DNA of 57,689 nucleotides from the NCBI GenBank assembly GCA_014384345.1, contig JACNGB010000023.1:1-57689 (forward strand). The letters run 5' to 3'. Source of the DNA: Candidatus Thioglobus pontius (GTDB lineage: Bacteria; Pseudomonadota; Gammaproteobacteria; PS1; Pseudothioglobaceae). A model generated the notes under the pieces. The model was not told the DNA's origin and ran no database searches. It was given only the letters and a program-made list of their open reading frames with translations. Both the position numbers and the translations under genes were made by a program. Each line of letters opens with the position of its first letter. Within the stretch, counting starts at the first letter, position 1. Shown one piece after another: positions 1-57,689 of the stretch.

Positions 1-59
1 AGCTCACGCATTGTTAAGTTGGATAGCTCACGCTTTTCTTTGAGCCAAGCACAAATAAT
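1..59 (-). pseudogene. 5' fragment of XRE-type helix-turn-helix gene, runs off window
   Basis: Read on the minus strand, the first bases encode CAWLKEKRELSNLTMRE and then leave the window. This resembles the first helix of XRE-family antitoxins and regulators (pattern W-L-K-x-K-R-x-x-x-x-L-T-M-R-E-L). No ATG, GTG or TTG lies upstream in frame before a stop near 90. The only in-frame ATG is at 11, inside the conserved helix. It is therefore either a decayed gene or one with an unusual start. XRE antitoxins of this type often pair with RelE/ParE toxins like the remnant at 744-926, so the two could be parts of one broken system. This is inference from about 20 codons. Confidence 0.35.
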
Positions 60-81
60 ATTGCTATTTGCACTATAAAAA

Positions 82-112
82 GTATATAATTTTCTCTAAA
101 TTAGAGAAAATT
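82..112 (+). promoter_or_regulatory. -10 box and palindrome upstream of the lipoprotein gene
   Basis: A TATAAT hexamer lies at 85-90. It runs directly into a perfect inverted repeat, AATTTTCTCT at 88-97 and AGAGAAAATT at 103-112 with a 5-nt spacer. The palindrome covers the expected transcription start, so it could be an operator or a 5' UTR hairpin. The AGTATATAAT context recurs upstream of atpI (6325) and rpmE (31987). Confidence 0.5.
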
Positions 113-138
113 ATTTAAATCACAAGGGAAAAATAAAA

Positions 139-555
139 ATGAAGAAAATAACGTTTTTAATATTAGCTGTTTCAATTTTGACACTTTCTGGCTGTGCTGT
201 ACAAAAAATTGACGATGCGATTACAAACTACAGACAAGTTAGTCACCAAATATCCCTTGGAGACTCTAAAGCAAAGGTTGTTTCTATCTTAGATGAGGCG
301 CAGAAAGATGTGCCCATCAAATGGCGAAAAAGCTCTGAAACCTACATAAAGGATGACGTAGAAGTTGAAATTTATTACTCTAGAACGAGAAGGCAAGCTG
401 ATGGATTAGTAACAGATGATGAATTCACACCTTATGTTTTTAATAACAGCAAGCTTGTGGCCATAGGCTGGACATCTATTGGTGGGACCAAGTCACAAGG
501 TCAGGCACGTTCAATTACTAATGTCCATCAAAGCACTAGTGTTATAGTTAGATAA
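139..555 (+). CDS. Small secreted lipoprotein, BamE/SmpA-like
   Basis: This 138-aa protein begins with a lipoprotein signal (MKKITFLILAVSILTLSGC), lipobox LSGC, with lipidated Cys19. After it, ISLGDSKAKVVSILDEAQ resembles the opening of the BamE/SmpA fold (pattern G-x-s-k-x-x-V-x-x-i-L), but the length and the rest of the sequence do not allow a firm family call. A weak Shine-Dalgarno sequence (AAGGGA at 124-129) precedes the ATG. A -10 box and palindrome lie upstream and a hairpin terminator follows, so it is probably monocistronic. It sits in the accessory patch beside toxin-antitoxin material. The function is unknown; outer-membrane anchoring is likely because residue +2 is Ala rather than Asp. 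Confidence 0.75.
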   Translation: MKKITFLILAVSILTLSGCAVQKIDDAITNYRQVSHQISLGDSKAKVVSILDEAQKDVPIKWRKSSETYIKDDVEVEIYYSRTRRQADGLVTDDEFTPYVFNNSKLVAIGWTSIGGTKSQGQARSITNVHQSTSVIVR

Positions 556-603
556 ATGAATTAATGAGGATAGGGTCAGCTATATCCTTTAGTTTTTATC
601 TTC

Positions 604-631
604 AAGGCTCGACTTTATGTCGGGCTTTTTA
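604..631 (+). terminator. Rho-independent terminator after the lipoprotein gene
   Basis: GCTCGAC pairs with GTCGGGC (one G-T wobble) across a five-base loop and is followed by a T-rich run (ctttttatt). It lies about 50 nt after the lipoprotein stop codon. Confidence 0.6.
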
Positions 632-689
632 TTGCACTTTATAAAATTTATCAATAAACACTTATCAAAATGAGTGGTGGTATTTTAAT

Positions 690-720
690 GAATTAAGGTG
701 ACACAATACTTAATTATTTA
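690..720. repeat. Direct repeat, left copy, flanking the toxin remnant
   Basis: This 31-nt sequence beginning GAATTAAGGTGACACAAT recurs at 941-971 with two mismatches. The core GAATTAAGGTGACA occurs a third time at 927-940. The copies flank the decayed toxin at 744-926. Together they look like repeat or mobile-element debris; the source element is not identifiable from this window. Confidence 0.6.
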
Positions 721-743
721 AACAGTTTGAGCTAGACCCAATT

Positions 744-926
744 CTAATGATTAAGTTTTTTGTAGAAATTTTCATGAACCCCAACGAGTAATAACAGTCT
801 GTATTCTTCGCTCCATTGGTAGGCAAGTAGAAATTGTTGATTGATGCAGTCAAATTTATAGACAAATACACTGGTTAGATCGCCACGTTTTTCTTCGCCT
901 AATAGCGGGTCTTTAATGATTGCACC
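744..926 (-). pseudogene. Truncated RelE/ParE-family toxin (C-terminal two thirds)
   Basis: The minus strand is open for about 60 codons: GAIIKDPLLGEEKRGDLTSV, then VFVYKF, LLAYQW and a C-terminus LLLVGVHENFYKKLNH followed by TAG at 744-746. The order D-P-L-x-G-E-x-K-R-G-D-L, V-F-V-Y-K-F, L-L-A-Y, G-V-H-E-N-F-Y is characteristic of one RelE/ParE toxin family of about 95 aa. The N-terminal third and the start codon are missing. Reading continues into a stop inside the GAATTAAGGTGACA repeat that begins at 927, so the break coincides with the repeat boundary. No start codon remains in frame; it is presumably inactive. Confidence 0.7.
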
Positions 927-971
927 GAATTAAGGTGACAGAATTAAGGTGACACAACACCTAATTATTTA
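927..971. repeat. Tandem GAATTAAGGTGACA copies, right side of the toxin remnant
   Basis: The 14-mer occurs twice in direct succession, at 927-940 and 941-954. The second copy continues as a 31-nt near-duplicate of 690-720. The first copy abuts the truncated end of the toxin remnant at 926. The parDE promoter begins about ten bases downstream. Confidence 0.6.
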
Positions 972-979
972 TTCAATTA

Positions 980-1008
980 ATGACAAAGATTGCCATTATT
1001 GTTATAAT
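980..1008 (+). promoter_or_regulatory. Promoter of the parDE-like operon
   Basis: The pair ATGACA (980-985) and TATAAT (1003-1008) is separated by 17 bp, close to the sigma-70 consensus. An imperfect dyad, TAATGAC and GCCATTA, spans 979-999 within the spacer. It could be the operator for ParD-type autorepression, which is usual in this family but not shown here. Confidence 0.55.
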
Positions 1009-1046
1009 AAGACTAATTTAGTTAAACAACAACAGGCGGTTAAGTT

Positions 1047-1271
1047 ATGGCAACCATGAATATTTCACTTCCCGATACAATGAAAGAGTGGGCTGAGAGC
1101 CAGACTAATTCTGGCCGTTATGGCAATATTAGTGATTATATGCGCGATCTTATTAGAAGAGATCAGGACCATCGACATGCCATTGTTGAGGCTTTGATAG
1201 AGGGTGAAAATAGTGGCGAATCGAGTCTATCAGTCAGTGATATTTGGCAGCAAGTGCAACAAGAAAATTGA
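1047..1271 (+). CDS. parD: ParD-like antitoxin (ribbon-helix-helix)
   Basis: This 74-aa protein starts MATMNISLPDTMKEWAESQ, the beta strand and first helix of the CopG/ParD ribbon-helix-helix fold, followed by SGRYGNISDYMRDLIRRDQ, the characteristic ParD second helix. The acidic C-terminus would bind and neutralise the toxin. The stop overlaps the toxin start by one base (TGATG), the usual translational coupling. Family knowledge predicts a DNA-binding antitoxin that represses its own promoter. An AGGCGG sequence at 1034-1039 may serve as the ribosome binding site. Both length and motifs are intact. Confidence 0.88.
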   Translation: MATMNISLPDTMKEWAESQTNSGRYGNISDYMRDLIRRDQDHRHAIVEALIEGENSGESSLSVSDIWQQVQQEN

Positions 1272-1558
1272 TGAAATATACGCTTTCTAGGCAAGCTGAG
1301 AGTGATATTAGAAACCTAATTAAACACGCTTATCTAAGCTTTGGTTTTGAGATAACTGATAAATATCAAAAAGGCTTAAACAGCTGTTTTAGTTTGCTAG
1401 CATCAGAGCCGTCTATTGGTGTATCAGCAGATGGCTTGCGTGTTCAGTATCGTAAATTCCCTTATAAAAGCCATGTCGTGTATTACAAAGTGAGAAAGAA
1501 AGATATTTTTATTGTTCGGCTATTACATGAGCGCATGGACAAGTTCAAGCATCTCTAA
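1271..1558 (+). CDS. parE: ParE-like toxin (RelE/ParE superfamily)
   Basis: This 95-aa protein runs MKYTLSRQAESDIRNLIKH to VRLLHERMDKFKHL. The opening L-S-x-x-A-x-x-D-I, the central Y-x-x-G-L, the R-x-x-x-Y-x-S-H-V-V-Y-Y strand and the C-terminal R-L-L-H-E-R-M-D match ParE, which in characterised members poisons DNA gyrase. I chose the ATG at 1271 because it overlaps the antitoxin stop and gives the family's usual length; an upstream in-frame start at 1244 would lie inside parD. It appears full length and intact. Its last bases overlap, tail to tail, the putative small ORF at 1555-1698. Confidence 0.88.
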   Translation: MKYTLSRQAESDIRNLIKHAYLSFGFEITDKYQKGLNSCFSLLASEPSIGVSADGLRVQYRKFPYKSHVVYYKVRKKDIFIVRLLHERMDKFKHL

Positions 1559-1698
1559 TCAATAAATTCAAATGGCTCGCTAGGTTCGTTTAGAGCGATT
1601 AGTAATTTTTCTACTACATCAATTGACAGATCTGGATTGTTCATTGCTGTACGTTTAACCTTTTTCTGATGTTTGATTGTATCTTGTTTTTTAGACAT
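1555..1698 (-). CDS. Possible 47-aa protein downstream of grpE
   Basis: An open frame on the minus strand starts at ATG 1698, two bases past the grpE stop codon. It encodes a basic N-terminal half (MSKKQDTIKHQKKVKRTAMN) and an acidic C-terminal half (IDVVEKLLIALNEPSEPFEF). It ends in TAG overlapping the ParE stop codon. Close coupling to grpE and the amphipathic composition favour a real small gene. The weak Shine-Dalgarno sequence argues against it. I recognise no family. Confidence 0.4.
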   Translation of the reverse strand: MSKKQDTIKHQKKVKRTAMNNPDLSIDVVEKLLIALNEPSEPFEFID

Positions 1699-1700
1699 AA

Positions 1701-2246
1701 TTACTGAACCACAACCACCATAGCTGGGCGCACTAAGCGACCATTTAACGTAAAACCGTGCTGCACGACTTCTAATACTGAATTAGACTCTTTGTCTGGC
1801 ATTGGGATCATAGTGACGGCCTCGTGGAATTCTGGATTGAATGTTTCGCCTGCAGGATCAAGTAATTCAACGCCAAATTTTTCCATGGTTGAGATGAACA
1901 CTTTGTCTGTCATCTCCAAACCTTCAGTGATGCTTTCAACAGAGGCATTGTCATCCTGAGCAGTCTTAATCCCCATGGTTAACGAATCTTTAACTTCAAG
2001 TAAAGCTTTAACAAAACCGTCTAGAGCAAATTTGTGGGCATTTTCAAGATCTTTGGCGTTACGACGCTTAAGGTTTTCCATTTCTGCTTGCGCGCGCAGG
2101 ACTTTATCCCAATTGTCTTTAGCAGATTGTTGGGCCACTTCTAGTTGAGTTTGCAGGTCATCTTCAGGCGTTTCTTCTTTAGCAGATTCAACCTGCTCAT
2201 CTTCAATTTTTTCAACAGTTTCTTCTTGCGCTTGCTTTTTTGTCAT
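1701..2246 (-). CDS. grpE: GrpE nucleotide exchange factor
   Basis: This cytoplasmic co-chaperone releases ADP from DnaK. The protein is about 181 aa from ATG 2246 ([13 protein letters not shown]); a TTG four codons upstream is possible. An acidic, glutamate-rich N-terminus leads into a long coiled coil containing [20 protein letters not shown], then a beta-wing domain ending [12 protein letters not shown] and [12 protein letters not shown], the canonical GrpE C-terminus. No dnaK or dnaJ lies in the window, so this is a stand-alone grpE locus. It diverges from nadK. Confidence 0.95.
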
Positions 2247-2291
2247 CTTGATGTCCAATTAATGTATATTTGTAGCTAATTATTAGCTGGT

Positions 2292-2319
2292 TATATAGTG
2301 GCTATTTTAAAGAATTCAA
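2292..2319 (-). promoter_or_regulatory. Putative grpE promoter
   Basis: On the minus strand, TTGAAT (2319-2314) and TATATA (2297-2292) are separated by 16 bp, a sigma-70-like arrangement about 45 nt before the grpE start. No convincing heat-shock sigma-32 promoter was seen. A near-palindrome around AGCTAATTATTAGCT lies at 2273-2287. Confidence 0.4.
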
Positions 2320-2337
2320 CCTTGAGTGATTAAGAAA

Positions 2338-3159
2338 ATGTTTAATACAATTGGCATCATTAGTAAACCATTCGATTCTGTGAGCGAGGGCACAGCACAA
2401 GAGTTACGTGGTTTTTTAGAAAAGCAGGGTATTGTTGTTGTTAAAGGCATCGCCATTATTGAAGATCAGGCAGATTTAATTATTGTGGTGGGCGGTGATG
2501 GCTCTATTTTGAATACTGCGCGTACTTTTGTCGATAACAATATTCCGATATTAGGTATCAACTTAGGTCGTCTTGGTTTTTTGGCCGACGTTTCAGTTGA
2601 TAAAATGTTCGACATCGTCTCCGAAGTGTTGGCTGGAGAGTTCACTAAAGAAGAGCGTTGTTTGCTGGATTGCTCCATTGAACAAGATGGTGAGGTTGTT
2701 CATCAAAGTGTGGCACTTAATGATGCAGTCATTAATCGCCAAGACGCTTTAAAGATGATCGAATTTGATGTTTATATTGATGGTAAATTTGTTAACAATC
2801 AGCGTGCTGATGGTTTGATTATTACCACGCCAACTGGATCTACAGCGTATGCACTATCAAGCGGCGGCCCAATTATGCACCCAGGCGTTAATGCGATTGG
2901 CTTGGTGTCTATCTGCCCACATACCATGAGCCATCGCCCACTATTAATTCCAGGTGGCAGTGAGGTGGTGGTACGTATTAATGATGCCAGCGTTGGGGTT
3001 AGTGTACATATTGATGGACAAAACACATTCCCAGTTTCGCCAGGTCAAGAAATTCGTCTGCGCCAACATGGTAGCTTTGTTCACTTGCTACATCCAAAAG
3101 ACTATGATTATTTTGAGATTATTCGCTCAAAATTGCATTGGGGATCTAAGCTGTCATAA
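2338..3159 (+). CDS. nadK: NAD kinase
   Basis: The enzyme phosphorylates NAD to NADP using ATP. The 273-aa protein has the family signature VVGGDGSILNTARTF near residue 50 (GGDGS diphosphate-binding loop), GINLGRLGFLAD, LNDAVINR (NE motif), GLIITTPTGSTAYALSSGG, and SHRPLLIPGGSEV. An in-frame GTG at 2326 would add four residues. I prefer ATG 2338 because MFNTIGII aligns with the first beta strand of the family. The recN start follows 13 nt after the stop, so the pair is probably co-transcribed. Confidence 0.95.
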   Translation: MFNTIGIISKPFDSVSEGTAQELRGFLEKQGIVVVKGIAIIEDQADLIIVVGGDGSILNTARTFVDNNIPILGINLGRLGFLADVSVDKMFDIVSEVLAGEFTKEERCLLDCSIEQDGEVVHQSVALNDAVINRQDALKMIEFDVYIDGKFVNNQRADGLIITTPTGSTAYALSSGGPIMHPGVNAIGLVSICPHTMSHRPLLIPGGSEVVVRINDASVGVSVHIDGQNTFPVSPGQEIRLRQHGSFVHLLHPKDYDYFEIIRSKLHWGSKLS

Positions 3160-3172
3160 GCCCTGTTAAAGT

Positions 3173-4837
3173 ATGCTATCGCAGTTGTCTGTTAAAAATT
3201 TAGCCGTTGTTGAAAAGTTAGACTTATCTTTTGAGTCTGGCATGAGTGCGGTTACGGGTGAAACAGGTGCAGGAAAATCTATTTTACTGCAGGCGCTTAG
3301 TTTGGCATTGGGCGTTCGATCCGATTCAAATTTAGTGCGCCATGGCAAGGACAAGGCCGAGGTTAGTGCGGCCTTCTCAGTGGATCAACATTCGGCAGTT
3401 CAAGCATTTCTAACGGATCAATCATTAGAAGATGAAGGCGAGTGTATTTTGCGCCGAGTGATCACCAGTGATGGCCGCTCAAAGGCCTTTGTTAATGGCA
3501 GTAGTGTGCCGTTATCGGTTGTTAGATCATTGGGTGATCTACTGATTGATATCCATGGCCAAAACGAACACCAGTTGTTATTGCGACCTGATCAACAATT
3601 GCAGTTGTTAGATGGATATGCCCAATTAGAAGCGGATAAAAAAGCGCTCAATCAAGTGGTTAAAGACTATCAATCATTGGCTGAAAAAATTGAGCAACTA
3701 ACCAACAATCAAGCAATGATTGAGCAGCAGCAGGCATTGTATTCACATCAACTCGAAGAGCTTGACGGGGCCGTGCTTGATCAGCAGGAGCTTAACACTA
3801 TTGAGGCAGAATTTAAAGTGAGCGCCAATGCACAAGCCATCACTGAAAAGGCCTCTATGGTGTTGGCGCAACTTGAGGTAGAGACAGGCGCCAATGCTCA
3901 ATTACTCTCTTTAAGTGCCACCTTATTAGAAGCGCTCGAGATGGATGAAAAATTGCAACCAAGTGTTGAGTTAGTCAACTCAGCACAAGTGCAAACCCAA
4001 GAGGCCATTTATGAGTTAACGCAGTATTTGAGCAATTTATCAATCAATGAGCAAAGCGCACATGACATGGAAGCGCGAATTTCTGAATTGTACGATTTAG
4101 GCAGAAAACACCATTGTCAAATTGAAGAGCTGCTGAGCGTGCGCAATCAAATTGAGCAGCAGCTATTGGAGATTGGCGGCGGTGCCAGCTCATTGGCACA
4201 GATGAATCAGCAGTTGTTAGAGATTGCTCAGCAGTATCAGCTTAAAGCACAGGCCCTATCCAAAGCTCGAACCGATAAGGCTTTAGAATTGTCTAATTCG
4301 GTGACTGACATTATGCAAGTGTTAGGCATGCCAGGCAGTGAATTTAGCGTGGCACTTAATCAAAAGTCAGACGGCGTACATTTAAATGGCAATGAGCGTG
4401 TTGAGTTTTTAGTAAAGACCAATATGGGTCAAGATTATAAGGCGCTTAAAAAAGTGGCCTCAGGTGGTGAATTATCTCGTATTTCTTTAGCCATATCGGT
4501 GGTTAGTAGTGATAGCGAATATACGCCTACCTTAATTTTTGACGAAGTTGATGTTGGTATTAGTGGCGCAGTTGCAGAGGTGGTGGGTAAAAAATTGCAA
4601 GACTTGGCGCAACACTATCAGATTATTTGTATTACCCATTTGGCACAGGTGGCTAGCTTTGGTCATCAACATTTGCAGGTGCGCAAAAAACAGCATGAGG
4701 AAGGTGTGCAAACAACGGTAGCTCAATTATCTATGGATGAGCGTATTGAGGAGGTGGCGCGGATACTTGGTGGCGCTACCATTACCGAACAAGCCAAACT
4801 AACAGCAAAAGAAATGATCTTTAGTAGCAAACCTTAA
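3173..4837 (+). CDS. recN: DNA repair protein RecN
   Basis: This SMC-like ATPase acts in double-strand-break repair. The 554-aa protein has Walker A GETGAGKS at residues 29-36, a long central coiled-coil region of about 150-370 rich in Gln and Glu, the ABC signature VASGGELSRISLAI near 428, and Walker B LIFDEVDVGISG near 453. ITHLAQVASFGHQHLQV follows, as in other RecN proteins. Length matches E. coli RecN (about 553 aa). It sits 13 nt after nadK, a common arrangement in proteobacteria. Confidence 0.96.
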   Translation: MLSQLSVKNLAVVEKLDLSFESGMSAVTGETGAGKSILLQALSLALGVRSDSNLVRHGKDKAEVSAAFSVDQHSAVQAFLTDQSLEDEGECILRRVITSDGRSKAFVNGSSVPLSVVRSLGDLLIDIHGQNEHQLLLRPDQQLQLLDGYAQLEADKKALNQVVKDYQSLAEKIEQLTNNQAMIEQQQALYSHQLEELDGAVLDQQELNTIEAEFKVSANAQAITEKASMVLAQLEVETGANAQLLSLSATLLEALEMDEKLQPSVELVNSAQVQTQEAIYELTQYLSNLSINEQSAHDMEARISELYDLGRKHHCQIEELLSVRNQIEQQLLEIGGGASSLAQMNQQLLEIAQQYQLKAQALSKARTDKALELSNSVTDIMQVLGMPGSEFSVALNQKSDGVHLNGNERVEFLVKTNMGQDYKALKKVASGGELSRISLAISVVSSDSEYTPTLIFDEVDVGISGAVAEVVGKKLQDLAQHYQIICITHLAQVASFGHQHLQVRKKQHEEGVQTTVAQLSMDERIEEVARILGGATITEQAKLTAKEMIFSSKP

Positions 4838-4852
4838 TAAAAGAAGACCATA

Positions 4853-4876
4853 AAAAAACCGCTTTCGCGGTTTTTT
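4853..4876. terminator. Bidirectional terminator between recN and sqr
   Basis: AAAAAACCGC and GCGGTTTTTT form a near-perfect stem around a TTTC loop, with A- and T-runs on both sides. It lies between the convergent recN and sqr genes and can serve both strands. Confidence 0.85.
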
Positions 4877-4880
4877 GAAT

Positions 4881-6173
4881 TTAGCCTTGTTTTTTCTTTA
4901 ATCGTTCAATACCAAGCATTTTAAAGATGTACTTCTGATAAGCCGGCTCTGAATTGCCAGTTTTCATATTTCTAATGAAGAACTTCTCAAAGGCGATTTT
5001 TGCTAGATGCATCATTTTGCCTTTTTTAGCCCAAGTGACATTTCTAGGTGGAATTTGTGGCATGGCCACAAAGGCGGCACCTGTATCACCCATATCAGCG
5101 ATACACACCGCATTCCAAGTTGGGTGATGTGTTGGCTTCTCGCCCGCAATCATCTCTTCGATGTTGTGAACGATCGCAGTCACCATGGATTCAATCATGT
5201 AGCCTGTTTTTGGTGTGCCGCACATAACCGGTGTTGCTTCAACCGGTGGAATGGCAATATTAACACCCAATGAAAAGATGTTATCTTTAATAGGCGATTG
5301 TTGATAGTCATTAATCATAACAAAGCCGCGTGGATTGACATACCTTGCATCAACATTGGCCAAATTCGCAACCGCATCAACCCCTTTAAAGGCTGGCAAC
5401 ATCATGGTGTGCATGGTGGCCACTTCATGGGTTTTAATGGTTGCGCCGTTATCATCAACTTGTTCAACCGTAACCGTATCTGCAGTCACTGATGCGACTT
5501 TGGCGTTAGTAATCCATTTAATGTGTCGATGTCTAAATTCTGACTCAAGTAGACCTTTAGAGTCGCCAACCCCGCCTAAGCCCAAATGGCCAATGTAAGG
5601 TTCGGCCGTGACAAAAGTTATTGGGCATTTATCTCGAATACCGCGTTTTTTAAGATCGGTATCCATAATTGTGGCAAATTCATAAGCAGGGCCAAAACAA
5701 GAAGCACCCTGCACAGCACCAACCACAATTGGGCCGCCACCATTTTCACAAAATGCTTCCCATTCATCCGAGGCAACCTTGGCATGGGCAGTTGTACAAA
5801 TCGAAACACTATGACCATCAGGGCCTAATCCTTCAACCTCATCAAAGGCTAGTTTAGGGCCAGTTGCAAGCACTAAGTAGTCATAATCAACCACTTGATC
5901 ACCCACCATAACCTGATTGTCATCTGGTTTAATTTCGGTGGCTTCACCAACAATGAGATTAATATCTTTGCGTTTTAATCGAGGCGCCAGCTCAAAGCTA
6001 ATGTCATCTTCACTTCTCCAGCCAACCGCTAGCCACGGGTTAGATGGAATAAAATTGAAATTTGGATTATTAGAAATAACGGTAACTTTATGACTCTTAC
6101 CTAAAGTTTTTTTAATATCGTAAGCAAAAGGCAGACCGCCCGTACTTGCGCCTATCACAACAACGTGTGCCAT
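4881..6173 (-). CDS. sqr: Sulfide:quinone oxidoreductase, type I-like
   Basis: This peripheral membrane flavoprotein oxidises sulfide to polysulfide and reduces quinone. The 430-aa protein opens with the FAD-binding fold MAHVVVIGASTGGLPFAYD and has a second nucleotide motif LVLATGPKLAF. The three catalytic cysteines of the family are present at about residues 126 (SICTTAH), 159 (GASCFGPAYEF) and 357 (AVCIADMGDTG), together with PKTGYMIESM. I chose ATG 6173 because GAGGAG lies seven bases upstream; the ATG five codons earlier would contain that site. The presence of this gene is the main evidence for sulfide-based energy metabolism. Confidence 0.92.
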   Translation of the reverse strand: MAHVVVIGASTGGLPFAYDIKKTLGKSHKVTVISNNPNFNFIPSNPWLAVGWRSEDDISFELAPRLKRKDINLIVGEATEIKPDDNQVMVGDQVVDYDYLVLATGPKLAFDEVEGLGPDGHSVSICTTAHAKVASDEWEAFCENGGGPIVVGAVQGASCFGPAYEFATIMDTDLKKRGIRDKCPITFVTAEPYIGHLGLGGVGDSKGLLESEFRHRHIKWITNAKVASVTADTVTVEQVDDNGATIKTHEVATMHTMMLPAFKGVDAVANLANVDARYVNPRGFVMINDYQQSPIKDNIFSLGVNIAIPPVEATPVMCGTPKTGYMIESMVTAIVHNIEEMIAGEKPTHHPTWNAVCIADMGDTGAAFVAMPQIPPRNVTWAKKGKMMHLAKIAFEKFFIRNMKTGNSEPAYQKYIFKMLGIERLKKKQG

Positions 6174-6222
6174 GGCAATTCTCCTCAATAGTTTTTAGTT
6201 CAAAACAAAACCATTATTGAGG
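6174..6222 (-). promoter_or_regulatory. sqr leader stem that can mask the ribosome binding site
   Basis: In the sqr leader, CCTCAATA (6222-6215) is perfectly complementary to TATTGAGG (6190-6183), with a 24-nt loop. The second arm includes the GAGG of the Shine-Dalgarno sequence GAGGAG (6186-6181). Folding would hide the ribosome binding site. The dyad could equally be a DNA operator. Confidence 0.45.
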
Positions 6223-6322
6223 GTCTTAATCATTTTGTCAAGCACGGGTTGTTGATTAAAAATAAGACTGGTGAAAAAAAAGAAAAATAGTCAGTTATTT
6301 TCGCTGGAAAAACGATATTTGC

Positions 6323-6333
6323 TAGTATATAAT
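6323..6333 (+). promoter_or_regulatory. -10 region of the atp operon
   Basis: TATAAT at 6328-6333 in the context TAGTATATAAT is the best promoter-like element before the ATP synthase operon. The -35 region is poor. It would start transcription near 6340, very close to the ATG at 6343. Confidence 0.45.
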
Positions 6334-6342
6334 ATGCGCTCT

Positions 6343-7451
<1,109 letters not shown>

Positions 7452-7471
7452 TTTTTAATTTTTTTATATAA

Positions 7472-7726
<255 letters not shown>

Positions 7727-7768
7727 GTTCTCAACGTTTTTTAATTCTTAAGTAGAAGGTAAGTCCTC

Positions 7769-8239
7769 ATGAATATAAATGCTACATTAATTGGTCAATC
7801 AATTGCATTTTTCATTTTTATCTATATGGTCAAGCAGTATGTTTGGCCACCGCTAATTGCAGCCATGGAAGAGCGCCAAAAGCGTATCGAAGGCGGCTTG
7901 TTGGCAGCGGAACGCGGGTTATCTGAACAAGCAGAAGCTGAACAAAGAGCGCAAGAGTTAATTAGCCAATCTAAAGATCAGGCGGCAGAAATTATTGCTA
8001 ACGCTTCTAAGCAGGCATCGTCAATGGTTGAAGAAGCTAAAGATGACGCAATTCAGGCGGCAGAAAAAGTTAAGTCCGCTGCAGCTGCTGAACTAGAGCA
8101 AGATAAGGTTCGTGTGCGTAATGAATTGCAAGAGCAAGTTTCTGATTTAGTCATGCAAGGTGTTAGTGCTGTATTGTCGAAAGAGGTAGACGGCAAAGCT
8201 CATAAAGCCATGTTAACCAAATTGTCTCAAACACTCTAA
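7769..8239 (+). CDS. atpF: ATP synthase F0 subunit b
   Basis: This 156-aa stator subunit has one N-terminal membrane helix (LIGQSIAFFIFIYMVKQYVW) and then a long charged coiled coil (EERQKRIEGGLLAAERGL, DQAAEIIANASKQAS) that joins F0 to the delta subunit. Length equals that of E. coli b. It lies in the invariant operon position between c and delta. Confidence 0.96.
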   Translation: MNINATLIGQSIAFFIFIYMVKQYVWPPLIAAMEERQKRIEGGLLAAERGLSEQAEAEQRAQELISQSKDQAAEIIANASKQASSMVEEAKDDAIQAAEKVKSAAAAELEQDKVRVRNELQEQVSDLVMQGVSAVLSKEVDGKAHKAMLTKLSQTL

Positions 8240-8248
8240 GCTCAGATT

Positions 8249-8797
8249 ATGGAACTAGTAACCATCGCCAAACCTTATGCTAATGCAATTTTTGAAATTG
8301 CACAGCAAGACAAATCTCATCAAGATTGGAAGGTTGTATTGGAGGCAGCTACCTCGGTGATAGCTGATGCTCAAATGCAGGCTTACATTGAATCACCAAG
8401 CGCTTCTAAGCAAGAAAAAAGCGCCACGATTCAACAGTTGGTTGCTAGTGTGATTGATCGCAAACTAACTAACAAGGAAAATGAGTTCTTGTCATTAGTG
8501 TTAGATAATGGCCGTACTCAAGCATTGCCAAGTATTTTTGCTTTGTTTGAAGATCAAGCTAATGCGTTTGATGATGCAAAAGCATTTCAGGTGATTAGTG
8601 CTTACAAACTAACTGCCGCAGAAGAGAAAAACATTGTTGCAGATTTAAGCGCTAAATATAACGCTTCAGTCAGCATTGAAACAACTATTGATGAGTCGCT
8701 TGTTGGCGGTCTGATTATTAAACTAGGAGACAAAGTGATTGATTTATCAATCAAAGCTCGTACTGACGAGCTGAGCTTACGTCTAACAACACATTAA
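8249..8797 (+). CDS. atpH: ATP synthase F1 subunit delta
   Basis: This 182-aa protein connects the b stator to the top of F1. The N-terminal helical domain (ITIAKPYANAIFEIA region) and the C-terminal signature DESLVGGLIIKLGDKVIDLS are diagnostic of delta/OSCP. The gene begins nine nt after atpF. Confidence 0.95.
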   Translation: MELVTIAKPYANAIFEIAQQDKSHQDWKVVLEAATSVIADAQMQAYIESPSASKQEKSATIQQLVASVIDRKLTNKENEFLSLVLDNGRTQALPSIFALFEDQANAFDDAKAFQVISAYKLTAAEEKNIVADLSAKYNASVSIETTIDESLVGGLIIKLGDKVIDLSIKARTDELSLRLTTH

Positions 8798-8824
8798 TTA
8801 TAAATTTATATAAAAGGAAGATTT

Positions 8825-10366
8825 ATGCAATTAAACGCCAGTGAAATTAGTGATTTAATTAAAAAACAAATAGAAGGCTTTGACTTTGCTGCAGAAGCAC
8901 GTACAGAAGGTACCGTGGTTAGTGTTAGTGATGGTATTGTTCGAATCCATGGTCTAGCTGATGCACAATTTGGTGAAATGCTTGAATTTCCAAATAACAC
9001 ATTTGGTATGGCGCTTAACTTGGAGCAAGACTCAGTTGGTGCGGTTGTATTAGGTGATTACCTTCACCTTTCTGAAGGTGACACTGTTAAGTGTACTAAC
9101 AAACTCGTAGAAGTGCCAGTTGGTGAGGCAATGCTTGGTCGTGTTGTTAACCCACTAGGCCAGCCAATTGATGGTAAAGGTGCAATCGATACAACTGATT
9201 CATTGCCTTTAGAAGTGATGGCTCCAGGTGTAATTGAGCGTAAATCAGTTGATCAGCCAATTCAAACAGGCGTTAAAGCGATTGATGCGATGGTGCCCGT
9301 TGGCCGTGGTCAACGTGAGTTAATCATTGGTGATCGCCAAACGGGTAAAACAGCCGTTGCGATTGATGCGATTATCAACCAAAAAGACACAGGCATTCGT
9401 TGTGTTTACGTTGCGATCGGTCAAAAAGACTCATCAGTAGCAGCAGTTGTGCGTAAGCTTGAAGAGCACGGCGCATTAGAAAATACGATTATTGTTAATG
9501 CAGGTGCAGCGTCATCTCCAGCACTTCAATACATTGCACCTTATGCAGGTTGTTCAATGGCTGAGTACTTCCGTGATCGCGGCGAAGATGCTTTGATTGT
9601 ATATGATGATCTAACAAAACAAGCCTGGGCTTACCGTGAAGTATCATTATTATTGAAGCGCCCACCAGGACGTGAAGCTTACCCAGGTGACGTATTCTAC
9701 TTGCACTCTCGTTTATTAGAGCGTGCATCACGTGTGAATGCTGAGTACGTTGAAATGATGACAAACGGTGAAGTTAAAGGCCAAACAGGTTCATTAACAG
9801 CCTTGCCAATTATTGAAACTCAAGGTGGTGACGTATCTGCCTTTGTACCAACAAACGTAATTTCAATTACAGATGGTCAGATCTTCTTAGAAACTGATTT
9901 ATTCAATGCAGGCGTACGTCCTGCAATTAATGCAGGTTTGTCAGTATCTCGAGTAGGTGGTGCTGCACAAACAAACATTATTAAGAAGCTAGGTGGCGGT
10001 ATTCGTCTAGACTTGGCACAATATCGTGAATTACAGGCCTTTGCACAGTTTGCATCGGATCTTGATGCAGAAACTAAAGCACAAATTGACCGTGGTCAAC
10101 GTGTGACAGAATTAATGAAGCAAAAGCAGTATGCGCCACTATCAGTAGCAGAATTAGCAACTTCATTGTTTGCTGCTAACTCAGGCTCACTAGATGATAT
10201 TGAAGCAAATAAGATTGTAGACTTTGAGGAAGCATTGTTAAACTACATGAAGTCAAATCAAGCAGATTTAATGGACAGCATTAACGCATCGGGTGATTAC
10301 AACGATGAGGTTGCTGGCCAATTGCAAGCGGCAATTGACGACTTCAAGGCTAACCATACTTGGTAA
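8825..10366 (+). CDS. atpA: ATP synthase F1 subunit alpha
   Basis: This 513-aa non-catalytic nucleotide-binding subunit has Walker [14 protein letters not shown] at about residue 169, [17 protein letters not shown], and the family signature [17 protein letters not shown]. Length matches E. coli AtpA exactly. An AAGGAAG ribosome binding site precedes the ATG. Confidence 0.97.
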
Positions 10367-10411
10367 GTTAATAAAGATTAGTGGAACTAGAAACTAAATA
10401 GGGCACCGAGA

Positions 10412-11275
10412 ATGGCAGCAGGCAAGGAAATTAGAACACAAATCGCGAGTATTAAAAATACTCAAAAGATCACATCAGCCATGGAAATGGTTGCTGCTTC
10501 TAAGATGAAAAAAGCCCAAGACAGAATGGAGGCTTCGCGCCCATATTCTGAGAAAATTACCAAGGTAATTGGTCATTTAGCTAATGCTCATCCAGAATTT
10601 GAACATCCTTATATGAAAGAGGTGGGTGAGGTTAAGCGAGTTGGCATCATTATTATCTCTAGTGATAGAGGCTTGTGTGGTGGCTTAAATACTAATCTAT
10701 TTAGAAGCTTGTTAAAAGATGTAGCTGATTATCAGGCCAAAGGTATCGAAGTTGATATTTGCACCATTGGTAAAAAATCTACTTCATTTTTCAAAAATTC
10801 TGGCTTGGGCATTAAATCAGTCTTAAATGATTTGGGTGACGCACCGCATTTTGACGATTTATTAGGCACAGTTAAGGTGATGTTAGATGCTTATGATAAT
10901 GGTGAAATTCAGCAATTATCAGTCGCTTACAATAAGTTTGAAAATACCATGACTCAGGTGCCAACAACGGCCCAATTGATACCAATGCTTGCATCAGACG
11001 CTGAAGGTATGGATCATCGTTGGGATTACATTTATGAGCCTGATGCAGAAGAGGCATTAAGTGCCCTATTGGTTAGATACATCGAAGCCATTGTTTATCA
11101 AGGACTGGTTGAAAACATTGCCTGTGAGCAATCCTCAAGAATGATTGCAATGAAGAGTGCAACGGATAATGCAGGTGATATGGTTGATGAACTTGAATTA
11201 GTTTATAACAAAGCAAGACAAGCGGCAATTACTCAAGAGATTTCAGAAATCGTGAGTGGTGCGGCAGCAGTATAA
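10412..11275 (+). CDS. atpG: ATP synthase F1 subunit gamma
   Basis: The rotating shaft subunit is 287 aa. It has the N-terminal coiled helix ([20 protein letters not shown]), the conserved [16 protein letters not shown], and the C-terminal helix ([20 protein letters not shown]) that reaches into the alpha-beta ring. It lies in the canonical position between alpha and beta. Confidence 0.96.
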
Positions 11276-11288
11276 AAATTAAACATAG

Positions 11289-12692
<1,404 letters not shown>

Positions 12693-13109
12693 ATGTCAAT
12701 GATTCAGGTTGATATCGTTAGTGCTACAGAGTCACTTTACTCCGGTGAAGTGAAGTGTGTATTCGCGCCTGGTAGTAATGGTGAGTTGGGTATTTACCCC
12801 CAGCATTTACCACTACTATCAACGCTACGACCTGGTGAAGTACGTGTTGAAACTGAACAAGGCATGGAGTCAATCTATGTATCTGGCGGCATTGTTGAAG
12901 TTCAGCCTTCGGTTGTCACTATCTTTTCTGATACTGCGATTCGCGCTCATGATCTTGATGAGTCTAAAGCTTTAGAAGCAAAACAAAGAGCTGAAGAGGC
13001 GATGGCCAATGCTGATACGGATCAGGATATCTCAGCAACACAGGCAGCACTTGCAGAGTCTATGGCACAGTTGCAGATGATTTCTAAAATGCGCGGTAAA
13101 AAACTTTAA
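12693..13109 (+). CDS. atpC: ATP synthase F1 subunit epsilon
   Basis: This 138-aa central-stalk subunit has an N-terminal beta sandwich (VDIVSATESLYSGEV, GELGIYPQHLPLLSTL, YVSGGIVEVQPSVVTI) and a C-terminal two-helix hairpin (DESKALEAKQRAEEAM). In this family the hairpin can inhibit ATP hydrolysis. It starts directly at the atpD stop. Its stop codon overlaps the convergent ogt stop. Confidence 0.96.
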   Translation: MSMIQVDIVSATESLYSGEVKCVFAPGSNGELGIYPQHLPLLSTLRPGEVRVETEQGMESIYVSGGIVEVQPSVVTIFSDTAIRAHDLDESKALEAKQRAEEAMANADTDQDISATQAALAESMAQLQMISKMRGKKL

Positions 13110-13405
13110 AGACAGATTTTATTAAAATCAACAATCTTATTGTTTATTACTTGAACGCCTTCTTTTTGAAGGCGTTTTTGTTTTAGTGCCAAGCCAAATG
13201 CATAATCACCCAGCTCTCCATTTGACTTAACCACTCGGTGACAGGGAACTTCAGGTGCGTTTGTGTTTTTATGCATGACACTGCCAACTGCTCGGTAAGC
13301 GTTTGGGTGGCCGATTAATTTGGCAAGCCTAGCGTAGCTAATAACCGATCCAGCTGGCACTTTTTCCACCAGTGTAGTGTAGCAAAGTTGTTGAAATTTA
13401 GTCAA
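13106..13405 (-). CDS. Short O6-alkylguanine-DNA alkyltransferase (C-terminal domain only)
   Basis: This 99-aa protein corresponds to the C-terminal active domain of MGMT/Ogt. It has an Arg-finger-like element YRAVGSVM (R38), the active-site motif PCHRVV with Cys55, then G-x-x-G-D-Y-A-F-G and the closing KEGV. Stand-alone proteins of this size are usually alkyltransferase-like proteins, which carry PWHR and cannot accept alkyl groups. Here the acceptor cysteine is retained, so direct methyl transfer is plausible. It is last in the leftward operon, overlaps kdsC by four nt, and its 3' end contains the atp terminator. Confidence 0.85.
   Translation of the reverse strand: MTKFQQLCYTTLVEKVPAGSVISYARLAKLIGHPNAYRAVGSVMHKNTNAPEVPCHRVVKSNGELGDYAFGLALKQKRLQKEGVQVINNKIVDFNKICL
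13154..13180 (+). terminator. atp operon terminator inside the convergent ogt gene
   Basis: AACGCCTTC pairs perfectly with GAAGGCGTT around a TTTTT loop and is followed by TTTTG. It lies 45 nt after the atpC stop. The same bases encode the conserved Q-K-E-G-V-Q region of the antisense gene. Confidence 0.75.
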
Positions 13406-13935
13406 ACTAGATAAGGATTCATGGCAGAATCATAATTATCCTGAGCCTTTAAAATGAAATCACACACTTCTCTAACGGCGCCATGGCCCCCTAGTTTCTC
13501 TGTTACGATACAAGCATTGTCTTTAACTAGATCGTGTGCATTAGCAACAGCTATAGGCAGACCAACGTTGCGCATAACTGGTAAATCAATCACATCATCA
13601 CCCACATAGGCTACTTGCTCAGCAGTAAGAGATAATTGATCAAGTAATTCCTGATAGGCAATTTGCTTGTCGCTTTGCCCTTGATAAAAGTGTTCAATAC
13701 CTAGGTTGCTCATTCGATGAGCAACATTTGGCGAGTTTCTGGCACTAATCACAGCAGGCTCGACACCAGATTGTTTGAGCAGTTTGATGCCAAGACCATC
13801 TAGAGAATTGAAGCGTTTAAGTTCGATTCCTTCATCAGAAAAATACAGGCCGCCATCAGTTAAAACACCATCCACATCAAAAATAATTAACTTAATTTTT
13901 TGAGCTCTAAGATAGGCTTTATTTAATAATTTCAT
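13402..13935 (-). CDS. kdsC: KdsC, 3-deoxy-manno-octulosonate-8-phosphate phosphatase
   Basis: This HAD phosphatase releases KDO for lipopolysaccharide inner-core synthesis. The 177-aa protein has the nucleophile motif IIFDVDGVLTDGGLYF, then RFNSLDGLGIKLL, motif II ISARNS, and motif III YVGDDVIDLPVM; GGHGAVREVCDFIL at the C-terminus is typical of KdsC. It overlaps ampD and ogt by four nt each. Confidence 0.93.
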   Translation of the reverse strand: MKLLNKAYLRAQKIKLIIFDVDGVLTDGGLYFSDEGIELKRFNSLDGLGIKLLKQSGVEPAVISARNSPNVAHRMSNLGIEHFYQGQSDKQIAYQELLDQLSLTAEQVAYVGDDVIDLPVMRNVGLPIAVANAHDLVKDNACIVTEKLGGHGAVREVCDFILKAQDNYDSAMNPYLV

Positions 13936-14450
13936 GTTAGTTTGCTCCAGTTAAACGATGCACCGGGGTCTGTTTTCCTCCCTGGTGCAATATCACTATG
14001 CCCCACAACACTGGTAATGGGATAATTAGCTTTTAGAATCGATAATACTTGATTTAGCGCCTGATATTGTGTCGTTTCATACTCAAGCGTATCGGTACCT
14101 TCTAGTTCAATGCCAATTGAATAGTTATTGCAATTTTCAACTTGGTTAAAGCTAGACTCGCCCGCATGCCAGGCACGTTGATCAAAGTTGACAAATTGTA
14201 CAATCTCACCACTGCGTTTAATGAGCAAATGTGCAGACACTTTAACACCAACTAGGGTGTTGAAATACTCGTGCTTATTTATATCGAGCCTATTGGTGAA
14301 AAAATCTTCAATATAAGGCGTGCTAAACTTCCCGGGTGGTAATGATATATTGTGAATAACAATGAGCGATATTTCACTCTCTGTTGGCCTCTGATTGAAG
14401 TTTTCAGAAGGAACTTGGGTGGCGATATCTAATTGATGGTTAGTAATCAT
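13932..14450 (-). CDS. ampD: 1,6-anhydro-N-acetylmuramyl-L-alanine amidase AmpD
   Basis: This cytosolic zinc amidase removes stem peptides from anhydro-muropeptides during cell-wall recycling. The 172-aa protein has LIVIHNISLPPG (first zinc His), VSAHLLIKRSGEIVQFV, RAWHAGES, SIGIELEGTD, and VVGHSDIAPGRKTDPG (second zinc His and Asp). Length and motifs match AmpD rather than the longer secreted amidases, and no signal peptide is present. Confidence 0.93.
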   Translation of the reverse strand: MITNHQLDIATQVPSENFNQRPTESEISLIVIHNISLPPGKFSTPYIEDFFTNRLDINKHEYFNTLVGVKVSAHLLIKRSGEIVQFVNFDQRAWHAGESSFNQVENCNNYSIGIELEGTDTLEYETTQYQALNQVLSILKANYPITSVVGHSDIAPGRKTDPGASFNWSKLT

Positions 14451-14458
14451 GGTGATTA

Positions 14459-15331
14459 TTATAACGATGTCTGTATCTGATTAAAATAGCGCCCTCTGAG
14501 CATTAATCGCGGATGATTACTATCATCTGTAAATGAACGGCGAGTGTGCAGAATGTTGTTGCAAATTAGCCCTTGCCCTGCTTGCATGGTGTGAGAAAAG
14601 TGATGCTGCGTTTGTGTTGCAAGCAACTCATCTAACAATTGAGCCGCCTCGACAATTTCAGCTGAGTTGTAAAATTCAATATTTTTTTTGCGTTGTGTGT
14701 AGCGCATTGATAATTGCTGGCTAAGCTCGTCAACAAAAAAGATAGGCCCGGTTGATGTTGGGCGCCTAATCACACCATCAACCTTATGCTGAGGAATGCT
14801 CATGGCCTGTGGGTGGCACAGCGCTTTAACTATTTCATCATTTTGTTCTCGTAAGCGTAGGTAGACGATCTGATGGTCAATCCACTGGTTTTCACCACCA
14901 CTTGGTGCTGGATTGACGCAAAATAATGAAAAAGCTCGAATCCTATTGTCAACAGGATTGTAGTAGCCATCAGTATGCCAGCCAATTGCGCGATCAGTGT
15001 AAGGGATAAACTCAGCCTGATTTTTTTGTTTGGTTTGGGTGATGTGTGCCAAGCCCTGATCTTTGACATACAGGTGTCGGTCAAATTCTTGCAGACCAAA
15101 CTGTTGATTAAAGTGAACTAGACTAGCCTCAATATTGTTAGGTATGGAGGTTTGAAATAGAGCGAAATTATTCGCACTACATAAGCGCAAAATTTGATTT
15201 TTCTCAGCATCGGTTAGACAGTTAAGATCATCAACCTCCACCAAGCAAGCATCAAGGCTGCTCGCAATATTAGATAGTTTGTCATCTCGCCAGAATTGAT
15301 AAGCATCTGGCGAAGTGATAATGTTAGCCAT
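14459..15331 (-). CDS. TauD/TfdA-like Fe(II)/2-oxoglutarate dioxygenase
   Basis: This 290-aa protein has the facial triad of the family: H119-x-D121 in AIGWHTDGYYNP and distal His262 in NNILHTRRSF. Downstream arginines in PRLMLRGRY are suitable for 2-oxoglutarate binding. Family members hydroxylate taurine, butyrobetaine, phenoxyacetates or other small acids; the substrate cannot be read from the sequence. I chose ATG 15331 (MANIITSPDAYQFW). The longer frame runs into yidC. It overlaps the yidC stop by eight nt, so it is translationally linked to the membrane-insertion operon, an odd partner. Confidence 0.85.
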   Translation of the reverse strand: MANIITSPDAYQFWRDDKLSNIASSLDACLVEVDDLNCLTDAEKNQILRLCSANNFALFQTSIPNNIEASLVHFNQQFGLQEFDRHLYVKDQGLAHITQTKQKNQAEFIPYTDRAIGWHTDGYYNPVDNRIRAFSLFCVNPAPSGGENQWIDHQIVYLRLREQNDEIVKALCHPQAMSIPQHKVDGVIRRPTSTGPIFFVDELSQQLSMRYTQRKKNIEFYNSAEIVEAAQLLDELLATQTQHHFSHTMQAGQGLICNNILHTRRSFTDDSNHPRLMLRGRYFNQIQTSL

Positions 15332-16943
15332 TAATACGCTTATTGATGAACCACTGTTGTGCAATCGACAATATGTTGTTAACCACCCAGTAAAGTACCA
15401 AACCTGATGGGAACCATATGAAGAAAATTGTAAATACAAAAGGCAGAGACATCATAATCTTGGCCTGCATTGGATCAGGTGGCGGCGGGTTTAGTTTTTG
15501 CTGGATAAACATAGACGCACCCATAATTAATGGCAAGATATAGAATGGATCTGGTGCTGATAAATCAAGCAAGTACCAGAAAGGGGTTTGACGCAACTCA
15601 ACCATTTCAAGCAACACCCAGTACAAGGCAATGAATACTGGAATTTGAACCAAGATTGGCAAACAGCCCGCTGCTGGATTGATTTTTTCCTTTTTGTAAA
15701 GCTCCATGGTCTTTTGACCCATTTTTTGCTTATCATCGCCATAGGTTTCTTTGAGTTTAGCAAGTCTTGGAGAAAGTTTGCGCATGCCCGCCATTGAACG
15801 GTAAGACTTCTCACTTAATTTGTAAAAAGCAAGCTTAATTAAAATCGTTAGAATGATAATGGCATAACCCCAAGACTGTACAAGCGAGTAGATCCAATGC
15901 ATAACCTCTGATAAAGGCTTGGCAATAATAAATAGTATGCCGTAATCAACCGTCTTGTCTAGGCCAGGGGCTAAATTATCAATAATCTCTTGCTCTTTGG
16001 GGCCGATATATAGTGCATTGTTAGCCAGTGTCGCTGTTGCACCTGGGGCAATGTTTTGAGCTGGATTAACAATGGTGAGTAAATGTTTACCATTGTTATT
16101 CTTGGCTGAGTAGTTGTGAGTATTTTGTGCTTCTGGAATCATGGCAACAAAAAAGTAGTGCTGGATCATAGCCATCCAGCCACCTTTTGAGGTGGTTGTT
16201 GCTTGATTATTGAACTCATCAAACTCAATTTTTTCATAAACCTCTTGATCATCATATTTGGCGCCACCAGTGTAAGTTGGCATCATCATGTTTGACTGGT
16301 CAATTTCATTGCGAACTAGTTGGGTATAGCTAGTAACATCAACCGCGTTATTGGCATTGTTGGTTACTTGATAATCGGTATTAACCACGTAACTACCCTT
16401 GTTAAAGTGATAGTTCTTGGTGACGATTGTGCCGTCGCTTCCTTTCCAGACTAGCGGTACAACTAGTGTGTCACCTTGCATTTGATAGTGTGTTTGGGCA
16501 GTGCTAAAAGTTGAGTGGTGGGTTGGCATTTTGGCACTTGGTAGTAAGCCACTTTGCGCCTGAAACAATTCACCTGATTGATCGTTTAATAATTGAAATT
16601 TCTGCTCTGAGCCGAGTTCAACAGGGTAGTCATTAAGCCAAGCGTTGATAATTGTGCCACCTTTATGGCTAATTTCTAGTGTTAGCAAGTCTGTTTGCAC
16701 CGTGACATAAGAGTCATTGTTTTCGCTCTTGACAGCAGGCACATCAGGACTTGAATGGGTAACAATAGCACTTGGCACATTCAGGTTTTTATCGTCGTTA
16801 GTTGCACTAGCAGCGCTTGATGTTTGCTGTTGGTAAATTAAATTACCGTTGGCATCAACCGCGTGTTGCCTATCCCACTGCTCTTTTAGTAAAAATAAAC
16901 TAAGAAGAATGGCGACAATTAGAAAGAATTTTTGATTGTTCAT
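15324..16943 (-). CDS. yidC: Membrane protein insertase YidC
   Basis: This 539-aa inner-membrane insertase cooperates with Sec. It has an N-terminal membrane helix (FFLIVAILLSLFLL), a large periplasmic domain of about 60-320 typical of Gram-negative YidC, and the C-terminal insertase core (YGIL, GYAIIILTILIKLAFY, GCLPILVQIPVFIALYW, PFVFTIFFIWFPSGLVLYWV). It follows yidD by 27 nt. Confidence 0.96.
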   Translation of the reverse strand: MNNQKFFLIVAILLSLFLLKEQWDRQHAVDANGNLIYQQQTSSAASATNDDKNLNVPSAIVTHSSPDVPAVKSENNDSYVTVQTDLLTLEISHKGGTIINAWLNDYPVELGSEQKFQLLNDQSGELFQAQSGLLPSAKMPTHHSTFSTAQTHYQMQGDTLVVPLVWKGSDGTIVTKNYHFNKGSYVVNTDYQVTNNANNAVDVTSYTQLVRNEIDQSNMMMPTYTGGAKYDDQEVYEKIEFDEFNNQATTTSKGGWMAMIQHYFFVAMIPEAQNTHNYSAKNNNGKHLLTIVNPAQNIAPGATATLANNALYIGPKEQEIIDNLAPGLDKTVDYGILFIIAKPLSEVMHWIYSLVQSWGYAIIILTILIKLAFYKLSEKSYRSMAGMRKLSPRLAKLKETYGDDKQKMGQKTMELYKKEKINPAAGCLPILVQIPVFIALYWVLLEMVELRQTPFWYLLDLSAPDPFYILPLIMGASMFIQQKLNPPPPDPMQAKIMMSLPFVFTIFFIWFPSGLVLYWVVNNILSIAQQWFINKRING

Positions 16944-16970
16944 CGATTTTTTTGTATTAGTTAAATTAAG

Positions 16971-17186
16971 TTATTTTTTAGGTACTGGGTCAAATCCACC
17001 GTCATGCCATGGATGACATTTTCCAATGCGTTTTGCGCTTAACGCAAACCCTTTAAAGAAGCCGTGAAGCTTAACGCAGTCATAGGCATACTGAGAGCAA
17101 GTGGGTTGAAATCGACAATTAGACCCTAGCCAAGGACTGATCACTAGCTGATAGAATTTGATCGGTATTAATAGCAAATAACGCAT
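16971..17186 (-). CDS. yidD: Membrane protein insertion efficiency factor YidD
   Basis: This 71-aa protein carries the family hallmark: YQLVISPWLGSNCRFQPTCS, then YAYDCVKLHG and GKCHPWHDGGFDPVP. It is thought to assist YidC. It overlaps the rnpA stop by one base (TAATG). Confidence 0.94.
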   Translation of the reverse strand: MRYLLLIPIKFYQLVISPWLGSNCRFQPTCSQYAYDCVKLHGFFKGFALSAKRIGKCHPWHDGGFDPVPKK

Positions 17187-17527
17187 TACTTGGCCACCAC
17201 TTTATTAAGTAAAGCGAGTAAATCTTGCGCAATGGTAGCATTGTTTGCGGATTTAGCATGTTTGGCCATAACCACAAACTCCCAGTTTTTCAGATGAGCT
17301 TGTTGCAACCTAAAAGTTTCACGTGCGATACGCTTAAAGCGGTTTCTTTCAACAGCTAAACGGTGTACTTTTTTAGAAATTGCAAGCCCGAGTTTGGCCT
17401 TGGGCGTGCTTGTCTTAACAGCCATAACCTGCCAATATTTCCCCCTAGTCATGTTGCCATTATTGAAAATGGATTTATATTCACTAGGTGTTAATATTTT
17501 AGATTGGCGGGTTAATCTAAAAGACAT
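17186..17527 (-). CDS. rnpA: Ribonuclease P protein component
   Basis: This 113-aa basic protein binds RNase P RNA and aids tRNA 5' maturation. It has the signature RNRFKRIARETFRLQQ and the opening RQSKILTPSEYKSIFNNG. It lies between rpmH and yidD as in most bacteria. Confidence 0.94.
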   Translation of the reverse strand: MSFRLTRQSKILTPSEYKSIFNNGNMTRGKYWQVMAVKTSTPKAKLGLAISKKVHRLAVERNRFKRIARETFRLQQAHLKNWEFVVMAKHAKSANNATIAQDLLALLNKVVAK

Positions 17528-17541
17528 TTACAGTGTTGGTA

Positions 17542-17682
17542 TTAAGCAGTTAAGCGCTTACGTCCCTTCTTTCTACGTGCGTTGATAACAGCGCGCCCTG
17601 CCTTGGTGCTCATTCTTGATCTGAAACCGTGCTTACGTTTACGTTTAATAACACTCGGTTGAAAGGTTCTCTTCTGCTTCAT
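17542..17682 (-). CDS. rpmH: 50S ribosomal protein L34
   Basis: The 46-aa product begins [20 protein letters not shown] and continues [20 protein letters not shown], the nearly invariant L34 sequence, with about 40% basic residues. It is the first gene of the leftward rpmH-rnpA-yidD-yidC operon. dnaA, its usual divergent neighbour, is absent; dprA is there instead. Confidence 0.95.
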
Positions 17683-17710
17683 AATGAATATCGTTCAATA
17701 AAATCTTGCA

Positions 17711-17719
17711 ATTTTACCA
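17711..17719 (-). promoter_or_regulatory. Extended -10 element of rpmH
   Basis: TGGTAAAAT on the minus strand (17719-17711) matches an extended -10 (TGnTAnnnT), about 30 nt before the rpmH start. The same sequence precedes gshA (51511-51519). Confidence 0.4.
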
Positions 17720-17726
17720 TAACTAA

Positions 17727-18911
17727 ATGTGCTTTGTATTACCTGTGATGAATATAGATGAAGCGATTAGTCAAATAAAATGCTACAATAATCATTCATT
17801 ATATATTCTGGATGCAACACCGGTGGATTTAGCTTATTGGCTACTATTATTAAAAGCGCCTTATCTAGGGGTTAAGACCTTTTATAAAGCGTTGGAGTTG
17901 TTTGAATCACCACAACAAGTTTTTTTAGCAAGCCATGCGCAAAGAGTGGCATCAGGGCTATTTAAAAAACTAACCCTAGATTATCTAGAGACATCTGATG
18001 TTTCTCTGGTGCAAGCCGATCTTGATTGGCAAAGAAATGAGCATTGTCACATTCTTACTTTAATTGATCAGAACTATCCAGCGCAATTGAAAACCATTGC
18101 TGATCCACCACCACTGCTCTATGTTAGGGGTGATGTATCATGCTTAAGCGAGCCACAACTTGCTATTGTTGGTAGTCGAAATCCGAGTGCAGGTGGTGAA
18201 CAAAATGCCTTGCAATTTGCACAAGGCCTGGCTAAATCTGGATTGACTATTACCTCAGGTATGGCTAGCGGCATTGATGCAAAGGCGCATATTGGCGCCT
18301 TGGAGGCGGGCGGTAAAACCATTGCTGTTTGTGGTACGGGTTTGGACCGCATTTATCCGGCTAAGCATAAAGCCTTGGCGCATCAAATATCCTTGCAAGG
18401 GGCATTGGTATCTGAATTTGCTATTGGCACATCACCCATGGCCAGTAATTTTCCAAGGCGAAATCGACTGATAAGCGGTTTAAGTTTAGGGTGTTTGGTC
18501 GTGGAAGCTACCATTAAAAGTGGCACCATGATCACTGCCAGATTGGCAGCAGAGCAAGGCAGGGAAGTGTTCGCCATTCCAAGCTCTATTCATAACCCTC
18601 TAGCTGAAGGCTGTCATGAATTGATCAAGCAAGGTGCAAAGCTCACGGGTAATATTAATGATATTATTGTGGAGCTTCCTGGGCAATTATTAAGCAATAA
18701 ATCAGTTGTAAAAACCACTCAATCAACAAAAGAGATGGACAAAACAGGGTGTAAAGTATTAAAATGCCTCAGCTATGAAGCCCTGACAGTGGATCAATTG
18801 GTTGAAAAAACCAAGTTAAGTCCCCAACTAGTAACGCAAGAGCTGTTGCTTTTAGAACTTGATCATAGGATTGAAAAAACCAATGCACAGGGCTACGTAT
18901 TAATTAAATAA
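17727..18911 (+). CDS. dprA: DNA processing protein DprA (Smf)
   Basis: DprA binds incoming single-stranded DNA and loads RecA during natural transformation. The protein is up to 394 aa. It has the Rossmann core: PPLLYVRGD, LAIVGSRNPSAGGEQ, SGMASGIDAKAHIGALEAGG, AVCGTGLDRIYPAKH, NFPRRNRLISGLS and EGCHELIKQGAKL. The C-terminal part (TKLSPQLVTQELLLLELD) is a winged-helix domain as in other DprA proteins. The start is uncertain: ATG 17727 is the longest and ATG 17748 is possible, and neither has a strong ribosome binding site. It lies upstream of smg and topA, the classical gammaproteobacterial order. Confidence 0.93.
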   Translation: MCFVLPVMNIDEAISQIKCYNNHSLYILDATPVDLAYWLLLLKAPYLGVKTFYKALELFESPQQVFLASHAQRVASGLFKKLTLDYLETSDVSLVQADLDWQRNEHCHILTLIDQNYPAQLKTIADPPPLLYVRGDVSCLSEPQLAIVGSRNPSAGGEQNALQFAQGLAKSGLTITSGMASGIDAKAHIGALEAGGKTIAVCGTGLDRIYPAKHKALAHQISLQGALVSEFAIGTSPMASNFPRRNRLISGLSLGCLVVEATIKSGTMITARLAAEQGREVFAIPSSIHNPLAEGCHELIKQGAKLTGNINDIIVELPGQLLSNKSVVKTTQSTKEMDKTGCKVLKCLSYEALTVDQLVEKTKLSPQLVTQELLLLELDHRIEKTNAQGYVLIK

Positions 18912-18917
18912 ATAATT

Positions 18918-19409
18918 ATGACACACAATATCCTCGATGTTTTGACCTACATGTTTGACTACCTCTTTGAAGAGGCGGAGCAAGATAACGCACACGAAAT
19001 AAACGATCTTGAGCTTAAAGCGCATTTGTCCGATGTTGGATTTGATGTGGCGGGCATTGATAAAGCCTTGAGCTGGCTAGAAAATATTGCCACTTTGCAA
19101 GATGGAAAAATCAAGCCATTTGATACAATCTATCAATCTAGTATGCGTATTTATACGCCAGCCGAACAACAAAAGCTAGATGCCAAATCTCGTGGATTTT
19201 TACTATTCATGGAGAACATTGGCCAACTTGATGCCAACCAACGTGAAATGATTATCGAGCAAGTCATGACGTTGGGCGATACCAAAATTGAACTAGACGA
19301 TCTTAAATGGGTAGTGATGATGGTATTAGGTAATAGTACTGGCGGTGAAGTTTCTGCTCAATGGCTAGAATCTATTGTTTTTCTTGATGAAAACCGCACC
19401 TTGCAATAA
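18918..19409 (+). CDS. smg: Smg family protein (DUF494)
   Basis: This 163-aa acidic helical protein (DVLTYMFDYLFEEAEQDN; DLKWVVMMVLGNSTG) matches the Smg/DUF494 family, almost always found between dprA and topA. Its molecular role is not established. The stop overlaps the topA start by one base. Confidence 0.88.
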   Translation: MTHNILDVLTYMFDYLFEEAEQDNAHEINDLELKAHLSDVGFDVAGIDKALSWLENIATLQDGKIKPFDTIYQSSMRIYTPAEQQKLDAKSRGFLLFMENIGQLDANQREMIIEQVMTLGDTKIELDDLKWVVMMVLGNSTGGEVSAQWLESIVFLDENRTLQ

Positions 19410-21799
19410 TGGCTAAAAATTTAGTTATTGTCGAGTCCCCTGCTAAAGCAAAAACAATTGAAAAGTTTTTGGGTAAAGACTATGTGGTGAAATCTAGCAT
19501 TGGCCATATTCGTGACATGCCTAAAAAGAACATGGGCATCGATATTGAGAATAACTTTGAGCCAACTTATGAAGTAACCACTGATAAAAAGAAGGTGGTG
19601 GCCGAATTAAGAAAAGCAGTTAAAACAGCAGAAAAGGTTTATCTCGCAACGGATGAGGATCGCGAAGGTGAGGCCATTGCTTGGCACTTGCTCGAAGCCT
19701 TAAAACTACCAAAAGACACCCCAAGAATTGTCTTTCATGAGATCACCAAGGGTGCAATTACTAACGCCATCATTGAGCCAAGAACGGTAGACTATCATTT
19801 GGTTGATGCGCAGCAGGCGCGTAGAATTATTGATCGTTTAGTAGGGTTTGAAATTTCCCCAGTACTTTGGCGCAAAATTTCAGGTGCACGTTCAGCAGGA
19901 CGCGTGCAGTCACCAGTGATGCGTTTGGTGGTTGAGAGAGAAAGAGAAATCGCACAGCATAGTGCAGTTTCTACCTATAAGGTCAAAGCGGAATTGGTTA
20001 ATGATAGTGGTGAAGTGCTTGATGTTAAGCTTAATAAGGATTTTGCCACTAAAGACGAAGCCTTAGCTTTTTCAACCAAATTATTGTCAGCTGATTTGAC
20101 GGTTGCCTCGATTGAGAAAAAACCGTCTAAACGCGCACCAAAAGCGCCTTTTATCACCTCAACATTGCAACAAGAGGCCTCACAAAAATTAGGATTTTCT
20201 GTTAAGCAGACGATGACCATTGCGCAAAATTTATATCGTGAAGGGTCAATTACTTACATGAGAACTGATTCTGTTACTTTGTCAGAAACAGCCATTGAAG
20301 CTGCGGGCAAAGTGATTGAGCAGGAGTTTGGTGCTGAATATCATCACCTTAGACGGTTTAAAACCAAAGACACTGGCGCCCAGGAGGCACACGAGGCCAT
20401 TCGACCAACCGACTTAACCAAGTCAAGTATTTATGGGGTAGATGAGCAAACAGCCAAATTGTACAGCTTAATTTATAAGCGTACACTAGCCTCGCAAATG
20501 AGCGATGCTCAACTGCAAAAAACACAAATTAAAATCAGAATTTCAGCAACTGATGAATTGTTTTTGGCGAATGGCGAAGTGCTAACTTTCCCAGGTTTTT
20601 TAAAAGTTTATGATTACCTATCTGCCGATGACAAATTACTGCCAGATCTGCAAGAAGGTAGAGCACTAACCTTGGCTAGTTTTGCTGCAAGAGAAAGTTT
20701 TTCTCGTGCCAAGCCAAGATATACCGAGGCCTCACTGGTTAAAAAGATTGAAGAAATGGGTATTGGCAGACCGTCAACGTTTGCCACTATGGTGTCAACC
20801 GTACAAGATCGTAACTACGTAACCAAAGAAACTCGAGAGGGTGTTGAGCGTGAATACGATTTAATTGAAATTAATGACAATGCAATTGTTGAATCTAGAC
20901 CTAGCGAAACAACAGGCGCAGAAAAAAACAAATTATTTCCAACCAATGTTGCTTATTTGCTGAATGATTTCCTGGTTAAAAACTTTAGCAACATTATTGA
21001 TTATGAATTTACGGCTAAATTAGAGTCTGACTTTGATACGGTAGCCACTCAAAATGTACCCTGGAAGAGTGTGGTAAAGAATTTCTACGATCCATTCCAT
21101 GCACAAATTGAAGCTGCTGCTGATATTTCTCGAGAAGAAACGCATGGCATGCGTGAGCTTGGCGAAGATCCAAAATCAGGCAAGCCGGTTAGCGTTAGAT
21201 TTGGTCGTTATGGTGCCTTTGCGCAAATTGGCCATAAAGATGATAAAGATAAGCCGACATTCGCTGCACTTAGAGGCACACTAGACATTGAAACCATTAC
21301 CTTAGATGAGGCGCTAGAGTTGTTTAATATGCCTCGTACCGTGGGTGAAACGGATGATTATGGCGTGATTAAGGCAAACTATGGTCGATTTGGTCCCTAC
21401 ATTCAATATGGTAAGAAATATGTTTCACTTAAAGAGCATACACCAGAAGAGGTAGATTTACCAACGGCGCTAGAATTGATTGCTGCGAAAGAAAAATTTG
21501 ACGCGGAACGTATTATTAAAACTTTTGACGACTCTGAGATTCAAGTGCTGAATGGTCGATTCGGCCCTTATATTTGGAATGGTAAAAAACGCGGTAGCGG
21601 TCAAAAAAATATCACCATTAAGAAAATATTTGGCGACAAAGAGCCGGCTGATCTAACCCTTGAAGAGTGTAAAAAAGCCATTTCTGGCAAACTAAAGCCC
21701 AAAACTAAAGCGAAAAAGCGTAAAAAAGCCGCACCTAAAAAGGCGACTGCTAAAAAGGCTACCAGCAAAACCACTAAAAAACCCGCAAAGAAAAAATAA
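19409..21799 (+). CDS. topA: DNA topoisomerase I
   Basis: This type IA topoisomerase relaxes negative supercoils. The 796-aa protein has the Toprim domain (LVIVESPAKAKTIEKFLG; DEDREGEAIAWHL), the catalytic Tyr283 in GSITYMRTDSV, and EEMGIGRPSTFATMVST. The C-terminus has three F/Y-G-R-F/Y-G repeats (VRFGRYGAFAQIG, NYGRFGPYIQYG, NGRFGPYIWNG) and a lysine/alanine-rich tail. This is the layout of TopA forms that lack the cysteine zinc ribbons of E. coli; no C4 clusters are present. Confidence 0.96.
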   Translation: MAKNLVIVESPAKAKTIEKFLGKDYVVKSSIGHIRDMPKKNMGIDIENNFEPTYEVTTDKKKVVAELRKAVKTAEKVYLATDEDREGEAIAWHLLEALKLPKDTPRIVFHEITKGAITNAIIEPRTVDYHLVDAQQARRIIDRLVGFEISPVLWRKISGARSAGRVQSPVMRLVVEREREIAQHSAVSTYKVKAELVNDSGEVLDVKLNKDFATKDEALAFSTKLLSADLTVASIEKKPSKRAPKAPFITSTLQQEASQKLGFSVKQTMTIAQNLYREGSITYMRTDSVTLSETAIEAAGKVIEQEFGAEYHHLRRFKTKDTGAQEAHEAIRPTDLTKSSIYGVDEQTAKLYSLIYKRTLASQMSDAQLQKTQIKIRISATDELFLANGEVLTFPGFLKVYDYLSADDKLLPDLQEGRALTLASFAARESFSRAKPRYTEASLVKKIEEMGIGRPSTFATMVSTVQDRNYVTKETREGVEREYDLIEINDNAIVESRPSETTGAEKNKLFPTNVAYLLNDFLVKNFSNIIDYEFTAKLESDFDTVATQNVPWKSVVKNFYDPFHAQIEAAADISREETHGMRELGEDPKSGKPVSVRFGRYGAFAQIGHKDDKDKPTFAALRGTLDIETITLDEALELFNMPRTVGETDDYGVIKANYGRFGPYIQYGKKYVSLKEHTPEEVDLPTALELIAAKEKFDAERIIKTFDDSEIQVLNGRFGPYIWNGKKRGSGQKNITIKKIFGDKEPADLTLEECKKAISGKLKPKTKAKKRKKAAPKKATAKKATSKTTKKPAKKK

Positions 21800-21887
21800 C
21801 CACGCACCATAGCCTTATTATCACACAGCCTTTTTTAACGGTTGCGGTGTAAAATACCTAGCATTTATTGTTAAATCACAAATAGTT

Positions 21888-22070
21888 ATGTTGTTAGTCA
21901 GTGAAGTCATTATTGCCAATCCGCAGGCGGATTCTTTCGAAGAATTGGTCGATATTCTTAAAGCTGTTTCAAAAGCATCAGACGAGCGTTTTTTTCGTAT
22001 GGATGTTAAGCCTGATTATCATGACACGCCTGAAAATTGGGAAGACCGATTAGAAGCAGCTTTTTACTAG
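21888..22070 (+). CDS. Uncharacterised 60-aa acidic protein
   Basis: The product begins MLLVSEVIIANPQADSFEEL and ends DTPENWEDRLEAAFY. It has no signal peptide or membrane segment and no motif I recognise. A TAAAAT -10-like box lies about 40 nt upstream. It is nine nt ahead of the next gene, so the two probably form one unit, running on into trpF and trpB. Position between topA and trpF suggests a conserved lineage gene; no function can be assigned. Confidence 0.65.
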   Translation: MLLVSEVIIANPQADSFEELVDILKAVSKASDERFFRMDVKPDYHDTPENWEDRLEAAFY

Positions 22071-22079
22071 AGAATTATT

Positions 22080-22787
22080 ATGGGAAAATATTTAAACAAA
22101 GAGCAAATTTTTGACGCTGAAGGCGGCGAAGATATGTACGCTAACGAAGAGCAGTTGGTTGCTCGACTAGAGTTTTTCGAGGCGCAGTTGGCTGCTCAAA
22201 CGCCAGACACACCGGTTGAAGAGTGTATTAATACCTTGCTTGAAATTGCTCGCATCCAAGTGGAGCGTTACAAGGGTGCTGATGCTTGGGAAAAGGCTAT
22301 GTTGGCCTTTGATCTAGCCAAGGAAAATGAATTATGGGAATACGCCACCGAAGCTTGTGACGCGATGTTTTTGTCTGAAGGGCCAGAGGCTCTGAAAGCA
22401 CTAGGTCATGCGTTGTGGCTAGGTATCACTTTCCCTATTGATCCGGAGCTGACTGTGGCCACACTACAGCATTTGGTAGAAGAGTCTCCTAAAGGCGCAG
22501 ATACTAAAGCTTATGCAGCAGCAACCGCGCACTACATTGTTTCTATTAGACGTGGTGCAGACGATGATTTAACCTTTTTTGCTTCACAAATGATTGCCTC
22601 AGTTGCTGATGAGCATTCACACGTGACTGACCAGTCTACGTTTGATTTGTGGCGTAAAACGTTGCAGCTTGATAAGCCAGAAGTGTTTTTGGCTAAAATG
22701 TCGAGCGCTGTTGAACAATTGGTGGGTGACAGTTGGTGGGTTGATCGTGATGCCATTAGAGCAAAGCTTGATGCGGAAGGTAAATAG
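22080..22787 (+). CDS. Uncharacterised 235-aa helical protein upstream of trpF
   Basis: This acidic, largely helical protein has no signal peptide. Segments such as VEECINTLLEIARIQVERYK, AWEKAMLAFDLAKENELWEY and ALKALGHALWLGITF look like helical hairpin repeats, possibly a TPR- or HEAT-like scaffold. It abuts trpF with zero spacing (stop 22787, trpF ATG 22788) and follows the 60-aa gene by nine nt, so it is co-transcribed with the tryptophan genes. I do not recognise a family. Confidence 0.7.
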   Translation: MGKYLNKEQIFDAEGGEDMYANEEQLVARLEFFEAQLAAQTPDTPVEECINTLLEIARIQVERYKGADAWEKAMLAFDLAKENELWEYATEACDAMFLSEGPEALKALGHALWLGITFPIDPELTVATLQHLVEESPKGADTKAYAAATAHYIVSIRRGADDDLTFFASQMIASVADEHSHVTDQSTFDLWRKTLQLDKPEVFLAKMSSAVEQLVGDSWWVDRDAIRAKLDAEGK

Positions 22788-23396
22788 ATGAATATCAAGG
22801 TTTGTGGTTTCACGCAAGCGCAAAATGCACGTGACGCTGCCATGCTGGGGATTGATGCCATTGGCCTGGTTTTTTATGAGCAGTCGCCTCGCTATGTTGA
22901 AACTGCGCAAGCGTTAGAAATTATTCAAGCATTGCCTCCATTTATCAGCCGGGTCGGATTGTTTGTCAATGCAGATTCTCATTTTATTGATGAGGTATTG
23001 TGCGAGGTGCCATTAGATACGTTGCAATTTCATGGTGATGAAACGCCGCAAGCATGCGAACAATATGCCATGCCATTTATTAAAGCCTTGCGAGTGAATG
23101 AGCAGACTAATATTGTTCAACTGGCGCAAGACTACCAGCAAGCAAGTGGCTTATTGTTAGATGCTTATAATCCTAATGTCTATGGCGGAACAGGTGAGCA
23201 ATTTGACTGGTCATTGGCTAATGTTGAGATCGACCTGCCGATTATTTTAGCAGGCGGCCTAAATCCAGAAACCGCTCATCAAGCAGTGAGTCAAGTTAAC
23301 CCTTATGCGCTCGATGTTTCTAGTGGTGTGGAAAGTGCCAAAGGTATTAAGGATATTGAAAAAATCAAGCAATTTATGACACAGGCAAATTTATGA
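22788..23396 (+). CDS. trpF: Phosphoribosylanthranilate isomerase
   Basis: TrpF converts PRA to CdRP in tryptophan synthesis. The 202-aa TIM barrel has the catalytic Cys in [52 protein letters not shown] (catalytic Asp), ILAGGLNPE, and [15 protein letters not shown]. It overlaps trpB by four nt. Confidence 0.94.
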
Positions 23397-24604
23397 GTAA
23401 TTACAACTTACCGGATGATAAAGGCCATTTCGATCAATTTGGTGGGTCTTTTATGCCAGAAACATTGGTTACAGCGGTTACTGAACTTAAGGATGCTTAT
23501 GAAAAATTTAAAGATGATCCTGAATTTTTAGCTGAATTTGAGCATGATTTAAAACATTATGTAGGTCGCTCAACGCCACTTTATCATGCGCAAAATCTGA
23601 GTAAGCAATTAGGCGGTGCGCAGATACATTTGAAACGAGAAGATTTAAATCATACAGGCGCTCATAAAGTTAACAACACAATTGGTCAAGCATTACTGGC
23701 AAAACGTCTTGGCAAAACTCGCATTATTGCTGAAACGGGTGCGGGCCAACACGGCGTTGCAACCGCAACCGTGGCAGCGCGCTTAGGGCTGGAATGTGTG
23801 GTTTACATGGGCGAGGTTGATGTTGCTCGTCAAGCTTTGAATGTTTTTAGAATGAAGCTTTTGGGTGCGACGGTTGTTCCGGTATCTTCGGGCTCAAAAA
23901 CCCTGAAAGACGCACTCAATGAAGCCATGCGAGATTGGGTAACCAATATTGATAATACGTTTTATATTATTGGTACTGTAGCAGGCCCACACCCTTATCC
24001 AATGATGGTGCGTGATTTTCAATCAATTATTGGTAAAGAAGCCAAGGCACAATTTGCTGATCAAGTTGGCGGTCTGCCGGATGCATTAGTCGCTTGTGTT
24101 GGTGGCGGATCGAATGCAATCGGCTTATTTCATGAGTTTATTGATGATGCGTCAGTGGAGATCTATGGTGTAGAGGCGGCGGGCCATGGTCTTGACAAAG
24201 GCCCAACAGCACACGCCGCCCCTTTGTGCGCAGGCAATATAGGTGTGCTGCATGGCAATAGAACTTATTTAATGGAAGATGAAAATGGTCAGATAATTGA
24301 AGGCCATTCAATTTCAGCTGGATTAGACTATCCAGGCGTAGGTCCAGAGCATGCTTATTTGAAAGATTCGGGTCGTGCACAATACGTGGCCATTACCGAC
24401 GAAGAAGCGCTTGATGCATTTCATACGCTAACTAAAGTTGAAGGCATCTTGCCAGCACTCGAGTCCTCACATGCAGTGGCTTATGGCATTAAGTTGGCAC
24501 AACGGCTAGACGCAGATAAGCACATTATCATCAATCTTTCAGGGCGTGGTGATAAGGATATTCATACTATTGCTGAAATCGAAGGCATACATTTTAAGGG
24601 TTAA
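23393..24604 (+). CDS. trpB: Tryptophan synthase beta chain
   Basis: This PLP enzyme joins indole and serine. The 403-aa protein has [19 protein letters not shown] with the PLP lysine, [14 protein letters not shown], the phosphate loop [15 protein letters not shown], and the C-terminal LSGRGDKD. It follows trpF. Its usual partner trpA lies about 9 kb away at 33397, so the synthase subunits are encoded separately. Confidence 0.96.
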
Positions 24605-24706
24605 TTTTCCCTAATTGCTGCGTCAATTGTCGTACTCAAAGCCTCATGTATTAGTCAATACACTTCGACTTTTGCGTGCGTCACTTCCTTGCACTAAGGG
24701 AAAATT
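24603..24706. repeat. 104-bp imperfect palindrome after trpB
   Basis: AATTTTCCCT at 24603-24612 and AGGGAAAATT at 24697-24706 are perfect ends of a long imperfect inverted repeat. Its inner arms also pair in blocks (TGC, CAAA, TGTATT). It begins at the trpB stop and has no coding potential. It may act as a 3' end hairpin or be an intergenic repeat family; its copy number cannot be judged here. Confidence 0.6.
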
Positions 24707-24813
24707 CTCTCCTTAAAACACATTCTATGGGTTGCTTATCACTAGCTTTTTTGTTGTCGAAATTTTCAAAATCAGACACTTATAAATTATAAGCTCCTAC
24801 TTTTTCAAATTCC

Positions 24814-25097
24814 TTACGCCTCGATTTTAACATTCTGTTCAATACCACCTTGAGTGGTGAAAATCACCGCTTTAAAATTGTATTGGTACATTCGCACCAT
24901 TAGTGTCCAACTCCGTTATAGCAATAAACCAATTATTATAAATTGGGTAACCTCTGATCTTATTCAAAGGTGTTATTGCTGGTTTAACTTAGTTGTGCAC
25001 TAATGGTGCGAATGTACCTGGTGTATTTTAAGTGAAATCGATCCATTTTAATAATTCCCGATTTTTTTAATCTGTCAATATGAACTGCAAGGTACAA
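24814..25097 (-). pseudogene. Short reading frame split by a MITE
   Basis: On the minus strand the segment right of the MITE encodes (from ATG 25046) MDRFHLKYTR, and the left segment encodes YQYNFKAVIFTTQGGIEQNV to a TAA at 24814-24816. Removing the element and one copy of the TA duplication joins them in one frame of 34 codons, or about 51 from a TTG at 25097. No family is recognised. A chance open frame of this size is possible in AT-rich DNA. Confidence 0.35.
24889..25014. mobile_element. MITE with long terminal inverted repeats and TA duplication
   Basis: GGTACATTCGCACCATTAG at 24885 onwards and its exact reverse complement ending at 25018 form 21-bp perfect inverted repeats; the match continues imperfectly for several bases inward. 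A TA dinucleotide flanks both ends (24887-24888 and 25015-25016), the target duplication used by IS630/mariner elements. No transposase is encoded in the ~126-bp interior, so it is non-autonomous. Confidence 0.7.
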
Positions 25098-25130
25098 TTA
25101 TGGTTCAATTGTTTTTCTTAAGGGGTGCAA

Positions 25131-26294
25131 ATGTATAAAAAATCAACAATTAGTTTACTAGCAACTTTAGCGATTGGTTTGAATGTGGCTTTATCTTCTG
25201 TGGCTTGGGCTAAAGATCCAAATATGGCTGTTCAAACAAAAGATAGAAATGGTGATGGAAAAGTGAGTTTTGATGAGTGGGATAAGCCAGAATTTGTTTT
25301 TAACAAAATTGATTTTAATGGTGATGGCTACTTAACCGCACAGGAGTTTGCCAAGAAGTGGGGTATTCCTATGTCTGGTGGCGGTTCAAATGCCAGAAGT
25401 GTTGCCGATGCTGGATCTTTAGATGATACAAGCGTCATTATTGCAGATGTGCACATGCATCCACATCCTAATAATCACCCGATTGATCAGCTAACTTGGA
25501 TGAATAGAAATGGCGTTAAGTGGGCAGGACTAGGTGAAATGCTAGGCGGAAGAAGTGTTCGAGAAAACTATCGCCAGACACTTGGCAATAGATATATTCC
25601 ATTTGGTGGCCAAAGTGCTTTGAATCAAATTTTTTTCAAATATGGTGTGAGCGGACTTGAAGATGAAAATAATCCAATGTTCAGAGATTTGATGACAGAA
25701 TTAAAACAAGATTTTGACTCAGGCAAGCTTAAGGGTATTGGCGAGGTATTTGGCGATAATAGTAACGGCAATCCTAAATCAAAAATTAAACGCAAAACTA
25801 ATGTCTATGCACCAACCTATAAAGGGATGATAGATTTGGTGGCTAAGTATGGAGGTGCTTTATCAATTCATGTTGATTGGAATCGTGACTCTATTGCCCA
25901 TCTTGAATCTTTGGCTGATTACAACACAGATGGTAATATTATTTGGGCGCATTGTGGCGGCAATACACATGCAAATGATGTGCGTAAGGTGTTGCAAAGG
26001 CATGGTAATATATATTGCGATTTATCTGCAAGGCATAAGCCAAAGTTAACATCTAGGATTGTAAAGAAAAAACCACATCAAGAGATTTTTACTTCGTATA
26101 GCTTAAATAGCGGTTGGAAAGATTTAATTGAAGAAATGCCAGATCGTTTTATGGTCGGCACAGACACCAAGGGCGGCGCAAAGTATGACAAAGGTATTAG
26201 TAATATTAGAAACGGACTTCTGGCAAATTTAAGCCAAGAAACAGCAGAAAAAGTTGCTTATAAAAATGCTCAAAGATTATTAAATCTGCATTAA
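25131..26294 (+). CDS. Secreted EF-hand/amidohydrolase fusion protein
   Basis: The 387-aa protein has a signal peptide (to about residue 27, SVAWA). Two canonical EF-hands follow, DRNGDGKVSFDE (38-49) and DFNGDGYLTAQE (61-72). A TIM-barrel metal hydrolase domain then extends from about 100 to the end. Probable metal ligands are H108-x-H110 (ADVHMHPH), E205 (GIGEVFGD), H247 (SIHVDW), H274 (WAHCGGN) and D345 (MVGTDT), the amidohydrolase pattern. It probably acts in the periplasm; the substrate is unknown. I chose ATG 25131 because AGGGG lies five bases upstream. The 3' end overlaps the convergent MFS gene by four nt. The upstream 500 bp carries repeats, so the gene may be an acquisition. Confidence 0.8.
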   Translation: MYKKSTISLLATLAIGLNVALSSVAWAKDPNMAVQTKDRNGDGKVSFDEWDKPEFVFNKIDFNGDGYLTAQEFAKKWGIPMSGGGSNARSVADAGSLDDTSVIIADVHMHPHPNNHPIDQLTWMNRNGVKWAGLGEMLGGRSVRENYRQTLGNRYIPFGGQSALNQIFFKYGVSGLEDENNPMFRDLMTELKQDFDSGKLKGIGEVFGDNSNGNPKSKIKRKTNVYAPTYKGMIDLVAKYGGALSIHVDWNRDSIAHLESLADYNTDGNIIWAHCGGNTHANDVRKVLQRHGNIYCDLSARHKPKLTSRIVKKKPHQEIFTSYSLNSGWKDLIEEMPDRFMVGTDTKGGAKYDKGISNIRNGLLANLSQETAEKVAYKNAQRLLNLH

Positions 26295-27457
26295 GTTTTT
26301 ACTCTGAGCCACCATAGCAAGATTAACAGCTGAGCAATCAGTAACGGCATAACTGAAAGTAACACCACTTCCCAGCCGTAGTTAAAGACAAACCAGCCGG
26401 CAGATAGTGAAGCCAAAGCTTGAACGGTAAAAATTAGAAAGTCATTTAATGATTGAACTTTGAATTTTTCATTTTCTTTATAGGCGCGTGGCAACAGGCT
26501 AGTGCCGCCAATGAATAAGAAGTTCCAGCCCAGTCCTAGCAAAATCAATGCCAGCCAATAATTATTGAGTGCATGGCCTGAATAGGCGAGAGCAACACAA
26601 GCAAAGTAAATAAGTATGCCAATTAACATCATCTTTCCTAACCCCAGCCATTTAACAATAAACGGGGTGAATAGCGAGGGCAGGAACATTGCAATCACGT
26701 GCGATTGGATAACAAATTTCGTTTGTTCTAAAGAAAATCCATCGATCACATGCATGCTCATGGGGGTGGCGGTCATCAGATAGCTCATCACCACGTAGCC
26801 AATTGCCGCACTAGAAATAGCGACAATAAAAACTGGCTGTTTGATGATATTAGCCAAAGGTCGCGTATTTGACGGATTTTTTTCTTCAGCAAAGTCTGTT
26901 TGTTGATAAAACCACAAAAGACCAAAAGCAGCAAAAAAGCAGCCACTTAATAAAACAAAAGAACCGACAAAATCAGTAACAAATAAATCCTTGCCCAGGG
27001 TGGCAATTTCAGGCCCCAGAAAGGCCGACACTAAGCCACCAATCAACACGGCAGAGGTAGCGGTAGCACTGAGATTTTTAGGCACACTTTCAATAGCAGC
27101 GAAGCGAAACTGGTTCATGGTGGCGGTGGTTAAGCCAAATAAAAAAGCAGCCAAGCAAAATAAATTGAAAGATTCAACTTGCAAAGCAACGATGGCCAAA
27201 AAGATAATGATCAATGTATAAACACAAACACTTAAGAAAGTTCTGCGTCTACCAATTATTGACATGACGCGATTAATGGGAATAATAAAGCTCGCTGTAC
27301 CAACCACTAATAGTGCTACTGGTAAGGTAGATAAGCTATCTGTGGGCGCTAAAGACTGACCGATAATGCCACCCAAAAAAATCACAAAAACACTTAACGA
27401 CATAAACAAAGCTAGGCTAGCGGTTAGTAGCCAAACATTACGGGGTAGTGCAGACAT
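26291..27457 (-). CDS. Major facilitator superfamily transporter
   Basis: This 388-aa protein has about 12 hydrophobic segments. The loop between helices 2 and 3 is the MFS motif A-like INRVMSIIGRRRTFL, and helices 4-5 contain NQFRFAAIESVPKNLSATAT. The substrate cannot be told; drug/metabolite efflux is common for this subgroup. Its start codon directly abuts the glmU stop, so it is the third gene of the 29479-to-26291 operon. Confidence 0.85.
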   Translation of the reverse strand: MSALPRNVWLLTASLALFMSLSVFVIFLGGIIGQSLAPTDSLSTLPVALLVVGTASFIIPINRVMSIIGRRRTFLSVCVYTLIIIFLAIVALQVESFNLFCLAAFLFGLTTATMNQFRFAAIESVPKNLSATATSAVLIGGLVSAFLGPEIATLGKDLFVTDFVGSFVLLSGCFFAAFGLLWFYQQTDFAEEKNPSNTRPLANIIKQPVFIVAISSAAIGYVVMSYLMTATPMSMHVIDGFSLEQTKFVIQSHVIAMFLPSLFTPFIVKWLGLGKMMLIGILIYFACVALAYSGHALNNYWLALILLGLGWNFLFIGGTSLLPRAYKENEKFKVQSLNDFLIFTVQALASLSAGWFVFNYGWEVVLLSVMPLLIAQLLILLWWLRVKT

Positions 27458-28816
27458 TTATTGTTTGGTAGGTCTTTTCCAGCTTGGGAAAGGTCTTTGT
27501 TTTGATCGGCTTAGTGTGAGTTGTTCTGCTGGCGCGTCAGAGGTAATCGTGGATCCGGCGCCAATGGTGGCATTTTTGCCGATGGTAACTGGCGCTACTA
27601 GTTGAGAATCAGAGCCAACAAAAACACCATCATCGATAATAGTCTGGTGTTTGTTAACACCGTCATAATTGCAGGTAATAACACCGGCACCAATATTAAC
27701 CTCATCACCCATGGTGGTATCACCTACATAACTTAGGTGCGAAACCTTTGAGCCTTTGCCAATAGTGGATTTTTTAACTTCAACAAAATTGCCAATTTTA
27801 GCGTTTTCACCAATGTTGGCCAGTGGACGAATGCGAGCAAATGGGCCGATGGATGCACCATGATTAATGACAGCATCTTCAATAACAGAGTTTGCCAATA
27901 TCGATACATTATCGCCAATTTTGGCGTTTTTTATTGTGCAGTTAGGCGCAATTGATGTATTGTTTCCTAGGCTTACCTCACCCTCTATTAAGGTGTTAAT
28001 GTCAATTTCACAGTCTTTGCCAAAGCGTAAGTTTCCACGACAATCAAATCGGGCCGGATCTTTTAGCGTGAGCCCTTGTTGCATATATTGGGCAGCTTGC
28101 TGCTGCTGAAAAACACGCTCAAGCTGCGCTAATTGCGCTTTGTCATTAACACCTGCTACTTCAAATTCATTGTTTGTAATGACTGAGGTGACTGTTTTGT
28201 TATCATTAACAGCAGACTCAACAATATCTGTTAGGTAGAGTTCGCCTTGAGCATTGTTGGTGTCTAGATCCGCTAAATATTGTTTAAGCAGTTGGGCGTT
28301 TACCGCCATAATTCCGGTATTTACTTCACAAATTTTAAGCTGTTCAGGGGTGGCGTCTTTTTGTTCAACAATTGCCTGAATGACGTTATTCTGCCTGACA
28401 ATACGCCCATAGCCGGTCGGATTATCCAAAATAACGGATAACAGGGCAATACCAGTTGACTGTGCAGCGTCAATAAGCTGTTCAAGGGTTGCTTGTTGAA
28501 TCAGAGGCACATCGCCATACAAAATTAAAGCAACGGTGTTGTCTTCAATATGAGGGGTTGCCTGCGCCACAGCATGGCCAGTGCCTAATTGTTCAACCTG
28601 TTCTACCCAATTAATTGAATTGTCATTAATGGCTTGCTGAACCTGATCACCGCCAAAGCCGTAAACCACATGCACTTGTTGGCTGATATTTTTTGCCTGA
28701 GTAAGCACATGGCCTAATAAGGTGTTATTCGATAAGGTTTGTAGTACTTTTGGCTTGGATGAGTTCATGCGCGTGCCTTTGCCCGCTGCAAGAATGATGG
28801 CGTGAATGTTGTTCAT
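27458..28816 (-). CDS. glmU: Bifunctional GlmU (GlcN-1-P acetyltransferase / GlcNAc-1-P uridylyltransferase)
   Basis: GlmU makes UDP-GlcNAc for peptidoglycan and LPS. The 452-aa protein has the uridylyltransferase motif AIILAAGKGTRMNSSKPKVL at its N-terminus, LYGDVPLI, and a C-terminal left-handed beta-helix with hexapeptide repeats (IGPFARIRPLANIGENAKIG; YVGDTTMGDEVNIGAG; CNYDGVNKHQT). Length is typical. It abuts its neighbours with no gaps. glmS is not in the window, although it commonly follows the atp operon. Confidence 0.95.
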   Translation of the reverse strand: MNNIHAIILAAGKGTRMNSSKPKVLQTLSNNTLLGHVLTQAKNISQQVHVVYGFGGDQVQQAINDNSINWVEQVEQLGTGHAVAQATPHIEDNTVALILYGDVPLIQQATLEQLIDAAQSTGIALLSVILDNPTGYGRIVRQNNVIQAIVEQKDATPEQLKICEVNTGIMAVNAQLLKQYLADLDTNNAQGELYLTDIVESAVNDNKTVTSVITNNEFEVAGVNDKAQLAQLERVFQQQQAAQYMQQGLTLKDPARFDCRGNLRFGKDCEIDINTLIEGEVSLGNNTSIAPNCTIKNAKIGDNVSILANSVIEDAVINHGASIGPFARIRPLANIGENAKIGNFVEVKKSTIGKGSKVSHLSYVGDTTMGDEVNIGAGVITCNYDGVNKHQTIIDDGVFVGSDSQLVAPVTIGKNATIGAGSTITSDAPAEQLTLSRSKQRPFPSWKRPTKQ

Positions 28817-29479
28817 CTAAAAGTCTTCTACAATGGGATTTTGATCGAGATATTCTTCAGTGATGCCTGGCACAATAAAGGTAATGGTGCCAACAACTTG
28901 TCCATCTTTACGCCCTACATTGTATGTTGCAGCGCGCATGGATAGGGGCGCATCTTTAAAGATATCAGCAAATTGACGAGATTTTCTTGATTGAGTGATA
29001 AATTCATCCTTGCTGATAAAGGTGTATTTAATGCTGTGCTTTTGATAGGCTTCGTTTTCAAAGTCGGCAATCATTTTGGTAAATTCGTCTTTGTTAAAGG
29101 TATTGGCGCTGACCTCTAAAATGTCAAATTTGTCAGCACCATCTTCAATTAAGACCAAATCAAATTGTGTTTTTAACACATGAAACATTTTCTTGACTTT
29201 GCTCACGTCGGTTAATGGCATCATCAGTACGGTAGAAACCAGGCGGTCATTTAAGAATCTAAAGGCAAGCTCGGCCGTTTCACCAGCAAGCGAATGTTGC
29301 GCAAGACAAAGTGTTCCTTGTTCGTATCTGGCTGAACAGTCTTCAAGGGTGTGTGCTTTTTGTAAAAAAGCCTTGGGCATGCCGACGACATATTGTTTGT
29401 ATAACCGAATTTGCTCATTGGCAACACTGTGCGTTGAGAATAGAAATAGTAGACTTAATAATAACAAACGTTTCATCAT
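28817..29479 (-). CDS. Uncharacterised periplasmic protein upstream of glmU
   Basis: This 220-aa protein has a clear signal peptide (MMKRLLLLSLLFLFSTHSVA, cleavage before NEQ). The mature region has two cysteines close together (DCSARYEQGTLCLA), possibly a disulfide, and mixed alpha/beta sequence with no motif I recognise. It abuts glmU with zero spacing, so it is the first gene of the operon. It diverges from ccoI with an 18-nt gap between annotated frames. Confidence 0.7.
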   Translation of the reverse strand: MMKRLLLLSLLFLFSTHSVANEQIRLYKQYVVGMPKAFLQKAHTLEDCSARYEQGTLCLAQHSLAGETAELAFRFLNDRLVSTVLMMPLTDVSKVKKMFHVLKTQFDLVLIEDGADKFDILEVSANTFNKDEFTKMIADFENEAYQKHSIKYTFISKDEFITQSRKSRQFADIFKDAPLSMRAATYNVGRKDGQVVGTITFIVPGITEEYLDQNPIVEDF

Positions 29480-29497
29480 AAAACTTAAGGTTTAAAC

Positions 29498-31960
29498 TTG
29501 ACTCATATTGTAAACGCATCAGGGTGTAAATACAATAAAATTACAAGCATGGGCAATTCTTGTTTTCACTGCGGACTCGCGGTTAATAGTCATAACCGTA
29601 TTCAAGCGAATATTGATCAATCACCGCAGGATTTTTGCTGTGCTGGTTGTGCCAGTGTGTGTCAAACCATTCATCAAAGTGGATTAGGCGCTTTTTATCA
29701 GCAACAAACCAGTTCTGTATTACCGGCCGTTGAGCTTGAATATCCACTAGAATTTTATGATGCGCCGGCTTTCCAGCAGCCCTTTTTGGAAGTAGCTGAT
29801 GAAGGTGAAAAGATTATCACCCTGATTAGCGACACCATTCATTGCGCCGCTTGTGTCTGGCTAATTGAAAGAGCGATTGGATCTCTCAAAGGGGTTAATT
29901 GGGTACGTGCTAATTTAACCGATAAGCGTATTAGAATTAGCTGGCGTGATGATGAAATCCAGTTGTCGGTTATTATGCAGCGTTTGGCTGATTTGGGCTA
30001 TGGCGCCATGCCTTATGAACAAAATATTGCTGAGGCAATTGCCAATAAGGCTAACAAATCTATGCTTTATAGAATTGGGTTTGCTGCGTTCACCATGATG
30101 AATTTGCTGTGGATTTCTATTGCCATGTATACCGGCGCTAGTGATGGAAAATACCATCAATATTTTCAATGGCTTGGTTTTGCTTTGGCCACACCAACGT
30201 TATTTTATTCGGGCTTAGGTTTTTTAACTAGTGCGTATAACGGCATCAAAAACGGTTTAATGAATATGGATGTGCCGATCAGTATTGGTGCGTTAACCAC
30301 CTATTTTTATTCCGTTTATGTGCTACTGGGATTTTCAGCTAAAGGCGAAGTCTATTTTGATACGGTGGTTAATTTTATCTTTGTGATATTAATTGGACGA
30401 TATTTAGAAGGCTCTGCAAAAAAATCATCGTTATCCGCCTCAAGCTCCTTGCAACAACTACAGCCTAAGGTTGCTTTGGTGATTAACAATAATGAAGAGT
30501 TGATTACACCCATTAGTGCTATTGTTGCTGGCGACCGGGTTTTGATTAAACCTGGTGAGCGGATTCCAGTTGATGGGCATGTAATTGTGGGTACGAGTGA
30601 GACAGACGAATCATTATTGAGTGGCGAATCTAGGCCAGTTGCTAAGCAAGTGGGTGATGAAGTATTTGCTGGTTCGGTCAATGGCCAGGGCGCATTGGAA
30701 ATACAAGTCACCAGTACGTTAAAACAATCTGCATTAGGAAAGATTGTTAGCTTGGTGGAAAGCACTCAGCATAACAAAAGTTCTGTGGTTTGCAGCATTG
30801 ATAAAATTATTCCTTATTTTGTTGGGGTGACGATTTTTTTAGCAACTGCCACTTTTATTTATTGGTACCCATACGATTTTGATTTGGCCTTGTTAAGCGC
30901 AACAAGCGTTTTGATTATTACCTGCCCTTGTGCATTTGGCTTGGCAACACCAATGAGTATTGCGGTGGCCAGTGCTGCTGCTGTTAAGGAAAAGATGCTG
31001 ATCAAAAATAGTGATGTGTTGGAAGTGCTAGATCAGGTTGATTGGGTGGTATTTGACAAAACTGGCACACTAACTTTGGGCGAATTTGAACTTACCCAAG
31101 TTGAATCCGATCGGTCAGATTTATTACAAATTATGGCCAGTATTGAAAAGCGTTCAGAACATCCTTTGGCCAAAGCAATTGTTGCTAATAATACGCAAGC
31201 ATTTTTGCCAGTGAGCGAGTTTAACTCCACACCTGGTCAGGGTGTAGAGGCAGTTGTCGCGCAGCAACAGTACAAAGTGGGTCGCTTATCGTTTGTATTG
31301 GGCGATCATCAGATGGATGAGGATTTATTGAAAAAATCTCAAGCAATTGAACAACAAGGGGCCAGTTGTATTTGGTGCGCTGATCAGACGACTGTATTGG
31401 GCTTTGTGGCCTTGTCTGATCAAGTTAAAGCAGATGCAAAATCAGTTGTTTCACAATTGCATGCTTTAGGCAAGCAGGTGAGTATTTTAAGTGGCGATAG
31501 CCAGACAGTCACGCAACAGGTGGCTAATTCGTTGGGCGTTAAACACGTCATTGCTCAAGCTTTGCCTGAAGACAAGGCGAATTACATTAAGCAGTTACAA
31601 CAGAACGATGCCCAAGTATTGATGGTGGGTGATGGAGTGAATGATGCGCCTGCACTGGTTCAGGCTAATGCCAGTATGGCCATTGGCTCAGGTAGTGATG
31701 TATCAGTTAACCATGCTGATGTGGTGTTGTTAAAATCAACATTATCACCTATATTGTCAATGATCAACTTGGCCAAACGCACTAACCAAACTATTAAACA
31801 AAACATTGTTTTTGCCTTAATGTATAACGCATTTATGGTGCCATTAGCAATGATGGCTAAGGTGACACCGCTATTTGCAGCGATTGTTATGCCAATTAGC
31901 TCGTTGGTTGTTATTGGCAATGCGGCGCGACTACGAAAGAAAACAAAACAAACTTTATAA
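29498..31960 (+). CDS. ccoI: CcoI/FixI-type copper-translocating P-type ATPase
   Basis: This P1B ATPase exports copper needed for cbb3-type cytochrome oxidase assembly. The protein (up to 820 aa; ATG 29549 is an alternative start) has an N-terminal cysteine region (CFHCG at 22-26, FCCAGC at 46-51), an HMA domain with C116-A-A-C119 (TIHCAACVW), LLSGES, the ion motif TCPCAFGLATP, the phosphorylation motif DKTGTLT, SEHPLA and MVGDGVNDAPALV. The paired N-terminal cysteine region distinguishes the CcoI branch from CopA. The ccoNOQP oxidase genes and ccoS are not nearby. Confidence 0.9.
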   Translation: MTHIVNASGCKYNKITSMGNSCFHCGLAVNSHNRIQANIDQSPQDFCCAGCASVCQTIHQSGLGAFYQQQTSSVLPAVELEYPLEFYDAPAFQQPFLEVADEGEKIITLISDTIHCAACVWLIERAIGSLKGVNWVRANLTDKRIRISWRDDEIQLSVIMQRLADLGYGAMPYEQNIAEAIANKANKSMLYRIGFAAFTMMNLLWISIAMYTGASDGKYHQYFQWLGFALATPTLFYSGLGFLTSAYNGIKNGLMNMDVPISIGALTTYFYSVYVLLGFSAKGEVYFDTVVNFIFVILIGRYLEGSAKKSSLSASSSLQQLQPKVALVINNNEELITPISAIVAGDRVLIKPGERIPVDGHVIVGTSETDESLLSGESRPVAKQVGDEVFAGSVNGQGALEIQVTSTLKQSALGKIVSLVESTQHNKSSVVCSIDKIIPYFVGVTIFLATATFIYWYPYDFDLALLSATSVLIITCPCAFGLATPMSIAVASAAAVKEKMLIKNSDVLEVLDQVDWVVFDKTGTLTLGEFELTQVESDRSDLLQIMASIEKRSEHPLAKAIVANNTQAFLPVSEFNSTPGQGVEAVVAQQQYKVGRLSFVLGDHQMDEDLLKKSQAIEQQGASCIWCADQTTVLGFVALSDQVKADAKSVVSQLHALGKQVSILSGDSQTVTQQVANSLGVKHVIAQALPEDKANYIKQLQQNDAQVLMVGDGVNDAPALVQANASMAIGSGSDVSVNHADVVLLKSTLSPILSMINLAKRTNQTIKQNIVFALMYNAFMVPLAMMAKVTPLFAAIVMPISSLVVIGNAARLRKKTKQTL

Positions 31961-31986
31961 AAAATAAAGCGAGCGGGATGCAAATA

Positions 31987-31995
31987 GTATATAAT
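31987..31995 (+). promoter_or_regulatory. -10 box of rpmE
   Basis: TATAAT at 31990-31995 in an AGTATATAAT context lies about 37 nt before the rpmE start. The -35 region is weak. Confidence 0.45.
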
Positions 31996-32031
31996 TTGTC
32001 CTCTTTCGAGATTTAACCTTTATTTAAGAAC

Positions 32032-32244
32032 ATGAAAACAGATATTCATCCTAATTACGACACCGTTAAAGTCATTTGCTCATGCGGTAACACATTCGAA
32101 ACTCGCTCAACAGTAGGCAAAGAAGAATTGCATTTAGATGTATGTTCAGGTTGTCATCCTTTTTACACAGGTAAGCAAAAAATTATGGACAGTGCTGGCC
32201 GTGTTGAGAAGTTTAAATCACGTTTTGGCTCGTTTAAACGATAA
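32032..32244 (+). CDS. rpmE: 50S ribosomal protein L31 (zinc-binding form)
   Basis: This 70-aa protein has [20 protein letters not shown] and [16 protein letters not shown]. The four cysteines mark the zinc-binding C+ form of L31. It is monocistronic, with its own -10 box and a strong terminator. Confidence 0.95.
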
Positions 32245-32260
32245 GCCTAAAGTGATTGAT

Positions 32261-32289
32261 AAAAAGCCACATTTATGTGGCTTTTTTTA
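32261..32289 (+). terminator. rpmE terminator
   Basis: AAAAAGCCACA pairs with TGTGGCTTTTT across a short TTTA loop and ends in a T-run, 17 nt after the rpmE stop. Confidence 0.85.
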
Positions 32290-32302
32290 TGCCCGATTGG
32301 GC

Positions 32303-32330
32303 GTGTCAAATAGGCAAAAATCGTTATAAT
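32303..32330 (+). promoter_or_regulatory. Promoter of the hemE-trpA-accD-fkpB-ispH operon
   Basis: GTGTCA (32303-32308) and TATAAT (32325-32330) are separated by 16 bp and lie 30 nt before hemE. Confidence 0.5.
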
Positions 32331-32359
32331 TATGGCATTCATTTTTTAAGCACTAACCC

Positions 32360-33394
32360 ATGTCATTTGATTACATCAACGCCCTATTAAAAAAGCCAAC
32401 AACTCGTACGCCAATTTGGGTGATGCGTCAAGCAGGCAGATATTTACCTGAATATCGAGCAACACGCAAACAAGCGGGCGATTTCATGAGTTTATGTAAA
32501 AACCCGGAGCTTGCCTGCGAAGTGACCATGCAACCCATGGACCGATTCGATTTGGATGCCGCTATTTTATTCTCAGACATCTTAACCATTCCTGATGCTA
32601 TGGGTTTAGGTTTGTATTTTAGTGAAGGCGAAGGGCCAAAATTTGAGCGTCCTATTCAAACCTTGGCAGACATTGAAGCTATTCCATCAGAAGTTAATAA
32701 TGACTTAACTTACGTGTTTGATGCAGTATCAACGATTAAAACAGCATTAGGCACACGCGCACCATTAATTGGTTTTAGTGGTAGTCCTTGGACGCTAGCT
32801 ACTTATATGATCGAAGGCAGTAGCAGTAAAGCCTTTGCCAAAACCAAAGCCATGTTATTTAACGAGCCACAGATGCTGCATTTATTGCTAGATAAGCTAG
32901 CTGATAGTGTGATTGCGTATTTAGATCAACAAGTGTTGAGTGGTGCAGATAGCCTGATGGTGTTTGATACTTGGGGTGGTGTACTGTCTAAAGCCAACTA
33001 TCTAGATTTTTCACTTAGCTATATGCAAAAAATTGTTACTGGTGTTAAGGCTAAACACCCAGATACACCGATTACCCTGTTTAGTAAAAATGGTGGCAAG
33101 CACCTGAGTGAAATTGCTAATACTGGTTGCAATGGTGTTGGCATTGATTGGACCGTTGAATTGGGTGATGTGGAGCAACAAATCGGTAGCAAGGTGGCCA
33201 TTCAGGGTAATTTAGATCCTGCTGTCATGTACGCGACACCAGAAGTGGTTCGAGCAGAAGTGAAAAAAGTATTAGATCAGTTCAAAGGCGACACAGGCCA
33301 CATCTTTAATTTAGGCCATGGCATTACCCCAGACGTTGATCCTGAAAACATGAAAGTGTTGGTGGACGCCGTTCACGAATTCAGCGCTAAATAA
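32360..33394 (+). CDS. hemE: Uroporphyrinogen decarboxylase
   Basis: HemE converts uroporphyrinogen III to coproporphyrinogen III in heme synthesis. The 344-aa protein has the signature [38 protein letters not shown] (active-site Asp), [22 protein letters not shown] and [15 protein letters not shown]. Length is typical. trpA follows after two nt. Confidence 0.96.
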
Positions 33395-33396
33395 TC

Positions 33397-34194
33397 ATGT
33401 CAAGACTGGCCCAAGTATTTTCTGATTTACCCAAAGGGCAGAAAGCCTTTATTCCGTTTATTACGGCGGGTGATAGTGGCCTAGACAATACCTATGAATT
33501 GATGCTAACCTTGGTTGAGAATGGGGCTAGCGTGATTGAACTAGGCGTGCCGTTTTCAGACCCAATGGCTGATGGCCCAATGATTGCCAAATCACACGAG
33601 CGTGCAGTTGAGCTAGGCATTAGCTTGAAAGACGTACTTGCATTAGTGGCAAAATTCAGACTCGTTAACAGCACAGTCGCCATTGTGCTGATGGGTTATT
33701 TGAATCCAATCGAAGTATATGGCTACCAAGCGTTTGCTAGAGATGCTCAAGCAAATGGCGTGGATGGCGTATTAGTAGTTGATATGCCGCCTGAAGAGGC
33801 GCATGACTTAAAACAACAGCTTGATGCAAACGAGGTTGATTTTATTTTCTTAGTGGCGCCAACTACGACTGATGCTAGAATTGAATTCCTAGCAACCATT
33901 GCCTCAGGTTTTGTGTACTTTGTTTCCCTTAAAGGGGTAACCGGCGCCGGACACCTAGACGTTGATTCGGTTAAGAAAAATTTGGCTAGGATTAGGCGTT
34001 ACATTGATTTGCCGGTGGGTGTAGGTTTTGGTATTAAAGACGCACAAACTGCCCAAGCTGTTTCTGAAAATGCAGATGCAGTTATTGTGGGCTCGTCGTT
34101 AGTTGCATTTGTTGAGCAATATGGCGAAGATAAGGATAAAATGTTAGCAAGCGTAGGAAGTTTGGCAAAAGAAATTTCTTCAGCAATTAACTAA
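33397..34194 (+). CDS. trpA: Tryptophan synthase alpha chain
   Basis: TrpA cleaves indoleglycerol phosphate to indole. The 265-aa TIM barrel has FIPFITAGD, VIELGVPFSDPMADGPMI (catalytic Glu and Asp), LMGYLNPIEVYG, VDGVLVVDMPPEEA, VYFVSLKGVTGAG and GFGIKDAQTA. It lies away from trpFB and is embedded between hemE and accD; the trpA-accD pairing is common in gammaproteobacteria. Confidence 0.96.
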   Translation: MSRLAQVFSDLPKGQKAFIPFITAGDSGLDNTYELMLTLVENGASVIELGVPFSDPMADGPMIAKSHERAVELGISLKDVLALVAKFRLVNSTVAIVLMGYLNPIEVYGYQAFARDAQANGVDGVLVVDMPPEEAHDLKQQLDANEVDFIFLVAPTTTDARIEFLATIASGFVYFVSLKGVTGAGHLDVDSVKKNLARIRRYIDLPVGVGFGIKDAQTAQAVSENADAVIVGSSLVAFVEQYGEDKDKMLASVGSLAKEISSAIN

Positions 34195-34213
34195 TTAAAA
34201 CAAGGATTTAGAC

Positions 34214-35062
34214 ATGAGTTGGCTAGAAAAAATCTTACCTTCAATCACCAATGTTGTTAAAAAGAATATCCCAGAAGGGTTGTGGAGTAAGTGCCCCAAG
34301 TGTAATACAACCATCTATTCTGAAGAGTTAAAAGAAACAACCTATGTGTGCCCTAAGTGTGATCATCACATGCGTATTTCTGCACGTGTTCGTATTGAGA
34401 GTTTTTTAGATGAAACAGGGCAAGAAGAAATTGCCGCTGATTTAGTGGCTGTTGATCCGCTTAAGTTCAAAGATCAAAAGAAATATAAAGATCGTTATTC
34501 GCAAGCGCAAAAAATAACCAATGAAAAAGATGCGCTGGTTGTTAAAAGTGGCACATTGAATGGCCTAAATGTTGTGGTCGCAGCGTTTGAGTTTAAATTT
34601 ATGGGTGGCTCGATGGGCTCTGTGGTGGGCGAGAAATTTGTTCGTGCTGCCAAACATAGTCTTGAAACGGGTTCGCCTTTAATTTGTTTTTCTGCCTCAG
34701 GCGGTGCGCGCATGCAGGAAGGGTTGTTTTCATTGATGCAAATGAGCAAAACCTCATTAATGCTTAAATTATTGAGTGATAAAAAGATTCCATTTATCTC
34801 TATTTTGACCGATCCAACCATGGGTGGCGTATCGGCCAGTTTTGCCATGTTGGGTGATGTTCATATTGCTGAGCCAAATGCCTTGATTGGTTTTGCAGGT
34901 CCACGTGTGGTTGAGCAAACTGTGCGTGAAGAATTGCCAGAAGGCTTTCAGCGTAGTGAATTTTTACTCGAAAAAGGCGCTATTGACATGATTGTTCACC
35001 GTCATGATCTCCGCCAACAGGTACACACCATATTAAGCGCCATGACGTTTAATAATGGCTAG
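34214..35062 (+). CDS. accD: Acetyl-CoA carboxylase carboxyltransferase subunit beta
   Basis: AccD with AccA transfers CO2 from carboxybiotin to acetyl-CoA. The 282-aa protein has the N-terminal C4 zinc ribbon ([19 protein letters not shown]), [25 protein letters not shown] and [18 protein letters not shown]. It overlaps fkpB by eight nt. Confidence 0.96.
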
Positions 35063-35462
35063 CTACACAATTCATTACAGACTTAGCCATGCAAATGGCG
35101 CTTTAGTTGACGAAGCCTGGGACGAGCCCATGGTATTTGAGATGGGTGATGGCCAACTCGATCCTTGTTTAGAGCGTTGCGTATTAGAGGCCAAACCAAA
35201 CGAACTGCAAACTTTTTTATTAAGCGCTTCTGAGGCCTTTGGCGACAGCTATGACGAGGCATTTCAAGTGATGCAGCGCGCAGATTTCCCGCAGGATTTA
35301 AGTCTTGAATTAGACGCAGCCGTGGAATTTAAAACCCCAACAGGTGATTCGTATGTCGGCTGTATTGACAGTATTGACGGGGACAATATTCGGGTCAATT
35401 TTAATCATCCACTCGCGGGCGCTGATGTTTCATTCCAAGTCAAGGTTATAAAAGGCGCTTAA
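35055..35462 (+). CDS. fkpB: FKBP-type peptidyl-prolyl isomerase, FkpB/SlpA type
   Basis: This 135-aa protein starts with [20 protein letters not shown], as in SlyD/SlpA-type isomerases, and has [12 protein letters not shown] and [13 protein letters not shown] followed by an insert-in-flap chaperone domain. It ends [17 protein letters not shown], the diagnostic FKBP closing strand. It lacks the histidine-rich tail of SlyD. It sits directly upstream of ispH, the same arrangement as in E. coli. Confidence 0.92.
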
Positions 35463-36382
35463 TGAGAGTGTTATTAGCCAATCCTAGGGGTTTTTGCGCA
35501 GGTGTAGATCGCGCTATTGAAATCGTAGAGCGTGCAATTAACAAACACGGTGCGCCGGTTTATGTGCGTAACGAAGTAGTGCATAACAAATTTGTGGTGA
35601 GTGATCTAAAAATCAAGGGCGCCATTTTTGTTAAAGAAATCGATGAAGTGCCGGATAATCAGGTGGTTATTTTTAGTGCGCACGGTGTTTCACAATTGGT
35701 GCGCAAACAGGCAAAAGCCATCAATTCAACTATTTATGATGCCACCTGCCCATTGGTAACCAAGGTGCACAAAGAGGTGGTTCGTAAACAAAAACAGCAT
35801 AACCAAGTTATTTTAATTGGCCATAAAGGTCACCCCGAGGTAGAGGGAACGTTAGGCCAATCAAATCAAGCCAATGAGGTGTTGTTGGTTGAAACCGAGG
35901 CAGACGTGCAAAATTTATCCATCTCCGGCGATTTGTCTTACACCACTCAGACTACTTTGTCAGTGGACGATACTCAAAGTATTGTTGATCAGTTAAGGCA
36001 AAAATTCCCCCATATTCAAGCGCCAAGAAAAGACGATATTTGTTACGCGACACAAAACCGGCAAGATGCAGTCAAGGCATTGATGCGATCTGCAGATTTA
36101 CTGTTGGTGCTGGGATCTCGAAATTCATCTAATTCAAACCGCCTGCGAGAGATTGCTGAGAAAATGGGCATTAATGCACATTTGATTGATGGTGCAGATG
36201 AAATTGACCCGGCCTGGTTAAACAATGTTCAAATGGTTGGTGTGACTGCTGGCGCCTCAGCCCCTGAGGTGTTAGTGCAAGAGGTGATAAATTATTTGTA
36301 TGATCAGGGCGCTAGCGATGTACAAGAAATAAGTGGCACTGAAGAAAACGTACATTTTCCAGTGCCCGAAGAATTAAGATAG
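35462..36382 (+). CDS. ispH: 4-hydroxy-3-methylbut-2-enyl diphosphate reductase
   Basis: IspH is the last enzyme of the MEP isoprenoid pathway. The 306-aa iron-sulfur protein has its three cluster cysteines in [26 protein letters not shown] and [11 protein letters not shown], plus [14 protein letters not shown] and [13 protein letters not shown]-like [12 protein letters not shown]. The start codon overlaps the fkpB stop by one base. Confidence 0.96.
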
Positions 36383-36384
36383 TA

Positions 36385-36403
36385 TTATAGGCCTTGCCTA
36401 TAA
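36385..36403 (+). other. Short perfect hairpin after ispH
   Basis: TTATAGGC and GCCTATAA form an 8-bp perfect stem with a three-base loop, three nt after the ispH stop. No T-run follows, so it is not a classical terminator; it may protect the mRNA end or mark a repeat boundary. Confidence 0.4.
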
Positions 36404-36409
36404 CATATT

Positions 36410-36466
36410 AAAAATAAGGAGAAGTAGCATGTCTAAACGGCGTGTGTTGTGGCTCATATGCCTTTG
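36410..36466 (+). repeat. Upstream duplicate of the kinase gene 5' end
   Basis: This 57-nt stretch repeats 36568-36626: AAAAATAAGGAGAAGTAG, an ATG (36429), TCTAAA, then a diverged patch, then GGCTCATATGCCTTTG. It thus carries a second copy of the ribosome binding site and first codons. From its ATG the frame gives only 19 codons (MSKRRVLWLICLCARQFLA) to TAA at 36488. A 6-bp hairpin GCGAGG/CCTCGC (36468-36484) follows. It is either a decayed partial duplication or a leader peptide. Confidence 0.7.
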
Positions 36467-36586
36467 TGCGAGGCAATTCCTCGCGTAAATAGTTAGTGAC
36501 ATTGATTTTATTTTTAACATGATTTAGTAAGTTTTAAAGTTCGGGAGGTTTTGCCTCACTTGGAAATAAAAATAAGGAGAAGTAGT

Positions 36587-37528
36587 ATGTCTAAAACAGC
36601 GTTAATTTGTGGCTCATATGCCTTTGATTCAATTATGGTCTTCCATGATCAATTTAAAAATCATATCTTGCCAGATAAAGTGCATATGCTAAATGTCTCT
36701 TTTTTGGTGCCAACCATGCGTAAAGAGTTTGGTGGTTGTGGTGGCAATATTGCTTACAACTTGCACCTATTGGGTGCTAATGCTATTCCAATGGCAACAG
36801 TGGGTGAAGATTTTACCCCGTACATGAATTGGATGGAAAAACACCATATGAATACCACGCATATGAAAGTGGTTAAAGATAGTTACACAGGTCAGGCGTT
36901 TATTACTACTGATATGGATGATAACCAAATCACTGCGTTTCACCCAGGTGCGATGAGTAACTCTCATGAAAATAAGGTTAGTGACGTGAGTGTGGCAGAT
37001 ATTGGCATTGTCTCACCTGATGGACGAGACGGTATGATTGAACATGCTCAGCAATTTGCAGAAGCAAAAATTCCATTTATTTTTGATCCAGGCCAAGGTA
37101 TGCCGATGTTCTCTGGCGAAGAATTAACAATCTTTGTTGAGCAGGCAACCTATGTTGCGGTTAATGATTATGAATCGCAAATGTTGGTTGATAAAACTGG
37201 GCTAGAGTTGGCAGTTATTGCTTCAATGGTTGATGCGCTCATTATTACCAAGGGCGGCGAAGGCTCAGAAATTCACACCAAGGGCGAGGTTATAAATATT
37301 GCACCGGCACAAGCTGACTCAGCCCAAGATCCAACAGGCTGTGGTGATGCCTATCGTGCCGGCTTACTCTACGGCATTATGAATGACATGGATTGGAAAA
37401 CAACCGGCCAATTAGCCGGGTTGCTTGGTGCGATTAAAGTGGCTCATCTAGGCACGCAAAACCATCAGTTTGATCTTGAGAAAATAGAAAAACTTTATCA
37501 ACAGCAGTACGGCAAACCCTTGTTATAA
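36587..37528 (+). CDS. PfkB-family kinase, adenosine kinase-like
   Basis: This 313-aa ribokinase-fold protein has the N-terminal GGCGGNIAYNLHLLGA (PfkB signature 1 region) and the C-terminal DSAQDPTGCGDAYRAGLLYG with the catalytic Asp in the anion hole GCGD. Bacterial adenosine-kinase-like members of this type phosphorylate nucleosides; sugar specificity cannot be excluded. I chose ATG 36587 because AAGGAG precedes it at 36574-36579; the longer frame to 36551 lacks a ribosome binding site. The 5' end is partly duplicated upstream. Confidence 0.85.
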   Translation: MSKTALICGSYAFDSIMVFHDQFKNHILPDKVHMLNVSFLVPTMRKEFGGCGGNIAYNLHLLGANAIPMATVGEDFTPYMNWMEKHHMNTTHMKVVKDSYTGQAFITTDMDDNQITAFHPGAMSNSHENKVSDVSVADIGIVSPDGRDGMIEHAQQFAEAKIPFIFDPGQGMPMFSGEELTIFVEQATYVAVNDYESQMLVDKTGLELAVIASMVDALIITKGGEGSEIHTKGEVINIAPAQADSAQDPTGCGDAYRAGLLYGIMNDMDWKTTGQLAGLLGAIKVAHLGTQNHQFDLEKIEKLYQQQYGKPLL

Positions 37529-37538
37529 AAGTCTTTCA

Positions 37539-37546
37539 GGGGGGGG
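37539..37546 (+). repeat. G8 homopolymer tract
   Basis: Eight consecutive Gs occur ten bases after the kinase stop. Such tracts are rare in AT-rich DNA and prone to slippage. A C7 tract lies at 38549-38555, on the other side of the winged-helix and first MASE1-like genes. Confidence 0.7.
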
Positions 37547-37558
37547 CGATTTAATTTA

Positions 37559-37588
37559 TTAGAAAATACTGTTTTAGTAGGTTATAAT
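37559..37588 (+). promoter_or_regulatory. Promoter of the winged-helix gene
   Basis: TATAAT at 37583-37588 with a weak TTAGAA at 37559-37564 (18-bp spacer) lies 44 nt before the start codon. Confidence 0.4.
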
Positions 37589-37631
37589 GATCTTCGAAAT
37601 ACAAACCTCTGAGGAGAGATAAAAAAATAAC

Positions 37632-37913
37632 ATGAAAGCATTAGAAAAATTATTTGAATTACGTCGTTCACTAGATACTTATGAACGCGAAATGGGTTTT
37701 GACAAATTGTCAGAAGTAGAAAAAGCAGTATTAGAGTTTATTATGCATACCAAAAATGCAAATATTACCGCCATTACCAAAGACCAATATTTTGCTAAAT
37801 ATTCACTGTCAACCATCAAGCGTGCAGTGGGCGTTTTATTATCGGAAAAAATTATTAATGCAACACAATCTAGCGTTGATAAGCGCGCCATGGTACTAAC
37901 TTACAATAAGTAA
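37632..37913 (+). CDS. Small winged-helix protein, MarR-like
   Basis: The 93-aa product has a helical start (EKLFELRRSLDTYEREMGF), a helix-turn-helix-like stretch (DQYFAKYSLSTIKRAVGVLL) and a wing with SSVDKRAMVLTYN, similar to the D-K-R wing of MarR proteins. It lacks the long dimerisation helices of full MarR proteins. A GAGGAG at 37611-37616 is about 15 nt from the ATG, longer than usual spacing. It precedes three MASE1-like genes and may regulate them; that is inference from position. Confidence 0.7.
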   Translation: MKALEKLFELRRSLDTYEREMGFDKLSEVEKAVLEFIMHTKNANITAITKDQYFAKYSLSTIKRAVGVLLSEKIINATQSSVDKRAMVLTYNK

Positions 37914-37981
37914 ATTTAATCATTAATTAATGGTTTATCATAATAGGAAATCCATTTAATATAAGTTAAAATTTACGCTCT

Positions 37982-38548
37982 ATGCAAAGTACGATAAATT
38001 ATCTGGCTGAGAACCTGATCGCTTTTTTGAGTGTGTTTTTTGCCGCCTATTTAATGACGACATTCGTCAACTATACCGTCGAATTAAGTGCTTTATTCTA
38101 TTTGCCATTAGGGGCAAAGATCTTAATGTACTTGTTGTTTGGTTTTCGTATATTCCCTGGAATACTCGCTGCATGTATTACTAGTGGTGTTATTTTATTT
38201 GACTCTTGGGGCGGTAATTTACTACTGGGTACCTTATCTGCCTGTGCAGGTGCCACTGCGCCTATTATTGTGATGAGCGGTATGAAATTAGCTAAGATGT
38301 GTGATTTTGATCATCTTGGTGATATTGATTTTAGACATATATTGACATTGGTTATGGGTGTATCAGTAGTTAGCTCCCTGCTTAAATATTTTGTTTTTGC
38401 ACAATCAATTTATCTAGACCTTGCCATATTTGATTTTATCACTCATTATATTGCGGGTGATGTTATGGGTGCGCTATTGGTTATTTATTTGGTATTAAAA
38501 GTACTTGTGCCACTTATTCAAAGAATTGTTCCACAGCAAGCAAGCTAA
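37982..38548 (+). CDS. MASE1-like integral membrane protein, copy 1
   Basis: This 188-aa protein consists almost entirely of membrane helices (about six). Motifs shared with the next two genes are FYLPLGAKILMYLLFGFRI + FPGI, ATAPIIVMSGMKLA, DIDFRHILTL and YIAGDVMGALLVIYL. These resemble the MASE1 sensor domain, normally fused to histidine kinase or diguanylate cyclase output domains; none is present here. A TAAAAT box ends about 13 nt before the ATG, so the mRNA may be nearly leaderless. The ligand is unknown. Confidence 0.7.
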   Translation: MQSTINYLAENLIAFLSVFFAAYLMTTFVNYTVELSALFYLPLGAKILMYLLFGFRIFPGILAACITSGVILFDSWGGNLLLGTLSACAGATAPIIVMSGMKLAKMCDFDHLGDIDFRHILTLVMGVSVVSSLLKYFVFAQSIYLDLAIFDFITHYIAGDVMGALLVIYLVLKVLVPLIQRIVPQQAS

Positions 38549-38555
38549 CCCCCCC
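38549..38555 (+). repeat. C7 homopolymer tract
   Basis: Seven Cs directly follow the stop codon of MASE1-like copy 1. With the G8 tract at 37539 it brackets the first two genes of the cluster. Confidence 0.7.
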
Positions 38556-38574
38556 GCATTATTTTATAGTTCAG

Positions 38575-38580
38575 TATAAT
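38575..38580 (+). promoter_or_regulatory. -10 box upstream of MASE1-like copy 2
   Basis: TATAAT at 38575-38580, 28 nt before the copy 2 start, suggests that copies 2 and 3 can be transcribed separately from copy 1. Confidence 0.4.
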
Positions 38581-38608
38581 AGGCTATTTTTAGCTTATTA
38601 TTTAATCA

Positions 38609-39145
38609 ATGTTATTGCTACAGCATAATTTTTTAACCTTTATACTGGTGATTGTATCGCTATTGTTGGTTGAAGGCATGGGGCATATTGATTTTTCGAA
38701 TGGCAATCTTCTGTTTTTGCCAATGGGTGCGGCAATCCTTTCTTATTTATTATTCGGGTACGGCGTATTGCCAGGTGTTGCATTAGCTAATACGCTAATT
38801 GGCTATACGCTGTGGAATAACTGGTTTGGTAATGGCTTTGATGGCTTTTCTGGCCACGTTATTATTGGTTCGTTGGCGCCAATTGTTGCTATTCAAATGA
38901 TGAAGTCTTTTGGTTTATCGCAATTCTTTGATGGCAAAGAAATCAACTACCGTCATGTGATGTTCGTTGTCATACTAACAGCGCTGCTTAATACGTTTGG
39001 CAAATTTTCTTTATTTTATGGCGTTTTGCAAGAAGATATTAATGTTGTTAATTTTGTATCAACCTATTTAATTGGCGATATTCTTGGCGGTTTTGTTTTT
39101 ATTTATGCCACCGTTAAATTGTCGAAACTATTGGAGAATCGATGA
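38609..39145 (+). CDS. MASE1-like integral membrane protein, copy 2
   Basis: This 178-aa paralog has LFLPMGAAILSYLLFGYGV followed by LPGVALAN, IIGSLAPIVAIQMMKSFGLS, EINYRHVMFVVILTAL and YLIGDILGGFVFIYATVK, aligning throughout with copies 1 and 3. About six membrane helices and no soluble domain are seen. It overlaps copy 3 by four nt (ATGA), so these two are translationally coupled and may form a heteromer. Confidence 0.7.
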   Translation: MLLLQHNFLTFILVIVSLLLVEGMGHIDFSNGNLLFLPMGAAILSYLLFGYGVLPGVALANTLIGYTLWNNWFGNGFDGFSGHVIIGSLAPIVAIQMMKSFGLSQFFDGKEINYRHVMFVVILTALLNTFGKFSLFYGVLQEDINVVNFVSTYLIGDILGGFVFIYATVKLSKLLENR

Positions 39146-39693
39146 AGCAATTTCTTTGGTTTAACGCGATAGCCTTTGCGATGGTATTTGTATCGCGTTT
39201 AATTATTGTGCCGTTTGACCATATTAATATCTCTATTGCTAATTATATTTGGTTACCAATGGGTGCAGCTATTTTGGCACCATTGTTGTTCGGCTTTAAA
39301 TCTTTTCCTGGCGTAGTTTTGGGTTATTTTCTAGCAACCTTTATTACGAAAGGCTTTACTTGGGAGGCGGTGCATATGTATAGCTATATGGGTAAATTTA
39401 TCGATAGCTTAGCACCAATTGTCTCTATATTAATTATGCGAGCTTTCCATTTGTCTACTTTCTTTGATTCAGGTAAGGTGAAGTATTCACACGTTATGTT
39501 CTTAGTGATTCTTGCTTCATTAATTGCAACCTTTGCTAAAGTGTTTGTGTATCCAATGCAAGGCAAGCTAATTCCAGATCCGGTATTGTTTATTCAGTCG
39601 TATGCAGCTAGCGATATATTTGGCGGCATTGTGTTTATTTATATTGCCCTTAAGTTATTTGCTTCAAAACTTATTAAAAACAAGCTAATTTAG
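39142..39693 (+). CDS. MASE1-like integral membrane protein, copy 3
   Basis: This 183-aa protein is the closest relative of copy 2. It has IWLPMGAAILAPLLFGFKS + FPGV, FIDSLAPIVSILIMRAFHLS, KVKYSHVMFLVILASL and YAASDIFGGIVFIYIALK. The arrangement is that of a stand-alone MASE1-type sensor domain. The 3' end overlaps the convergent mfd stop by nine nt. Confidence 0.7.
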   Translation: MKQFLWFNAIAFAMVFVSRLIIVPFDHINISIANYIWLPMGAAILAPLLFGFKSFPGVVLGYFLATFITKGFTWEAVHMYSYMGKFIDSLAPIVSILIMRAFHLSTFFDSGKVKYSHVMFLVILASLIATFAKVFVYPMQGKLIPDPVLFIQSYAASDIFGGIVFIYIALKLFASKLIKNKLI

Positions 39694-42600
39694 CTTTTTT
39701 AGTAAATTTTCGATAAGCTCAATGCGTCTGATGTCTTCAGGCATATCTTCTTTTACAATTAACTGATTTTGACCCTTTAACTGATAGTTTTTAGGCTGTT
39801 TTTGGATCAAATGAATGATTTTTATCGGTTCTATGGTATTTTTAGTGCCAAAAGTGATGATGGCTTTATCGTCATAAAGGTTAATTTCATCAATTCCGAT
39901 TTTTTCGCAAAAAAGTTTGAGTCGCGTATTGGCAAATAAATGCTTGGTTGAATCTGGTAAAAGACCAAAGCGATCAATCATCTCAATTTGTAATTCTTTG
40001 AGGTCGTTATTGGTGTTGCAACTGGCAATACGCTTGTATAAGACTAAGCGTTCATGTACATCTTCTAAATAGTTTTGCGGAATAATAGAAGGTAGTCCGC
40101 AGTCAATTTGAATTTCGTGATTAATCGGATCATCAAGATTAATTTTGCGCCCAGAGCGCATCGCATCAATGGTGCGCTTGAGTAAGTCATGGTACAGATT
40201 AAACCCAATCTCACTAATCTTGCCTGATTGATTATCGCCGAGCAAATCGCCAGCACCTCTGATTTCTAGGTCATGATTAGCCAGCATAAATCCAGCGCCC
40301 AGCTCCTCAAGGGATTCAATCGCATCCAAGCGTTTTTTAGCATCTTTAGACAGTGATTGATGAGATTTAATCACAAGATAGGCATAGGCTCGGTGATGTG
40401 ACCTTCCAACACGACCACGTAATTGATGGAGTTGTGCCAGGCCAAAATTTTGTGCATTATTAATAATAATGGTGTTGGCATTAGGAATATCGATACCCGT
40501 TTCAATAATGGTGGTGCAAACCAAAATTTGAAAACGTGCATGATAAAAGTCACTCATGATGTGTTCGAGTTCACGGGTTGGCATTTGCCCATGGGCAATA
40601 CGCACAGCAACATTTGGCATGAGCGCTTTAAGGCTTTCAGCTAAATTATCAATAGAGTCAATATCATTATGTAGAACAAAAATCTGCCCACCACGATGTA
40701 GCTCTCGATTGCAAGCCTCTTTGATGTTGTCATCTTGCCATTCTTGCACAAAGGTTTGGATAGCACTTCGTTTTGCCGGTGGTGTGGCAATAATGGACAA
40801 TTCACGCAATGAGCCAAGTGCCATATTAAGCGTACGCGGAATTGGCGTGGCAGTCATTGTCAGAATGTCACTTTGGCCACGCATTTTTTTCAACGCCTCT
40901 TTTTGCTTAACACCAAACCGGTGTTCTTCGTCGATAATGACTAGACCGAGGTTCTTATACTTGATGCTACCCTGAATGATTTTATGGGTGCCGATTACAA
41001 TGTCAATTTTGCCAACGTTAAGCTTTTCAATAATAATCTTTTGCTCTTTGGGTGTTTGGAATCTGGATAGCGCAGCAATTTCAACCGGATAATCGGCAAA
41101 GCGATCAGAAAATGATTGATGGTGTTGATTGGCCAACAAGGTGGTTGGCACTAAAATAGCGACTTGCTTGCCGGCTTCTACAGCTAAAAAAGCAGCCCTC
41201 ATAGCAATTTCTGTTTTGCCAAAGCCTACATCGCCACACACTAAGCGGTCCATGGGTTTGTGCGAGCGCATATCAGCCAACACTTCTCCCATGGTTTTCA
41301 GTTGATCGGGTGTCTCTTCAAAAGCAAAGCTGGCCACAAAAGATGAATAAGCATCGTTAGGCTCAGGAAATGAAAATCCTGTTTGTGATTCACGTTTGGC
41401 ATATATTTCTAAGAGCTCTGCAGCTACATCGTGTAGTGCTTCACCAGCTTTTTTCTTAGCCTTGCTCCACTGAGGCGTGCCTAGTTTGTGCAAAGGTGCA
41501 TTTTCAGGTGAAGTGCCAGAATAACGAGAAATTAAATTAAGCGAGGTCATTGGTACCATGAGTTTAGCACCACCGGCATATTCTAGCTGTAAAAAGTCTT
41601 GAGATTGACCATCATAAGTTTGAGTTTTTAGACCCAAATAGCGACCAATTCCATAGTTTTCATGAACGATAGGATCACCTTGTTTTATTTCAACCAGACT
41701 TTTAATGGCTTCATCAAAGTCTTTATGCTTGGCTCTACGTCTGCGTTGCTGTTGTACAACCTCTTGGCCAAATAAATTTTCTTCAGTAACAATGGCAATA
41801 TCGTCACTGAGTAGCCCTTGGGCCAAAGTTTGGTTGGTGATACAAAGGGGCTGACTCTCTATTAAAAACTGCTGCCAATCAGTGATGGGCTTAGCTGTTA
41901 GGCTGTGATTGGATAACAGCTCTTCTAGAATAGTTTGCCTGCCTTGTGATTGACAAACAATCAGAATTCGACGATTAGACCTGTCAATAAATCCGGACAA
42001 TTTGGCCAGTGGGTTTTTATTTTGAGGATCAATTTGCAAGGGTGGCAACAACTTTGATTTGAAGTTTACATGCCCCGCTTTATCTGCTAATTTTGAAGGC
42101 GAAATGATCAGCTGCGATTGTTGCTTAATGGCAGAGAATAGTTGGTCTTTATTTAAAAAAACCTGATTAAGTTCAAGTGGTGGGCGCTCAAGATCTTGCT
42201 GAGCATGCTTAAAACGTGACTGAAGTTCTTGATAAGTGTTATCAACTAGTTCGCTAAAACCAGCAGAAGTGGCAACGGTGATATTGTTGGGCAGGTAGTC
42301 AAATAGCGTATTAGTTGATTTGAAAAATAAGGGCAAGTAAAACTCAATGCCACCTGGCAGCCTACCCTCGCTTACCTCGTTATAAATAAAGCTTTGCTTG
42401 GCAAAGGCTTGATCATAATTGTGTTTGAATAATTCTATGCTAGCATTGTCAGTGGCAAATTCACGCGCTGGCAATAAAGCAATCTGCTTAACTTGTGATT
42501 CACTACGCTGGGTCGATGTGTCAAAGGTGCGAATACTTTCAATTTCTTCATCAAATAAATCTAGTCGGTACGGCGCCTTGGCGCCCATTGGGTACAGGTC

Positions 42601-43113
42601 AATCAACGATCCTCGAATGTTAAATTCGCCATGCTCCATGACCGTCGTTACCCGATTGTAGCCAATTTTCAGTAGTTTTTCACTAAAACTATTTGGCTCT
42701 ATTGTGTCGCCCACATCAAGATTAAAGCTGTATTGCTCGCTAAATTCAATTGGGCAAAGTCGTGAACATAGCGTTTCCAAGGTGGTAATGACAACCCCTT
42801 GTTTGAGCGACTTAAGTTTGGATAAAGTTTTTAAGCGATTGGAGGTGATATCAGGATGAGGTGAAAATTGATCATAAGCTAACACCTCCCAATGATTAAA
42901 AGACAAGATGTTTAAGTCATGAGCATAAAAATTGAGCGAATGATAAAGACTGTCTAAATGAGCGATATCATTAGCAATAAGCAGTATAACTTGCGGGTTT
43001 TGTTGAACATGCTCGATTAATGCCAGCGCATCAGCACTGCCATATAAAGAGCCCCAATAAGTTTTTTTACCTGAAGCTAAGGCGCTAACCTTGTCAGGAT
43101 GCAAATAGGCCAT
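39685..43113 (-). CDS. mfd: Transcription-repair coupling factor Mfd
   Basis: Mfd removes stalled RNA polymerase and recruits UvrA. The 1142-aa protein has the UvrB-like N-terminal module (to about 350), the RNA polymerase interaction domain (KQGDPIVHENYGIGRYLGL), a RecG-like translocase (Walker A CGDVGFGKTEIAMRAAF, DEEHRFGVKQKEAL, TMTATPIPRTLNMAL, AHGQMPTRELE, IETGIDIPNANTIII, QLRGRVGRS), and the C-terminal TRCF domain. Length is typical. Confidence 0.97.
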   Translation of the reverse strand: MAYLHPDKVSALASGKKTYWGSLYGSADALALIEHVQQNPQVILLIANDIAHLDSLYHSLNFYAHDLNILSFNHWEVLAYDQFSPHPDITSNRLKTLSKLKSLKQGVVITTLETLCSRLCPIEFSEQYSFNLDVGDTIEPNSFSEKLLKIGYNRVTTVMEHGEFNIRGSLIDLYPMGAKAPYRLDLFDEEIESIRTFDTSTQRSESQVKQIALLPAREFATDNASIELFKHNYDQAFAKQSFIYNEVSEGRLPGGIEFYLPLFFKSTNTLFDYLPNNITVATSAGFSELVDNTYQELQSRFKHAQQDLERPPLELNQVFLNKDQLFSAIKQQSQLIISPSKLADKAGHVNFKSKLLPPLQIDPQNKNPLAKLSGFIDRSNRRILIVCQSQGRQTILEELLSNHSLTAKPITDWQQFLIESQPLCITNQTLAQGLLSDDIAIVTEENLFGQEVVQQQRRRRAKHKDFDEAIKSLVEIKQGDPIVHENYGIGRYLGLKTQTYDGQSQDFLQLEYAGGAKLMVPMTSLNLISRYSGTSPENAPLHKLGTPQWSKAKKKAGEALHDVAAELLEIYAKRESQTGFSFPEPNDAYSSFVASFAFEETPDQLKTMGEVLADMRSHKPMDRLVCGDVGFGKTEIAMRAAFLAVEAGKQVAILVPTTLLANQHHQSFSDRFADYPVEIAALSRFQTPKEQKIIIEKLNVGKIDIVIGTHKIIQGSIKYKNLGLVIIDEEHRFGVKQKEALKKMRGQSDILTMTATPIPRTLNMALGSLRELSIIATPPAKRSAIQTFVQEWQDDNIKEACNRELHRGGQIFVLHNDIDSIDNLAESLKALMPNVAVRIAHGQMPTRELEHIMSDFYHARFQILVCTTIIETGIDIPNANTIIINNAQNFGLAQLHQLRGRVGRSHHRAYAYLVIKSHQSLSKDAKKRLDAIESLEELGAGFMLANHDLEIRGAGDLLGDNQSGKISEIGFNLYHDLLKRTIDAMRSGRKINLDDPINHEIQIDCGLPSIIPQNYLEDVHERLVLYKRIASCNTNNDLKELQIEMIDRFGLLPDSTKHLFANTRLKLFCEKIGIDEINLYDDKAIITFGTKNTIEPIKIIHLIQKQPKNYQLKGQNQLIVKEDMPEDIRRIELIENLLKKLN

Positions 43114-43116
43114 GCG

Positions 43117-43752
43117 CTAAGCTTCGATGTTTAGAACGTCAACACCTTCATTGTCTAATAGCTGAATTAGCTGAATCAAAGGCAGACCAATTAAAGTGTT
43201 GGGATCTTTGCCATCAAGTTCACTAAATAAACTAATACCTAAACCTTCTGATTTGAAGCTTCCGGCACAATTGTAAGGCTGCTCTTTTTTTAAATAGTTA
43301 TTAATTTGCTCAAGGCTTAGCGACCTAAAAACCACTTTAAATGTTTCAACAATTGTTTGCATCTTGTTGGTGTTTGTATTTAAAAGACACAAACTAGTAA
43401 CAAATGTAACGGTTTTTCCAGAACATTCACTAAGTTGTTTAATGGCATTCTCATGCGTATGCGGCTTGCCCAATACTTGATCGTTCGCACCTTGTCCGTC
43501 TTGCAATGTGGCTACTTGATCTGAGGCGATAATCAGCCCTTGATAAAACTTTGCCACCTCTTTCGCTTTATCTTGTGCCAATCGAAATACTAACTGCTCA
43601 GGCGTTTCCCCTGGATTTCTTGATTCATCAACGTCAGGCGAGTGCGTTACAAAGCTTAAACCAAGTTTGCTTAGCAGCTCTTTTCGAAAGGGGGATGAAG
43701 AAGCAAGAATTAATGACACGAGTGCTATGGGTGTTTGTAAAATAGAAGTCAT
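43117..43752 (-). CDS. yceF: Maf-family nucleotide pyrophosphatase, YceF type
   Basis: Maf proteins hydrolyse noncanonical nucleotides; the YceF branch acts on m7GTP. The 211-aa protein has LILASSSPFRKELLSKLGL, SPDVDESRNPGETPEQLVFR, IIASDQVATL, GKPHTHENAIKQL and CAGSFKSEGLGISLF, matching YceF over its whole length. The first about ten residues exceed the usual length, so a start at a later codon is possible. mfd follows after three nt. Confidence 0.92.
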   Translation of the reverse strand: MTSILQTPIALVSLILASSSPFRKELLSKLGLSFVTHSPDVDESRNPGETPEQLVFRLAQDKAKEVAKFYQGLIIASDQVATLQDGQGANDQVLGKPHTHENAIKQLSECSGKTVTFVTSLCLLNTNTNKMQTIVETFKVVFRSLSLEQINNYLKKEQPYNCAGSFKSEGLGISLFSELDGKDPNTLIGLPLIQLIQLLDNEGVDVLNIEA

Positions 43753-43775
43753 TTTACGTTATTTAGGGCTTTTTC

Positions 43776-44261
43776 ATGCGCTTATCCATCATCGTTGCTA
43801 TGGACGACAATCAACTCATTGGTAAAGATAATGCTTTGCCTTGGCATTTACCAGCTGATTTGGGTTATTTTAAAAAAACTACCACCGGAAAAACCGTGTT
43901 AATGGGTAGAAAAACTTATGAGTCTATTGGCAGGCCGTTGCCTAATCGTCGCAATGTAATCATCAGTCGTAATGCGGATTTTTTGGCTGAGGGTTGTGAA
44001 GTGGTCGGAAGTATTGATCAAGCGCTTGAGTTGGCCAAGACTGATGAGGAAGTTATGGTGATGGGCGGTGCTTCTTTTTATGAGCAAATGCTGCCAAGTG
44101 TCGACCGTTTATATATCACTCAGATTGAAGGTGAGTACGAAGGTGATGCGCATTTTCCAGATTTTGATCGTGCCGATTTCTCAGAGAGTTTTAGAGAGTC
44201 GCATCAGCCGGATGAAAAAAATCAACATACTTATCACTTTACTATTTTGGATAGAAAATAA
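43776..44261 (+). CDS. folA: Dihydrofolate reductase
   Basis: FolA reduces dihydrofolate with NADPH. The 161-aa protein has IVAMDDNQLIGKDNALPWHL (with substrate Asp in LPADLGYFKK), GKTVLMGRKTYESIGRPLPN, VMGGASFYEQML, and the closing YHFTILDR. Length is typical. It diverges from yceF; its promoter, possibly TGTAAAAT at 43736-43743, must lie within yceF. Confidence 0.95.
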   Translation: MRLSIIVAMDDNQLIGKDNALPWHLPADLGYFKKTTTGKTVLMGRKTYESIGRPLPNRRNVIISRNADFLAEGCEVVGSIDQALELAKTDEEVMVMGGASFYEQMLPSVDRLYITQIEGEYEGDAHFPDFDRADFSESFRESHQPDEKNQHTYHFTILDRK

Positions 44262-44263
44262 CC

Positions 44264-44446
44264 ATGTTTAAATTTACAACCTTACTCCTTTCTGCTTTAT
44301 TGTTATCAAGCTGCGTATTGACCAAAGTCGTTACTGTGCCAATGCGTGTTGGTGGCGCGGTCATTTCAATTGTGCCCGTAGTAGGCGAGGGGATTGATGA
44401 AGCCATTGACGAAGCGGCTGATGTCATTGACGCTGTACCTATTTAA
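44264..44446 (+). CDS. Small conserved lipoprotein
   Basis: The 60-aa precursor has signal and lipobox (LLLSALLLSSC, lipidated Cys17), then a short mature region with VTVPMRVGGAVISIVPVVG and an acidic helix. This V-x-x-V-P-M-R-V-x-G pattern is known from small uncharacterised proteobacterial lipoproteins. It follows folA by two nt and ends before a strong terminator. Confidence 0.8.
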   Translation: MFKFTTLLLSALLLSSCVLTKVVTVPMRVGGAVISIVPVVGEGIDEAIDEAADVIDAVPI

Positions 44447-44462
44447 TTCAAAATTTTGACAT

Positions 44463-44496
44463 AAAAAAAAGGATTGCAATTAGCAATCCTTTTTTA
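44463..44496. terminator. Bidirectional terminator between folA-lipoprotein and gltB
   Basis: AAAAAAGGATTGC and GCAATCCTTTTTT form a 13-bp stem with an AATTA loop, flanked by A- and T-runs, between convergent genes. Confidence 0.9.
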
Positions 44497-44503
44497 GTTA
44501 ACT

Positions 44504-47500
44504 TTACTTTTTAGCGTTTTCAGCCAAGACCCGTTTAAAGTCTTTTGGCATCACCTTGATAAAATGCATTAACTCTTCATCCCAGTTATCTAGAATGTGT
44601 TGTGCAACCGCTGATCCAGTGAATTTTGCATGATTTGTTACAAAAGTCTTAAGTTCAGCTTGCGCTTCATCATCCATTGGATCAAGATCAATCATGATCG
44701 GGTTAACCATCGCTTTGAAAGTGTTATTTGGATTATAAATATAAGCAATACCACCACTCATACCTGCACCAAAGTTACGACCCACTTCACCCAAAACCGT
44801 GACTCGACCGCCAGTCATGTATTCACAACCATGATCGCCAATACCTTCTACAACCGCAGTAACACCAGAGTTACGCACACAGAATCTTTCTGATACACAG
44901 CCTGATAGATATATCTCACCACCAGTAGCGCCGTAACCACAAACATTACCCGCAATGATTTCATCTTGTGCATTAAAGCTAGAATTTTTAGGCGGGTAGA
45001 CAATCACTTTACCACCAGACAAGCCCTTGCCAACGTAGTCATTAGCATCACCTTCTACCTCAAGTGTAATGCCTTTTGCCATAAAAGCGCCTAATGACTG
45101 ACCAGCAGAGCCGTTAAATTTAATATGAACACTGTCATCTGCTAAGGTGTTGCTACCACGCGCTTTAACTAGGCGTGAGGATAACATCGCACCAACCGCA
45201 CGATCAACGTTAGTGATCTTGCTTTCAATTGTCACTGGTTGATCATCGTTAACTACCGACTTAGATTGTTCAAATAAAGTATTATCAAGCTGCAGCTCTA
45301 GTTGATGATCTTGAATTTCAGTTTGGTAAGTGCCTGCATTTGCGTGCGGCTTTTGTGCTGGTGTTAACAAGGCGTCTAAATTAATTGTGCCTTGTTTCCA
45401 ATGCTCAATTGCTTGGTTCATCTCTAACATATCAACACGACCAATCATCTCGTTCACAGTTTTAAAACCAAGCTCCGCCATGATTAAGCGCAACTCTTCA
45501 GCAACCATAAATAGGTAATTAACAACATGTTCAGGCTTGCCCGTAAATTTCTTGCGTAACTCTTTGTCTTGCGTTGCAATACCAACCGGACAAGTATTTA
45601 AATGACACTTGCGCATCATGATACAGCCCATGGTAATTAATGGCGCGGTTGAGAAGCCAAACTCCTCTGCACCTAATAGTACGCCAATGGCCACATCACG
45701 ACCTGTTTTTAATTGACCATCCGTTTGAATGACTACACGAGAACGAAGATCGTTCATCACCAGTGTTTGATGTGTTTCAGCCAAACCAAGCTCCCATGGC
45801 AAGCCCGCATGCTTAATAGAGGTAAGTGGTGATGCACCTGTGCCACCATCATGACCAGCGATAACGATGTGATCAGATTTTGCCTTAGTTACACCAGCAG
45901 CAATCGTACCTACGCCGACTTCGGCTACCAATTTCACACTAATGCGCGCTTCTGGATTAGAGCGTTTTAAGTCAAAAATAAGTTGTGATAAATCTTCAAT
46001 CGAATAAATATCGTGATGAGGTGGTGGAGAAATTAACCCCACGCCTGGTGTTGAGTGACGAATGGCAGCAATGCCTTCGTCAACTTTTGACCCTGGCAAT
46101 TCGCCACCTTCGCCCGGCTTAGCGCCTTGTGATACTTTAATTTGAATCTCATCAGCGTTATTTAGGTAGTCAATGGTGACACCAAAACGACCTGAAGCTA
46201 CTTGCTTAATCGCACTGCGACGCGAATCGCCATTGGCGTCAGGGGTCCAACGTTTGGCGTCTTCGCCACCTTCTCCGGTATTTGATTTACCACCTAAGCG
46301 ATTCATAGCAATGGCTAATGATTCGTGTGATTCTGCAGAAATTGAGCCAAAACTCATCGCACCTGTAGCAAAACGTTTAACAATTTCCTTGGCGGGCTCA
46401 ACCTTATCTAGTGCAATCGGATTGCCCGTTTTAAATGACATTAGTCCGCGTAAGGTTGAATTTCGTGTGCCTTCTTCATTAGCATGTTTGGCGAATGCCC
46501 AATAAGCGGACTCGTCATTATTTCTAGCAGCTAATTGTAGGTTAGAAATAGTTTTAGGATCCCACATATGTTTTTCACCACCACTACGCCAATGATATTG
46601 GCCTAGATTGTCTAGTGTTTGAGTATGGTAGGCATGTTGGTGGCGTTTTTCACTTTCTGCTTGAAGGATGTCAAAATTAACACCGTTAATACGCGAAGCC
46701 GTTTCGAAGAAACATTTTTCCATTACTTCTGGCGCAAGGCCAATCGCTTCAAAGATTTGTGCGCCTTTGTATGACTCTAATGTAGAAATGCCCATTTTAG
46801 CCATGACTTTAAGCATGCCTTTAGCAACACCTTTACGGTAAGCGGCAATAATCGCCTCATCACTTTCAATATCGATCATTTCATCACGACGCGCTTGCCA
46901 CAGCGCTTCAAAGGCTAGGTATGGGTTGATGGCATCTGCACCAAAACCAGTCATTAGACAGAAATGATGTACTTCGCGCGCCTCACCCGTTTCAACCACA
47001 ATACCAACCTGTGTTCTTTCATGGCTAGCAACCAAATATCTGTGCAGTGCGGACGAGGCAAGGAAGCTTGATATTGCAACACGATTGGTGCCAATATTGC
47101 GATCTGATAAGATAATTAAGCTATGACCATCTTTAATGGCTTGTGAGCCTTGTGTACAAATATCATCCAGTAGTTTTGACACTTTCTTGCCATCGTTAAT
47201 GTCGTAAGTGATGTCGATGGTTTTACTAGTCCAGCCACGATGATTACAGTGCCTTAATGCCGCTGTTTCTTCATTGGTTAAAATTGGATGGTCAACAACT
47301 AAGCGATGAGCGTTTTCAGGATTGTTGGCCAATAGATTGCCTTCAGGGCCAATTGAGCAACGTAGCGACATAACCACTTCTTCACGAATAGAGTCAATAG
47401 CTGGGTTGGTTACTTGAGCAAATAATTGCTTAAAGTAATCATAAATAATGCGAGATTGGTCTGACAAACAAGCTAAAGCTGAATCATTACCCATTGATCC

Positions 47501-49006
47501 TACTGGATCACGCAGCTCGTTAACCAATGGCAGTAGCATGAATTGCAGTGTTTCCGTGCTGTAACCAAAGGCTTTTAAACGGTGAATTAGCGTATCTGGG
47601 TGAAAGCCGTGTGCTTCTAATTCACAGCCAAGCTCCGATAAGTGAATTTGTTGATCGTTTAGCCATTCTTGGTACGGGTTCTTTGTAGCAAAGTCTGCTT
47701 TGATTGCCTCATCATCGATCAGCTCACCTTTGTCAAAATCAACCAAGAACATTTTTCCTGGGCGCAACCTGCCTTTGGTTTTAACATTATCTGTTTCAAC
47801 ATCAACCACACCAACTTCAGAGGCCATAATCACACGATCATCATGCGTTAAGTAGTAGCGAGAAGGGCGTAGGCCGTTACGATCTAATACGGCGCCAATT
47901 TGATGTCCATCAGTAAAAGCGATTGAAGCTGGGCCATCCCATGGCTCCATCATATTTGAGAAATATTCATAAAAGGCTTTTTTCTCATCACTCATGTTAG
48001 TGTCGTTCTGCCAAGCTTCAGGCACCATCATTAATACTGCTTCTTGTAATGAACGACCGTTCATCATTAAAAATTCTAATACGTTATCAAAACTACCTGA
48101 ATCAGACACTTCAGTTTCAATAACTGGCAGTGTTTTTTCTAGATTGCTGGCAAATAGATCACTTTCTAGCGTACCTTCACGTGCACGCATCCAGTTGTAA
48201 TTACCCTGGCGTGTATTAATTTCACCATTGTGCGACATGTAACGACATGGCTGCGCTCTGTCCCATGATGGGAAGGTGTTGGTTGAGAATCTAGAATGCA
48301 CCATGGCCAAGTAAGTAGCATAGTCAGGATTAGATAAATCTGAATAAAAATCAAGCACTTGAGAGCCCATCAACATGCCTTTGTAGATGATAATGGTGGT
48401 TGATAAACTACACACATAAAACAACATGGCTTCAGATAAAGATTCATCCGTGCGGATTGTATGGGCCGTTTGTTTTCTAATTACAAATAAAGCACGCTCA
48501 AATGCTTGCGTGTCAATATCGTCCGCTTTTCCAACAATCAGTTGTTTAATAACAGGCTGAGACTCTCTTGCAATACCGCCTACGTCGGCCTTTTGCGTAT
48601 CAACTGGCACATCTCGCCAGCCAATAAAAGTTTGGCCTTCTTCAGCAACAGCTTGCTCCATCAGAGCCATACAATGAGCGCGCTGTGTGTCATCTTGCGG
48701 GAAGAATACGTTACCAACGGCATATTCGCCTTGAGCTACTGCTACATTAAATTGAGACTTAATCTCAGCTGCAAAGAAGTCATGCGGGATATTGGTCAAA
48801 ATACCAGCGCCATCGCCTGTATTGGCTTCACAACCACAACCACCACGGTGATCCATGCGGCTTAACATTTCTAAAGCGTCAAGTGTAATTTGATGAGACG
48901 GTTGACCCTTTACATGGGCAATAAAACCAACGCCACAGTTTTCTTTCTCGTTAGTAGGTGAGTAAAGACCGTGCGCTTTTGGTAGGTGTAATAGTTTGTT
49001 TTGCAT
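44504..49006 (-). CDS. gltB: Glutamate synthase large subunit
   Basis: GltB forms glutamate from glutamine and 2-oxoglutarate. The 1500-aa protein has a 23-residue propeptide ending before the nucleophile Cys24 (KENCGVGFIAHV), a class II glutaminase domain (LSRMDHRGGCG; HSRFSTNTFPSW), the FMN synthase domain (GRFGVTIDYLN, GHDGGTGASPLTSIKHAG), the iron-sulfur cysteines CIMMRKCHLNTCPVGIATQ, and the GXGXG beta-helix domain at the C-terminus. The small subunit gene gltD is not adjacent. A minus-strand TATAAT lies at 49052-49047. Confidence 0.97.
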   Translation of the reverse strand: MQNKLLHLPKAHGLYSPTNEKENCGVGFIAHVKGQPSHQITLDALEMLSRMDHRGGCGCEANTGDGAGILTNIPHDFFAAEIKSQFNVAVAQGEYAVGNVFFPQDDTQRAHCMALMEQAVAEEGQTFIGWRDVPVDTQKADVGGIARESQPVIKQLIVGKADDIDTQAFERALFVIRKQTAHTIRTDESLSEAMLFYVCSLSTTIIIYKGMLMGSQVLDFYSDLSNPDYATYLAMVHSRFSTNTFPSWDRAQPCRYMSHNGEINTRQGNYNWMRAREGTLESDLFASNLEKTLPVIETEVSDSGSFDNVLEFLMMNGRSLQEAVLMMVPEAWQNDTNMSDEKKAFYEYFSNMMEPWDGPASIAFTDGHQIGAVLDRNGLRPSRYYLTHDDRVIMASEVGVVDVETDNVKTKGRLRPGKMFLVDFDKGELIDDEAIKADFATKNPYQEWLNDQQIHLSELGCELEAHGFHPDTLIHRLKAFGYSTETLQFMLLPLVNELRDPVGSMGNDSALACLSDQSRIIYDYFKQLFAQVTNPAIDSIREEVVMSLRCSIGPEGNLLANNPENAHRLVVDHPILTNEETAALRHCNHRGWTSKTIDITYDINDGKKVSKLLDDICTQGSQAIKDGHSLIILSDRNIGTNRVAISSFLASSALHRYLVASHERTQVGIVVETGEAREVHHFCLMTGFGADAINPYLAFEALWQARRDEMIDIESDEAIIAAYRKGVAKGMLKVMAKMGISTLESYKGAQIFEAIGLAPEVMEKCFFETASRINGVNFDILQAESEKRHQHAYHTQTLDNLGQYHWRSGGEKHMWDPKTISNLQLAARNNDESAYWAFAKHANEEGTRNSTLRGLMSFKTGNPIALDKVEPAKEIVKRFATGAMSFGSISAESHESLAIAMNRLGGKSNTGEGGEDAKRWTPDANGDSRRSAIKQVASGRFGVTIDYLNNADEIQIKVSQGAKPGEGGELPGSKVDEGIAAIRHSTPGVGLISPPPHHDIYSIEDLSQLIFDLKRSNPEARISVKLVAEVGVGTIAAGVTKAKSDHIVIAGHDGGTGASPLTSIKHAGLPWELGLAETHQTLVMNDLRSRVVIQTDGQLKTGRDVAIGVLLGAEEFGFSTAPLITMGCIMMRKCHLNTCPVGIATQDKELRKKFTGKPEHVVNYLFMVAEELRLIMAELGFKTVNEMIGRVDMLEMNQAIEHWKQGTINLDALLTPAQKPHANAGTYQTEIQDHQLELQLDNTLFEQSKSVVNDDQPVTIESKITNVDRAVGAMLSSRLVKARGSNTLADDSVHIKFNGSAGQSLGAFMAKGITLEVEGDANDYVGKGLSGGKVIVYPPKNSSFNAQDEIIAGNVCGYGATGGEIYLSGCVSERFCVRNSGVTAVVEGIGDHGCEYMTGGRVTVLGEVGRNFGAGMSGGIAYIYNPNNTFKAMVNPIMIDLDPMDDEAQAELKTFVTNHAKFTGSAVAQHILDNWDEELMHFIKVMPKDFKRVLAENAKK

Positions 49007-49046
49007 AGTTAAAAATCTACAAAATATAAATCGAAAAATTCTGTCA

Positions 49047-49052
49047 ATTATA
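49047..49052 (-). promoter_or_regulatory. -10 box of gltB
   Basis: TATAAT on the minus strand (49052-49047) lies about 40 nt before the gltB start. No strong -35 box or Shine-Dalgarno sequence was seen. Confidence 0.4.
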
Positions 49053-49160
49053 TCCTAAAACGTTCGGCTTAATAAGTTGAAATCCCCTAGTGTCCGAGTG
49101 ACTTTCATCGCATTAATAAGGTAGAATATTGACATATTTTTTTAAGCAATTTAGACCAGT

Positions 49161-49913
49161 ATGTTAGCGGTTATTTCCCCTTCCAAAACTCAGGATTTTT
49201 CCAAGCCTGATATCCGTGATTATTCTACAGCTCGTCAATTAGATGAGTCTACCTCTTTGGTTGGCATCTTAAAAAAGAAGAGCCAGGAAGAGTTATCTAA
49301 GCTGATGTCAATTAGTGAAAAGCTAGCTAAATTAAATTATGATCGATTTCAAAATTTTTCTATTCCTTTTAATTTTGACAACGCCAAACAAGCGTTATTA
49401 GCTTTTAAGGGTGATGTTTATAACGGTATTGATGCGCCCAATTTAAGCAAAAAAGATCTGGTTTTTGCACAAGATAATTTACGCATGTTATCGGGCTTGT
49501 ATGGCGTGGTTAGGCCACTAGATTTAATCATGCCTTATCGATTAGAAATGGGCACTAAATTGGAAAACCCCAAAGGTAAAAATTTATACAAATTCTGGGG
49601 TGATAAAATCTCGCAAGTGCTTAATGAAGACGAGTCAGAAGTTATTATCAATCTGGCTTCTAATGAGTATTTTAAAGGGATTGATCAAACCGCGTTAAAC
49701 GCTAAAATTATCAATATCGTCTTTAAGGAGTTTAAAGGCGATAAATATAAAATTATTGGTATATATGCCAAGCGTGCTCGCGGATTAATGGTGCAATATA
49801 TGATTAAAAATCGCATTCAAAATCCGCAAGATTTAAAAGCGTTTAATTGGGAAGAGTATCAATTTAAGGAAGAATTATCAGACGCTAAAACATGGGTGTT
49901 TACACGGGGCTAA
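49161..49913 (+). CDS. yaaA: YaaA-family peroxide stress protein
   Basis: E. coli YaaA limits free iron and DNA damage during peroxide stress. The 250-aa protein has the family opening MLAVISPSKTQDF, NYDRFQNFSIPF, KGDVYNGIDA, LSGLYGVVRPLDLIMPYRLE, NLYKFWGDKI, INLASNEYF and KRARGLMVQYMI. Length is typical. comF starts 22 nt before its stop. Confidence 0.93.
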   Translation: MLAVISPSKTQDFSKPDIRDYSTARQLDESTSLVGILKKKSQEELSKLMSISEKLAKLNYDRFQNFSIPFNFDNAKQALLAFKGDVYNGIDAPNLSKKDLVFAQDNLRMLSGLYGVVRPLDLIMPYRLEMGTKLENPKGKNLYKFWGDKISQVLNEDESEVIINLASNEYFKGIDQTALNAKIINIVFKEFKGDKYKIIGIYAKRARGLMVQYMIKNRIQNPQDLKAFNWEEYQFKEELSDAKTWVFTRG

Positions 49914-50569
49914 TACCAAAACAAACCTGTGCGCTTTGCACTGAGCAAGCGCAATTTTGCGTCTGTCAAACTTGTGAACAAAGCTTTTCCAGTAGCCATC
50001 ATCGCTGCCGCTCATGCGCTACACCTTTAAGCTCTGATTTGAATTTTTGCGGCGCTTGCTTGAGCCATTCTCCACTATTTTCCAATGCGTACACTTTATA
50101 TGATTATTCTGGCAGTTGCGCTCAACTAATCAAACACTTTAAGTTTGATCGCCAGCTTTGCATTGGCGATTTCTTTGCGCATCGTCTTTATGATAGATTC
50201 ATGGACATTATTGCCAGCCATGGTAAGTATGACGCCATTATCCCTTTGCCACTCAGCAAACAACGTTTGCGTGAACGTGGCTACAATCAAACGCATGAAC
50301 TATTAAGAATAATTGCTAAAAAGACCAATGTGTTGATTGATAAAACCAGTGTGAGGCGTACCAAAGCGACAAAGGCACTATCAACTTTGGATTTAAAAGA
50401 GCGGCACAGCGAAATTAAAAATGCTTTTAGTGCTAAAGATATGACTTACAACAAAGTGTTGTTAGTAGATGATGTAATGACAACAGGTGCAAGCTTAAAT
50501 GAGCTGGCAAAAACTGTGATTAAGGCTGGAGTTAAGTCTTGCGATGTATTAACGGTTGCTAGAGCGTAG
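49892..50569 (+). CDS. comF: ComF-family phosphoribosyltransferase-like protein
   Basis: ComF proteins aid DNA uptake during natural transformation. The 225-aa protein has N-terminal cysteine pairs (CALCTEQAQFC, CRSCATPLSS, CGAC), probably a zinc site, then LPLSKQRLRERGYNQTHELL and the PRPP-binding loop VLLVDDVMTTGASLNE. It overlaps yaaA by 22 nt. With dprA at 17.7 kb this gives two competence-related genes in the window. Confidence 0.9.
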   Translation: MGVYTGLIPKQTCALCTEQAQFCVCQTCEQSFSSSHHRCRSCATPLSSDLNFCGACLSHSPLFSNAYTLYDYSGSCAQLIKHFKFDRQLCIGDFFAHRLYDRFMDIIASHGKYDAIIPLPLSKQRLRERGYNQTHELLRIIAKKTNVLIDKTSVRRTKATKALSTLDLKERHSEIKNAFSAKDMTYNKVLLVDDVMTTGASLNELAKTVIKAGVKSCDVLTVARA

Positions 50570-50574
50570 TAGTG

Positions 50575-51498
50575 TTAAAAGGCACTTACTCCGGCAATAC
50601 CTTGGGCGCCAAGATTTATAGTTTTGTCCAAATCTTCAAGCCCCATGCCGCCTAAAAAATACACTGGAATGTTAAGTTTATTGACGACTTCTTGGGCTGC
50701 ATCCCAACCAAGTGGCACAGTATCAGGATGAGTTTGTGTGGCTTGAACCGGTGAAATAACCACAAAATCCGCACCCAATTCTTGGGCTTGTAATGCTTCT
50801 TTGAGGTTGTGAGTAGATGCGCCGAGCAGCTTGCTCTTATCACAAGGTCTTTTATTGAGTTTTAACATCTCGCCCGTTGTAATATGCCAGCCATCACAAT
50901 AGACTTCATCAAAAGTTTTGTTGGGTATATTGAGCAATAACTTAATGTTATGTTGTTGGCATTTATTGTTAAGTTCTGTGATAAATGCTTTATCTAGCTC
51001 AATTTTGCTTCGAAGTTGAATTAGCTCAATATCTTGCGTCATTTTTTCGTTAAATTTTTCCATCCAGGCCGCGCTTTGATGATTGCTTGATGGGGTAATC
51101 CAGTATTTGTTTGGCAGAGTGATTGAATCAATAAAGGCTTTCATGGTGGGTAATAAATTAAAAGTTGATAATTGTTCAACGGAACTCCAGGTAATTTCTT
51201 GACCTTCGATACCTTGAGGTGTGTATTGATATTGATTGATATTATAAATATTCAACTCAACTATTCTGTCTTTATATTGATGAGTCATGGTTTGATGTAG
51301 AGAAAGCTGACTGACTGTTATGCCCAGCTCTTCATTTAACTCTCGAGAAATAGCATCCTCTGGCGACTCACCTTGTTCAATTTTGCCACCAGGAAGCTCC
51401 CAAAATCCACCCATGAACTGGTGATCTTGCCTTTTGGCGATCAATATTTGCCCTGAGTCATTGCGTAAAACGCCAACAACAGCCTTGATTGTCTTCAT
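50575..51498 (-). CDS. Nudix hydrolase fused to ThiE-like domain
   Basis: The 307-aa protein has an N-terminal MutT/Nudix domain with the full box GGKIEQGESPEDAISRELNE + ELGI (residues about 37-60). The C-terminal half (about 140-307) is a thiamine phosphate synthase-like TIM barrel (ELGADFVVISPVQATQTHPD; YFLGGMGLEDLDKTINLGA). This fusion is common in gammaproteobacteria, usually annotated as MutT with 8-oxo-dGTPase activity; the role of the ThiE-like half is unclear. Confidence 0.88.
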   Translation of the reverse strand: MKTIKAVVGVLRNDSGQILIAKRQDHQFMGGFWELPGGKIEQGESPEDAISRELNEELGITVSQLSLHQTMTHQYKDRIVELNIYNINQYQYTPQGIEGQEITWSSVEQLSTFNLLPTMKAFIDSITLPNKYWITPSSNHQSAAWMEKFNEKMTQDIELIQLRSKIELDKAFITELNNKCQQHNIKLLLNIPNKTFDEVYCDGWHITTGEMLKLNKRPCDKSKLLGASTHNLKEALQAQELGADFVVISPVQATQTHPDTVPLGWDAAQEVVNKLNIPVYFLGGMGLEDLDKTINLGAQGIAGVSAF

Positions 51499-51510
51499 TT
51501 GTTAAGCTAA

Positions 51511-51519
51511 TGGTAAAAT
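51511..51519 (+). promoter_or_regulatory. Extended -10 element of gshA
   Basis: TGGTAAAAT at 51511-51519 is an extended -10 motif 27 nt before the TTG start; the same sequence precedes rpmH on the other strand. Confidence 0.4.
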
Positions 51520-51545
51520 AACGCTTATTTTAGTTCGTTAATCCT

Positions 51546-53087
51546 TTGAATATAGCGCAAAAAATTCAATTACTTAAGCCTCACGCCCAATTGCTTTCAG
51601 GCAATTTAATGGGCATTGAAAAAGAGGGGTTGCGGGTTTCTAGAAAGGGCGGATTATCACAAGCGCCACATCCAAAAAACCTAGGTTGCGCGTTAACACA
51701 TCCAAATATCACCACTGATTTTTCAGAATCACTGCTTGAATTGGTTACCCCGCCACTGCCTGATGCTAAGTCGGTACTTAATTTTTTGCAAGATACGCAA
51801 CATTATTTATATTGTCGTTTACCCAAGGATCAGAATTTTTGGCCGGCAAGTATGCCCTGTGTTATTCGAGGAGAGACCTATATTCCTATTGCCCAATACG
51901 GATCAAGCAATCGAGCAAAGATGAAAACGGTTTACCGCCAGGGATTGGCCAATCGTTATGGCAGTGTGATGCAAACCATAGCTGGCATTCATTTTAACTA
52001 TTCATTCTCAACAGAGTTTATTAAGCAGTGCTGTTTGTTCTCGAACGTTGAGCAAAGTCAAGACGAAGCCTATATGGCGCTTACTCGAAATGTAGTGCGC
52101 TACGGTTGGATTGTGCCTTATTTATTTGGCGCCTCTCCAGCAGTGTGTAAGTCATTTTTAAAGGGTTATCACCAGCATTCATTAGTTGAATTTAACGACT
52201 CTACTTTGTATGAGCCTTATGCGACCTCCTTGCGTATGGGCGATATTGGTTATCAAAATCTACGCGAGGATGAGGCAGGTGTAAAGGCTAACTATAATTC
52301 TTTGGATCATTATATTCATTCGTTGAAGTCAGGTATGTCAGCCAGCTGTAGTGAATATGAGCGTATCGGTATTAAAAAAAATGGTCATTATCAGCAGCTT
52401 AATACCAATATTCTGCAAATTGAAAATGAATATTATGCGTCAGTTCGCCCTAAGCCGCTGGTTAAAGCAGGCCAGAAGCCATTAGACAGTTTGAGTGATC
52501 AAGGCATTGCCTATATTGAACTCAGATCTTTAGATGTTAATCCATCATTACCTATGGGTATTGATGAGCAGCAAATTCATTTCTTGGAAGTGTTTTTATT
52601 ATTTTGTTTGTTAAAAGAATCGCCCGCTATTTCCACTAGGGAGCAATTTGAAATTGATGGTAATGATCAGTTAATCGCTCATGAAGGGCGCAAACCAAAC
52701 TTAACACTCAAACATCAATCTAAAGAGGTTTCAATTGCTGAATTTGGCAGTCAGCTTGCCACTGATTTAGAGCTGTGTGCTGCGCTGTTTGGCAAAGACT
52801 ATCAAACACAGGTGAGTGATATTTGTAGACGTTTTTCCAATCCTGAATTAACACCTTCAGCGCAAATGCTTGAGCGAATGCGTAATAAAAATCAAGGATT
52901 TTTTGATGATACTAATACATTTGCCAAGCAATATCGTCGCGAATTTTTAGCTAATGATATTAATCAGATACACTTTGATTATCTTGATGCTCAAGCAAAA
53001 TCATCTTGCAAACGTCAGCGTGAGATTGAAGAGTCTGATACCATAGGCTTTGATGAGTTTTTATCCCAGTATTTTGAACAAACTTAA
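51546..53087 (+). CDS. gshA: Glutamate-cysteine ligase
   Basis: GshA makes gamma-glutamylcysteine for glutathione. The 513-aa protein has LMGIEKEGLRVSRKGGLSQ, ALTHPNITTDFSESLLEL, IAGIHFNYSFS, PYLFGASPAVC and IAYIELRSLDVNPSLPMG, matching the E. coli class I family and length. It uses a TTG start: the next ATG would remove conserved sequence. The stop is now 166 nt before mnmE because of an inserted MITE. Confidence 0.94.
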   Translation: MNIAQKIQLLKPHAQLLSGNLMGIEKEGLRVSRKGGLSQAPHPKNLGCALTHPNITTDFSESLLELVTPPLPDAKSVLNFLQDTQHYLYCRLPKDQNFWPASMPCVIRGETYIPIAQYGSSNRAKMKTVYRQGLANRYGSVMQTIAGIHFNYSFSTEFIKQCCLFSNVEQSQDEAYMALTRNVVRYGWIVPYLFGASPAVCKSFLKGYHQHSLVEFNDSTLYEPYATSLRMGDIGYQNLREDEAGVKANYNSLDHYIHSLKSGMSASCSEYERIGIKKNGHYQQLNTNILQIENEYYASVRPKPLVKAGQKPLDSLSDQGIAYIELRSLDVNPSLPMGIDEQQIHFLEVFLLFCLLKESPAISTREQFEIDGNDQLIAHEGRKPNLTLKHQSKEVSIAEFGSQLATDLELCAALFGKDYQTQVSDICRRFSNPELTPSAQMLERMRNKNQGFFDDTNTFAKQYRREFLANDINQIHFDYLDAQAKSSCKRQREIEESDTIGFDEFLSQYFEQT

Positions 53088-53093
53088 CTATGA

Positions 53094-53253
53094 GGGCACC
53101 TCCAAAAACCCCAATACAATTTATGAAACACATAAAACCGCACCTTTTTCAGCCAAAAATTCATCAAATAACTAGCTATTCTATTAATTTTTGGCTGAAA
53201 AATGTACTATTTTCTGCATTCCCTAAATCGCACCGGGGTTTCTGGAGGTGTCC
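53094..53253. mobile_element. 160-bp MITE inserted at the mnmE start codon
   Basis: GGGCACCTCCAAAAACCCC (53094-53112) and GGGGTTTCTGGAGGTGTCC (53235-53253) are terminal inverted repeats with two mismatches. An inner perfect 17-bp repeat lies at 53145-53161 and 53186-53202. A four-base target duplication ATGA flanks it (53090-53093 and 53254-53257). There is no coding capacity. The right repeat places GGAGGTG immediately before the mnmE ATG. Confidence 0.8.
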
Positions 53254-53257
53254 ATGA
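53244..53257 (+). promoter_or_regulatory. mnmE ribosome binding site supplied by the MITE
   Basis: GGAGGTG (53244-53250) is a near-perfect anti-16S match ending three bases before ATG 53254. All of it belongs to the right terminal repeat of the MITE, and the ATG belongs to the target-site duplication. Confidence 0.75.
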
Positions 53258-54597
53258 GCCATAGCGAATCAACCATTTGTGCATTAGCCAGTAGTATTGG
53301 TAAAGGCGGCATTGGTGTCGTGCGCGTTTCAGGCCCACTTTGTCAAGCCATTGCTGAACAAATGTTAGGGTTTGTGCCCAAGGCTCGTTATGCGCATTAT
53401 GGTTCATTTTTTAATCAAGATAAGGTAGAAATTGATCAAGGTATTGCGTTATATTTCCCTGGCCCTCATTCATTTACAGGCGAGGATGTTCTAGAGTTTC
53501 AAGGGCATGGCGGCATAAGTGTTATGCGTTCATTGCTGGAATCTGCCATTGGGCTTGGCGCCCAAGCAGCAACGCCGGGTGAGTTTTCAAAGCGCGCCTT
53601 TTTAAATGGAAAAATGGATTTGGTGCAGGCAGAAGCAGTAGCTGACTTGATTGACGCCAACTCTGAGCAAGCTTCACGCTCTGCACTTAGATCGTTAACC
53701 GGTGTGTTTTCAGCACAGGTTAATGCGCTGACTCGATCTATTATTGACTTGCGTATTTTTGTTGAGGCGACCATTGATTTTTCAGATGAAGAAATTGATT
53801 TTCTGCAATCTGAACAGGTGAAAGAAAAAACTCAGGCCATTAAAGTAGAAATTGAGCAAATTCTACACTCGGCCAATCAAGGTGCTATTTTGAGAGAGGG
53901 GCTTAATGTGGCCATTGCGGGAAAGCCAAATGCGGGCAAATCTTCTTTACTAAATGCATTAACGCAACGTTCTAGTGCGATTGTGACAGATATTGCTGGC
54001 ACCACCCGAGACGTGTTGCGTGAAACCATTCATATTAATGGCATGCCGCTCAATATTATTGATACTGCAGGATTGCATGATAGTGATGATGTGGTTGAAC
54101 AAGAGGGCATTAAAAGAGCGCGCGACGTAATTGCCAATGCAGATGTGGTGTTAATGATGTATGACGCACAAGATCAAAATCCTGATTTTTCTTTATTGCC
54201 AGATAATATTCAATATAAAAATTTACTCATTATTAAGAATAAGGTTGATTTAACCAATGAGTCTATTGAAAAAACCATGGTTGATGGCTCGACCCAATTG
54301 TCAATTTGTGCAAAAGAGACTAAAGGTATTGAGCTGCTTAGACAAGAGCTGTCAGATATTGCCGGTCTTGATAGCGGTGCAGAAGGCGTTGTGCTGGCTA
54401 GAAAACGCCATATTATTGCACTTGAAGAATCACAGAATAGTATTAACAACGCACTACTTCAGCTTGAAGGTGGCGCTGTTGAGTTAATGGCTGAAGATTT
54501 GCGCCATGCAGGGGTTGCTATGGGTAGTATTACTGGTGAATTCTCTTCAGATGATTTATTAGGCGAAATTTTTTCTTCTTTTTGTATTGGTAAGTAG
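53254..54597 (+). CDS. mnmE: tRNA modification GTPase MnmE
   Basis: MnmE with MnmG modifies wobble uridines of tRNA. The 447-aa protein has TICALASSIGKGGIGVVRVS, the P-loop AGKPNAGKSSLLNAL, GTTRDVL, DTAGLHDSDD, NKVDL and the C-terminal CIGK with its essential Cys. I chose ATG 53254, which has the MITE-derived Shine-Dalgarno sequence; the GTG at 53248 lies inside the element. mnmE is usually beside yidC, but here it is about 36 kb away. Confidence 0.95.
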   Translation: MSHSESTICALASSIGKGGIGVVRVSGPLCQAIAEQMLGFVPKARYAHYGSFFNQDKVEIDQGIALYFPGPHSFTGEDVLEFQGHGGISVMRSLLESAIGLGAQAATPGEFSKRAFLNGKMDLVQAEAVADLIDANSEQASRSALRSLTGVFSAQVNALTRSIIDLRIFVEATIDFSDEEIDFLQSEQVKEKTQAIKVEIEQILHSANQGAILREGLNVAIAGKPNAGKSSLLNALTQRSSAIVTDIAGTTRDVLRETIHINGMPLNIIDTAGLHDSDDVVEQEGIKRARDVIANADVVLMMYDAQDQNPDFSLLPDNIQYKNLLIIKNKVDLTNESIEKTMVDGSTQLSICAKETKGIELLRQELSDIAGLDSGAEGVVLARKRHIIALEESQNSINNALLQLEGGAVELMAEDLRHAGVAMGSITGEFSSDDLLGEIFSSFCIGK

Positions 54598-54606
54598 TTA
54601 GGTGCT

Positions 54607-56085
54607 ATGAATATTAATTACAAGTTCTATCTATACTTTATGGTGACAGCGTTATTATCGCCTATCTTGGTGATGGAGATTTTAGCTGCCTATGAAACAC
54701 AGAAAGCTATGGATATCTTGTTGGTTGTTTTAATCTTGGTTGCATATCTTGGCTTGTATTTATCAATACGCAAGGATTTCTTACTGCCATTTGCTGATTT
54801 GCAGCAATGGGTGTCTGGATACAAAACCAACCAAAATATCCGTCTAGAGGAAGTGCAGCAAACTTCATTTCAACCAGTGGCCAGTGCAATCAACCATTTG
54901 ATTGATGAAAATCAACATCTTTATGATGACATGGAAGGGATTTTAAAAAAACAGATTCAGCGCTTGAGTCAAAAGTCTGCTTCTTTAGAGACCTTATATA
55001 GTGTCTCTTCTAAACTAAATAAATTGCATTCAACCGAAGAATTATTTGACTATTTCTTGGGCATGTTTGTCAAGATGACAGGAGCAAGCTCTGGTGCTGC
55101 TCGAAGTTTGGCAGATGATGGCGAGCTGTATCTAGTGGCACAACGTGGCGTGATTGATTCACAAGGCCAAGAGTTGCACGTATTAAATAGTGATTGTTTT
55201 TGTGGTGAAGTGGCAATGGCCGAGCAGGCCGGCGTGCAATTTAGTGTGTATAACTGTGCTAAGTGCGTTGGCAATCAGTCTAAAAAAATTGCTGATGTTG
55301 GCACCATTTTTATTCCACTGCGTCATCATGGAAAAACCCTAGGTATTTTTAACTTGTTTTTTGATCAAGAGCCTTCACTAGTTTATGATGAGCGTGCTTT
55401 GTTAGAATCAATTGCTGAAAATATTGCAGTTGCACTCGACAAATCAGCCTTGGATGAGCAAACTAAGCGTATGGAGCTATCTCAAGAGCGACTATTCTTA
55501 TCTCAAGAAATCCATGATTCATTGGCTCAAACTATTTATAGCCTGAAGTTACAGGTGAGTGTTTTGGGTAATTCGCTTAAGCAGGCTAAGCAACTAGATG
55601 CCTATCATCAAATTGAGGCACTACAAGGTAATATTACTCAGGCTAATCAGGAGTTGCGCGAACTTATGTGTAATTTTAGGGTGCCACTAGACCCTAAAGG
55701 CATAGAGGTTTCGTTGGAAAACTTGGTTAATCGCTTTAAATCAGAAGAAGGGATAGCTACCTATTTACAGGTTGAAGGTAAATTTAAAGTGACGCCAGAG
55801 GTTGAGATGCAAATTATGCGTATTACTCAAGAAGCATTATCAAATATTCGCAAGCATGCTAAGGCGCGTAACGTGAGAATTTTGCTTTCAGCTCAGCCTA
55901 AATGTCAACTATTAATTGAAGATGACGGCGTGGGCTTTGTAAAAGATCAAAATACCAGTGAAGTAATGGGGAATAATATTGGCATGAATATTATGCAAGA
56001 GCGTGCTCAGCGAGTGGGCGCACATATTGAAGTAGAGTCAGAAGTAGATGAAGGCACTCGTATTACGGTAAGTTTTGAGAAATAA
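54607..56085 (+). CDS. NarX-like sensor histidine kinase with cysteine-containing GAF domain
   Basis: The 492-aa protein has two N-terminal membrane helices (about 8-28 and 36-53) with only a short periplasmic loop, a HAMP-like/coiled region to about 125, and a GAF domain (about 130-270). The kinase part is HisKA_3 with EIHDSLAQTIYSLKLQ (His303) and an ATPase domain (ALSNIRKHAKARNV, EDDGVGF, GMNIMQERAQRVGAHI). Cys197, Cys199, Cys217 and Cys220 (SDCFCGE, NCAKC) in the GAF domain could bind a metal or iron-sulfur cluster. It lies nine nt after mnmE and before its response regulator. Confidence 0.88.
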   Translation: MNINYKFYLYFMVTALLSPILVMEILAAYETQKAMDILLVVLILVAYLGLYLSIRKDFLLPFADLQQWVSGYKTNQNIRLEEVQQTSFQPVASAINHLIDENQHLYDDMEGILKKQIQRLSQKSASLETLYSVSSKLNKLHSTEELFDYFLGMFVKMTGASSGAARSLADDGELYLVAQRGVIDSQGQELHVLNSDCFCGEVAMAEQAGVQFSVYNCAKCVGNQSKKIADVGTIFIPLRHHGKTLGIFNLFFDQEPSLVYDERALLESIAENIAVALDKSALDEQTKRMELSQERLFLSQEIHDSLAQTIYSLKLQVSVLGNSLKQAKQLDAYHQIEALQGNITQANQELRELMCNFRVPLDPKGIEVSLENLVNRFKSEEGIATYLQVEGKFKVTPEVEMQIMRITQEALSNIRKHAKARNVRILLSAQPKCQLLIEDDGVGFVKDQNTSEVMGNNIGMNIMQERAQRVGAHIEVESEVDEGTRITVSFEK

Positions 56086-56088
56086 AAA

Positions 56089-56718
56089 ATGAAGATATAT
56101 ATTATTGATGATCACGCACTGTTTAGAAACGGTTTAATTGCGCTACTAGAATCAAAAGACATTTCTGCCAGTGCAGCCTCGTCACCAGAGCAAGGATTAG
56201 AAGAAATTGAATCCATTGAAGTCGACATTATCCTTCTGGATTTGCGCATGCCACAGATGTCAGGCATAGAAGTCTTGCAAATCATCAAACAGCGAAAAAT
56301 TCAAACACCGGTAATTATGTTAACCACCAGCACAGAGGAAACAGACCTTAGAGACTGTTTGAAGTATGGTGCCCAGGGTTACTTACTTAAAGACATGGAT
56401 CCAGATGAGTTGGTCGATGCGCTTAATGAGGCGGTTAAAGGTTCGATTGTAGTGGCCCAGGATATGACTCATGTATTAGCAAAAGTGCTAAGAAATGAAT
56501 TAAACGATAATGAGCCATCGTTTGAGTTGCTTACTAAGCGCGAGCAAGAAGTAGCCTGTCAGGTTTCAATTGGCCATAGTAATAAAGTGATCGCTAGAGA
56601 GTTAGGCATTTCAGATGGCACAGTTAAACTCCACGTTAAGTCAATCTTAAAGAAATTGTCATTAACGTCAAGAGTTGAAGTGGCAGTTATGGTTACTGAA
56701 AAAGGCTACTGCAAATAG
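56089..56718 (+). CDS. NarL/FixJ-family response regulator
   Basis: This 209-aa protein has a receiver domain (IYIIDDHALFRNGL, phospho-acceptor Asp51 in LLDLRMPQMSG, LTTS, Lys in YLLKDM) and a C-terminal LuxR-type helix-turn-helix (LLTKREQEVACQVSIGHSNK, LGISDGTVKLHVKSILKKL). It begins three nt after the histidine kinase and is its expected partner. Targets are unknown. Confidence 0.92.
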   Translation: MKIYIIDDHALFRNGLIALLESKDISASAASSPEQGLEEIESIEVDIILLDLRMPQMSGIEVLQIIKQRKIQTPVIMLTTSTEETDLRDCLKYGAQGYLLKDMDPDELVDALNEAVKGSIVVAQDMTHVLAKVLRNELNDNEPSFELLTKREQEVACQVSIGHSNKVIARELGISDGTVKLHVKSILKKLSLTSRVEVAVMVTEKGYCK

Positions 56719-56728
56719 AGAAGTAATT

Positions 56729-57193
56729 ATGGATGGATATCAACAATTAGTACAAAACGCTTTGGCAACCGTGGAAGAAGTGTTCCCTTGGGATTTGGAA
56801 GAAGAAATAGAAGCAGATGCAACATTAATATTGTTAGATATTAGAGAGGCAGATGAATTTGAGATGATGCATATTAAAAACTCGCTACATGTGCCAAGAG
56901 GGGTTTTAGAAGGTTCTTGTGTTTGGAACTATGATGACACAGTGCCAGAATTGGCCAGAGCACGTGATCAAAATATTGTGGTTATTTGTCGATCGGGCAA
57001 TAGAAGTGTCCTGGCGGCGCAGACGATGCAATTAATGGGATTTGAAAATGTGCGATCATTAAAGATGGGCATTAAGGGTTGGAACGATAATGACATTGAA
57101 ATGATAGATGCTCAACAAAACATCGTTGACATTGATAAAGCCGATGAATGGCTTAACAAAGCGATTTCAGCTGATAAATTAGCACCCCAATAA
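56729..57193 (+). CDS. Single-domain rhodanese-like protein
   Basis: This 154-aa protein has a rhodanese domain with LLDIREADEFEMMHIKNSLH and the active-site loop VVICRSGNRS (Cys87). It lacks a signal peptide. ATG 56729 is ten nt after the response regulator; the longer overlapping frame is less likely. Rhodaneses move sulfane sulfur, so a link between this two-component pair and sulfur metabolism is possible, but that is inference from context. Confidence 0.9.
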   Translation: MDGYQQLVQNALATVEEVFPWDLEEEIEADATLILLDIREADEFEMMHIKNSLHVPRGVLEGSCVWNYDDTVPELARARDQNIVVICRSGNRSVLAAQTMQLMGFENVRSLKMGIKGWNDNDIEMIDAQQNIVDIDKADEWLNKAISADKLAPQ

Positions 57194-57222
57194 ATTAATT
57201 TAATAAATAAATTGAATAAGGC

Positions 57223-57250
57223 TTGACCCAACCAAAATAGGTAGTATAAT
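57223..57250 (+). promoter_or_regulatory. rRNA operon promoter P1
   Basis: TTGACC (57223-57228) and TATAAT (57245-57250) with a 16-bp spacer are followed by a GC-rich discriminator (TTTCGCGC). The region from GTATAATTTC to CTTTCACTGCA is repeated at P2. Confidence 0.85.
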
Positions 57251-57313
57251 TTCGCGCTTTCACTGCACCAAAACAGTAAAAAGTTTATTGCAAAAGAAAG
57301 TTGAAAATAAGTG

Positions 57314-57341
57314 TTGACAAGTTAATTTAACGCTGTATAAT
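57314..57341 (+). promoter_or_regulatory. rRNA operon promoter P2
   Basis: A perfect TTGACA (57314-57319) and TATAAT (57336-57341) are separated by 16 bp. The 24-nt segment from 57335 matches that at P1 (57244) except for three central bases, so the two promoters arose by duplication or are kept alike. Confidence 0.88.
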
Positions 57342-57378
57342 TTCCATCTTTCACTGCATAACAATTACATTTTTTGCA

Positions 57379-57424
57379 GTAGCTCTTTAAAAATATATCA
57401 AACAACTTGTGTGGGCACTCGTAC
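57379..57424 (+). promoter_or_regulatory. rRNA leader boxA-like antitermination site and conserved leader
   Basis: AGTAGCTCTTTAAAAAT resembles the boxA core TGCTCTTTAACA of rrn leaders. It is followed by ACTTGTGTGGGCACTCG, a stretch conserved before 16S genes in gammaproteobacteria. The site would recruit Nus factors for rRNA antitermination. Confidence 0.65.
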
Positions 57425-57535
57425 ATTAAATTGTGCAAGTGCACATAAAAAACTAAAGCAATTAAGCTTTTAAAAAAATTGAACGCAAAGCGCATTTATT
57501 TATAAATGTTGCCAATGTTCTAAATAGTTAGAATT

Positions 57536-57689
57536 GAACTGAAGAGTTTGATCCTGGCTCAGATTGAACGCTGGCGGTATGCTTAACACATGCAAGTCGA
57601 ACGGAAACGATGGAAGCTTGCTTCCAGGCGTCGAGTGGCGGACGGGTGAGTAACGCGTAGGAATCTGCCTGATAGTGGGGGATAGCCCG
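57536..57689 (+). rRNA. rrs: 16S ribosomal RNA, 5' end (truncated by window)
   Basis: GAAGAGTTTGATCCTGGCTC (57541-57560) is the universal 16S 5' sequence. It continues with AACACATGCAAGTCGAACGG and ACGGGTGAGTAACGCGTAGG. The mature end is set near 57536 by comparison with E. coli. Only about 154 nt are in the window. The sequence is of gammaproteobacterial type. Confidence 0.98.

Follow-up and report, generated by a model that had tools for sequence, protein, structure and literature searches.

A winged-helix gene and three stand-alone half-MASE1 membrane proteins with a predicted S-component fold in Candidatus Thioglobus pontius

Organization of the locus and divergence of the copies

The analyzed stretch of DNA from the marine sulfur bacterium Candidatus Thioglobus pontius (57,689 nucleotides of contig JACNGB010000023.1, hereafter the window) contains a winged-helix gene followed by an array of three membrane proteins, which together adjoin a DNA-repair gene. 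The features of the locus are as follows.

37583..37588, + strand: TATAAT in a putative promoter, candidate -10 box for the winged-helix gene, identical in 10/10 aligned upstream regions of related genomes
37632..37913, + strand: P0001, MarR-like winged-helix protein of 93 aa, the proposed DNA-binding output (open reading frame, AlphaFold2, Foldseek)
37982..38548, + strand: P0002, copy 1, 188 aa, half-MASE1 membrane protein with putative S-component fold (Pfam MASE1, tree)
38609..39145, + strand: P0003, copy 2, 178 aa, structure predicted (AlphaFold2, VIA-align)
39142..39693, + strand: P0004, copy 3, 183 aa (BLASTP to copy 2, Pfam MASE1 at 13.0 bits)
39142..39145, + strand: ATGA, start of copy 3 overlapping the stop of copy 2

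An earlier note on this DNA had described three consecutive, related proteins of 178-188 aa. This was borne out by the open reading frames and by pairwise BLASTP, with 43% identity between copies 2 and 3 (E 2e-38) and 29% (E 2e-24) and 30% (E 2e-21) for the remaining two pairs, a similarity that by these scores is far above chance. The four motif blocks named in the note are present in the described order, except that copy 1 has API-I and not APIV; copy 3 has SD for GD, which the note had allowed as G/S. G40, P91, and G160 are invariant in 43 alignment rows of the family, and copy 1 forms a separate group in the tree. The four-base overlap of copies 2 and 3 was found exactly as described and is also present, according to the coordinates, in G062, G064, and G076. 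Translation of copies 2 and 3 is thus likely coupled via ATGA, and the two move together between lineages as a pair. No riboswitch was detected with Rfam at gathering scores in the window and 19 loci. Among the neighboring genes, ispH, accD, trpA, folA, hemE, and ilvD were named by eye, as were the labels TtrS/TtrR-like, FixJ-type, GGDEF, and GAF, and pfkB was assigned by a Pfam match.

The copies diverge rapidly. Copy 2 shares 53-55% identity with its counterparts in relatives of the genus, as against 85-87% for mfd in these genomes, copies 2 and 3 have been exchanged horizontally, and in one genome (G069) copy 1 is interrupted and copies 2 and 3 are absent. In close pairs, dN/dS of the copies was 0.13-0.48, in comparison to mostly 0.02-0.12 for the neighbors. 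The ratio was below 0.5 in every scored ortholog pair and exceeded 1 in none, indicating at the sequence level that the copies are under purifying selection.

Homology to MASE1 and predicted folds

MASE1, a sensor domain common among bacteria, provides the input to histidine kinases and to DgcE of E. coli, and we know of no ligand for it. The note had called the copies MASE1-like. Distant homology was indeed found, as hhalign aligned the membrane family to columns 2-177 of the 284 columns of MASE1 with a probability of 96.7 (E 3e-10), but the curated cut-off of Pfam MASE1 (PF05231, 29.8 bits) was missed by copy 1 (26.4 bits, E 4.5e-6, model positions 3-175 of 299) and copy 3, and copy 2 gave no match. 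At E<=0.01, 26 of the 43 family members matched Pfam MASE1, whereas two further Pfam families were matched by one member each; a relative in L163 exceeded the cut-off with 38.7 bits. The blocks (L/W)-P-x-G, FG....PG, and GD..G occur in the same order in the copies and in MASE1. However, the copies comprise 178-188 aa and not the approximately 290-300 aa of MASE1, the model of copy 2 has six helices instead of eight to ten, and there is no attached kinase, cyclase, or phosphodiesterase, whereas MASE1 is the N-terminal input of multi-domain signaling proteins. In line with this, a survey of 114 gammaproteobacterial genomes gave 25 MASE1 domains above the cut-off, every one of them within a frame of 483-1214 aa. 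The absence of an output domain, as pointed out in the note, holds for these stand-alone genes, and judged from sequence the copies are distant relatives of only the first approximately 175 MASE1 positions.

The AlphaFold2 model of copy 2 (pLDDT 84.3, pTM 0.84) revealed a fold that had not been foreseen in the note. When the model was compared by VIA-align, ranks 1-11 of the 50 listed solved entries were all ECF S components or NikM/CbiM (Z 9.5-13.6; next 7.5), with ThiT as the best match (Z 13.6), and the predicted match to S components extends over the whole length (rmsd 3.2 over 158 residues). By E-value, the Foldseek match was weak (RibU, E 1.3, probability 0.92, TM 0.63). Positive charges are located in the loops expected inside, and conservation is stronger in the presumed cytoplasmic half than in the outward half (entropy 1.90 versus 2.42 bits).

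While the six-helix fold predicted for the copies resembles ThiT, RibU, BioY, and FolT over the full length, the copies differ from these ECF S components in several respects. The Pfam search of the three copies gave no match to any ECF S family, and a sequence search of the membrane proteins against the Protein Data Bank gave no relative at E<=10. S components, which are subunits of vitamin transporters, dock on EcfT through an AxxxA motif. In the family, AxxxA in helix 1 is not conserved (12/64 rows, position not fixed), EcfT (PF02361) was found in 0/83 family genomes (10/14 control genomes were positive), and the genes have a winged-helix neighbor. As both EcfT and a conserved docking motif are missing, the copies are not ECF subunits; by their predicted fold they are solitary "S-component-fold" proteins and not ordinary MASE1 modules either. 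The note had regarded placement by profile in an unrelated transporter family as evidence against its view: such a placement was obtained for the fold but not by profile, where the homology to MASE1 remains.

The fold also occurs outside ECF transport in 5TMR-LYT receptors and other S-component-fold "transceptors", for which loss of AxxxA is described (PMC11109136, Partipilo and Slotboom 2024). According to the same paper, these receptors are fused to a kinase or other output and possess an extra helix H0, whereas here the output would lie on a separate protein. No helix precedes H2-22 in the model of copy 2, and by eye, alignment A3 has no R two residues past the conserved N, as the NxR motif of the loop connecting helices 1 and 2 would require. 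MASE1 occurs nowhere in PMC11109136.

The note had also placed a 93-aa winged-helix protein ahead of the trio, and AlphaFold2 indeed predicted a winged helix for P0001 with a mean pLDDT of 91.3. Foldseek gave AdcR, MarR, and MexR as best matches (probability 1.00). Like MarR and SarA regulators, the monomer model combines the winged helix with an N-terminal helix (2-21), but the protein differs by its length of 93 aa, scored below Pfam cut-offs (SarA/Rot, 18.1 versus 27), and lacks C-terminal helices in the model. In MarR proteins, N- and C-terminal helices build the dimer, and effectors commonly bind near the C-terminal ones. A sequence search of P0001 against the Protein Data Bank gave nothing credible.

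Pairing of the two genes across genomes

The note had linked the membrane proteins to the winged-helix gene, and this link recurs in distant bacteria. In all 30 family loci with both genes, the winged-helix gene lies directly upstream on the same strand. Of 83 family genomes, 41 have both genes, three one alone, and 39 neither (Fisher p 4e-20, kinship ignored); winged-helix relatives were found in 42/83. In the order of G113, the script detected the pairing in 29/30 loci, and the 30th also shows it once a masked stretch is considered. Across the phylum, all nine stand-alone places have the pairing, a count that takes in upstream, divergent, or downstream winged-helix neighbors. As a control, multi-domain MASE1 genes had such a pairing in 0/39 loci, some of which are the same gene fetched twice. 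G062, G064, and G070 have lone membrane copies that lie next to a two-component system and lack the winged-helix gene. Conversely, among 40 lower-scoring winged-helix relatives in the G780 genus, 12 had a membrane partner and 28 had none, so the winged-helix family in this genus is broader than the pairing.

The idea that the triplet itself is a conserved unit was not upheld, as relatives have one to five copies, most often one. The note had counted single, scattered copies as contrary evidence; single copies are frequent, but they are nearly always located at the same site behind the winged-helix gene. What is kept in this gene order is the winged helix plus at least one membrane protein, with varying copy number, and this unit is the conserved one. 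The pairing, found again in distant bacteria, looks like an unnamed sensing module.

The winged-helix profiles of the Thioglobus group and the order of G113 matched with a probability of 98.2, and those of the latter and the G780-type group with 88.9. As the Thioglobus and G780-type profiles did not match significantly (hhalign probability 1.4), sequence does not establish common descent of all three regulator groups. A winged-helix family member joined to a GAF-like sensory region occurs in L270 (domain named by eye). The long frames considered as fusions of the winged helix with the membrane protein, which would have pointed to contact between the two, were rejected: those in G064 and G551 consist of N stretches, that in G975 is the GAF-like combination, and no true fusion was found among them.

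We also considered a promoter dyad as a potential operator for autoregulation. The dyad ATATTAGC-N6-GCTAATAT is present in the divergent promoter between the winged-helix and membrane genes of three g315 genomes, where its sites are in genome-wide excess (15, 19, and 13 versus 1, 2, and 5 for the control). In this genus, winged-helix relatives occur in 79/81 and response-regulator relatives in 81/81 genomes. Thirty loci were compared for each; seven had no frame that passed the response-regulator motif filter, and two had no detected partner. At <=2 mismatches, the dyad was kept in 21/23 scored response-regulator promoters versus 8/28 scored winged-helix promoters, and it is therefore better explained as a response-regulator site. 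Its assignment as a winged-helix operator was rejected, and it gives no support to the mechanism proposed below. In the group to which the window belongs, the aligned upstream regions of the winged-helix gene had no dyad in common.

A receptor with a separate regulator and the alternatives

We propose, at about even odds, that the locus encodes a split one-component system, with the small MarR-like regulator under the control of a membrane receptor. Each membrane protein, a homolog of the initial segment of MASE1, would adopt the six-helix S-component fold and act by itself as a receptor whose ligand site faces the periplasm. The ligand state would be relayed across the cytoplasmic side, the better conserved of the two, to the winged-helix protein; this protein carries no sensory domain and could, for example, be held at the membrane. 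SdpR of Bacillus subtilis is likewise a small winged-helix protein, encoded next to the polytopic membrane protein SdpI. In that system, SdpI senses a ligand and sequesters the autorepressor SdpR (PMC1626106). The analogy has limits, as the copies have no Pfam SdpI match and several of them accompany one regulator. Within the Thioglobus group, multiplication of the receptor gene would have led to one to five diverged copies behind one regulator, providing several inputs for one output, and the coupled copies 2 and 3 may form one heteromeric unit. The pairing and its control, the homology to MASE1, the predicted fold, the lack of EcfT and of a conserved AxxxA, the charge and conservation pattern, and the GAF-like combination favor this proposal. 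The lone membrane copies, the partnerless winged-helix relatives in the G780 genus, the weak Foldseek E-values, the insignificant match between the Thioglobus and G780-type regulators, and the reassigned dyad count against it.

It is possible, if rather unlikely, that the copies are instead solitary S-component transporters that work without an ECF motor, each importing a different small molecule in short supply, with the winged helix controlling expression. The predicted fold of copy 2, the stand-alone six-helix proteins, and the small genomes in many hosts agree with this, and a local regulator with its transporter would yield the same gene order. Uptake without an ECF motor has been proposed for BtuM or solitary BioY. 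BtuM is a predicted vitamin B12 uptake protein according to PMC6072759. On the other side, helix 1 has no conserved AxxxA and EcfT was not found in the family genomes, although solitary transporters would need neither. The sequence homology is to a signaling input and not to any ECF S family, and the outward half, where the substrate is expected, is the less conserved one. Moreover, as the MarR C-terminal helices are missing, the winged-helix protein would need another input.

Distinctly improbable, in our view, is a role as immunity or adaptor proteins that protect against or dock proteins or peptides in the membrane, with arms-race turnover of the copies and the winged helix setting the dose. 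The low identity of copy 2 relative to mfd, the dN/dS values above those of the neighbors, the horizontal exchange of copies 2 and 3, and the reduced array in G069 would fit, and MASE1 of DgcE docks the GTPase RdcA (PMC6510439). Such a role would even be compatible with signaling, since SdpI is both an immunity protein and a receptor. On the other hand, no toxin, peptide, or secretion gene was recognized by eye in the examined neighborhoods, which are mostly housekeeping, and dN/dS above 1 was not observed in any ortholog pair. That the copies are functionless MASE1 remnants retained by chance is disfavored to the point of being scarcely credible: only the first approximately 60% of MASE1 is present, but purifying selection, the three invariant residues, and the reappearance of such proteins beside a partner of the same type in distant lineages speak against decay.

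More tentatively than the split system at this locus, we suggest that such one-component signaling forms a widespread and unnamed class in Pseudomonadota: the receptor would be a stand-alone protein with the S-component fold, equivalent to MASE1 in its first half, and would control a small regulator of the MarR type encoded by its own gene. The Thioglobus group would have turned it into an exchangeable array with different ligands and one regulator. A literature search found no such layout of a receptor plus separate DNA-binding output for the S-component fold, and our data suggest that this fold can serve as a receptor whose output lies on a separate DNA-binding protein. If true, the S-component-fold transceptors would include MASE1 itself as another branch. 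A minimal, stand-alone form of 178 aa that combines a ligand-binding-type fold with an obvious candidate partner would make sensing and signaling by MASE1 testable.

The locus and its relationship to MASE1

The window is a complete contig (G000:C42) of a 1.25 Mb host genome in 56 contigs, and all four genes of the array lie on the + strand between pfkB and mfd:

36587-37528, + strand, pfkB, flank upstream of the winged-helix gene
37632-37913, + strand, winged-helix gene (93 aa)
37982-38548, + strand, membrane copy 1 (188 aa)
38609-39145, + strand, membrane copy 2 (178 aa)
39142-39693, + strand, membrane copy 3 (183 aa)
39685-43113, - strand, mfd, flank downstream of copy 3

The three copies are mutually homologous (29-43% identity, E 2e-21 to 2e-38 in pairwise comparison), and the end of copy 2 and the start of copy 3 share the bases ATGA, in agreement with the earlier note, which had described three related membrane proteins behind a winged-helix gene. 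Ahead of the winged-helix gene is an 8-G run (37539-37546) that has one G fewer in genome G069. A 7-C run (38549-38555) directly follows copy 1, and a 16S rRNA gene at 57536-57689 is cut by the contig end after 154 bases.

With the Pfam MASE1 model, copy 1 reached 26.4 bits and copy 3 reached 13.0, while copy 2 gave no match; all three copies are under the cut-off of 29.8 bits. Nevertheless, 26 of 43 membrane proteins from the family matched MASE1 at E<=0.01 (best E 3.6e-10), and every other Pfam family was matched by at most one of the 43. When compared with 25 true MASE1 domains, a profile of the 43 members aligned to columns 2-177 of 284 (probability 96.7, E 3e-10), and a stand-alone relative from another class exceeded the Pfam cut-off at positions 4-173 of 299. 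The frames with true MASE1 domains measured 483-1214 aa in all 25 cases over the cut-off in 114 genomes. Because the profile alignment covers only part of MASE1 and true MASE1 frames are this long, copies 1-3 are, as judged by sequence, half-length, stand-alone relatives of MASE1. The proposal of MASE1-like proteins lacking an output domain was thus right in homology and stand-alone state, but only half of the MASE1 length is present.

Pairing with the winged-helix gene

The AlphaFold2 model of the 93-aa protein (pLDDT 91.3) shows a winged helix preceded by an N-terminal helix and lacks C-terminal helices; its closest structural matches were AdcR, MarR, and MexR, and its Pfam matches were all below their own cut-offs. 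Among the 83 family genomes, 43 had membrane relatives and 42 had winged-helix relatives (both in 41, a single one in 3, neither in 39), confined to the same 6 of 11 genera. We examined 41 loci from 33 family genomes, window included. The winged-helix gene was upstream on the same strand in all 30 loci with both genes, followed by one membrane copy in 17, two in 4, three in 6, four in 2, and five in 1. The other 11 loci had a winged-helix gene alone (L067, L077, L078) or a membrane gene alone (eight); five of the latter (L054, L056, L068, L072, L081) adjoin mfd where the contig ends, and L073-L075 are real lone copies away from the mfd locus. Two genomes (G004, G072) carry an additional module that is not at mfd.

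By eye, the lone copies L073, L074, and L075 adjoin a response regulator of FixJ/TtrR-like type and a kinase whose periplasmic part resembles PhnD; the response regulator of L074 is 31% identical to that of g315, another sampled genus. Two tandem winged-helix genes precede the membrane array at L046, L051, L052, and L071, and at L270:1502-2431 a winged-helix relative is fused with a region that looks GAF-like by eye, beside a gene of GGDEF-EAL-like type.

Among 369 genomes sampled from the class, 8 genomes outside the family had matches, with stand-alone frames in two (G113, G363). Within the order of G113, membrane relatives occurred in 34 of 151 genomes with the first profile and 44 with the combined profile; the winged-helix gene was at most 300 bases upstream in 29 of 30 loci and, in the thirtieth, upstream beyond a masked stretch. 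The phylum sample gave matches in 17 of 398 genomes, the window's among them. The others comprised nine stand-alone places in 8 genomes, seven multi-domain frames of 498-972 aa, and one fragment with stops. All nine stand-alone places adjoin a winged-helix gene (upstream 2, divergent 6, downstream 1); the link between the two genes recurs within the family and in distant bacteria. As a control, the same three profiles detected no winged-helix neighbor at any of 39 multi-domain MASE1 loci, some of them fetched twice. In the genus of G780, a distant lineage, 28 of the 30 top-scoring winged-helix loci had the membrane partner by our search, compared with only 12 of 40 weaker relatives, which shows that the regulator family is wider than the pair: the membrane protein is nearly always accompanied by the regulator, and the regulator family also has members without a membrane partner.

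A tRNA gene, on either strand, is found shortly before the winged-helix gene or reaches into the beginning of that gene's longest frame at 15 of 19 loci scanned in the order of G113 (L084, L094, L095, L097, L099-L102, L104-L107, L109, L114, L116), possibly reflecting an integration site or old synteny. In three g315 genomes, the dyad ATATTAGC-N6-GCTAATAT precedes a FixJ-type response regulator gene divergent from ilvD (3/3), a 104-aa gene with a GGDEF-like membrane gene (2/3), and further promoters, among them that of the winged-helix/membrane module (L189, L195, L188; also L186, L190, L194, L199, L196). The genes behind this dyad are probably the regulon of that response regulator.

Evolution of the array

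Copies 1, 2, and 3 fall in separate tree groups, each common to other genomes. Between G062 and G064, the synonymous distance was 0.05 for copies 2 and 3, compared to 1.11 for copy 1 and 1.2-1.75 for the neighbors mfd, ispH, accD, trpA, and folA, which indicates that copies 2-3 were transferred between lineages as a pair. Copies 2-3 of the window are 89-90% identical to those of G076 from another genus (mfd 75%), whereas copy 2 is 53-55% identical to that of genus relatives (mfd 85-87%). In G069, mfd is 97% identical to the window's, copy 1 is interrupted, and copies 2-3 are absent. In close pairs, dN/dS was 0.13-0.48 for membrane genes and mostly 0.02-0.12 for neighbors, with folA as an outlier (0.72, where dS was very low). 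In pairs further apart, the membrane genes gave 0.06-0.31. By these ratios, the membrane proteins evolve faster than their neighbors, yet under purifying selection.

Predicted fold and possible function

The AlphaFold2 model of copy 2, built with 32 sequences, has six helices (pLDDT 84.3, pTM 0.84). In VIA-align comparisons with solved structures, ranks 1 to 11 were all taken by S components of ECF transporters and their relatives NikM and CbiM, including ThiT (Z 13.6, rmsd 3.2, 158 residues), RibU (13.4), BioY (11.4), FolT, a pantothenate S component, 4m5b, and 5x3x (Z 9.5), although a shared helix arrangement alone can lift helical bundles to Z ~13. Foldseek support was weaker (RibU, E 1.3, probability 0.92, TM 0.63). 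As eleven rows from one fold family span the entire model and the following entry drops to Z 7.5, copy 2 is predicted to have the S-component fold. The mean K/R content (0.2-0.3 in loops 1, 3, and 5, 1.7 in loop 4, 2.1 at the C-terminus) is consistent with both termini being inside. Conservation was higher in the presumed cytoplasmic half (1.90 vs 2.42 bits), the halves being a rough partition picked after model inspection.

According to Partipilo and Slotboom (PMC11109136), in whose text MASE1 does not occur, ECF S components, 5TMR-LYT receptors, and MreD have one common fold, and the AxxxA of helix 1 is lost in such proteins outside transport. Copy 2 is predicted to share this fold; AxxxA is not conserved in the membrane family (12 of 64 aligned rows, position not fixed), and EcfT (PF02361) was found in none of the 83 family genomes, with 10 of 14 control genomes positive. 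A transporter with an adjacent local regulator would suit a transporter fold, and regulators adjoining transporters are common; we regard this explanation as a real rival, though a less likely one. We give about even chances to a split receptor-regulator, which we favor because of the ligand-binding fold, the regulator without a sensory part, and two precedents: in SdpI-SdpR, the closest published mechanism, SdpI, which is a polytopic membrane protein, sequesters the autorepressor SdpR once it senses its ligand (PMC1626106), and in DgcE a soluble partner docks on the MASE1 domain (PMC6510439). Sequestration is suggested here by analogy.

In the parts of the open-licence literature covered, we found no report of stand-alone MASE1, a MASE1 fold, or a winged-helix/MASE1 pair; the matches shown for MASE1 with energy-coupling factor were locus tags, and MASE1 was absent from the papers found on the S-component fold/5TM-5TMR/LytS and on winged helix/MarR.

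In a split receptor-regulator, the membrane protein, whose predicted fold is known to bind small external ligands, would be the receptor, and the winged-helix protein, without a sensory part, would be the DNA-binding output that it controls. In the Thioglobus group, several receptors may thereby act on one regulator.

Follow-up and report, generated by a model that had tools for sequence, protein, structure and literature searches.

The 160-bp palindrome that separates gshA from mnmE in the window, a 57,689-nucleotide stretch that constitutes contig C42 of genome G000 (1.25 Mb, nearly complete), is a non-autonomous MITE with IS5-type ends, inserted such that its right end places a strong Shine-Dalgarno (SD) sequence directly ahead of the mnmE start codon. 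The reading that we favor, with a probability of roughly 0.6, is that the element entered a tight junction, that its SD is closed in the mRNA by pairing between the two element ends, and that mnmE is coupled to gshA through partial opening of this hairpin. More surprising than the insertion itself is the family to which the element belongs, in which a palindromic core, conserved and with an almost invariant apex, is combined with exchangeable transposon ends.

The element at the gshA-mnmE junction

gshA, which encodes glutamate-cysteine ligase (51546-53087, forward strand, start taken from an ORF scan; Pfam Glu_cys_ligase), terminates with TAA at 53085-53087, leaving 6 nucleotides between the stop codon and the element (53094-53253). 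mnmE, encoding the tRNA-modifying GTPase (53254-54597, forward strand; Pfam TrmE_N and MnmE_helical; 35 of 35 relatives searched), follows directly. Its N-terminus aligns with those of relatives from the ATG at 53254 onward, which identifies this codon as the true start, as the earlier note on this DNA had presumed. The element is bounded by 19-bp inverted repeats, GGGCACCTCCAAAAACCCC on the left (53094-53112) and GGGGTTTCTGGAGGTGTCC on the right (53235-53253), that match at 17 of 19 positions, and the palindromy extends over the whole length at 76%; for the end sequence, 0.01 chance matches are expected in the 57-kb window. A target duplication, ATGA, flanks the repeats on both sides (53090-53093 and 53254-53257), with the right copy including the mnmE start codon, and joining the flanks without the element yields TAA-CT-ATGAGC. 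The interior (53113-53234) is a core common to three end types in Thioglobaceae. In the predicted fold, a 17-bp inner stem pairs 53145-53161 with 53186-53202, and the conserved apex TCATCAAATAACTAGCTATTCTATT (53161-53185; family consensus TCRTCAAATARCNNGCTATTCTCCTC) lies between its arms. All of these features are given on the forward strand.

With a length below ~300 bp, inverted ends, a target duplication, several copies, and no capacity to encode a transposase, the feature has the properties of a MITE; the ORF list contains no frame of at least 60 aa inside it. A role as promoter or terminator was rejected, as neither a sigma-70-type promoter nor an intrinsic terminator was matched in 52950-53400. 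Membership in a known structured RNA family was rejected as well: in Rfam 15 the element had no match above the gathering score, and the sub-threshold hits were of the chance type.

The same junction is free of the element in nine congeners, with the gshA stop located 2 nucleotides before the ATG in eight of them and 3 nucleotides in one (for example, TAATTATGAGT in G010 and TGAATATGAAT in G001), from which it follows that the element is an insertion. Together with the inverted ends and the ATGA duplication, these empty sites, which the earlier note had predicted, bear out its proposal that a MITE had inserted at the mnmE start codon. For the nearest relative, G011, the assembly gave no mnmE match except distant GTPases.

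The sequence GGAGGTG in the right end (53244-53250) is the SD supplied to mnmE, with the last base of GGAGG 5 nucleotides upstream of the ATG. The predicted hybrid energy to the 16S tail is -10.6 kcal/mol with the element, compared to +0.4 kcal/mol without it, in agreement with the earlier suggestion that the right end provides an SD. Across copies with the same ends (type A, below), the energies range from -6.4 to -10.6 kcal/mol, whereas the joined flanks mostly lie above -5 kcal/mol, and elements with the two other end types (B and C) range from -2.2 to +2.6 kcal/mol. The gain in SD strength is thus real and restricted to type-A ends.

The left end contains CACCTCC, the complement of the right-end SD. 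In the predicted mRNA fold, the two element ends are paired with each other, all seven bases of GGAGGUG are engaged (unpaired fraction 0.0), and freeing the SD costs 19.6 kcal/mol. When the 5' part of the mRNA was masked, as might happen with a ribosome positioned on or close to the gshA stop, the cost fell to 13.6, 8.3, and 5.6 kcal/mol with masking to 53097, 53100, and 53103, respectively. Because the left-end anti-SD closes the SD in this fold, with the base of the stem 6 nucleotides after the gshA stop, mnmE is likely still dependent on gshA, in contrast to the independence that had been proposed for it.

The sequence of events can be outlined as follows. A MITE with IS5-type ends entered the tight gshA/mnmE junction of the Thioglobus lineage with a 4-bp duplication, and the duplicated ATGA kept the mnmE start codon intact while the right end contributed a strong SD. 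The element-free junction, with no SD to speak of, presumably relies on its 2-nucleotide spacing. In the mRNA with the insertion, the element ends would pair and close the SD, and a ribosome terminating on gshA would begin to cover the left strand of the stem 6 nucleotides past the stop. In this way, the close stop/start coupling of mnmE would most likely have given way to a coupling that works by opening part of the hairpin, and mnmE output would be lower or gshA-dependent, with weaker translation if the hairpin stays closed. Against this model, the mRNA covered by a ribosome on the gshA stop should extend only to ~53097-53098, which would free the base of the stem but not the SD. The predicted coupling, and any effect on the MnmE level, may also be altered by how the mRNA folds in the cell, by RNase cleavage, or by proteins that bind it.

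One core, three end types, and a conserved apex

Matches to the core or the element were found in 13 of 57 relatives, often covering the core alone. Within Thioglobaceae, the same 120-bp core is combined with three end types: type A (GGGCACCTCCAAAAACCCC) with a 4-bp duplication, and types B (GAGACCACTGCATTAACCC) and C (GGGACTGTTGAATATTGAA), each with a 5-bp duplication. The ends of the element have therefore been swapped around a shared interior.

G000 itself carries copies at four places, including the mnmE junction, and many more are present in relatives. The copy on contig C36 is 91% identical, carries a TAAA duplication, and lies immediately after a stop codon. On C19, a copy with an internal deletion is located between ftsA and lpxC and is flanked by ATGA; its right ATGA is the lpxC start, preceded by GGAGGTG at the distance seen in the mnmE copy. 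The ftsA/lpxC insertion is present at full length (190 bp) in G011, and the junction is empty in ten other congeners. Comparison of the full-length and deleted copies indicates that the core was lost in G000 while both ends and the SD were retained. The fourth copy, on C9, is diverged, has other ends, and is located at tsaB. This type-B element (L003) is shared with contig C197 of G011 (L028) and lies 3 nucleotides before the tsaB start, without an SD. In relatives, type-A copies are found a few bases upstream of tadA, proB, purU, and other genes; together with lpxC, these cases show that type A has inserted at start codons more than once, as the earlier note had envisaged.

The gshA-mnmE operon was itself a recurrent target. 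A type-B element occupies the same gshA/mnmE junction in G022 (L038), in G014 a type-C element separates mnmE from the histidine-kinase gene that follows it (L047), and a type-B element is found upstream of gshA, at the nudix/gshA junction, in G001 (L030). Elements of different end types have thus arrived in this operon independently and repeatedly.

In an alignment of 39 elements, the invariant residues fall mostly in loops, and the stems vary with compensation: compensatory double changes occur in 24 of 46 stem pairs. The stem covariation score is 0.333, compared to 0.136 in shuffles (0 of 500 shuffles reach the observed value), and it falls to 0.07-0.12 when the partners are slid; these values are to be read with the caveats that the structure was derived from the same sequences, that related copies are not independent, that pairing may be kept at the DNA level, and that end swapping adds changes in the outer stem.

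An additional hairpin, CTAGCGCCACACAGCAGTCCTCTAGGAGGGTT or similar, is present at one and the same position within the left arm of the core in copies that differ in end type (L014, L003, L057, L058, L063, and L067). In other copies, an unlike insert, ATACCCCTCAAGGGGGTACTGAAAAGAG, is found close to the left end.

Outside Thioglobaceae, the apex TCRTCAAATARCNNGCTATTCTCCTC is central in MITE-like palindromes of Thiomicrospira microaerophila, of Lysobacterales and Alcanivoracaceae MAGs, and of Endozoicomonas, and these palindromes have unrelated ends. The apex was detected in 9 of 369 gammaproteobacterial genomes, compared to 0 for a reversed control pattern, with 34 occurrences in a single genome, G179. 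The loci concerned are L251-L291 and L292-L321 (for example, L287 at 2330-2500, L272, L264, and L299). Virus-borne copies were rejected, as IMG/VR contained no apex match; the Thiomicrospira element likewise had no plasmid match. No known family with this apex was present in the searched libraries, and the literature search returned neither a paper with its string nor one linking a MITE with SUP05 or Thioglobus.

Insertion sites, orientation, and competing explanations

Positions were compared for 71 non-redundant elements with both ends located, a sample drawn from similarity searches rather than an exhaustive census, which limits all counts below. The right end lies within 10 nucleotides of a start ATG in 7 of 25 type-A, 9 of 34 type-B, and 6 of 12 type-C elements; the SD-less types B and C taken together are thus start-adjacent in 15 of 46 cases, against 7 of 25 for type A (Fisher p 0.79). 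Over all types, the end at the start codon is the right rather than the left one at a ratio of 22:1. Under random placement within co-directional gaps, 6.1 start-adjacent type-A elements are expected compared to 7 observed (p 0.29), and for all types the numbers are 15.2 and 20 (p 0.006). Twelve of 36 co-directional insertions fall into gaps of at most 6 bp, which account for 2.9% of insertion positions (p ~2e-10), with the background taken from the co-directional insertion positions of one 57-kb window with simple ORF calls. Within Thioglobaceae, 36 elements are oriented with transcription and 10 against it (p 0.00016). Members of the family survive for the most part where a stop and a start codon lie close together, and they point along the direction of transcription. 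An orientation bias general to the apex family was rejected, since apex elements outside Thioglobaceae show none (>> 11, << 12). With regard to the expectation that copies would sit upstream of start codons in the same orientation more often than chance, the part concerning orientation stood, and the excess of type A next to starts did not materialize.

Three other accounts of the junction compete with hairpin-mediated coupling. The best of them, which has a real but lesser claim, is that the element has little effect on mnmE and that such elements turn up at tight junctions only because duplicating a stop/start site of 4-5 bp spares both genes and because AT-rich targets, TTAA, ATAAT, and ATGA among them, are frequent in such places. 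Consistent with such tolerance, the target duplications are rich in A and T and in many cases extend into a stop or start codon, the SD-less types do equally well, and start adjacency of type A is what gap size predicts; the account leaves unexplained, however, both the orientation bias in tight junctions and the conserved apex with its covarying stem.

Those same features are the strength of a second and somewhat less probable account, in which the core would be a functional RNA module, such as a hairpin for processing, anti-polarity, or protein binding, that acts in the sense orientation only and lets operons tolerate the insertions, with the ends being exchangeable vehicles. It would accommodate the invariant apex and loop residues and the covarying stems across three end types, the bias in Thioglobaceae, and the retention of the apex in elements of other families with unrelated ends. 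It is less easily reconciled with the failure to match Rfam and with the balanced orientations outside Thioglobaceae, and constraints acting on the DNA could likewise preserve the covariation of the stem.

Finally, it is unlikely that the SD is an open, ready-made ribosome-binding site that frees mnmE from gshA and that SD-bearing ends drive accumulation at start codons, since, despite GGAGG at ideal spacing, strong hybrid energies at 7 of 7 type-A start-codon insertions, and native junctions with weak or no SD, the SD is predicted to be fully paired with the left end, and both ends carry an outward SD, yet nearly always the right one adjoins the start. Because SD-less types are equally frequent at start codons and the gap-based null accounts for type A, the SD was rejected as the cause of start-codon insertion, contrary to what the earlier note had supposed.

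Mobilization and relation to known systems

An exact 4-bp duplication is present at 17 of 25 type-A copies, compared to 1 of 84 at control offsets. Among the relatives, G089 carries a 1,292-bp IS whose ends (GGGCACCTCTAAAAACC..) are identical to the MITE left end at 17 of 19 positions and whose 338-aa transposase contains Pfam DUF772 and DDE_Tnp_1 and matches NCBIfam NF033581 (IS5 family, 262 bits). Four distinct copies of this IS were identified, with 4-bp duplications at two of the four. Relatives of the transposase (E 1e-40) were absent from G000 and, among 83 genomes, were found only in G089. The element thus shares its ends with an autonomous element but has no such partner in its own genome, and the mobilizing link is drawn from end sequence and duplication length only; on these grounds, the mobilizing enzyme would be an IS5-family transposase. 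Searches for autonomous partners of end types B and C returned none, with two candidate regions lacking a transposase-like ORF.

Like the mnmE element, MITEAba12 is short and non-coding, is flanked by short target duplications, has inverted ends that match those of an IS5-family transposon, and can affect neighboring genes (PMC6382973). The duplications of MITEAba12 are 9 bp long, its secondary structure is weak, its promoters point outward, and neither orientation is preferred (PMC6382973), in contrast to the 4-bp duplication, the predicted stable hairpin over the whole length, the lack of a sigma-70 match, and the biased orientation in Thioglobaceae described here. ERIC and Correia/NEMIS are likewise palindromic MITEs in operons whose RNA fold alters the mRNA, and they are known to be transcribed; their described effects involve RNase E or RNase III cleavage, promoters, and IHF sites, and that of ERIC depends on orientation and ribosomes (PMC2229807, PMC10969869). 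The present copies differ in having an SD and an anti-SD where the stem opens and in being placed on start codons; the comparison with ERIC, Correia, RUP, and BOX was made by published description. The Chunjie MITE of Geobacter, as far as it is presented where cited in PMC10969869, is among the closest known systems. Most apex copies share with CGTC-tagged REP sequences the CGTC tag, a short palindrome, and an unpaired tail (PMC3733652). REP sequences, however, stand alone and have 8-9 bp stems with loops of 4-5 nucleotides (PMC3733652), whereas the apex palindrome AATARC-NN-GCTATT comprises 6 bp around 2 nucleotides at the center of a 160-bp MITE. With CATC in the mnmE copy and this different palindrome, identity with CGTC-tagged REP was rejected. 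The proposed coupling resembles cases of translational coupling by RNA unfolding, in which a ribosome on the upstream gene unfolds a structure and so uncovers the ribosome-binding site further downstream (PMC12548453), except that here the structure was brought by a mobile element and the coupling is predicted.

Empty, SD-bearing, and SD-less versions of like junctions, including gshA/mnmE itself in two genera, form a natural series that lets one ask how operons cope with elements placed between a stop codon and the following start. More generally, one palindromic core with a near-invariant apex and unrelated transposon ends was described in none of the libraries or papers searched. A further possibility, less likely than not, is that the core is an unrecognized mobile RNA or DNA module that has spread in Gammaproteobacteria with various IS ends, that in the compact operons of Thioglobaceae it settles in the sense orientation at stop/start junctions and re-wires translational coupling there, and that its apex is read by a host factor. 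Should such a host partner exist, the apex would constitute a new recognition motif in mobile DNA or mRNA of bacteria.

Two minor observations concern individual loci. In G092, a relative with a 2.8-Mb genome, three near-identical flanks (L170, L171, and L172) carry the same insertion; their similarity suggests a segmental duplication, and they were counted as one event. In G000, a solitary end, GGGCGCCTCTAAAAACCCA, one base different from the IS end of G089, is found on C39 at 31534-31552 (L178, near 2035-2053), where it forms the last codons of a mobA-like gene and is possibly a relic or a chance match.
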